Origin: Bacteroidota bacterium
GTDB lineage: Bacteria > Bacteroidota > Bacteroidia > Chitinophagales > Chitinophagaceae
Direction: 5' to 3'
DNA length: 33,321 nt
NCBI GenBank assembly: GCA_013286835.1
Contig: JABDEZ010000021.1
Span: forward strand, 1 to 33,321
Made by a program: the position numbers and the translations under genes. Below the pieces are notes generated by a model. It saw nothing but the letters and a program-made list of their open reading frames with translations. It had not been told where the DNA came from and ran no database searches. Of this stretch, positions 1-33,321 are shown piece after piece (position 1 is the first letter of the stretch; every line of letters begins with the position of its first letter).

Positions 1-3000
1 AGAACATTTTAACAAGAGGAACTCAATATACTAATGATATATATGAAATCGAATTTAATGATAATGCACATGATAATAGTTGCGCAATTTATAGTCCTAG
101 CAATACTGAATTTACACCAGCTGCTGCAGGATCCCCAACAACGAACTGGCATGATGCAAATTATATACAATTGAATACCTGGTATTGCCATACTGTTACT
201 TATGATGGAATATACCTTAAGACATTTATTAATGGAACTCTCGTAGATTCTGCAGCCTGGTCAAACCAATATAGTTATGGAAGTACACAGCCAGTATTAA
301 CAATTGGTTATTATCCTTTAGGTGGCGCTAATTACCCATATTGGTTCAACGGGGCTATCGATAACCTTACTATCTGGAGTGGAGCTTTTTCAAATGCTGC
401 TGTGGCTGCCAGTTGCAATTCTAATACTTTTGCAATTGTACAGCCATTCACCGATACGTTAAAATGTGCTGGTGGCACCCTATCTGTGCCATATACAGAG
501 TCTGGAAGTTACAGTAGCACCAATACCTTTACGCTTCAGTTGTCTAATTCATCGGGTAGTTTTTCGAGTCCTGCAAATATCGGGAGTGTTACATCAACGA
601 GTGCAGGTACCATTACCGGTACTATACCATCCACTACGGTTGCGGGCACTGGTTACCGGGTGCGTATTGTATCAAGTTCACCATCTGACACCTCTGCAGA
701 TGATGGTGTGAACATCCACATCAGTACACTGGCCCCTTCCACGTTTACTAATAACCTGCCGGTATGTGTGGGTGATACCATAAAGCTGACAGCCAGCAAT
801 ACTGGGGCTGTCTCTTACCAGTGGACCGACCCTAATAATACGGTGACGACCTCCCAGAACCGTATTATTCCTAATGCTACGAGTGCAAATGCAGGCAACT
901 ATGCAGTGTCTATTACCAATGGAGGCTGTGTGCAGCACGATACATTGACCGCAGTAGTATATGCGCGTCCCAACCCGCTGACGACCTCCAGCAACAGCCC
1001 TGTGTGTTCGGGCACCTATATAGGTTTATCAACAGCGACCACCACTACCGGTGTTACCTATAGCTGGAGCGGCCCTAATGGCTTTAGCTCAACGCTGCCC
1101 ACCCCAGTGATCAATAATGTACCCCTGTCAGACAGCGGGCGGTACTACGTTTCAGTTACAGCCAATGGGTGCAGTACCCATGACAGCACCTATGTAGTGA
1201 TCACACCCAGTCCTACGGTCACCACCAGCTACCGCAACCCGGTATGCGTGGGGGACAGTATCAATATATATACCACAGTATCTGCAGGCAGCACCTTAAG
1301 CTGGAGCGGCACTGCCGGCTATAGCGGCAGCAGCCCGAATGTGCAGCTGGCCCATGCCACAGCTGCCAATTCAGGCAGCTATATATTATCGGCCAGCCGT
1401 AACGGGTGCTTCACCCGCGATACGATCAACCTGTCGGTAAACCCGATACCCGCCAAACCGACCGCTGGCAGCAACAGCCCGGTATGCGCCGGTGCAAACT
1501 TATCATTAACAGCGCTGAATATAACAGGCGCTACCTATATCTGGACCGGCCCCACCGGTTATGGCGCCACGACAAGAACAGCCAGCCGTACAGTAGCCTA
1601 TGCCGACTCAGGCAGCTACATAGTAGGGGCTACAGTGAACGGTTGTACCTCTTATGATACCACCCATGTGCTTACCCTGCAGGCGCCTACCGGGGTGACC
1701 TATGGCAGCAATGGCCCCATATGTGTGGGTGATACGCTGAAGGTGACGGCTAATAACCAGACATCAGGAGTAAGCTACAGCTGGGCAGGTCCCGGTAGCT
1801 ACAGCAGCAGCCAGCAGAACTTCAATATCCTGCACAGCACCACAGCCAATGGGGGTAATTATTACCTGACCACCACCTATGGCAGTTGTGTGGTACACGA
1901 TACCCTGGCAGTAACAGTGAACCCTTTACCCAACAAACCAACGATCAGCAGCAACAGCCCGGTATGTACCTTCAGCACACTGACCCTCAATGCCGTGGGT
2001 ACTCCAGGCGCCACCTATAGCTGGACAGGTCCCTACTTTGGTTCCAACCTGCAAAATCCCATACTTCCCGGTGTGCAGGCCCCCAATGCAGGCAGGTTCA
2101 TAGTTACCGCCACCCTCAACGGCTGCAAGGCTGCAGATACGACCAATGTGAGTGTTCTTGCCGCGCCCCTGGGTGTAGGTTATGGCAGCAACGGCCCTAT
2201 ATGTGCAGGAGATACTTTAAGGGTCACCTCGGCCAACATGACGGGAGGATCCACCTATAGCTGGATTGGCCCGGGCTTCAGCAGCAGCCAGCAGAATTTC
2301 ACAATAACCCATACCACGACCGCCAACAGCGGCAATTACTACCTTACCGTATCGGTAGGGAGCTGTTCGGTACACGATACTTTAGCTGTAACAGTGAACC
2401 CCTTACCCAATAAACCAACGATCAGCAGCAACAACCCTGTATGCTCCGGTAATACCTTATCGTTCACAGCTGTGGCCACCGCCGGTGCCATCTACAGCTG
2501 GAGCGGGCCTACCGGCTTCAGCATCCTGACCCGCAATCCCACCCGGAGCAATATAGCACTGGCTGATTCAGGATACTACACTGTAACAGCCATCCTGAAT
2601 GGCTGTCTGGCTTCAGATACCACCCATGTAACGGTGAACCCATCACCTGTTGGCATTGTATACAGCAGCAACAGCCCTATATGTGCCGGCGACCCACTCA
2701 ATGTTACGTCCAGCTCACAGACCCCGGGAGTTACCTACAGCTGGAGCGGCCCAGGTAACTATACCTCCACAACAGCCAGCTTCAGCATAACAAATACCAC
2801 CACTACCAACTCAGGCAATTACAACCTGGCGGTTACCTATAACAGCTGCACAGTGTACGATACCCTGGCAGTAGTGGTAAAGCCACTTCCTACTATCCCT
2901 ACAGCAGGGAGCAACAGCCCTGTGTGCACAGGTTCGCCACTGAACCTGACCTCATTCAGCGGAGCAGGAGTTAGCTATAGCTGGAGTGGTCCTGGCAGCT

Positions 3001-4160
3001 ACACAGCAATTACACAGAACCCTACCATAAGTTCAGTAACAGCAGCCAATGCAGGTACCTACACGGTAACTGCAAAACTAAACGGGTGTACTGCCACCAA
3101 TACAACAGGGGTAACGGTGAACCCGATACCGACAGGTACAGCCAGCAGCAACAGCCCTGTATGTGCAGGCAATAACCTGTTGTTCAGCTCTTCGGTAAGC
3201 CCTGCGGCTGCCACCTATGGGTGGTCAGGGCCGGGAGGTTTTATCTCTTCATTACCCAACCCGTCTATAACCAATGCAACGCCGGCAGCAGATGGCATAT
3301 ACGCACTTACCGTGGCCCTGGGCAACTGCACCACGGTGCTGCATGTACCTGTGACCATCACCCCATTGGCAGGCCCACCAATTGTAACGATAGGCACCCC
3401 TTTCGACACGGTATGCGGAGGTGATGTAGCTACTTTTACGGCCTCATCCAGCAATGCAGGGAGCAGCCCCACCTATGCGTGGAAGATAAACGGGGCAGCC
3501 ACAGGAGCCACAGGGAGCAGTTATAGTACCACCACCCTGCATAATGGCGACCTGGTAACCTGCGATGTAACAAGCAATGGTATCTGCCAGCCTGTGCTCA
3601 CGTCCAGCAGCAATGCGGTATGGATGCATGTGAAAGTATCGCAGGTGCCGAAGGTGAGTATAGAGCTATCGCCATCAGTATATAACCCGGGCGGCAAGGT
3701 GACACTTACCGCCATAGTGCAGGGCAGCAGCGACTGCCTGACGTACCAGTGGAGAGTGAATGGAGTGAACCTTGGAGGGGTAACCGGCAGTTCTTTTGAG
3801 ACCTATACGTTAAAACCGGGTGATAAAGTGAGCCTGTATGTACACAGCAGCTGCTCGTGCACCAACCCCGATACGGTAGTGGTGAGTGCAGATGCGCTGG
3901 ACATAAAAGGAATAACCAACGCAGGCAACTACAAAGTATATCCCAACCCTGCCCAGGATGAAGTGACCATAGAAGGGGAGGGTAGCAGTGCCCAACTGGA
4001 AGTTTACGACATGAGTGGCAGGCAGATATGGACAAAGGCGGTAAAGTTCAGCGGTGGCAGCACTCATGTTCACCTGTCGCTGCCATCAGGGGTGTACTCC
4101 TTGCGCCTGGCAGATGATGAGGGCAACAACTTTACAGACAGATTGGTGATAATAAAATAA
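1..4160 (+). CDS. 5'-truncated secreted protein: N-terminal LamG/concanavalin-like domain, about 11 PKD/Ig-like 'SNSPVC...YSWSGP...NGC' modules, C-terminal type IX secretion sorting domain
   Basis: Frame 3 is open from the window edge through the listed ORF (171..4160). It has LamG-like 'NTWYCHTVTYDGIYLKTFINGTLVDS...FNGAIDNLTIWSGAFS', repeated Ig-like modules, and C-terminal 'NYKVYPNPAQDEVTIEG...LEVYDMSGRQIW...LPSGVYSLRL...DRLVIIK' typical of T9SS type A sorting domains. Confidence 0.9.
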   Translation, partial: NILTRGTQYTNDIYEIEFNDNAHDNSCAIYSPSNTEFTPAAAGSPTTNWHDANYIQLNTWYCHTVTYDGIYLKTFINGTLVDSAAWSNQYSYGSTQPVLTIGYYPLGGANYPYWFNGAIDNLTIWSGAFSNAAVAASCNSNTFAIVQPFTDTLKCAGGTLSVPYTESGSYSSTNTFTLQLSNSSGSFSSPANIGSVTSTSAGTITGTIPSTTVAGTGYRVRIVSSSPSDTSADDGVNIHISTLAPSTFTNNLPVCVGDTIKLTASNTGAVSYQWTDPNNTVTTSQNRIIPNATSANAGNYAVSITNGGCVQHDTLTAVVYARPNPLTTSSNSPVCSGTYIGLSTATTTTGVTYSWSGPNGFSSTLPTPVINNVPLSDSGRYYVSVTANGCSTHDSTYVVITPSPTVTTSYRNPVCVGDSINIYTTVSAGSTLSWSGTAGYSGSSPNVQLAHATAANSGSYILSASRNGCFTRDTINLSVNPIPAKPTAGSNSPVCAGANLSLTALNITGATYIWTGPTGYGATTRTASRTVAYADSGSYIVGATVNGCTSYDTTHVLTLQAPTGVTYGSNGPICVGDTLKVTANNQTSGVSYSWAGPGSYSSSQQNFNILHSTTANGGNYYLTTTYGSCVVHDTLAVTVNPLPNKPTISSNSPVCTFSTLTLNAVGTPGATYSWTGPYFGSNLQNPILPGVQAPNAGRFIVTATLNGCKAADTTNVSVLAAPLGVGYGSNGPICAGDTLRVTSANMTGGSTYSWIGPGFSSSQQNFTITHTTTANSGNYYLTVSVGSCSVHDTLAVTVNPLPNKPTISSNNPVCSGNTLSFTAVATAGAIYSWSGPTGFSILTRNPTRSNIALADSGYYTVTAILNGCLASDTTHVTVNPSPVGIVYSSNSPICAGDPLNVTSSSQTPGVTYSWSGPGNYTSTTASFSITNTTTTNSGNYNLAVTYNSCTVYDTLAVVVKPLPTIPTAGSNSPVCTGSPLNLTSFSGAGVSYSWSGPGSYTAITQNPTISSVTAANAGTYTVTAKLNGCTATNTTGVTVNPIPTGTASSNSPVCAGNNLLFSSSVSPAAATYGWSGPGGFISSLPNPSITNATPAADGIYALTVALGNCTTVLHVPVTITPLAGPPIVTIGTPFDTVCGGDVATFTASSSNAGSSPTYAWKINGAATGATGSSYSTTTLHNGDLVTCDVTSNGICQPVLTSSSNAVWMHVKVSQVPKVSIELSPSVYNPGGKVTLTAIVQGSSDCLTYQWRVNGVNLGGVTGSSFETYTLKPGDKVSLYVHSSCSCTNPDTVVVSADALDIKGITNAGNYKVYPNPAQDEVTIEGEGSSAQLEVYDMSGRQIWTKAVKFSGGSTHVHLSLPSGVYSLRLADDEGNNFTDRLVIIK
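735..3366 (+). repeat. Tandem Ig-like module array inside the CDS, with an A/B two-module higher-order period of about 477-480 bp
   Basis: 'YGSNGPICVGDTL'-type modules begin near 1684, 2164 and 2644. Near-identical DNA 'gtgaaccc.ttaccca.aaaccaacgatcagcagcaaca' occurs at 1917 and 2394 (offset 477 bp). Confidence 0.85.
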
Positions 4161-4274
4161 GAGATTATATATTATATAAAAAATGTGACAAGTTGTAACT
4201 TACATGGTGCATTTTATTATTATCCATGAATGTAAACGCTATATTAAAATTGAATGAATGCTTTTAAAACAGCC

Positions 4275-4304
4275 TTGTATTTTAACTACATAGCCGTAAC
4301 TTTA
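4275..4304 (+). promoter_or_regulatory. Candidate Bacteroidota promoter for the nuo operon
   Basis: TTG (4275-4277), 19-bp spacer, TAACTTTA (4297-4304, one mismatch to TAnnTTTG), about 58 bp upstream of the nuoA ATG. Confidence 0.45.
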
Positions 4305-4362
4305 CCCCCATCTAAGAGTTAGGTGATAAAATAAATTAAAATCTTACAAGCAAGTATCGGAT

Positions 4363-4752
4363 ATGAACATTTTAATGCTGGTAGCCACAAACACCCCTTT
4401 CAACTATTTTCCTGTCGTTTTACAATTGGTGGTAGCAGTAGGGTTTGTTGTAATCATGATGGCGGCTACCCATTTGCTTGGTCCTAAAAGGCGTACAAAA
4501 GATAAGCTGATCAACTTTGAAAGTGGTATTCCTTCAATAGGTAATGCTCGCCAACCAATGGGTATTAAGTACTTCCTGGTGGCTATATTGTTTGTGTTGT
4601 TCGATGTGGAAGTGATATTCTTTTATCCCTATGCAGTTAATTTTAAGTCGTTGGGATTAGAAGGTTTTTATGCAGTTTTATTATTTGTAGCATTCTTTTT
4701 TTGTGGGTTTTATTACATCATCAAGAAAGGTGCGTTGGAGTGGGAGGATTAA
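4363..4752 (+). CDS. nuoA: NADH-quinone oxidoreductase subunit A
   Basis: 'RRTKDKLINFESGIPSIGNARQPMGIKYFLVAILFVLFDVEVIFFYPYAV' is the NuoA signature; first gene of an intact nuo order. Confidence 0.96.
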   Translation: MNILMLVATNTPFNYFPVVLQLVVAVGFVVIMMAATHLLGPKRRTKDKLINFESGIPSIGNARQPMGIKYFLVAILFVLFDVEVIFFYPYAVNFKSLGLEGFYAVLLFVAFFFCGFYYIIKKGALEWED

Positions 4753-4865
4753 TTTAGTGGTTGCAAGTGAATGTGATAGAATGATTTTTTAACCCTGGAG
4801 ATGCAGTGTATGGTTGTTGTGAGTAATGGAAAGTATATCTCCGGGAAATTTAAACAGTACAATTT

Positions 4866-5429
4866 ATGGGACGTCCTGTTCAGTATAACACGAAAATAAA
4901 AATAGTAAAGATGCCCGATGGCTATACGGGCGAGGGTTTCTTTGCCACTTCTTTCGATAAAGTTGTGGGGCTTGCAAGAGCCAACTCATTATGGCCTTTA
5001 CCATTTGCAACATCGTGCTGCGGCATTGAGTTCATGGCTACCATGGGGTCTCATTATGATCTGGGCCGTTTTGGTGCAGAACGTATGGGTTTCACTCCAC
5101 GCCAATGCGACATGTTGCTTGTGGCTGGTACCATAGCTAAAAAGATGGCGCCAATATTACGTCAGGTTTACCTGCAAATGGCTGAACCTCGTTGGGTAAT
5201 AGCTATTGGCGCTTGTGCAAGTACGGGCGGTATTTTTGATTCTTATCCTGTACTGCAGGGTATAGACCAGGTAATACCTGTAGATGTTTATGTGCCAGGA
5301 TGCCCGCCGCGGCCGGAAGGCATTATAGATGGTATATTAAAACTACAGGACCTCGTGCATAACGAAAGTTTGCGCAGAAGGGGAAGCGAACAATATAAAG
5401 GTTTACTGGAAAGCTACAATATTCAGTAG
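4866..5429 (+). CDS. nuoB: NADH-quinone oxidoreductase subunit B
   Basis: 'LWPLPFATSCCGIEFMA...VAGTI...VIAIGACASTGGIF...DVYVPGCPPRPEGIIDGI', N2 cluster ligands. Confidence 0.97.
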   Translation: MGRPVQYNTKIKIVKMPDGYTGEGFFATSFDKVVGLARANSLWPLPFATSCCGIEFMATMGSHYDLGRFGAERMGFTPRQCDMLLVAGTIAKKMAPILRQVYLQMAEPRWVIAIGACASTGGIFDSYPVLQGIDQVIPVDVYVPGCPPRPEGIIDGILKLQDLVHNESLRRRGSEQYKGLLESYNIQ

Positions 5430-5464
5430 TATTGAAATATCAAGTGTTTAGTTTTTAAGCGGAA

Positions 5465-5962
5465 ATGACGAACGAATTCATAAAACAAAAGCTTACTGAT
5501 AAATTTGGAGAGCAGATAACCAACTGGGAAGAACCCTATGGTATGCTCACTTTTACAGTGCCTGCAGCGCAGAACCTGAAGGTAATGCAACATCTGTATG
5601 ACGAGGAGACGCTTCGTTTTCGTTTTCTTACAGACCTTACTGCTGTGCATTTCCCGGATAGAAAAGGCGAGGAGCTTTCTGTAGTATACCATCTGCACAA
5701 CCTGGTTGACAATGCACGGATACGAATGAAGATCTTTGTGCCCATAGAAACTCCGGATGTATTTACAGCAAGCCAGCTTTTTTCTGCTGCAAACTGGATG
5801 GAGCGTGAAACATATGACTTTTTTGGTGTCAACTTTGTAGGTCATCCAAACCTGATACGCATACTGAATGTAGACGAAATGGACTACTTCCCTATGCGTA
5901 AGGAATACCCAATGGAAGACCCTACCCGTATAGATAAAGACGATGAAATGTTTGGGAGATAA
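5465..5962 (+). CDS. nuoC: NADH-quinone oxidoreductase subunit C
   Basis: 'ERETYDFFGVNFVGHPNLIRILN...MRKEYPMEDPTR' matches the NuoC (30 kDa subunit) signature. Confidence 0.95.
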   Translation: MTNEFIKQKLTDKFGEQITNWEEPYGMLTFTVPAAQNLKVMQHLYDEETLRFRFLTDLTAVHFPDRKGEELSVVYHLHNLVDNARIRMKIFVPIETPDVFTASQLFSAANWMERETYDFFGVNFVGHPNLIRILNVDEMDYFPMRKEYPMEDPTRIDKDDEMFGR

Positions 5963-6002
5963 TATTCCCAATAATAGAGTAAAGTATTTAAAATAGAGAT
6001 TA

Positions 6003-7244
6003 ATGTCTGAGCCGCAGCATCACATAAAATTAGCTGAAGAGTCGTTGCAAAAACAGACCACTACGCTTAACCTGGGTCCTACGCACCCGGCAACGCATGG
6101 TGTGTTTCAGAATATACTTGAAATAGATGGTGAGCGTGTGCTGGAGGCTGTACCTACCATAGGTTACATACACCGTGCATTTGAAAAAATTGCTGAGCGC
6201 CGCCCTTACTACCAGATAACACCACTTACCGACAGGCTTAACTATTGTTCGTCTCCCATCAACAACATGGGCTGGCACATGACCATAGAAAAGCTGCTGG
6301 GTATTAAAACACCTAAGCGTGTAGATTACCTGCGTATCATTATCATGGAACTGTCGCGTATTGCAGACCACCTGGTGTGTAACTCCGTAATTGGAGTAGA
6401 TACAGGTGCGTTAACGGTATTTACGTACGTGTTCCAGTTGCGTGAAATGATCTACGAGGTTTTTGAAGAAGTTTGTGGTTCCCGCCTTACCACCAATATA
6501 GGCCGTGTAGGTGGCTTTGAACGCAATTTTACGGAAGCATCTTTTACCAAAATACATCATTTGCTTACTCTGCTGCCCAAGGGGCTTAAAGAGTTTGAAA
6601 TATTACTCAACCGTAACAGGATATTTATGGACCGCTGCATTGGCGCAGGTCCTATTAGCGCTGAAAGAGCCTTGAATTATGGCTTTACAGGTCCCAATTT
6701 ACGTGCTGCAGGTGTAGACTATGATGTCCGCGTAGCGTCTCCTTATTGTTCTTACGAGGAATTTGATTTTAAGATACCGGTAGGTACCAACGGCGATGTT
6801 TACGATCGTTACCTGGTGCGCGAAGGCGAAATGTGGCAGAGTGTAAGCATCATACGGCAGGCGCTTGAAAAAGTAGAGGCATTGGAAAAGGAATTTCCAG
6901 ACCAGAAACATGTATTTTATGCTCCTGAAGCAGATCATTTCCACCTGCCACCAAAGGAAGATGTATATACTAAGATGGAAGCGCTGATATTCCACTTCAA
7001 AATGATAATGGGTGAGATTGATGCATTGCCGGGAGAAGTATATCATTCAGTAGAAGGTGGTAATGGCGAAGTAGGTTACTACCTCATAAGCGATGGTGGC
7101 CGTACACCGTACAGGCTGCACTTCCGCCGACCATGCTTTATCTATTACCAGGCATATCCTGAGATGATAAAAGATGGTTTATTGAGCGATGCCATCATTA
7201 CACTTAGTTCGCTGAATGTAATTGCTGGTGAGCTGGACGCTTAA
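6003..7244 (+). CDS. nuoD: NADH-quinone oxidoreductase subunit D
   Basis: 'LNLGPTHPATHGVFQNILEIDGERV...GYIHRAFEKIAE...SSPINNMGW...' is NuoD (49 kDa subunit). Confidence 0.97.
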   Translation: MSEPQHHIKLAEESLQKQTTTLNLGPTHPATHGVFQNILEIDGERVLEAVPTIGYIHRAFEKIAERRPYYQITPLTDRLNYCSSPINNMGWHMTIEKLLGIKTPKRVDYLRIIIMELSRIADHLVCNSVIGVDTGALTVFTYVFQLREMIYEVFEEVCGSRLTTNIGRVGGFERNFTEASFTKIHHLLTLLPKGLKEFEILLNRNRIFMDRCIGAGPISAERALNYGFTGPNLRAAGVDYDVRVASPYCSYEEFDFKIPVGTNGDVYDRYLVREGEMWQSVSIIRQALEKVEALEKEFPDQKHVFYAPEADHFHLPPKEDVYTKMEALIFHFKMIMGEIDALPGEVYHSVEGGNGEVGYYLISDGGRTPYRLHFRRPCFIYYQAYPEMIKDGLLSDAIITLSSLNVIAGELDA

Positions 7245-7298
7245 GTTTTAAATACGAAGAATGACCGTGCTGATGCACTTAAGAAATACGAGGGACCA

Positions 7299-7796
7299 AT
7301 GAGTATCAAATTTTCGCAGGAACAACTAAATAAGGTACAGGAAGTAATAGCCCGTTACCCGGAAGGGAAACAAAAGAGCGCTCTTATCCCTTTGCTGCAT
7401 ATGGCACAGGATACGTTTGGTGGTTGGCTGGATGCACCTGTTATGGACTATGTGGCTGAACTGCTGCATATACTGCCCATCGAGGTATATGAAGTGGCTA
7501 CTTTCTATAGCATGTTCAATACAAAACCTGTAGGTAAGCATCTGCTGGAAGTTTGTCGCACGGGGCCTTGTATGCTGAATGGCAGCGATGAAATAATAGA
7601 CTACATAAAAAGTAAACTGGGCATAAACGAAGGAGAAACAACACCTGATGGTTTGTTTACCCTTAAACCTGTTGAGTGCCTGGGAGCCTGTGGGTATGCA
7701 CCTATGATGCAGTTGGGAAAGAATTTCAGAGAGCACCTGACCAAAGAAAAAGTAGATGCACTAATAAGTGAGTTGACGGCAAAGGCTGGTAACTAA
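7299..7796 (+). CDS. nuoE: NADH-quinone oxidoreductase subunit E (24 kDa, 2Fe-2S)
   Basis: 'CRTGPCMLNG...PVECLGACGYAPMMQLG' cluster motif and operon position. Confidence 0.96.
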   Translation: MSIKFSQEQLNKVQEVIARYPEGKQKSALIPLLHMAQDTFGGWLDAPVMDYVAELLHILPIEVYEVATFYSMFNTKPVGKHLLEVCRTGPCMLNGSDEIIDYIKSKLGINEGETTPDGLFTLKPVECLGACGYAPMMQLGKNFREHLTKEKVDALISELTAKAGN

Positions 7797-7828
7797 GCTA
7801 GTTGAAAAGATTCAATAATTAAATACTA

Positions 7829-7858
7829 AAGCGGGAGGGTATTTCCTGCTTAATTTTT
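7829..7858 (+). terminator. Terminator-like or attenuator-like hairpin in the nuoE-nuoF gap
   Basis: AAGCGGGA (7829-7836), 7-nt loop, TCCTGCTT (7844-7851; one G-T wobble), then AATTTTT. Confidence 0.4.
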
Positions 7859-7867
7859 CGGTATAAG

Positions 7868-9217
7868 ATGAAACTATTATTACAGAACGCACATATAGAA
7901 GGTATCAGGTTTTACGATGCTTACCGTAAGAATGGTGGTTACCAGTCTGTAGAGAAGGCGTTTAAGATGAGTACCGATGCTATAGTGGAAGAGGTGAAGA
8001 AAAGCGGCCTTCGTGGTCGTGGAGGCGCCGGTTTTCCTACGGGTATGAAGTGGAGTTTCCTGGCTAAACCCGAAGGCGTGCCACGTCACTTAGTATGTAA
8101 TGCCGATGAATCAGAACCGGGTACTTTTAAAGACCGTTACCTGATGGAGTTTCTGCCACACCTGCTGATAGAAGGCCTGATAGTAAGTAGTTATGCACTG
8201 GGTAGCAACGCAACATATATATACATACGTGGCGAGTACGCCTGGATAACAGATATACTGGAACAAGCTATTGCCGAAGCCAAACAAAATGGTTGGCTGG
8301 GTAAGAATATTCTGGGCAGTGGCTTCGATTGCGAAATATACGTGCATCGCGGTGCGGGAGCATATATATGTGGTGAGGAAACAGCGTTGATAGAATCACT
8401 GGAAGGCAAGCGTGGCAACCCACGCCTGAAACCACCATTCCCCGCTATACAGGGTGTGTGGATGCGCCCGACTGTGGTGAATAATGTGGAAACATTGGCG
8501 GCTATTGTACCCATTATCAATATGGGTGGTGAAGAATATGCTAAAATTGGTGTAGGCCGCTCTACCGGTACAAAACTATTGTCTGTTTGCGGTAACGTAA
8601 ATAAGCCGGGTGTGTACGAAATTGACATGACCATTTCGGTTGAGGAGTTTATATACAGCGATAAATATTGCGGTGGCATACCCAATGGCAAAAGGCTAAA
8701 GGCTTGCATACCGGGTGGTTCGTCAGTACCTATCGTACCTGCTAACCTGTTGTTTAAAACAGCAAAAGGCGAAACCCGTATGATGAACTACGAAAGTTTA
8801 TCTGATGGTGGTTTTGCAACAGGTACTATGATGGGCTCTGGGGGATTTATAGTGTTGGATGAAGATCAGTGTGTGGTAAGACATACTATGACACTTGCAC
8901 GTTTCTACAACCACGAAAGCTGTGGGCAATGCAGTCCGTGCCGTGAAGGTACCGGATGGATGTACAAAATATTGAAGAACATAGAGAACGGTCAGGGTAA
9001 ACTAAGCGATATAGATTTGCTTTGGGATATACAACGCCGGATAGAAGGTAATACAATTTGCCCGTTGGGTGATGCAGCAGCTTGGCCGGTGGCCGCGGCT
9101 ATCCGCCACTTCAGGGATGAATTTGAATGGCATGTGCTGAATCCTGAAGAATCGCAAAGGCGTAATTACGGTATCGCACATTATGCTGATCCGTTGCCAA
9201 TGGTTGGTGCGGTGTAA
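7868..9217 (+). CDS. nuoF: NADH-quinone oxidoreductase subunit F (51 kDa; FMN, NADH, 4Fe-4S)
   Basis: 'GLRGRGGAGFPTGMKWSF', 'CNADESEPGTFKDR', 'HESCGQCSPCREGTGW', 'NTICPLGDAAAWP'. Confidence 0.97.
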   Translation: MKLLLQNAHIEGIRFYDAYRKNGGYQSVEKAFKMSTDAIVEEVKKSGLRGRGGAGFPTGMKWSFLAKPEGVPRHLVCNADESEPGTFKDRYLMEFLPHLLIEGLIVSSYALGSNATYIYIRGEYAWITDILEQAIAEAKQNGWLGKNILGSGFDCEIYVHRGAGAYICGEETALIESLEGKRGNPRLKPPFPAIQGVWMRPTVVNNVETLAAIVPIINMGGEEYAKIGVGRSTGTKLLSVCGNVNKPGVYEIDMTISVEEFIYSDKYCGGIPNGKRLKACIPGGSSVPIVPANLLFKTAKGETRMMNYESLSDGGFATGTMMGSGGFIVLDEDQCVVRHTMTLARFYNHESCGQCSPCREGTGWMYKILKNIENGQGKLSDIDLLWDIQRRIEGNTICPLGDAAAWPVAAAIRHFRDEFEWHVLNPEESQRRNYGIAHYADPLPMVGAV

Positions 9218-9275
9218 TGAGGATTGTCATAAGCAATGTATTGTTGCTATTGGTTATTGATAATATTGAAAGAAA

Positions 9276-10361
9276 ATGTCTGAGGTTCAGAACTTTAAAG
9301 TAACGATAGATAATATAACAGTAGAGGTAGCGCCCGGCACTACTATACTTAATGCTGCACGTGCTATTGGTGGCGAGGTTGCGCCGCCTGCTATGTGCTA
9401 CTACAGCAAGCTGAAAGATAGTGGTGGTAAGTGCCGTACTTGCCTGGTAGAGGTCAGCAAGGGTTCTGAAAAAGACCCGCGTCCTATGCCTAAACTGGTC
9501 GCAAGCTGCCGTACTACCGTTATGGATGGTATGGAAGTGAAGAACATCACTTCTGAAAAAGTATTGGACGCCCGTAAGGGGATCGTTGAAATGTTGTTGA
9601 TTAATCACCCGCTGGATTGCCCCGTGTGTGACCAAGCCGGTGAGTGCGACTTGCAGAACCTGAGCTATGAGCATGGTTCAGAAAAAACACGCTACGAGTT
9701 TAAGCGTCGTACGTTTGAGAAAGAAGATATAGGGCCTTACATACAGTTGCACATGACGCGTTGCATTATGTGTTTCCGTTGTGTATATACTGCCGATCAG
9801 CTTACAGATAAACGTGAGCACGGTATATTGGACCGTGGCGACCATGCACAGATCAGCACATTGCTGGGTAAGTCGCTGGATCATGACTTTATAGGTAATG
9901 TAATAGATGTTTGCCCCGTTGGCGCATTAACAGATAAAACATTCCGCTTTAAGAACCGTGTATGGTTTGCCAAACCGGTAGATGCCCACCGCGATTGCCC
10001 TACCTGCAAGGGTAAGGTACGGTTGTGGATGCGTGGCGAAGAAGTATTTCGCGTAACTGCCCGTAAAGATGAGTGGGGTGAAGTTGAAGATTTTATCTGT
10101 AACGATTGCCGCTTCCATAAAAAAGAAACAAAGGACTGGGTAATAGAAGGCCCATCAGTGGTAGACAGACGCAGCGTAATAGCGCAAGGGCATTACCAGG
10201 GTAAGGTAGGTATGGTTAAAGAACAGCCCAGGCTCATTGACCAGGTTATAGGTAAAGCGCCTAAGTTGCTGATGGACATCCATAGCATAAGCGATGTTAA
10301 CCGTCCGGATGTAGACCTTTCTCAAATAGAGGGGCCTGCACATTCTGATGATTTTGAATAG
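9276..10361 (+). CDS. nuoG: NADH-quinone oxidoreductase subunit G, short form without the molybdopterin-oxidoreductase-like domain
   Basis: 2Fe-2S 'PPAMCYYSKLKDSGGKCRTCLVEV', 'HPLDCPVCDQAGECDLQN', 'RCIMCFRCVY', 'CPVGALTDK', then 'CPTCKGK...FICNDCRF'; stops at 361 aa. Confidence 0.9.
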   Translation: MSEVQNFKVTIDNITVEVAPGTTILNAARAIGGEVAPPAMCYYSKLKDSGGKCRTCLVEVSKGSEKDPRPMPKLVASCRTTVMDGMEVKNITSEKVLDARKGIVEMLLINHPLDCPVCDQAGECDLQNLSYEHGSEKTRYEFKRRTFEKEDIGPYIQLHMTRCIMCFRCVYTADQLTDKREHGILDRGDHAQISTLLGKSLDHDFIGNVIDVCPVGALTDKTFRFKNRVWFAKPVDAHRDCPTCKGKVRLWMRGEEVFRVTARKDEWGEVEDFICNDCRFHKKETKDWVIEGPSVVDRRSVIAQGHYQGKVGMVKEQPRLIDQVIGKAPKLLMDIHSISDVNRPDVDLSQIEGPAHSDDFE

Positions 10362-10377
10362 AATAGATAGTGTATAA

Positions 10378-10395
10378 ATATGCACATGTGCATAT
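10378..10395. repeat. 18-bp perfect palindrome ATATGCACATGTGCATAT
   Basis: Read directly in the nuoG-nuoH gap; each half is the exact reverse complement of the other. Confidence 0.9.
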
Positions 10396-10452
10396 AGCAG
10401 CTAATAATTATAATTACTTTGGCTGAATAGGGAATTTTATAACAAACTAAAT

Positions 10453-10460
10453 TATTTTTG
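10453..10460 (+). promoter_or_regulatory. Perfect TAnnTTTG -7 box (TATTTTTG) 7 nt upstream of the nuoH ATG
   Basis: Sequence 'aaatTATTTTTGcgcggctATG'; no clear TTG at the expected -33 distance. Confidence 0.4.
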
Positions 10461-10467
10461 CGCGGCT

Positions 10468-11547
10468 ATGCTTTTACTCCAGGTCGATATGGCGTTTCTT
10501 ATTGAAAAGATATTACTCATCACGGTGATACTTTTTGGCTCATTGGGTATAGCTATGTATGCCACATGGGGCGAGCGTAAAGTGGCTGCAGTGATGCAGG
10601 ACCGTTTAGGGCCGGACAGAGCAGGTCCATTTGGTTTATTGCAACCTCTTGCTGATGGTTTGAAGCTCTTCATGAAAGAAGAGATCATCCCCGACCGTTC
10701 TACAAAATTCTTGTTTATCCTTGGTCCATGCCTTTCTATGCTTACAGCGCTTATGACAAGCGCTATTGTGCCATGGGGGCCAGATTTTGTTGCGGCTAGC
10801 GGCCATATATTCACTTTGCAGGTTGCTGATATTAATATAGGTGTACTGTATGTTTTTGGTGTTGTAAGCCTTGGTGTGTATGGTATCATGCTGGGTGGTT
10901 GGGCATCAAACAATAAGTTTAGCTTGTTGAGCAGTATCCGTTCTGCATCACAGGCCATATCTTATGAGTTGCCTATGGGTATTAGCCTGATAGCATTACT
11001 AATGATGACAGGCACTTTAAGCCTCCGCGAAATAGTGCAGCAGCAACATGGTTTCTGGGCAGATGGATATTTTAGCTGGAACTTTTTCAAACAACCATTA
11101 GGTTTTATTATATTTCTTACCTGTTCTTTTGCAGAACTGAACCGGGCACCTTTCGATTTACCTGAGTGCGAAAGTGAGCTGAACATGGGTTATCACCAGG
11201 AATATTCCTCAATGAAGCTAGGTTTTTACTTGTTTGCAGAGTACATCAACCTATTTGTAAGCTCAGCAATACTGATCACTTTATTTTTTGGTGGCTATAA
11301 TTTCCCTTTCATGGATCAGGTAGCTACCGGCCTTAATAGTCCTATACTATTTACTTTGATCTGTGTATTGGCATTTATGACTAAGGTCATTTGCATGATA
11401 TTGTTCTTCATGTTTGTGAGGTGGACGTTGCCACGTTTCCGCTTCGATCAACTTATGAAACTGGGTTGGAAATCGTTGATACCATTGGCCTTAGTAAATA
11501 TGCTGATAACTGCAGCGGTAATACTGTTGTTTTTTAATAAACCATAA
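10468..11547 (+). CDS. nuoH: NADH-quinone oxidoreductase subunit H
   Basis: 'GERKVAAVMQDRLGPDRAGPFGLLQPLADGLKLFMKEE...NRAPFDLPECESEL' is NuoH. An alternative start is ATG at 10489. Confidence 0.97.
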   Translation: MLLLQVDMAFLIEKILLITVILFGSLGIAMYATWGERKVAAVMQDRLGPDRAGPFGLLQPLADGLKLFMKEEIIPDRSTKFLFILGPCLSMLTALMTSAIVPWGPDFVAASGHIFTLQVADINIGVLYVFGVVSLGVYGIMLGGWASNNKFSLLSSIRSASQAISYELPMGISLIALLMMTGTLSLREIVQQQHGFWADGYFSWNFFKQPLGFIIFLTCSFAELNRAPFDLPECESELNMGYHQEYSSMKLGFYLFAEYINLFVSSAILITLFFGGYNFPFMDQVATGLNSPILFTLICVLAFMTKVICMILFFMFVRWTLPRFRFDQLMKLGWKSLIPLALVNMLITAAVILLFFNKP

Positions 11548-11674
11548 GCTTAGACTTAGGAATTGAATAACAACCAATTGAGAATGATGTAAATTTTATG
11601 CAGGTATTTATAGTAGTGAGGTTGAAGAGTGTTGAAATATAAATGAAGCATACTAAAGATTTTTGAAGCATACA

Positions 11675-12184
11675 ATGCAAAAACTAACAAACAGATCTGT
11701 TGCCGTTAACCGCAGCCCTATGACGCTCGCAGAGCGTGCATACCTACCGGCCCTGGCAAAAGGATTGCGTATAACATTAGGGCATATATTTAAGAAGAAG
11801 GTAACGATCAGTTATCCAGAGCAAAAACGTCCGTTCAGTCCGGTATTCCGCGGTCTGCATATATTGAACAGGGATGAAGAAGGCCGCGAAAACTGCACAG
11901 CATGTGGTTTGTGTGCATTAGCTTGTCCTGCAGAAGCCATAACTATGGAAGCAGCAGAGCGTAAACCAGGTGAAGAACATCTGTACCGCGAAGAAAAGTA
12001 TGCTGCGAAGTATGAAATAAATATGTTGCGTTGCATATTCTGTGGATTCTGCGAAGAGGCTTGTCCTAAAGATGCTATTTATCTTACAGAAACCGTAATG
12101 CCATCCAACTACAGCAGGGAAAGCTTTATCTATAAAAAAGACGACCTGTTGATCCCTCACCCTCAAAAACAGGAAGGCAAATAA
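11675..12184 (+). CDS. nuoI: NADH-quinone oxidoreductase subunit I (two 4Fe-4S ferredoxin motifs)
   Basis: 'CTACGLCALACPAEAI' and 'CIFCGFCEEACPKDAI'. ATG at 11675 (MQKLTNRS) is preferred over the track's TTG at 11663. Confidence 0.93.
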   Translation: MQKLTNRSVAVNRSPMTLAERAYLPALAKGLRITLGHIFKKKVTISYPEQKRPFSPVFRGLHILNRDEEGRENCTACGLCALACPAEAITMEAAERKPGEEHLYREEKYAAKYEINMLRCIFCGFCEEACPKDAIYLTETVMPSNYSRESFIYKKDDLLIPHPQKQEGK

Positions 12185-12186
12185 CC

Positions 12187-12699
12187 ATGGGCATTTACGA
12201 TATAGCGTTCTGGATTCTAACTGTTATAGCCATTGGTTGTGCACTTGGTGTTATCTTAAGTCGCAATCCCATTAACAGCGTACTTTTTCTTATTGCTACC
12301 TTCTTTGCAATTTCCGGGCACTATTTGCTGCTCAATGCTCAGTTCCTGGCCATAGTTAATATAATTGTTTATGCTGGTGCCATCATGGTATTGTTCCTGT
12401 TTGTCATCATGCTCATGAACCTGAACGCTGATGTAGAACCGCAAAAGGGAAGATTGGTACAATTGGCTGGTGTGGTATCGGGCGGTGCGTTGTTGTTGGT
12501 ATTGCTGGCTGCATTGCGTACAGCAAAATATCCTACACTTGAAAGTACACCTAATGAAATAGGGCTGATACAGAACCTGGGTAAAGTATTGTTCACGCAA
12601 TATGTACTGCCGTTTGAGATCAGCAGTGTGCTGTTCCTGAGTGCAATGATTGGTGCTATAGTAATAGGTAAAAAAGAAGACAGCACACATAGTGCCTAG
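12187..12699 (+). CDS. nuoJ: NADH-quinone oxidoreductase subunit J
   Basis: Multi-TM, 'NPINSVLFLIATFFAISGHYLLLNAQFLAIVNIIVYAGAIMVLFLFVIMLMNL' is NuoJ. Confidence 0.95.
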   Translation: MGIYDIAFWILTVIAIGCALGVILSRNPINSVLFLIATFFAISGHYLLLNAQFLAIVNIIVYAGAIMVLFLFVIMLMNLNADVEPQKGRLVQLAGVVSGGALLLVLLAALRTAKYPTLESTPNEIGLIQNLGKVLFTQYVLPFEISSVLFLSAMIGAIVIGKKEDSTHSA

Positions 12700-12764
12700 A
12701 TACAGATCAATTACTGTTCCCCATTGGGTGCAGCATTTTTAATACATTAAGGTTTTAGTTTTTT

Positions 12765-13070
12765 ATGCCAATACTACCACTACATTACATGTTCCTGAGC
12801 CTTACGCTTTTTTGTATAGGTATCATGGGCGTGCTTATTCGTCGCAACGCTATCATCATATTTATGTGTGTGGAGCTTATGTTGAATGCTGTGAACTTAT
12901 TGATGGTAGCTTTTTCTAAAATGTATGTGGATGCGGGCGCCCAGGTGTTTGTATTCTTTATAATGGTGGTTGCAGCTGCAGAAGTGGCTGTGGGGCTGGC
13001 AGTTATAGTAATGATGTACAGGAAAGTGCATTCTGTTGACGTGAATATATTGAACAGGCTAAAACATTAA
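12765..13070 (+). CDS. nuoK: NADH-quinone oxidoreductase subunit K
   Basis: 101 aa, 'IFMCVELMLNAVNLLMVAFS...FFIMVVAAAEVAVGLAVIV'. Confidence 0.96.
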   Translation: MPILPLHYMFLSLTLFCIGIMGVLIRRNAIIIFMCVELMLNAVNLLMVAFSKMYVDAGAQVFVFFIMVVAAAEVAVGLAVIVMMYRKVHSVDVNILNRLKH

Positions 13071-13100
13071 TTGCAGCTTTCGGGCTTTTGAATATTAAAT

Positions 13101-14993
13101 ATGACACAACTCGTTTACTTAATTCCTTTATTTCCCCTCATCGGTTTCCTCATCAATGGGCTGGGCTGGCGTACAATTCCTAAAACTGCAGCGGGTGTTA
13201 TTGGCAGCCTTGCAATACTCGCTTCCTTTGTGGTATCAGTAGGTATCTTTTTTGAAGTCAACAGTCCCTCTTTTCACGGGCCGGTGTTGGTTCACCTGTT
13301 CGATTTTATACAAACAGGTAAACTATACATTCCATTTACCTTCCAGGTCGATGCGCTTTCTACCCTGTTCTTGCTTATCATCACGGGTGTTGGTTTCCTC
13401 ATTCATGTGTATTCTACATCTTACATGCATCATGATGAAGGCATGGTAAAATACTTTGCTTTCCTTAACCTGTTCGTCTTTTCAATGTTACTGCTTGTAC
13501 TAGGGGCTAATTACCTGGTTATGTTCATCGGCTGGGAGGGTGTGGGTTTGTGCTCTTACCTGCTTATTGGTTTCTGGTTCAAGAATCGCGATTATACCAA
13601 TGCCGCTAAGAAAGCATTTGTTATGAACCGTATAGGTGATCTTGGTTTCCTGGTGGGCATGATGATGATATTGTTCAATTATGGTACACTATCTTATGGT
13701 GAGTTCTTCGGTAAACTGGGAACTACACCAGGCGCATTAGGCGACAATACTTACAACTGGATAGCTATTTGCCTCTTTATAGGTGCAATTGGTAAAAGTG
13801 CACAGATACCTTTGTATACATGGTTGCCCGATGCCATGGCTGGTCCAACCCCGGTATCTGCGCTCATACACGCTGCCACCATGGTTACCGCCGGTATCTA
13901 CATGATAGCCCGCAGCAGTGTATTATATAACCTTGCACCATTCACGCTGCACATTGTAGCTATAATTGGTTTAGCTACGGCCATATTTGCCGCTACAGTA
14001 GCCATCAAGCAGTACGACATTAAAAAAGTACTGGCATACTCTACAGTAAGCCAGTTGGGTTTTATGTTCCTGGCGCTCGGCGTTGGTGCATATACTACAG
14101 CTGTGTTCCATGTTATGACGCATGCATTCTTCAAAGCGCTTTTGTTCCTCGGCTCTGGTAGTGTCATACACGCTATGGGCGGCGAGCAGGATATTAGGTT
14201 GATGGGTGGCCTGGGTAAGAAAATGCGTGTCACGCAGATCACTTTCCTTATTGGTTGCCTGGCTATCTCAGGTATTCCTGGTTTCTCCGGCTTCTTTTCT
14301 AAAGATGAGATATTGGCCGCTACCTACGCACACGATCCTATTCTATACTACATGGCATTGGCTGCCGCTATGATGACCGCCTTTTACATGTTCCGCCTGT
14401 ACTTCCTCACATTTACAGGTACGTTTCGCGGCACTCACGATCAGGAACATCACCTGCACGAGAGTCCCTCTGCTATGACCATTCCCTTGATCGTACTGGC
14501 TATATTATCAGTAGTTGGTGGCTATGTAGGGTTGCCTGCGGTTATCAGCGAGCACCATGCATTGGCATCTTATCTTTCGCCTGTTGTAAGTAATGCAAGT
14601 GAACATCACATGGCTGCCGGTACCGAGTGGCTGCTTATGGGCTTATCTTCAGGTCTTTCAGTTGTGATGATTATATATGCATTTACTGCCAACAAGGTTC
14701 CGTCATTCGCACCAAATACAGGGCTTGCCAAGTTGCTTGAGAATAAATGGTATGTAGATGAGATCTACGATGCCATCATCGTTCGTCCTTTAGCAGCGCT
14801 ATCCGGCTTGTTAGATAAGTTTGTTGAAAAGTCTGGGATAGATGGCATTGTAAACGGAGTTGGCAAAGGTGTACGTTACGGCAGCGATCGCATACGTATG
14901 CTGCAGAGTGGCCAGGTAGGCTTTTATATATTTGTGATGGTGTTGGGTATGGTGGCGTTGTTCGCAATTACTTTTTTCGGGGTTAAATTATAA
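13101..14993 (+). CDS. nuoL: NADH-quinone oxidoreductase subunit L
   Basis: 'FIGWEGVGLCSYLLIGFWF...IPLYTWLPDAMAGPTPVSALIHAATMVTAGIYMIAR...' is NuoL; 630 aa. Confidence 0.97.
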   Translation: MTQLVYLIPLFPLIGFLINGLGWRTIPKTAAGVIGSLAILASFVVSVGIFFEVNSPSFHGPVLVHLFDFIQTGKLYIPFTFQVDALSTLFLLIITGVGFLIHVYSTSYMHHDEGMVKYFAFLNLFVFSMLLLVLGANYLVMFIGWEGVGLCSYLLIGFWFKNRDYTNAAKKAFVMNRIGDLGFLVGMMMILFNYGTLSYGEFFGKLGTTPGALGDNTYNWIAICLFIGAIGKSAQIPLYTWLPDAMAGPTPVSALIHAATMVTAGIYMIARSSVLYNLAPFTLHIVAIIGLATAIFAATVAIKQYDIKKVLAYSTVSQLGFMFLALGVGAYTTAVFHVMTHAFFKALLFLGSGSVIHAMGGEQDIRLMGGLGKKMRVTQITFLIGCLAISGIPGFSGFFSKDEILAATYAHDPILYYMALAAAMMTAFYMFRLYFLTFTGTFRGTHDQEHHLHESPSAMTIPLIVLAILSVVGGYVGLPAVISEHHALASYLSPVVSNASEHHMAAGTEWLLMGLSSGLSVVMIIYAFTANKVPSFAPNTGLAKLLENKWYVDEIYDAIIVRPLAALSGLLDKFVEKSGIDGIVNGVGKGVRYGSDRIRMLQSGQVGFYIFVMVLGMVALFAITFFGVKL

Positions 14994-15025
14994 TATAAAG
15001 CCAATTGCAAACACTGCATTAGCAT

Positions 15026-16468
15026 ATGATTTTAGTATTACTTATTCTTATTCCTCTGCTTACAGGTATCCTCAGTTTTTCCATTAATGGAAACGGAGCT
15101 AAAAACCTGGCGTTGCTGAGTACGCTGGCTACACTTGTATTATCTGTTTGTTTAAGTTGCACAGCCGGTACCGAATCTTCTTATTTTAATGTACCATGGA
15201 TACCCAACCTGGGTACATCCTTTAGTCTTATAGGCGATGGTATGAGCAGCATGCTGTGCCTGATGACAGGTATTGTAATGCTGGTAGTAATGATAGTGAA
15301 CAGGAACAAAGAGGTTGAAAAGCCTGGTTCCTTTTATGGTCTGATGTTGCTGGCACAGGCCGGCCTCATGGGTGTGTTCCTGGCCTACGATGCGTTGGTA
15401 TTTTATGTATTCTGGGAGCTTGCGCTGATACCTGTTTACTTCCTGTGTTCACAGTGGGGTGGTGAAAAGCGTATTCCGGCAACCTTCAAATTCTTTGTCT
15501 ATACTTTTGTGGGTAGCCTCATGATGCTGGCTGGGCTTATCTACTTGTCTACACAAACACCAGGCATTAATAGTTACAGCTGGCCGAGCATAGCCCATGC
15601 AGGGGCTTCATTGGCACCTGCACAACAGGTATGGTTGTTCTGCCTCATATTCGTAGCCTTTGCTATTAAAATGCCTATCTTCCCTTTCCATACCTGGCAG
15701 CCCGATACTTACGAGCAGTCGCCCACTCCGGTTACAATCATCCTGAGTGCCCTAATGGTAAAGATGGGTATGTTTGGTGTGCTGCGCTGGTTATTCCCGG
15801 TACTGCCTGCTGGTGTTGCATACTGGGGTAATACTGTTGTGGTGCTTTCTATTATTGGTATTATCTACGCTTCGCTCATTGCTATTGTACAAACAGATAT
15901 CAAAAGGCTTCTTGCATACTCATCAATTGCCCACATGGGGCTTATGTGTGCTGCAGCCTTTTCGCCATCCAATACGGGCATACATGGTATCATGGTACAG
16001 ATGTTCAACCACGGTATCAATATTACCGGTATGTGGGTTATTGTAAGCATGATAGAGAACCGCTGGGGTACTCGCGATATGACTAAAATGGGTGGTATGG
16101 CAACTTCTGCTCCGCAAATGGCTATAGCGTTGCTCATCATATCTTTTGCAAGTATAGGCCTGCCGCTTACCAATGGTTTTGTTGGTGAGTTCATGTTGTT
16201 CACCGGTTTATTCCAGAGCGCTTCCATCTATCATATAGGTTTTATGGTGGTAGCAGCACTTGGCGTAATACTTGGTGCAGTTTATACCCTCAACATGGTA
16301 CAGAAAGTAGCTTACGGCAATACACGCGAGCAGGTTATAAATAAAGATTTAGCTGTGAATGAATATATAGGATTGGCTATTATCATTGCCATTATTATAT
16401 TCCTGGGTGTATATCCTAAACCATTGCTGGACCTTACAGCTGGAGTAGTAAACACCCTGGTGCACTAA
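15026..16468 (+). CDS. nuoM: NADH-quinone oxidoreductase subunit M
   Basis: 'FWELALIPVYFLCSQWGGEKR...FPFHTWQPDTYEQSPTPVTIILSALMVKMG' is NuoM. Confidence 0.96.
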   Translation: MILVLLILIPLLTGILSFSINGNGAKNLALLSTLATLVLSVCLSCTAGTESSYFNVPWIPNLGTSFSLIGDGMSSMLCLMTGIVMLVVMIVNRNKEVEKPGSFYGLMLLAQAGLMGVFLAYDALVFYVFWELALIPVYFLCSQWGGEKRIPATFKFFVYTFVGSLMMLAGLIYLSTQTPGINSYSWPSIAHAGASLAPAQQVWLFCLIFVAFAIKMPIFPFHTWQPDTYEQSPTPVTIILSALMVKMGMFGVLRWLFPVLPAGVAYWGNTVVVLSIIGIIYASLIAIVQTDIKRLLAYSSIAHMGLMCAAAFSPSNTGIHGIMVQMFNHGINITGMWVIVSMIENRWGTRDMTKMGGMATSAPQMAIALLIISFASIGLPLTNGFVGEFMLFTGLFQSASIYHIGFMVVAALGVILGAVYTLNMVQKVAYGNTREQVINKDLAVNEYIGLAIIIAIIIFLGVYPKPLLDLTAGVVNTLVH

Positions 16469-16519
16469 CTGAGACGACATTTTTTGATTTTTGAATATTG
16501 ACTTGAATTAAATAAAAAC

Positions 16520-17899
16520 ATGAAGGCAATTATTGCTGCTACAATACTGGGTATAGTTATGATGTTTGCCGGGCTGCAAATGAAGAACAAAAGCAGCGTG
16601 GTTACATTGGCTATAGTACTTGCATTCCTGTTACTGGGTGTAAACATTTGGGATCTTGTTACCACACCGGCTACTGCGCCTGTGGGTTACTTTAACAACA
16701 TGTTGCGTATAGATAGGTATGCGCTTTGGTTCAGCACGCTTATGACGGGTGTTACTGTGCTATACACATTACTTGTAGGCAAGGAAATACAAAAAGTAGG
16801 ATTACACGTAGCAGAGTATTTTGCGCTTATATTCTTCATACTATGTGGTGTGTACATTCTCTCGTGCTACAACAACATGCTTATGTTGTTCCTGGGTATA
16901 GAGATATTGAGCATACCGCAATACATACTTGCAGGCAGCGATAAAAAGAACTTGAAAAGCAGCGAAGCCTCATTGAAATATTTCCTGATGGGTGCATTCT
17001 CTACGGGTATATTGTTGATGGGTATTACGTTATTGTATGGCGCTACGGGCTCTTTCAATATTGTAGCTTATAGTTTCCTGCAAAGCGATGCACTTAATCC
17101 TTTGGCGTTGGGTGGGATAATTTTTGTAATGATAGCGCTTGGCTTTAAGGTATCTGCAGCGCCTATGCACATGTGGACCCCTGATGTGTACGATGGTTCA
17201 CCAACACCATTTACAGCCTTTATGGCAACCGTGGTAAAGGCATCTGCTTTCTTCGCATTCATTCGTTTGTTCCAAATTTCTTTTGGCAGCATCAGCAGTC
17301 AATGGACAATAGTACTATCAGTGATTACTGCAGCTACTTTACTAATAGGTAACCTTACTGCTGTGTTCCAGCAGAGTGTAAAGCGTATGTTGTCTTATTC
17401 ATCAATAGCACAGGCAGGCTTTATGTTGTTTGCAGTGCTGGCAGTAAACGCTGTGGCATGGCAAGGCATCATTATTTACGCAGTTGCTTACAGTATAGCC
17501 ACCATTGGTATTTTCACGGTGTTGATGAAGTTAAAAGATTACACCTACGATGGCTTTAATGGCCTGGCTAAAAAGGAACCGCTGCTTGCATTTGTAACTA
17601 CCATATTCCTCTTCTCATTAGCAGGTATCCCGCTCACTGGTGGGTTTATGGCAAAGTACTATGTGATACAGGCCGTAATGCTGCAAGGCCAATTGTTATG
17701 GCTGGTGATCTTCGGTCTGCTCATGGCTGCCATCAGTGTATATTACTACTTCCGTGTCATTATAGCTATGTACTTTAAAGAAGGTAATGCAGATCTGCAT
17801 GCACCTGTTACACAAGGCGAAAAAGTACTGTTGGTGATCACTTGTGGATTGGTTATACTCATTGGTATATTCCCACAGTTGATCCTGATCAATATTTAG
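16520..17899 (+). CDS. nuoN: NADH-quinone oxidoreductase subunit N
   Basis: 'GIEILSIPQYILAGSDKKNLKSSEASLKYFLMGAFSTGILLMG...APMHMWTPDVYDGSPTPFTAFM' is NuoN. Confidence 0.96.
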   Translation: MKAIIAATILGIVMMFAGLQMKNKSSVVTLAIVLAFLLLGVNIWDLVTTPATAPVGYFNNMLRIDRYALWFSTLMTGVTVLYTLLVGKEIQKVGLHVAEYFALIFFILCGVYILSCYNNMLMLFLGIEILSIPQYILAGSDKKNLKSSEASLKYFLMGAFSTGILLMGITLLYGATGSFNIVAYSFLQSDALNPLALGGIIFVMIALGFKVSAAPMHMWTPDVYDGSPTPFTAFMATVVKASAFFAFIRLFQISFGSISSQWTIVLSVITAATLLIGNLTAVFQQSVKRMLSYSSIAQAGFMLFAVLAVNAVAWQGIIIYAVAYSIATIGIFTVLMKLKDYTYDGFNGLAKKEPLLAFVTTIFLFSLAGIPLTGGFMAKYYVIQAVMLQGQLLWLVIFGLLMAAISVYYYFRVIIAMYFKEGNADLHAPVTQGEKVLLVITCGLVILIGIFPQLILINI

Positions 17900-17917
17900 A
17901 AAGCTAACCCTTTCTTG

Positions 17918-17959
17918 CATAGTGGCATTGTTGTAGTTCATCAACAATAATCCACTATG
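17918..17959 (+). promoter_or_regulatory. Long imperfect hairpin whose 3' arm contains the start codon of the downstream gene
   Basis: CATAGTGG-c-ATTGTTG-(tagttcat)-CAACAAT-aat-CCACTATG: 15 complementary pairs with a 1x3 internal loop; the terminal ATG is at 17957-17959. Confidence 0.6.
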
Positions 17960-18694
17960 ATCATAGCAGCAGCGCAAACCAAACCGCACAACGGCAACAT
18001 TGATGCTAACATCAATGATCACCTTCGCTTTATTGAAATAGCTGCCTTGCACGGTGTGCAATTGATCGTGTTCCCCGAAATGTCGTTGACTGGCTATGAG
18101 CGGGAACGTGCAGTTGAACTCTCTTTTATTCCCGACGACACAAGATTGAACGTATTAAAAGAACTGGCCGTTTTGCACAACATGGCCATCATAGTTGGGG
18201 CACCCATCAGTATCAGTGGGCAGCTTCATATAGGGTCCTTTATCTTTTCTCCCGACAATACAGTGTCGATCTATACAAAGCAGTTTTTACATCTGGGTGA
18301 AGAAATAGCATTCTCCCCAAACGTGAATTTCAATCCTGTAATACAGCTGGCTGGAGAGACAATTTCATTAGCTATTTGTGCCGATATAGTAAACCCCCTG
18401 CATCCAGGCAATGCTGCAAAAAAGAGAACGACATTGTATGTAGCTAGCTTGTTTTATACACCCGGTGGTATAGCAGAAGCCTATCAACAATTAAGCGAAT
18501 ATGCACAAACGTATTCTATGAATGTTTTGATGGCTAATTATACAGGCACATCATATAATTTACAATCTGCCGGGCAAAGCGCATTCTGGAACAGCAATGG
18601 CGCACTGATAGGGAAAATGGATGAGGATAGTGGTTTGCTTATAGTAAACAATGACAATGCTAATTGGATCGCGCACGTATCTTTAATTGTATAA
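17957..18694 (+). CDS. Carbon-nitrogen hydrolase (nitrilase superfamily) protein
   Basis: Catalytic Glu in 'LIVFPEMSLTGYE', Lys in 'YTKQFLH', Cys in 'SLAICADI'. Confidence 0.9.
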   Translation: MIIAAAQTKPHNGNIDANINDHLRFIEIAALHGVQLIVFPEMSLTGYERERAVELSFIPDDTRLNVLKELAVLHNMAIIVGAPISISGQLHIGSFIFSPDNTVSIYTKQFLHLGEEIAFSPNVNFNPVIQLAGETISLAICADIVNPLHPGNAAKKRTTLYVASLFYTPGGIAEAYQQLSEYAQTYSMNVLMANYTGTSYNLQSAGQSAFWNSNGALIGKMDEDSGLLIVNNDNANWIAHVSLIV

Positions 18695-18704
18695 AAGAAT
18701 ATTT

Positions 18705-19310
18705 ATGACAGAGCAAATTGAAATACGGTTAATAACCGAAAATGATGCACAGGCTGTTCTTGATATTTACGCGCCTTATGTTCGCGATACCATCATTTCA
18801 TTTGAGTATGAGATTCCCACGCTTGAAGACTTTGCGCTAAGAATAAAAACAAACATTACAGAATATCCCTGGTTGGTTTGCTTGCAAAACGACAAGATAA
18901 TAGGGTATGCATATGCCAGTAAGCATAGGTATAGAACGGCCTATCAATGGTCTCCAGAAGTCAGCGTCTATTTATCCGAGGAGATACACGGAAAAGGTAT
19001 CGCACGTATTTTGTATGAGGCTCTGTTTTCAATCTTGCAACTTCAAGGGTATTTCAACATGTTTGCCGGTATAGGTATGCCCAATGAAAAAAGCGAAGGC
19101 TTTCACAAGGCGCTTGGTTTCGAGGAGATCGGTGTCTTTAAAAAAATAGGCTACAAGTTTGGCAATTGGCACGATACAAAATGGTTTCAAAGAGATCTTG
19201 CTGACCATATCCAAAATCCTCCAGCACCTATAAAGATCACTGAAATAGAAGGCAGTGGCGACATGCAGGTTATCATAAACAATGCAAACGAACGATTATC
19301 TAACCTGTGA
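18705..19310 (+). CDS. GNAT family N-acetyltransferase, phosphinothricin-acetyltransferase-like
   Basis: 'MTEQIEIRLITENDAQAVLDIYAPYVRDTIISFEYEIPT...VSVYLSEEIHGKGIARILYEALF...KSEGFHKALGFEEIGVFKKIGYKFGNWHDTKWFQRDL'. ATG at 18705 is more plausible than the track's TTG at 18687. Confidence 0.88.
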   Translation: MTEQIEIRLITENDAQAVLDIYAPYVRDTIISFEYEIPTLEDFALRIKTNITEYPWLVCLQNDKIIGYAYASKHRYRTAYQWSPEVSVYLSEEIHGKGIARILYEALFSILQLQGYFNMFAGIGMPNEKSEGFHKALGFEEIGVFKKIGYKFGNWHDTKWFQRDLADHIQNPPAPIKITEIEGSGDMQVIINNANERLSNL

Positions 19311-19411
19311 TATTTAATGCCCCAGCAACTTATTATTTAACCGTTGTGCTTTATAGATAGGATGTCGTCTAACGTTAAAGTTTAAATATTTTCGCCTCCC
19401 AATAACGATAT

Positions 19412-20530
19412 ATGATGCCTATACGCTCTTTAATGCTGTGCCTATTACTGGCAATTCCATTCTTTTCTTTTTCACAGGATACGCTTTACCTCAATAATAG
19501 ATCAAAACCGACAAAGGAAAAACATGCTACACATTACCGCATAACATTCCCATTGTCAGAAGGTAGATATAAAATTGAAGACCGGCTTGCAAATGGTACT
19601 ATTCAAATGTCTGGGTATTATTTGTCCTTGGATATTGAAAATGATGGTGCCAGGGATGGACACTTTGTTTTTTATGATTATGGAGGACGTGTACAATCTG
19701 AAGGGAACTTCATTGCTGGAAAACAATCCGGTATATGGAAAATATATTTTGCTGACAGTGACAACTTGAAAGAGCAAGTAGAATACAAGAGTGACTCATC
19801 TGTGTATAGGATCGTTTACGATTCTGTTTATCACACAATAAAGTATGAAGGAGGAATGAAGAGCTGGAAACGTATTGGATTATGGAAATCATATTTTGCG
19901 AATAGCACTTTCATAAAAGAACAAACAGAGCACAGCCCAGATTTTTTTACAGTCACTATCTCGTACGATTCAGTTTCTCATAGCAAACTCAGGGAAATGA
20001 AGAAAAAAGGTGCATGCCCTATTAATGCGAAATTATACTATGCGGGTACTGACAGCATACAAGGAGAAACAATTTATACTGACTGTAAACGTGCAATGGA
20101 AAAAGATTTTTATAAAAATGGAACATTAAAAAGACTTGAACTTTATAGTAATGATATGGTTTACTTAGGTCATACTTATGATTCAACAGGTAAAGAAGTG
20201 CCATTTTTTAATGAGGCCTTTGTATATACTTATGTAGAACAGATGCCGGTGCCAAGGGTTAATCTCGGTGCATATCTTAGTGAACATCTTACATATCCTG
20301 AGTTTGCGCGCAAGCATAATATCGAAGGCAGGGTGATAACTAAGTTCGTCGTGAACGAGGATGGCAGCATATCAGATATAGAAGTGATACAGGGCATAGG
20401 CGCGGGGTGTGATGAAGCTGCGGCTAATGTAATAGCAGGCATGCCGCCGTGGAGACCTGGTAAGCAAAATGGTACACCTTGTAAGGTTTTCTTTACAATG
20501 CCAATCGTTTTCAAATTGACAGATAAATAG
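19412..20530 (+). CDS. Secreted protein with MORN-like 'G..SGIWKIYF' repeats and a C-terminal TonB domain
   Basis: Signal peptide 'MMPIRSLMLCLLLAIPFFSFSQ'; C-terminal 'YPEFARKHNIEGRVITKFVVNEDGSISDIEVIQGIGAGCDEAAANVIAGMPPWRPGKQNGTPCKVFFTMPIVFKL'. Confidence 0.85.
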   Translation: MMPIRSLMLCLLLAIPFFSFSQDTLYLNNRSKPTKEKHATHYRITFPLSEGRYKIEDRLANGTIQMSGYYLSLDIENDGARDGHFVFYDYGGRVQSEGNFIAGKQSGIWKIYFADSDNLKEQVEYKSDSSVYRIVYDSVYHTIKYEGGMKSWKRIGLWKSYFANSTFIKEQTEHSPDFFTVTISYDSVSHSKLREMKKKGACPINAKLYYAGTDSIQGETIYTDCKRAMEKDFYKNGTLKRLELYSNDMVYLGHTYDSTGKEVPFFNEAFVYTYVEQMPVPRVNLGAYLSEHLTYPEFARKHNIEGRVITKFVVNEDGSISDIEVIQGIGAGCDEAAANVIAGMPPWRPGKQNGTPCKVFFTMPIVFKLTDK

Positions 20531-20536
20531 GGAAGT

Positions 20537-21184
20537 TCACTTAGGCTTACCTGTCAAATACTTCCACACTGGCACAGCCAGCATCGCACCCACAACTGGC
20601 GCAGCAATATAGATCCATAAATGCTCTAAGTGACCAGATGCTATTGCGGGACCTATGGAGCGTGCCGGGTTCATCGAGGCGCCGCAAATGGGTCCGGCAA
20701 ACATAGCTTCAAGCGCTACAACACCGCCAATGGCAAGCCCTGCAAACATGCCTTGCTCTTTACTGCCGATTGCCACATTAACGATGACCAGCATTAAAAA
20801 GAAAGTCAGGATAAGTTCAAGGATAAAGGATTGCATTTCTGTTCCTGCTGGCAAGGTTGCCCCAAGAAATTCATTACTAGGAAACAGGAATTTCAAGGTT
20901 AGACTTGCCAGCAATGCGCCCGCTAACTGGCTGATGATATATCCCGGCAATTGCATGAGCGGGAAGCGTTTGGCTATTGTAAAGGCAATAGTTACCGCAG
21001 GGTTTAAATGTGCCCCCGATATATTGCCCAGGCTATAGATCATACTCATCACAATTAGGCCAAAGGTGGTGGCAACACCAACATGGGTCACGCTGCCTCC
21101 GGATTGCTGGTCAATAATAACCGCTCCGGTGCCACAAAATACCAGGGCAAAGGTGCCTATTAGTTCTGCTATATAGTTCTTCAT
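20537..21184 (-). CDS. MIP family channel (aquaporin/aquaglyceroporin), arsenic-cluster-linked
   Basis: Two NPA boxes 'SGAHLNPAVTIAF' and 'CGASMNPARSIGP', six hydrophobic segments. Start preferred at MKNYIAELIG (21184), 1 nt past the DUF6428 stop. Confidence 0.93.
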   Translation of the reverse strand: MKNYIAELIGTFALVFCGTGAVIIDQQSGGSVTHVGVATTFGLIVMSMIYSLGNISGAHLNPAVTIAFTIAKRFPLMQLPGYIISQLAGALLASLTLKFLFPSNEFLGATLPAGTEMQSFILELILTFFLMLVIVNVAIGSKEQGMFAGLAIGGVVALEAMFAGPICGASMNPARSIGPAIASGHLEHLWIYIAAPVVGAMLAVPVWKYLTGKPK

Positions 21185-21185
21185 A

Positions 21186-21650
21186 TTAGCAACAGCCTCC
21201 ACCAGGTGTACAGCAAGCAGCTTGAACGGTTAATTCAGACAATGCAATTTTCTTTTTAGGTATGCCACATGCATCTTGTGCCAGGCAAGCAGTTTGCTTG
21301 GGCGTAAGTAAGAAGTCTTTGCCGTCAAACTCAAGGCCAAACTTTCCAATAGTTCCTTGCTGATACTCAACTTCTATATCAAGATCCTCACTACCCAAGA
21401 TCTTTTGCGATAGATTAAGAATGTGCAGGAACTTTTGCGGAGCCAAACGGTGATCGTAGTCACCTGCTTCCCATAGCTGGAAATTCGCGGCGGTTTCTTT
21501 ACGTTCTGTGCCACCACAGTCAATAAAATGTTTTGTGATCAAGCCTACTTCTGTAACATGAAAGTGAACAGGTAAGTAGCTATTGTCAGGAAGCCTGAAG
21601 TTGACTGCGGATACTTCTGCTAAATATTGTTTTAGTTCTGAAATTTTCAT
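21186..21650 (-). CDS. DUF6428-like protein with Cys-rich C-terminus (CCTPGGGCC)
   Basis: 'MKISELKQYLAEVSAVNFRLPDNSYLPVHFHVTEVG...KHFIDCGG...' resembles Bacteroidota proteins found in arsenic loci; located between arsC and the MIP gene. Confidence 0.75.
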   Translation of the reverse strand: MKISELKQYLAEVSAVNFRLPDNSYLPVHFHVTEVGLITKHFIDCGGTERKETAANFQLWEAGDYDHRLAPQKFLHILNLSQKILGSEDLDIEVEYQQGTIGKFGLEFDGKDFLLTPKQTACLAQDACGIPKKKIALSELTVQAACCTPGGGCC

Positions 21651-21684
21651 TTTTTGATTTTTTTTTAAGTTTCAAAAAAGATAA

Positions 21685-22137
21685 TTACATCCAGTATTTC
21701 AATTCACTGGCTTCCGTAATAAAGCCCGCTATTTTTTCTTTTATTTCATCTCGCACAAGCCGGGTTCTTTCTAGTTTTTCTTCTTCTGTTCCAGCAAATT
21801 GAGAAGGGTCTGTAAACGACCATGCAAGCCTTTTTACCTTGCCCGGAAACACTGGGCATTTTTCTGCGTTTGCAGCATCACAAACGGTAACTACAGCATC
21901 ATACTTTCTGCCTTCTTTTAGAAAGTCAAGAACCTCATTTGTTTGTTTACCGCTTATGTCAATACCTGCTTCTGCCATTACCTTAACAACCAGTGGATTA
22001 AGTTTTCCTTTTTCAATACCTGCACTTTCCGCCTCAAATAGCTCGCCACCCATATTGTTCAGAAAAGCCTCAGCCATCTGGCTGCGTGCCGAGTTGTGAA
22101 TACAAACAAATAATACTTTGTGTTTAATGCTTGACAT
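21685..22137 (-). CDS. arsC: Arsenate reductase, low-molecular-weight phosphatase-like (thioredoxin-coupled type)
   Basis: 'VLFVCIHNSARSQMAEAFLN' P-loop, 'VVTVCDAANAEKCPVFPG' redox Cys pair, 'AWSFTDPSQF'. Confidence 0.94.
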   Translation of the reverse strand: MSSIKHKVLFVCIHNSARSQMAEAFLNNMGGELFEAESAGIEKGKLNPLVVKVMAEAGIDISGKQTNEVLDFLKEGRKYDAVVTVCDAANAEKCPVFPGKVKRLAWSFTDPSQFAGTEEEKLERTRLVRDEIKEKIAGFITEASELKYWM

Positions 22138-22155
22138 GATTCAATTTTTAGTCAA

Positions 22156-22176
22156 TCTATTTATTGCAATATTGCG
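22156..22176 (-). promoter_or_regulatory. Operator/promoter-like element, copy A, upstream of arsC
   Basis: TCTATTTATTGCAATATTGCG (plus-strand reading); 19/21 identical to copy B; contains the 10-bp palindrome TATTGCAATA. Confidence 0.6.
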
Positions 22177-22198
22177 TTTAATTGATACAAAAAAATAC

Positions 22199-22531
22199 TT
22201 AACAGCACGTATTAGTATCCAGTTTTACATCCCCGAAAAATTCGGTAAAGAAGAGCCTGTACTGTTTCCACATCTTTGGGTTGATACAATAACAAACACT
22301 GGTACCTTCAACCGTTCCTTGTATAATGCCGGCATTTTTAAGCTCTTTTAAGTGTTGCGATATTGTGGGTTGTGCAAGCCCCAGTTCCTCAGCAAGGTCA
22401 CCACAGATGCATGCATTGGTTTTCACCAATTGCTGCAGTATAGCAATACGGGCCGGGTGGCCTATGGCCTTGGCCATATTGGCAAGTTCATTTTGTTTTT
22501 TAGTAAATAAATCTGTTTTAGTTGCGCCCAT
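22199..22531 (-). CDS. arsR: ArsR/SmtB family metalloregulator
   Basis: wHTH 'NELANMAKAIGHPARIAILQQL...CICGDLAEELGLAQPTISQHLKELKNAGIIQGTVEGTSVCYCINP', C-terminal CC. Confidence 0.92.
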   Translation of the reverse strand: MGATKTDLFTKKQNELANMAKAIGHPARIAILQQLVKTNACICGDLAEELGLAQPTISQHLKELKNAGIIQGTVEGTSVCYCINPKMWKQYRLFFTEFFGDVKLDTNTCC

Positions 22532-22537
22532 TCTTCA

Positions 22538-22580
22538 TCTATTCATTGCAATATTACGATTGATATTTGAGCTATCAAAA
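22538..22580 (-). promoter_or_regulatory. Operator/promoter-like element, copy B, upstream of arsR
   Basis: TCTATTCATTGCAATATTACG at 22538-22558. On the minus strand TTG-N19-TAATATTG fits a Bacteroidota promoter with one mismatch. Confidence 0.55.
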
Positions 22581-22605
22581 AATATTTAAATGAACAGGTG
22601 CATAG

Positions 22606-23139
22606 TTATAGGCCGATCACTTTATTCAAAGTAGCCCAGTTACGGGTGGTAGCAGCTACGCCCAGTTTCTTTTCAACAAAATTGTTGCTGAATTTGGTGT
22701 TGCCATAAGAGGGGCTGAGGAAGTAAAGGGATGAACCAGATATATGCATAAGCTCATCTCCATTGCTGCATAATGCAAGTAGCGCTGTGGCCTTATCGGC
22801 TGCAGGTGTTGTTTCTAAGAAAGTAACGTATAGCTTCCGGTTATCGTCCTCGTGTATATCTGTAAATGGGTTTGCAGCAATCACCTGTTCTATCTCATCA
22901 AGGCTTCTTACTAAAGCTCTTATAGGCAAGCCCAGTTCCTTATGCAGTTGCTTTTCTATCTTTCGCTCCAGGGTAGTATTGTCTGTTTCCTTGGCATCAA
23001 ACATCACGTTCCCGCTTTGTATATAGGTAACAATGTTCTTGATGCCAGGCATGGCAAACAATTCTTTCAGCACATCCATTTTTACAAGGTTGTGTCCACT
23101 CACATTTATACCACGCAGGAAGGCTGCATAACGTTTCAT
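22606..23139 (-). CDS. DUF1697 domain-containing protein
   Basis: 'MKRYAAFLRGINVSGHNLVKMDVLKELFAMPGIKNIVTYIQSGNVMFDA' is the DUF1697 signature. Confidence 0.9.
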   Translation of the reverse strand: MKRYAAFLRGINVSGHNLVKMDVLKELFAMPGIKNIVTYIQSGNVMFDAKETDNTTLERKIEKQLHKELGLPIRALVRSLDEIEQVIAANPFTDIHEDDNRKLYVTFLETTPAADKATALLALCSNGDELMHISGSSLYFLSPSYGNTKFSNNFVEKKLGVAATTRNWATLNKVIGL

Positions 23140-23162
23140 AGCTATGCTAAAACTACGGTATT

Positions 23163-23792
23163 TTACTTTTCGAAATTAAGATTGGTGGGTTCTTTTAACC
23201 GGGCTTCAATTACAGGTGCTGGTTTTACAATGTCAAAGGTCAGGTTATCAAACCATATTTGGCCTGCCCCGTGCAGTAATGCACCATAAGATATGTTGGC
23301 CGCATTTTGAGGCACTTCAAGAACAATCTCACATTTTGTCCATCCTGTAGTTCCCTTTACAGGTCTGCTCACCATATTATCAAAAGCCACGCTCTTCTTG
23401 GTCGAGTCATCAATACGCATCCATAAGCCAGACCATTCCACCACATGTTCTGATCTGATATAACCGGTAAGTTTTATTTTTTTACCCAGGTACTTTTCAG
23501 GGTCAAAGCTTTGCATCAGGGTGCCAGTACCTTTTATGGCGCCGATACTTTTAATAGTAGCTGCATTGGTACCTTTTTGTCCTGCACCTTTTACAATGCC
23601 CATCATAAACTTAGATGGTGCTGTACCCGATTTATGCCAGCCCTTAGGGAGTGGGTATTCGTCAGATCCGGTTGTTAGAGTTGCTTTTGTTTCGGACGTT
23701 TTATCTTGCGCATGCAGGGCCTCACTACATAAAAAAGCCCCGGCGGTTATAGCGGCAATAATCAATGACCGTTTGATGGACATCACCTTCAT
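23163..23792 (-). CDS. Secreted protein, probable jelly-roll/carbohydrate-binding-like fold
   Basis: Signal peptide; 'KIKLTGYIRSEHVVEWSGLWMRIDD...ANISYGALLHGAGQIWFDNLTFDIV'. Confidence 0.6.
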   Translation of the reverse strand: MKVMSIKRSLIIAAITAGAFLCSEALHAQDKTSETKATLTTGSDEYPLPKGWHKSGTAPSKFMMGIVKGAGQKGTNAATIKSIGAIKGTGTLMQSFDPEKYLGKKIKLTGYIRSEHVVEWSGLWMRIDDSTKKSVAFDNMVSRPVKGTTGWTKCEIVLEVPQNAANISYGALLHGAGQIWFDNLTFDIVKPAPVIEARLKEPTNLNFEK

Positions 23793-23849
23793 TGCATGAA
23801 AAAATTTTTATAAAATAAAGGTAACGTTAATTCCATGTTACCTCAATTT

Positions 23850-23882
23850 CTTAACCCTTAGTTAATGTTAACTGGTGGTTAA
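23850..23882 (-). promoter_or_regulatory. Direct-repeat array of TTAAC motifs (11-6-11 bp spacing) upstream of the 23792 gene
   Basis: Plus-strand CTTAA at 23850 and GTTAA at 23861, 23867 and 23878. Confidence 0.4.
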
Positions 23883-23887
23883 TGTCC

Positions 23888-24352
23888 TTATCTGTAAGCT
23901 TTCGGTATCTTTCCATCTATCCATTCTTGCACTTGTGGCTTGGCGTCTGGCACCATAGATAATTGTTTGGTAGAGAGGTCCACTATGCCAAATGCCAGCA
24001 CCTGGTACTTGGTCTTATTGTATTTAGCCGCAATGGTATCCTGTTCTACATCAGAAAAATAACCCAGTATACGCACAGGTTTGCCGGGCACTTCATACCC
24101 GCTTTTCATAAGAGATGCAATCCAAAGCTCACCGGTATCCATTGCTACCCTGTAGTAGGGCTTACCTGGGTAACCATCCTCTACCTCCATTACAATTGCA
24201 TTGAAGGCAATTATTTTACCAGCCCAGCTTTTCAAATCATGTTGTGCAGGTATCAGGTCTTTACCAAAGAAATTTACCGGGCAAGCAATCTGAGCCAGTA
24301 TTGGGCTATGGGTTGCAAATACAAACAGAATTATTGAAAGTAATTTTCTCAT
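23888..24352 (-). CDS. Secreted protein of unknown function, possible OB-like fold
   Basis: Signal peptide 'MRKLLSIILFVFATHSPILAQ', 155-codon ORF with Bacteroidota-like composition. Confidence 0.6.
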   Translation of the reverse strand: MRKLLSIILFVFATHSPILAQIACPVNFFGKDLIPAQHDLKSWAGKIIAFNAIVMEVEDGYPGKPYYRVAMDTGELWIASLMKSGYEVPGKPVRILGYFSDVEQDTIAAKYNKTKYQVLAFGIVDLSTKQLSMVPDAKPQVQEWIDGKIPKAYR

Positions 24353-24390
24353 AAACGACTGGAAATTATTGGAAAATAAGAAAGAATAAT

Positions 24391-25200
24391 TTAGGCCAAT
24401 CTTTCTTCTACAACATTCACAAAGTCACTTATTTGCCGTAACAGATCTTTGCGTAGGGTTTTATGTCGTGCCAGCGTCTCATCAACATAACGTGCTATAG
24501 CAGTAGCCTCTTGTTGTTGCATGCCCATTGATGAAAAAGTCGAAAGTTCATGAAGTAAAATAGAGCCATCGTTGAAGCTACCTATAAGGGTTGATATGTC
24601 TGTAAGCTGCATATACGGTATGCATGCGATCACTTCTTCAGCCCCTTCCCATCTTTTCTTTGCAAGTGCAGTTATATACAGCATATGCTTTATTAGCTTG
24701 CGCATTTTATGCACGTGCTCATCATCAGGCACATCATTATTTATCTTTTTTATCTTTTTTATCTGCTGGGCATAAAAGTTAGCAAGGTCTGCAGGTGTTA
24801 ATTGTACAAACAGGTTATCTGTTATTTGCTCATGCAGTTTTTTCATTACCTGCTTGCTGTACAATTTCTGCCACTCGGCCTTATTGCGCAACACTATTAT
24901 GGATAAGTTGGCATAATATTGGGGTAGTATCAATTCTCTTTCGGTAAGTGTTTCATATTTCAGGTGGGCATCACGCAGGGTGCCGGCTATACTGTATAAA
25001 CGATTGATTTTTTTGGTCAGTTGCAACTGCGGCTGGCCTTTTACCGAATTGATAAAATGTATGAATGCACGCAGCTTTTTTATGCCTACCCTAAAAGCAT
25101 GTATCTCATCGGTCTTGAAATTTGGCGCTATACACCCCGCAGCTTTAGCAACCTTTTGTACGTCATTTTCTAACAATTTGTGGATCTTTGCCGATTGCAT
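24391..25200 (-). CDS. CHAD domain-containing protein
   Basis: 'EIHAFRVGIKKLRAFIHF...LYSIAGTLRDAHL...HVHKMRKLIKHMLYI', conserved HxxRVxxKKLR pattern. Confidence 0.85.
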   Translation of the reverse strand: MQSAKIHKLLENDVQKVAKAAGCIAPNFKTDEIHAFRVGIKKLRAFIHFINSVKGQPQLQLTKKINRLYSIAGTLRDAHLKYETLTERELILPQYYANLSIIVLRNKAEWQKLYSKQVMKKLHEQITDNLFVQLTPADLANFYAQQIKKIKKINNDVPDDEHVHKMRKLIKHMLYITALAKKRWEGAEEVIACIPYMQLTDISTLIGSFNDGSILLHELSTFSSMGMQQQEATAIARYVDETLARHKTLRKDLLRQISDFVNVVEERLA

Positions 25201-25222
25201 AGTGTTGACGTTTATTGCAGTG

Positions 25223-25972
25223 TTATTTTATAGCAGTATATAGGGTTGTAATGCCAAAAGTAAGAGGCCTGGCTTTTGCTTCTTTAAAGCCACAGCGTGT
25301 AAGTGTATCGCAAAAAACTTTGCCTTCAGGGAAAGCCATTACAGAAGCGGGTAGATAAGTGTATGCATTACTGTGTTTAGAAACTATTTTACCCAATGTA
25401 GGCAGTATATACTTGAAATAGAACCGGTATAATTGTTTTACAGGGAAAGCTTTAGGGTGCGAAAACTCTAATATAGCCATACGGCCACCAGGGCGCATCA
25501 CGCGGTTCATTTCTTTAAGTCCGGCTTCCAGGTGCTCAAAATTGCGCACACCATACGCACAGGTAACAGCATCAAAACTGCCGGTTTCAAAAGGCAATGC
25601 TTCACTATCGCCGTTTTCAAGGGTAATGATATGGGATAAATTTTGGGCAATTAGTTTTTTTCTACCCACCTCCAGCATCTGGTCTGCAATGTCCACACCG
25701 GTTATCTTTTCGGGCTTTAGCACCATAGCTGCAATGGCAAGGTCGCCCGTACCAGTGGCTACATCCAGTATCTTTTTAGGGTTTATTTTTCCTATCTCGG
25801 CAATGGCCTTTTTGCGCCAGCCTTTGTCTATTCCCAGTGAAAGAAAGTGATTCAGGAAATCGTAACGGCCGGCAATATGGTTAAACATATCCGCAACCTG
25901 CGCTTTCTTGCTTAAATTTGATCCCGCATCGGGTACTACAATTGTACCTGTGCCATTACCTGCTGACTTCAT
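25223..25972 (-). CDS. menG: Demethylmenaquinone methyltransferase (UbiE/MenG family)
   Basis: 'VADMFNHIAGRYDFLNHFLSLGIDKGWRKKAI...ILDVATGTGDLAIA...CAYGVRNFEHLEAGLKEMNRVMRPGG'. Start at MKSAGNG (25972); the longer ORF overlaps the divergent engB. Confidence 0.93.
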   Translation of the reverse strand: MKSAGNGTGTIVVPDAGSNLSKKAQVADMFNHIAGRYDFLNHFLSLGIDKGWRKKAIAEIGKINPKKILDVATGTGDLAIAAMVLKPEKITGVDIADQMLEVGRKKLIAQNLSHIITLENGDSEALPFETGSFDAVTCAYGVRNFEHLEAGLKEMNRVMRPGGRMAILEFSHPKAFPVKQLYRFYFKYILPTLGKIVSKHSNAYTYLPASVMAFPEGKVFCDTLTRCGFKEAKARPLTFGITTLYTAIK

Positions 25973-25978
25973 GGTCTG

Positions 25979-25986
25979 CAAAAGTA
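25979..25986 (-). promoter_or_regulatory. Perfect TAnnTTTG -7 box (TACTTTTG on the minus strand) 6 nt upstream of the menG ATG
   Basis: Minus-strand 'gtgTACTTTTGcagaccATG'. Confidence 0.4.
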
Positions 25987-26000
25987 CACTACAACAAGCA

Positions 26001-26627
26001 ATGGAAATACGTTCTGCCAGATTTTTAATAAGCAATACTTCTCTCGATAAGGCACCTAAGCCTGATAAGCCGGAATATGCCTTTATAGGCCGCAGTAATG
26101 TGGGCAAATCGTCGCTGATCAATATGCTGACCAACCAAACCAAGCTGGCAAAAACATCATCCACACCGGGTAAAACGCAGCTCATCAACCACTTTTTGAT
26201 AAATGAAGCGTGGTATATATGCGACTTGCCGGGATATGGGTATGCCAAAGTATCACAAAATACCAGGGCAAGTTGGGAGAAGATGATAGCCAACTATTTG
26301 CAGAAGCGCAGCAATCTGATGACTATTTTTGTGCTTATAGATAGTCGGCTGGAACCTCAAAAACTGGATCTTGAATTTATGGCTAAGCTGGGCGAGTGGG
26401 GGGTAGCCTTCAATATTATATTTACCAAGGCCGATAAAAGTACGCAACGTATAGTTGCAAAAAATGTAAAAACCTTTATCGAAAAAATGAAGGAAGACTG
26501 GGAATTCATTCCTCGCAGCTTTGTAACCAGCACCACCAAGTTTTTGGGTCGTAGGGGTATTCTCGAATATATTGATGAACTGAACGCTACGTTTGAAAAA
26601 GAACCGGAAGTAAAGCCTGAAGATTAG
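26001..26627 (+). CDS. engB: Ribosome biogenesis GTP-binding protein YsxC/EngB
   Basis: 'EYAFIGRSNVGKSSLINMLTNQTKLAKTSSTPGKTQLINHFLIN...ICDLPGYGYAK...FTKADK'. ATG at 26001 (MEIRSARFL) preferred; 25971 is an in-frame alternative. Confidence 0.94.
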   Translation: MEIRSARFLISNTSLDKAPKPDKPEYAFIGRSNVGKSSLINMLTNQTKLAKTSSTPGKTQLINHFLINEAWYICDLPGYGYAKVSQNTRASWEKMIANYLQKRSNLMTIFVLIDSRLEPQKLDLEFMAKLGEWGVAFNIIFTKADKSTQRIVAKNVKTFIEKMKEDWEFIPRSFVTSTTKFLGRRGILEYIDELNATFEKEPEVKPED

Positions 26628-26638
26628 ATTCTTGCCTA

Positions 26639-28156
26639 TTATTTGCTGTGCGTATAAGGCAACATATCTTCCAGGTAATTCCTGTCGTTGCTCAGGCGTG
26701 GTATTTTGTGCTGACCGCCAAGCTTCCCTTTATCTTTTAGCCACCTGTTAAAGCCATCTTTAGGCATTACGTGTACTATTGGCATTCTTAAGGCTATATC
26801 TTTATATCGCTTGGCTTCGTAGTCCGAGTTTACTTTTTGCAGTTCCTTATCCAAAGCCGCAACAAAAACAGGTAATGGGCACGGTAGCTTTTCAAATTCT
26901 ATGATCCACTCGTGCGCACCGTTATTTTGTCCGGTCATATAAACAGGTGCTGCCGTATAGTCGTTTACCAGCGCCCCTGTCTGCTCACAGGCCATGGCTA
27001 TGGCTTGGTCACTATTGTCAACAATAAGTTCTTCTCCAAAGGCATTAATAAAGTGCTTCAGGCGGCCAACTATCTTTATGCGATATGGGTCCAGGGATGT
27101 GAATTGTATAGTATCACCCAGTTGGTAGCGCCATAAACCACCGTTTGTACTTATAACCAGGGCATATTTCTGGCCTAGCTCCACGTCTTTTAGCTGAAGG
27201 GTGATCGGATTTTCTTTCCCATACTCTTCCACAGGCATAAACTCATAAAAAGTACCGTGGTTTACAAACAGCAGCATGCCTTCGTTATCCAGATCATCCT
27301 GGGCGGCAAAAAAGCCTTCACTTGCATTGTAAGTCTCCAGGTAGTTCATGTCCGGCGACTTTATATACTGTTCAAACTGTTTGCGGTATGGCTTAAAGCT
27401 TACACCTCCATGTATATACAGTTTCAGGTTGGGCCATATATCCAGCAGGTTGTCCGTTCCTGTTAGTTCAAATAACTTCTTTATAAGTACGATGGTCCAC
27501 GTAGGCACACCGGCTATATATGTTACATTTTCGTGTATGGTAGTATGTGCTATTGCTTCTATTTTCTCTTCCCACTCATTCATCAGCGCTATAGAGAGTT
27601 CCGGTGTGCGGAACAGCTGACCGGCTAAGGGCATATTCTGCAGCATCACAGCACTCAGATCACCAAAATAAGAATCTGCATTGAGCTGGTTGATCTGGTT
27701 GCTGCCGCCTATTACCAGGCATTTACCCGATGTAATACCCGACTGCGGGAACTGACGTAGATATAGCGCCAGCACATCCCGGCCTGCACGATAGTGCATT
27801 TCGTCTAGTGATTCCTTACTCACCGGAATAAACTTGCTCTTATCACTGGTAGTACCGCTCGATTTTGCAAACCATGTGATAGGCGAGGGCCAGAGTATAT
27901 TCTGGTTACCCTCCAGTATCTTGTTTATATAAGGTTTTAATGTTTCGTAATCATTTACGGGCACCAGCTTTTTAAATTCAGCAATGCTGTTTATTTTCTC
28001 GAAGTGATATTTTTTACCGTATTCTGTAAATTGGGCTGATCCTATAAGGTGATTAAATACTTGTTGTTGCGTGTCTATAGGGTTAAGCGTAAAGTTATCT
28101 ATAGCGCTCTGGCGTAATTTGATGAAACCTTTAAATGCAGGGCTAATGATACTCAT
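26639..28156 (-). CDS. GH3 auxin-responsive promoter family protein (acyl-adenylating enzyme fold)
   Basis: 'WFAKSSGTTSDKSKFIPVSKESLDEMHYRAGRDVL...NYLETYNASEGFFAAQ...GGLWRYQLGDTIQFTS...RLKHFINAFGEELIVDNSDQAI'. Confidence 0.9.
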   Translation of the reverse strand: MSIISPAFKGFIKLRQSAIDNFTLNPIDTQQQVFNHLIGSAQFTEYGKKYHFEKINSIAEFKKLVPVNDYETLKPYINKILEGNQNILWPSPITWFAKSSGTTSDKSKFIPVSKESLDEMHYRAGRDVLALYLRQFPQSGITSGKCLVIGGSNQINQLNADSYFGDLSAVMLQNMPLAGQLFRTPELSIALMNEWEEKIEAIAHTTIHENVTYIAGVPTWTIVLIKKLFELTGTDNLLDIWPNLKLYIHGGVSFKPYRKQFEQYIKSPDMNYLETYNASEGFFAAQDDLDNEGMLLFVNHGTFYEFMPVEEYGKENPITLQLKDVELGQKYALVISTNGGLWRYQLGDTIQFTSLDPYRIKIVGRLKHFINAFGEELIVDNSDQAIAMACEQTGALVNDYTAAPVYMTGQNNGAHEWIIEFEKLPCPLPVFVAALDKELQKVNSDYEAKRYKDIALRMPIVHVMPKDGFNRWLKDKGKLGGQHKIPRLSNDRNYLEDMLPYTHSK

Positions 28157-28218
28157 GTCGTTCTACTCAGTTACTATTTATACTAAAAAAAGCCATTCGT
28201 ATATAATACACTAAAATA

Positions 28219-28998
28219 CTATAATTTATTCATTTTGTCTTCGGGGGTATAATTTTTACGCTTTAGCACAAAATGTTGCCCAAGGTACACCCTTCTTACG
28301 GTTTCGTCTTCCGCAAGTTCTTCTGCCACTCCCGATTTCAGTATTTTTCCTTCAAACAGCAAGTAGGCGCGATCTGTGATGGAAAGTGTTTCTTGTACGT
28401 TATGGTCTGTGATGAGAATGCCTATATTTTTAAATTTCAGGCGGGCTACTATGGTCTGTATATCTTCAACAGCTATAGGGTCAATGCCCGCAAAGGGTTC
28501 GTCCAGTAGTATAAATTTGGGGTCAACCGCCAATGCACGGGCTATTTCAGTCCTTCTTCTTTCGCCACCACTCAGCACATCTCCAGGGCTTTTGCGCACA
28601 TGTCCTAGGTGAAACTCCTCAATTAAAGACTCCAGCTTGTTGGATTGTTCGCCCTTTGTCAGTTTGGTCATTTCCAGCACCGCAGAAATGTTATCCTCAA
28701 CAGATAGCTTACGGAATACAGAGGCCTCCTGTGGCAGGTAGCCAATACCCATTTGGGCACGCTTATACATGGGTAGGCTGGTTATATCCAGGTTGTCCAG
28801 GTACACAGCGCCTTTGTCTGGCTTCACAAGTCCCACCACCATGTAGAACGATGTGGTCTTGCCTGCCCCGTTAGGCCCAAGCAATCCTACAATCTCACCC
28901 TGGTTCACGTTAAACGATACATCGTTCACAACAGTACGCTTGCCATACTTCTTCACAAGTCCCTTCGTGTATATATTCAATTGTGCTGTCGTTTGCAC
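28219..28998 (-). CDS. lptB: LPS export ABC transporter ATP-binding protein
   Basis: Walker A '[20 protein letters not shown]', '[20 protein letters not shown]', '[15 protein letters not shown]', '[20 protein letters not shown]', '[14 protein letters not shown]'. GTG start in track; TTG 7 codons downstream also possible. Confidence 0.92.
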
Positions 28999-29140
28999 AA
29001 AAATAATAAACGATATGGAACTTGTGCCGAATGTTGAAACTTTTAATGACTTGTGGATTAGATTTATATCAGATCAATCGCTATAATCCCTGCCGTCCAT
29101 AGTAATAAAAAAGTTCAGCTTTATTATTTCTTGTTTCAGG

Positions 29141-29752
29141 TTAAAATGCATTAGCAAAAAGATCTGCTTTCTTTATCCAGCCAGAAATGGTAACAGGGCG
29201 TTTTAAATTATAGTTCACGTACTCAGCTTTTACCCAATCGCCATTGTATTCTAATACACCCACAATGTCATATACCGTTATATAAGCCTGCATTCTTTTA
29301 TTCACATCTGGCTCAGCGTAGAAAAATGTTTTACGGCTCTTTGCCATGTTTATCCCCAGCCAATTTTCTTTTTGTACCAGTTTGGCGTTATAACCATCCT
29401 TGTCAAGGCCGGTGCATGCAGTAGATCCCGGGGGTAAATGTTTAAGCTTTATGATAAAGCTCGTGTCCAATTCAAAAGTTATACTGCCTTTTATAGCTGC
29501 GCTGTCGTCTGGCCACGAGGTGGTGATCTTTATTTTCTTACCCTTAAGGGCTTTGTATTCCCCTTTAAAATTGAATGCGCAGCAGTCATGTCCATCGTGC
29601 AGGCATGTGTTGAAATTTCCGTAGATCGTCTTCGTTTGTTCGTTTCTAAAAATGGTTACTGTGGCAACGCCATTATAAACACCGGTAGCTGGTACCTGTC
29701 CAAGGGCATAGTAACCGGCAAAGAGGGTAACAATTAAAAAAAGATATTTCAT
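29141..29752 (-). CDS. Secreted protein of unknown function with C-terminal SH3-like segment
   Basis: Signal peptide 'MKYLFLIVTLFAGYYALGQ'; C-terminal 'VYDIVGVLEYNGDWVKAEYVN...ISGWIKKADLF'. Confidence 0.65.
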   Translation of the reverse strand: MKYLFLIVTLFAGYYALGQVPATGVYNGVATVTIFRNEQTKTIYGNFNTCLHDGHDCCAFNFKGEYKALKGKKIKITTSWPDDSAAIKGSITFELDTSFIIKLKHLPPGSTACTGLDKDGYNAKLVQKENWLGINMAKSRKTFFYAEPDVNKRMQAYITVYDIVGVLEYNGDWVKAEYVNYNLKRPVTISGWIKKADLFANAF

Positions 29753-29765
29753 GCCAATAAAGGTA

Positions 29766-29924
29766 AGTGACGTTGATGAAATAAATACTACCAGATGGCG
29801 CAGTTATTTTTCTTTTCTTCTAAGCGTAAAATCTGCGAATAGAAGCCTATTTAAAGACTTTTACAACAAAAAAGAAAAGAAAAAGAGCAAGTCAAGTGAT
29901 GGTATTTATTTCATCATCGTCACT
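29766..29924. repeat. 159-nt near-full-length imperfect palindrome (long hairpin/MITE-like element)
   Basis: Outer arms 29766-29788/29902-29924 complementary at 22/23; inner arms 29807-29819/29872-29884 at 13/13; GTAAAA/TTTTAC at 29826/29859; AATAG-AAGC-CTATT at the centre. All share an axis near 29845. Confidence 0.85.
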
Positions 29925-29939
29925 AAGGGGTTAACATAT

Positions 29940-29964
29940 AAAAAGCGGCCGTTTGCCCGCTCTT
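29940..29964 (-). terminator. Rho-independent terminator for the DinB-family gene
   Basis: Minus strand: AGCGG-gcaaacgg-CCGCT followed by TTTT, 21 bp past the stop at 29985. Confidence 0.65.
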
Positions 29965-29984
29965 AAATATTTCTTGTACTGTTT

Positions 29985-30482
29985 TTAGTTCATCTCATCA
30001 GCAGATGGGCCATACATGCCAGGTACTGGTATATTATGCTGGCGCAGGTAAGTAGTTAGCTGGCCGCGGTGGTGTACACTGTGGTTCATAGCGCTGCCAC
30101 GTATAACTGCTACTTTAGGCAATTGAAAGATAATATGGTCACCGTTCCGGAGGGTCCATATTTTCATCATATCTTCATCTGTGCTTTTTTCCAGCGCTTC
30201 TACTGCAGCTTGTACGTTCTTATCCAGTAATGCTATCAGTTCTTCATTGCTGTTTACAGGCGTAGGCTTGTATGTCATTGCAGCCAGGTCAAATTCGTCT
30301 GTGTTGATGGTCATGGTGATCCATCCCGGCAGTTCAGCTACATGGGTAGCCAGGCGCCCCATAGGCATAGATTTTTCATGCGGTTTCCAACCCAGTTGGT
30401 CGAAGGGAATACGTTCAAAGATTTTTTTTGTATTTGCGGCTTCCATAGCCAGCTCTGCGATCAAAGGCTTACTCATTGACAT
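29985..30482 (-). CDS. DinB family protein
   Basis: 'AANTKKIFERIPFDQLGWKPHEKSMPMGRLATHVAELPGW...HSVHHRGQLTTYLRQHNIPVPGMYGPSADE', His motifs. Confidence 0.9.
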   Translation of the reverse strand: MSMSKPLIAELAMEAANTKKIFERIPFDQLGWKPHEKSMPMGRLATHVAELPGWITMTINTDEFDLAAMTYKPTPVNSNEELIALLDKNVQAAVEALEKSTDEDMMKIWTLRNGDHIIFQLPKVAVIRGSAMNHSVHHRGQLTTYLRQHNIPVPGMYGPSADEMN

Positions 30483-30561
30483 AAAAGAAAGATTTGATGC
30501 AAATAAATCATTTTATTTTAATTAATTGCAGTTTACTTTCTTTATATTATAATTAATTATT

Positions 30562-31569
30562 TTGAAAACTCGTTGTTTTGTTTTAGGTATTTTATTGCTG
30601 TTTACCCTCGTGGCTTGTAAACGCATACCTGGCAAAACGGCTGTTGCTTTCTACAATTGCGAGAACCTCTTTGATACAGTACACAACGCCGGAAACGAAG
30701 ATGGAGAATTTACCCCTACAGGTAAGTACCATTACACCACCGCAGTGTATAATGAAAAACTACATAATATAGCGGCTGTATTGGCAAAAATGGTAACGGA
30801 TGAAGTGCCTGATGGCCCTGCAATTATAGGTTTAGCAGAGATAGAGAACAATAATGTACTGAAAGCGTTAGTAAGTCAATCGTCAATTGTCCGTCGCCAT
30901 TATCATTACATATGGTACGCTGGCCCGGATAAACGCGGAATCGGTGTAGCCCTGCTGTACAACCCATCAGCTTTTCTTCCGGTAAGTAGCGAACCTATAC
31001 CTGTAGCTGCCAATGACACCGATAATAGGGCTTTGCGTGACATATTATATGTAAAAGGTGTGCTGTATGGCGATACTTTACACTTGTTGGTGAACCACTG
31101 GTCGTCTCGTCTGGGTGGCGAAGAAGAAACGGAACATAAACGAGCTGCTGCCGCCACTGTATGTCGCAACAGGTTAAATATGTTGCTGCAGCATCATGCA
31201 AAAATTATAGTCATGGGAGATTTTAATGAAAACCCAGGCGATAGCAGTATTATAAATATTTTAAAAGCAAATGGTAATGATGCTGCTAGCGGTAGCCTAT
31301 ACGATCCATTCGCCAGCTTATACAACAATGGGGAGGGTACACTAATGTATAATCATCATTGGTATATGTTCGACCAGGTAATGGTTTCAGAGGCCTTCAT
31401 GCACAATACTGCCGGGTTCCGCTTTAATAATGTAGAAGTGTTTAAACCTTCTTTCCTCGCTGACAGTCATAATATGACCGAAAAAGTGCCCCGCCGTTCA
31501 TTTGCAGGTACTTACTGGCTGCATGGTTATAGCGATCATTTTCCCGTACTTATGTACTTGGTGGAATGA
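30562..31569 (+). CDS. Endonuclease/exonuclease/phosphatase family lipoprotein
   Basis: Lipobox-like 'LLLFTLVACKR'; 'VAFYNCENLFDT', 'GLAEIENNNVL', 'VNHWSSRLGGEEETEHKRAAAA', 'VMGDFNENPGD', 'GYSDHFPVLMYL'. TTG start. Confidence 0.88.
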   Translation: MKTRCFVLGILLLFTLVACKRIPGKTAVAFYNCENLFDTVHNAGNEDGEFTPTGKYHYTTAVYNEKLHNIAAVLAKMVTDEVPDGPAIIGLAEIENNNVLKALVSQSSIVRRHYHYIWYAGPDKRGIGVALLYNPSAFLPVSSEPIPVAANDTDNRALRDILYVKGVLYGDTLHLLVNHWSSRLGGEEETEHKRAAAATVCRNRLNMLLQHHAKIIVMGDFNENPGDSSIINILKANGNDAASGSLYDPFASLYNNGEGTLMYNHHWYMFDQVMVSEAFMHNTAGFRFNNVEVFKPSFLADSHNMTEKVPRRSFAGTYWLHGYSDHFPVLMYLVE

Positions 31570-31575
31570 CTTTTA

Positions 31576-31618
31576 GTATAAATATTAGATTGTTAATAAT
31601 GATATAAAGTATTTATAC
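31576..31618. repeat. 9-bp perfect inverted repeat GTATAAATA...TATTTATAC with 25-nt spacer
   Basis: 31576-31584 and 31610-31618, in the EEP-GtrA gap. Confidence 0.6.
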
Positions 31619-31640
31619 GATTAGTTACAAAAATAAAATT

Positions 31641-31648
31641 TACTTTTG
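31641..31648 (+). promoter_or_regulatory. Perfect TAnnTTTG -7 box (TACTTTTG) 12 nt upstream of the GtrA-family ATG
   Basis: 'aattTACTTTTGcgcaccatataaATG'. Confidence 0.4.
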
Positions 31649-31660
31649 CGCACCATATAA

Positions 31661-32161
31661 ATGTTTAACAGAATAAGACACAGCATACTTGCGTTTATCG
31701 ATTTCTTTCATAAGCCTTTCAGCCGCTTTATCGATAAACAGACCTTCCGCTACGTAGCCTGCGGAGGTTCCAATCAGGTATTTGGTATTTTCTTGTATTG
31801 GGTAAGTTACAATTTCATTCTGCATCAGCACGATATCCCGCTTTTTGATGGTATTAAGATCACTGCGCCTATCGCAGCTTATCTCATCAGTTTTTGTTTT
31901 AGCTTTCCTATGGGGTTCTTTTTATCCCGTTATATTGTGTTTCCCGAGTCGGCCCTGCATAAACACGTGCAGTTTTTTAGATATATTGTACTTATAGCCA
32001 CTTGCCTTATTCTTTCTTATTGCTTCATCAAGTTCTTTGTTGAGGTCTGCGGTTTCTATCCAACACCATCAAATGCAGCTACTAGCGTTATCCTGGCTGT
32101 ATTCAGCTATTTCTCGCAGCGTAAATTCACTTTTAAGGTCGAGAAACCGGTTGCACAATAG
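31661..32161 (+). CDS. GtrA family membrane protein
   Basis: 'FIDKQTFRYVACGGSNQVFGIFLYWVSYNFIL...FPMGFFLSRYIVFPES...SVILAVFSYFSQRKFTFK' is the GtrA signature. Confidence 0.87.
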   Translation: MFNRIRHSILAFIDFFHKPFSRFIDKQTFRYVACGGSNQVFGIFLYWVSYNFILHQHDIPLFDGIKITAPIAAYLISFCFSFPMGFFLSRYIVFPESALHKHVQFFRYIVLIATCLILSYCFIKFFVEVCGFYPTPSNAATSVILAVFSYFSQRKFTFKVEKPVAQ

Positions 32162-32219
32162 GTGGTTTCTGTATTGCCCCTTTATCATATCTGATACCAC
32201 TATTTAGAGGTGTTTAACG

Positions 32220-32227
32220 TAACTTTG
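32220..32227 (+). promoter_or_regulatory. Perfect TAnnTTTG -7 box (TAACTTTG) 8 nt upstream of the prfB ATG
   Basis: 'ttTAACGTAACTTTGcaccaattATG'; no matching -33 TTG seen. Confidence 0.35.
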
Positions 32228-32235
32228 CACCAATT

Positions 32236-33321
32236 ATGACTCAGGAAAACCTGAAAGAAATGCGCGAGCGTGTGCAGCACCTGCATCGCTTCCTGCATAT
32301 AGAAGATCGGCAGGCAAAAACAGAAAGAGAAAAACAACTTACATTATCCCCCGGCTTTTGGGATGATAATAAGCGTGCTACAGGCATTTTAAAAGAAATA
32401 AAGATAGACGAATACTGGACCGGACTCTACCAAAAAGTGGCAGGGGCTGTAGAGGATTTTGCTGTTCTTTTTGAATTTTGGAAAGAAGGTGAAGCACAGG
32501 AGGAAGAAGCAAAAGCAGCCTACGATCATGCTATTAAAGAACTCGACGACCTCGAGTTCAAATCAACCCTTAACGAACCTGAAGATGAAATGCCTGGGGT
32601 TCTGGTCATCAACTCTGGTGCCGGTGGCACTGAGAGCCAGGACTGGGCAGAGATGCTCTTGCGCATGTACCGTATGTATGGCGAAAAGCAAGGTTGGAAG
32701 GTGTCTGAAATTGATGTGCAGTATGGTGATGGTGCAGGCATAAAACAGGCTACAATAGAGTTTGATGGTGCATTCGCATATGGCTTGCTCAAGGCGGAAA
32801 GTGGTGTGCACCGCTTGGTACGCATATCCCCCTTCGATTCCAATGCACGCAGACATACGTCCTTTGCATCAGTATTTGTGTATCCGCTTATTGATGATAC
32901 GATAGCCATTGAGGTGAATCCCGCTGATCTGGAATGGGAGTTTTACCGTTCGGGTGGTAAGGGCGGTCAAAACGTAAATAAGGTTGAAACTGCTGTGCGC
33001 CTGAAGCATATACCCTCGGGTATAATAGTGGAGTGCCAGCAGGCGCGTACCCAAGGTGAGAATAGGGAAAAAGCACTAACCATGCTGAAAAGCCGTTTGT
33101 ATGAGGAAGAATTGAGGAGAAGGGAAGAATTGAAAAATGCAACCAATAGCACTAAGAAGAAAATAGAATGGGGATCGCAGATACGCAGTTATGTATTCCA
33201 TCCCTATAAAATGATAAAAGATCACCGTACAGATTATGAAGTGGGCAATGTACAACCTGTGATGGATGGTGAACTGGACGATTTCATAAAAGCATACCTC
33301 ATGTCGCAGAACAAAGAGGTG
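32236..33321 (+). CDS. prfB: Peptide chain release factor 2, 3'-truncated by the window edge, single uninterrupted frame
   Basis: '[28 protein letters not shown]...[21 protein letters not shown]...[22 protein letters not shown]...[22 protein letters not shown]'. SPF and GGQ motifs; open to base 33321, which explains its absence from the ORF track. Confidence 0.95.

What the first reader, a model, noticed from the sequence alone, without database searches (positions are those of the whole stretch)
29766..29924. 159-nt palindromic element complementary along nearly its whole length, next to a secreted-protein gene start
Seen: outer arms AGTGACGTTGATGAAATAAATAC and GTATTTATTTCATCATCGTCACT (22/23 complementary), inner arms TTTTTCTTTTCTT and AAGAAAAGAAAAA (13/13), GTAAAA/TTTTAC, and AATAG-AAGC-CTATT at the centre, all on one axis. 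It lies between the DinB terminator and the ATG at 29752, ending 13 nt upstream of that ATG. The arms also flank a TACCTTTA -7-like box. Options: a MITE-like insertion, a long hairpin leader or ncRNA, or a cruciform affecting the promoter. No clean target-site duplication is visible.
Basis: partly seen in the sequence, partly recalled or inferred. Interest (0 to 1): 0.68.

Follow-up and report, generated by a model that had tools for sequence, protein, structure and literature searches.

The report
Family of mobile DNA hairpins
The 159-base hairpin is one copy of a small, non-coding, jumping DNA element found in scattered copies across many Bacteroidota genomes; only one of its two strands looks shaped to fold, which is odd for an ordinary miniature transposon, and what moves it is unknown.

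Summary
Window 29766-29924 is a near-complete imperfect palindrome (z about -9.7 on both strands). It is a dispersed element: 3 copies and one remnant in its own genome, and at least 5 copies in a congener, where the window copy sits at the orthologous site. Covariance models found it in 9 of 200 genomes of the family, 46 of 399 of the order and 8 of 396 drawn from the phylum. Copies are mostly 155-163 nt.

The terminal arms are free in sequence but paired (59 of 61 pairs show compensatory changes outside the home family); inner motifs are conserved. Arm mismatches are G.T, not A.C (180 vs 32; 33 genomes vs 1), so only the window + strand appears selected to fold.

No transposase with related ends was found where tested; Rfam, phage, plasmid and viral-contig searches were empty. 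Orientation to neighbouring genes is random, arguing against a leader role. Best reading: a MITE-like, trans-mobilised element recognised through its folded + strand. The mobilising enzyme is unidentified.

The parts
29767..29923 (+). the mobile hairpin element proper (157 bp); + is the strand selected to fold
   Evidence: dispersed copies; ends from target duplications; strand from the wobble test
29764..29766 (.). left copy of the 3-bp target-site duplication, TAA
   Evidence: sequence; family-wide TSD statistics
29924..29926 (.). right copy of the 3-bp target-site duplication, TAA
   Evidence: sequence
29766..29788 (+). left outer arm; sequence free across the family but paired
29902..29924 (+). 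right outer arm, 22 of 23 complementary to the left
29803..29810 (+). conserved inner motif GTTATTTT
   Evidence: order-wide alignment
29820..29831 (+). conserved inner motif; family form C(A/G)AGGCGNAAAA, here CTAAGCGTAAAA
29838..29851 (+). apical hairpin AATAG-AAGC-CTATT
29859..29871 (+). conserved inner motif; family form TTTTNCAACGNAG
29880..29892 (+). conserved inner motif; family form AAAAGAACAAGT
29941..29964 (-). terminator-like hairpin of the DinB gene; context, not part of the element
29141..29752 (-). downstream gene, 203 aa with a signal-like N-terminus, no Pfam match; context
29985..30482 (-). upstream gene, DinB family; context

Best explanation
The feature is one copy of a Bacteroidota family of non-autonomous transposable hairpins of about 157 bp. 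Shown: it has no conserved coding frame, has discrete ends, occurs in scattered intergenic copies, and is flanked by a 3-bp duplication of a YTWAR target. Shown: pairing is maintained along the whole length while the arm sequences are free to change. Shown statistically: mismatches in the arms sit almost only as G.T on the + strand, so one folded single strand is the state under selection. Inferred: a protein supplied in trans recognises the folded + strand, probably through the two conserved internal loops (GTTATTTT/AAAAGAACAAG and CAAGGCGNAAAA/TTTTNCAACGNAG), either as single-stranded DNA exposed at replication or as an RNA, and inserts it at a 3-bp staggered cut. At this locus it is a passenger between the DinB terminator and the next gene, and predates the split of two Flavipsychrobacter-like species.
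For: Dispersed copies: 3 in the own genome at 93-94% identity, at least 5 in the congener, then 9/200, 46/399 and 8/396 genomes, nearly all 155-163 nt. TSD: 60 of 109 non-redundant flanks are exact 3-bp direct duplications, 53 of them TWA and 7 other triplets such as TTT/TTT, AAA/AAA, TCA/TCA; among TWA/TWA flanks the middle base agrees 53:17, p 1e-5. Tandem copies in G333:C561 share a single TTA between neighbours. Pairing: A2 92.7% paired, 35/61 pairs with compensatory change; A4 89.4%, 59/61, covariation 0.711 vs 0.12-0.14 for slid controls. Strand: arms G.T 180 vs A.C 32, 33 genomes vs 1; positions 31-57 126 vs 20; strand assigned by core motif agrees in 111 of 115. No orientation preference to genes.
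Against: A fixed 3-bp TSD is usual for DDE transposases acting on double-stranded DNA and unusual for known single-strand transposases. No mobilising enzyme was identified. G.T excess could in part be a strand-biased mutation effect, and the model search favours G.U slightly. In the innermost region (58+) the naive half-to-half comparison shows the reverse (51 vs 95), where the comparison runs through internal loops. Two genomes (G088, G494) have TAA/TTA flanks in all their TWA-flanked copies (9), not a duplication. Replication-strand bias was inconclusive.
Confidence: 0.6

Rival explanations
1. An ordinary MITE: a deletion derivative of an insertion sequence (3-bp TNA-type target, as recalled for IS1031/ISL2-like IS5 groups), moved as double-stranded DNA by a DDE transposase that binds the inverted ends; the hairpin is only a by-product of terminal inverted repeats.
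For: Terminal inverted repeats, no ORF, AT-rich intergenic targets, fixed short TSD. Inverted ends bound by one protein would also co-vary.
Against: Ends vary freely between hosts while the inside is conserved, the opposite of IS-derived MITEs. The inner stems co-vary too. One-strand wobble bias is not expected for double-stranded recognition. No larger element with related ends in G000, G001, G131, G139, G198, G208 or in G356/G427. DDE_Tnp_1 is rare or absent in six carriers checked.
Confidence: 0.25
2. A functional structured RNA (cis-regulatory leader, or small RNA processed by RNase III) that the host keeps; the window copy regulates the downstream secreted-protein gene.
For: + strand wobble bias and strong covariation. 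The window copy differs from its orthologue at 8 of 159 sites (5%), against 20% and 31% of third codon positions in the two neighbouring genes.
Against: No Rfam family matches. Orientation to genes is random, 25 sense vs 24 antisense, and in the window the selected strand is antisense to the gene. Different genes flank different copies. Copies move, collapse and decay. Low divergence between orthologues could be copy-to-copy conversion: paralogues are as close as orthologues.
Confidence: 0.08
3. An attC-like or REP-like site: a folded-strand substrate of an integron integrase or of a RAYT (HUH) transposase.
For: Folded-strand selection is typical of both systems. In G685 a copy lies 51 nt upstream of a frameshifted integron integrase. 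A RAYT-like gene lies about 300 nt from a copy in G254. RAYT subclass 2.6 of Bacteroidetes is reported next to 'atypical secondary structures' with copies elsewhere in the genome (PMC6006769).
Against: attC core motifs at both ends in 1 of 115 copies; GT(A/G)G foot in 1 of 115. Integron integrase above the curated cut-off in 1 of 40 genomes tested and not above Xer-level scores in the home-family carriers. The G254 RAYT gene carries its own short palindrome and is the only RAYT-like motif hit in 1 Mb of loci (relatives by tblastn only in that same region). Neither system is known to leave 3-bp duplications.
Confidence: 0.06
4. A chance or degenerate AT-rich structure without copies.
For: AT-rich sequence (32% G+C).
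Confidence: 0.01

Closest known systems
MITEs such as Correia/NEMIS, RUP, QMITE (reviewed in PMC10969869)
   Same: small, non-coding, terminal inverted repeats, short target duplication, intergenic AT-rich sites, transcripts that would fold
   Different: no parent IS found; ends vary between hosts while the centre is conserved; length held near 157 bp across families; one strand only is selected to fold
ERIC / YPAL type palindromic elements
   Same: imperfect palindrome over the whole length, 100-170 bp, intergenic (from memory)
   Different: sequence similarity not tested; known from another phylum; here a clear 3-bp duplication and a covarying arm structure
REP / REPIN elements and RAYT transposases, including Bacteroidetes RAYT subclass 2.6 (PMC6006769)
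   Same: palindromic, multi-copy, folded single strand matters
   Different: about 157 nt not 20-40; no GT(A/G)G foot (1 of 115); target duplications; not linked to RAYT genes in the loci read
Integron attC sites
   Same: imperfect palindromes of variable sequence recognised as a folded single strand, with conserved unpaired features
   Different: no RYYYAAC...GTTRRRY ends (1 of 115), no cassette arrays seen, TSDs present, no integron integrase in most carriers tested
Rickettsia palindromic elements (RPE)
   Same: mobile palindromes of roughly 100-150 bp
   Different: RPEs lie in-frame in proteins; here the frame is not kept across the family (12 of 113 open)

Membership tests
MITE | dispersed non-coding copies with terminal inverted repeats | tested here: met
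MITE | target-site duplication of fixed length | tested here: met
   3 bp, 60 of 109 flanks exact
MITE | ends shared with an autonomous IS of the same or a related genome | tested here: not met
   end-pattern searches in 8 genomes found only the elements, their fragments and chance matches; draft assemblies, so not exhaustive
IS5-group (IS1031/ISL2) derivative | 3-bp TNA-type duplication | tested here: met
   TWA with YTWAR context; family attribution of this feature is from memory
IS5-group (IS1031/ISL2) derivative | IS5-type transposase in carriers | tested here: inconclusive
   PF01609 one match each in G131, G139, G219, a sub-threshold one in G001, none in G198, G208; other DDE families not searched
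REP/REPIN | GT(A/G)G foot beside a short hairpin | tested here: not met
   1 of 115 copies
REP/REPIN | linked RAYT gene | tested here: inconclusive
   one RAYT-like gene near a copy in about 1 Mb of loci; carriers not searched genome-wide for PF01797
attC | RYYYAAC and GTTRRRY at the ends | tested here: not met
   1 of 115 copies
attC | integron integrase in carrier genomes | tested here: not met
   over cut-off only in G685
Rfam RNA families | score at or above a family's gathering cut-off | tested here: not met
   for the whole window; searches show no match reaching a gathering score
Protein-coding palindrome (RPE-like) | open frame kept through the element | tested here: not met

The most novel reading that the evidence does not exclude
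A new class of mobile element whose transposing form is one specific folded strand (single-stranded DNA or RNA) of about 157 nt, recognised by structure and two internal-loop motifs rather than by end sequence, yet inserted with a 3-bp target duplication, by an enzyme not yet linked to any known family, and spread over much of a phylum.
Probability: 0.3. Interest if true: 0.88.

Novelty: new variant of a known kind. Interest (0 to 1): 0.7.

Why it matters
If the one-strand folding signal means what it appears to mean, this element breaks the usual division between double-strand transposons (inverted ends, target duplication) and folded-strand elements (no duplication). It also gives a widespread, so far apparently undescribed repeat family that affects annotation of intergenic regions in many Bacteroidota genomes, and a covariance model with which carriers, recent insertions and the mobilising enzyme can be looked for.

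Tried and rejected
Autonomous partner: end-pattern searches and inverted-partner scans gave only elements, fragments and chance matches; the 597-nt pair of ends in G131:C38 is two broken copies around a cold-shock gene. Coding: the f1 copies share an apparent frame, including the window (71 aa ORF 29751-29966), but across the family only 12 of 113 are open and spacing between anchors is not a fixed multiple of 3. Integron integrase: the G685 neighbour is a true integron integrase, but co-occurrence failed. RAYT: one neighbour in G254, own short palindrome inside the gene. Order-level hits as unrelated palindromes: rejected by reading the sequences. Replication-strand orientation: G356 has no usable GC skew; G615 has 5 copies, by my reading 4 on one replication strand, too few. 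Phage, plasmid and viral-contig collections: no match. Rfam weak hits below cut-off, mostly microRNA-type long hairpins, were ignored.

Full report
1. The observation. The folded energy is about ten standard deviations below dinucleotide shuffles on either strand as RNA and -34.6 kcal/mol, z -9.2, as DNA. A scan of the whole window gives no second hairpin near it.

2. It is a repeat. In the own genome (G000, 69% complete) full copies lie at C60:5265-5423 (-) and C23:30474-30631 (+), 93-94% identical, and C32:23840-23917 holds a shortened one. The window copy and G001:C38 are at the same site, as are C23 and G001:C34, so these insertions predate the split of the two species; other copies are not shared in the flanks compared, except the remnant C32 with G001:C19.

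3. The family. A covariance model from seven copies found 9 carriers among 200 genomes of the family. A model from 29 copies found 46 among 399 of the order, in six families. A model from 28 order-level copies found 8 among 396 drawn from the phylum, including another family of the class and one of another class. Copy numbers are lower bounds, because at most 7 to 14 candidates per genome were scored in the large searches. The hits are homologous, not just palindromes: besides their common length they share GTTATTTT, C(A/G)AGGCGNAAAA, an ATAG/CTAT-type tip, TTTTNCAACGNAG and AAAAGAACAAGT in fixed order. Some G131 copies are 202-207 nt through an inserted segment.

4. Insertion. For 109 non-redundant flanks the element runs G...C and is bordered by TWA; 60 are exact 3-bp direct repeats, of which 7 are triplets other than TWA; where both sides are TWA, the middle base agrees 53 times and differs 17 times, one-sided p 1e-5. 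Nine of the 17 come from two genomes (G088, G494) that always show TAA/TTA. Outside the triplet there is mostly a pyrimidine before and a purine after, giving YTWAR. In G333:C561 three copies in the same orientation are separated only by the shared triplet. In the window the duplication is TAA.

5. Structure under selection. On 29 copies 92.7% of pair cells are standard and 35 of 61 pairs show double changes. On 28 copies from other families it is 89.4% and 59 of 61, with a covariation score five to six times that of slid controls. In the outer arms G.T is 180 and A.C 32 (33 genomes against 1, sign test 4e-9); in positions 31-57, 126 and 20. A G.T on one strand is an A.C on the other, so a structure used on both strands, or recognised as double-stranded ends, should give equal numbers. 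The strand was fixed by the core motif, which agrees with the model in 111 of 115. In the innermost part the naive comparison gives 51 and 95; there it runs through internal loops, and I do not use it, but it is unexplained. Strand-biased mutation could produce part of the excess, but would itself require that one strand is specially exposed.

6. Context. Of 122 copies, 33 lie between divergent genes, 25 in tandem pairs in the sense of the genes, 24 antisense, 11 convergent, 6 overlap an ORF, 23 unclassed (simple ORF calling). There is no orientation preference, so a role as leader or terminator of the neighbours is not what keeps the strand bias. In the window the + strand is antisense to both genes. 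The element lies between a terminator-like hairpin of the DinB gene (29941-29964) and the next gene, so transcripts of that gene that start upstream of it would carry the complementary hairpin; an effect on that gene is possible but untested. The window copy differs from its orthologue at 5% of sites, against 20% and 31% of third codon positions next door; the C23 pair differs at 9.5% against 29%. Paralogues are as similar as orthologues, so conversion between copies, or spread shortly before the split, is as good an explanation as constraint.

7. Decay. G001:C19:175245 keeps the 23-nt left arm fused to GTCACT, G356:C1:4456439 is a 45-nt left part fused to the right end, and G000:C32 lost 79 nt relative to its orthologue. 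These look like palindrome-mediated deletions. In the window, two of three private changes in the right inner arm make it match the left arm better, as template-switch correction would.

8. What moves it. Ends-based searches in eight carrier genomes found no longer element with related ends, including G356, which is near-complete in four contigs. IS4/IS5-type transposases (PF01609) are rare in six carriers. Integron integrase does not track the element; attC and REP hallmarks are each met by 1 of 115 copies. The literature held here describes Bacteroidetes RAYTs (subclass 2.6) next to atypical structures with copies elsewhere (PMC6006769); whether those are this family could not be checked, and it is the first thing to test.

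9. Verdict. A MITE-like, non-autonomous hairpin element, new to the libraries searched here, with unusual evidence that one folded strand is the form under selection. Mobility and family: about 0.93. Selection on one folded strand: about 0.75. Folded-strand recognition by a trans-acting enzyme as the mechanism: about 0.55 to 0.6.

Noticed in passing
L288 (G333:C561) 1859-2331: Three same-orientation copies in tandem, neighbours sharing one TTA triplet; suggests repeated insertion at the element's own flank.
   Followed up: partly
L244/L286 (G685:C1:3844538-3844700): GC-rich family member 51 nt upstream of a frameshifted integron integrase (TIGR02249 over cut-off) in a genome of another class.
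   Followed up: partly
L287 (G265:C10) 7939-8099 and 9789-9949: Two near-identical same-orientation copies flank a gene for an AAA ATPase-like protein; a similar ATPase-like gene follows the collapsed copy at G356:C1:4456439.
   Followed up: no
L110 (G131:C38:10418-11014): Two broken copies flank a cold-shock protein gene, with outward ends facing like one larger element.
   Followed up: partly
G131 copies L072, L076, L079, L080: A segment of about 46 nt beginning AACGGCG or AACGGCT and containing CCCTCATTGAG is inserted at the tip in three copies and elsewhere in a fourth; possibly a nested element or an ancestral longer core.
   Followed up: no
L241 (G254:C46) 1987-2592: RAYT-like transposase gene carrying its own short palindrome (GTACGGGCGAATTG/CAATTCGCCCGAAC) inside the reading frame, about 300 nt from a copy; Pfam gave no match.
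   Followed up: partly
L043 (G001:C19:175245-175269): Collapsed copy: 23-nt left arm fused to GTCACT between TAA repeats, at the stop codon of a Crp-like gene.
   Followed up: yes
G615 and G704: Many similar-scoring tyrosine recombinase genes (about 298-305 aa) within one genome each, some scores identical; possible mobile recombinase family.
   Followed up: no
window 20537-22531 (-): ArsR-like regulator, arsenate-reductase-like protein, a small conserved protein and an aquaporin-like channel in a row; looks like an arsenic-resistance cluster (by eye only).
   Followed up: no
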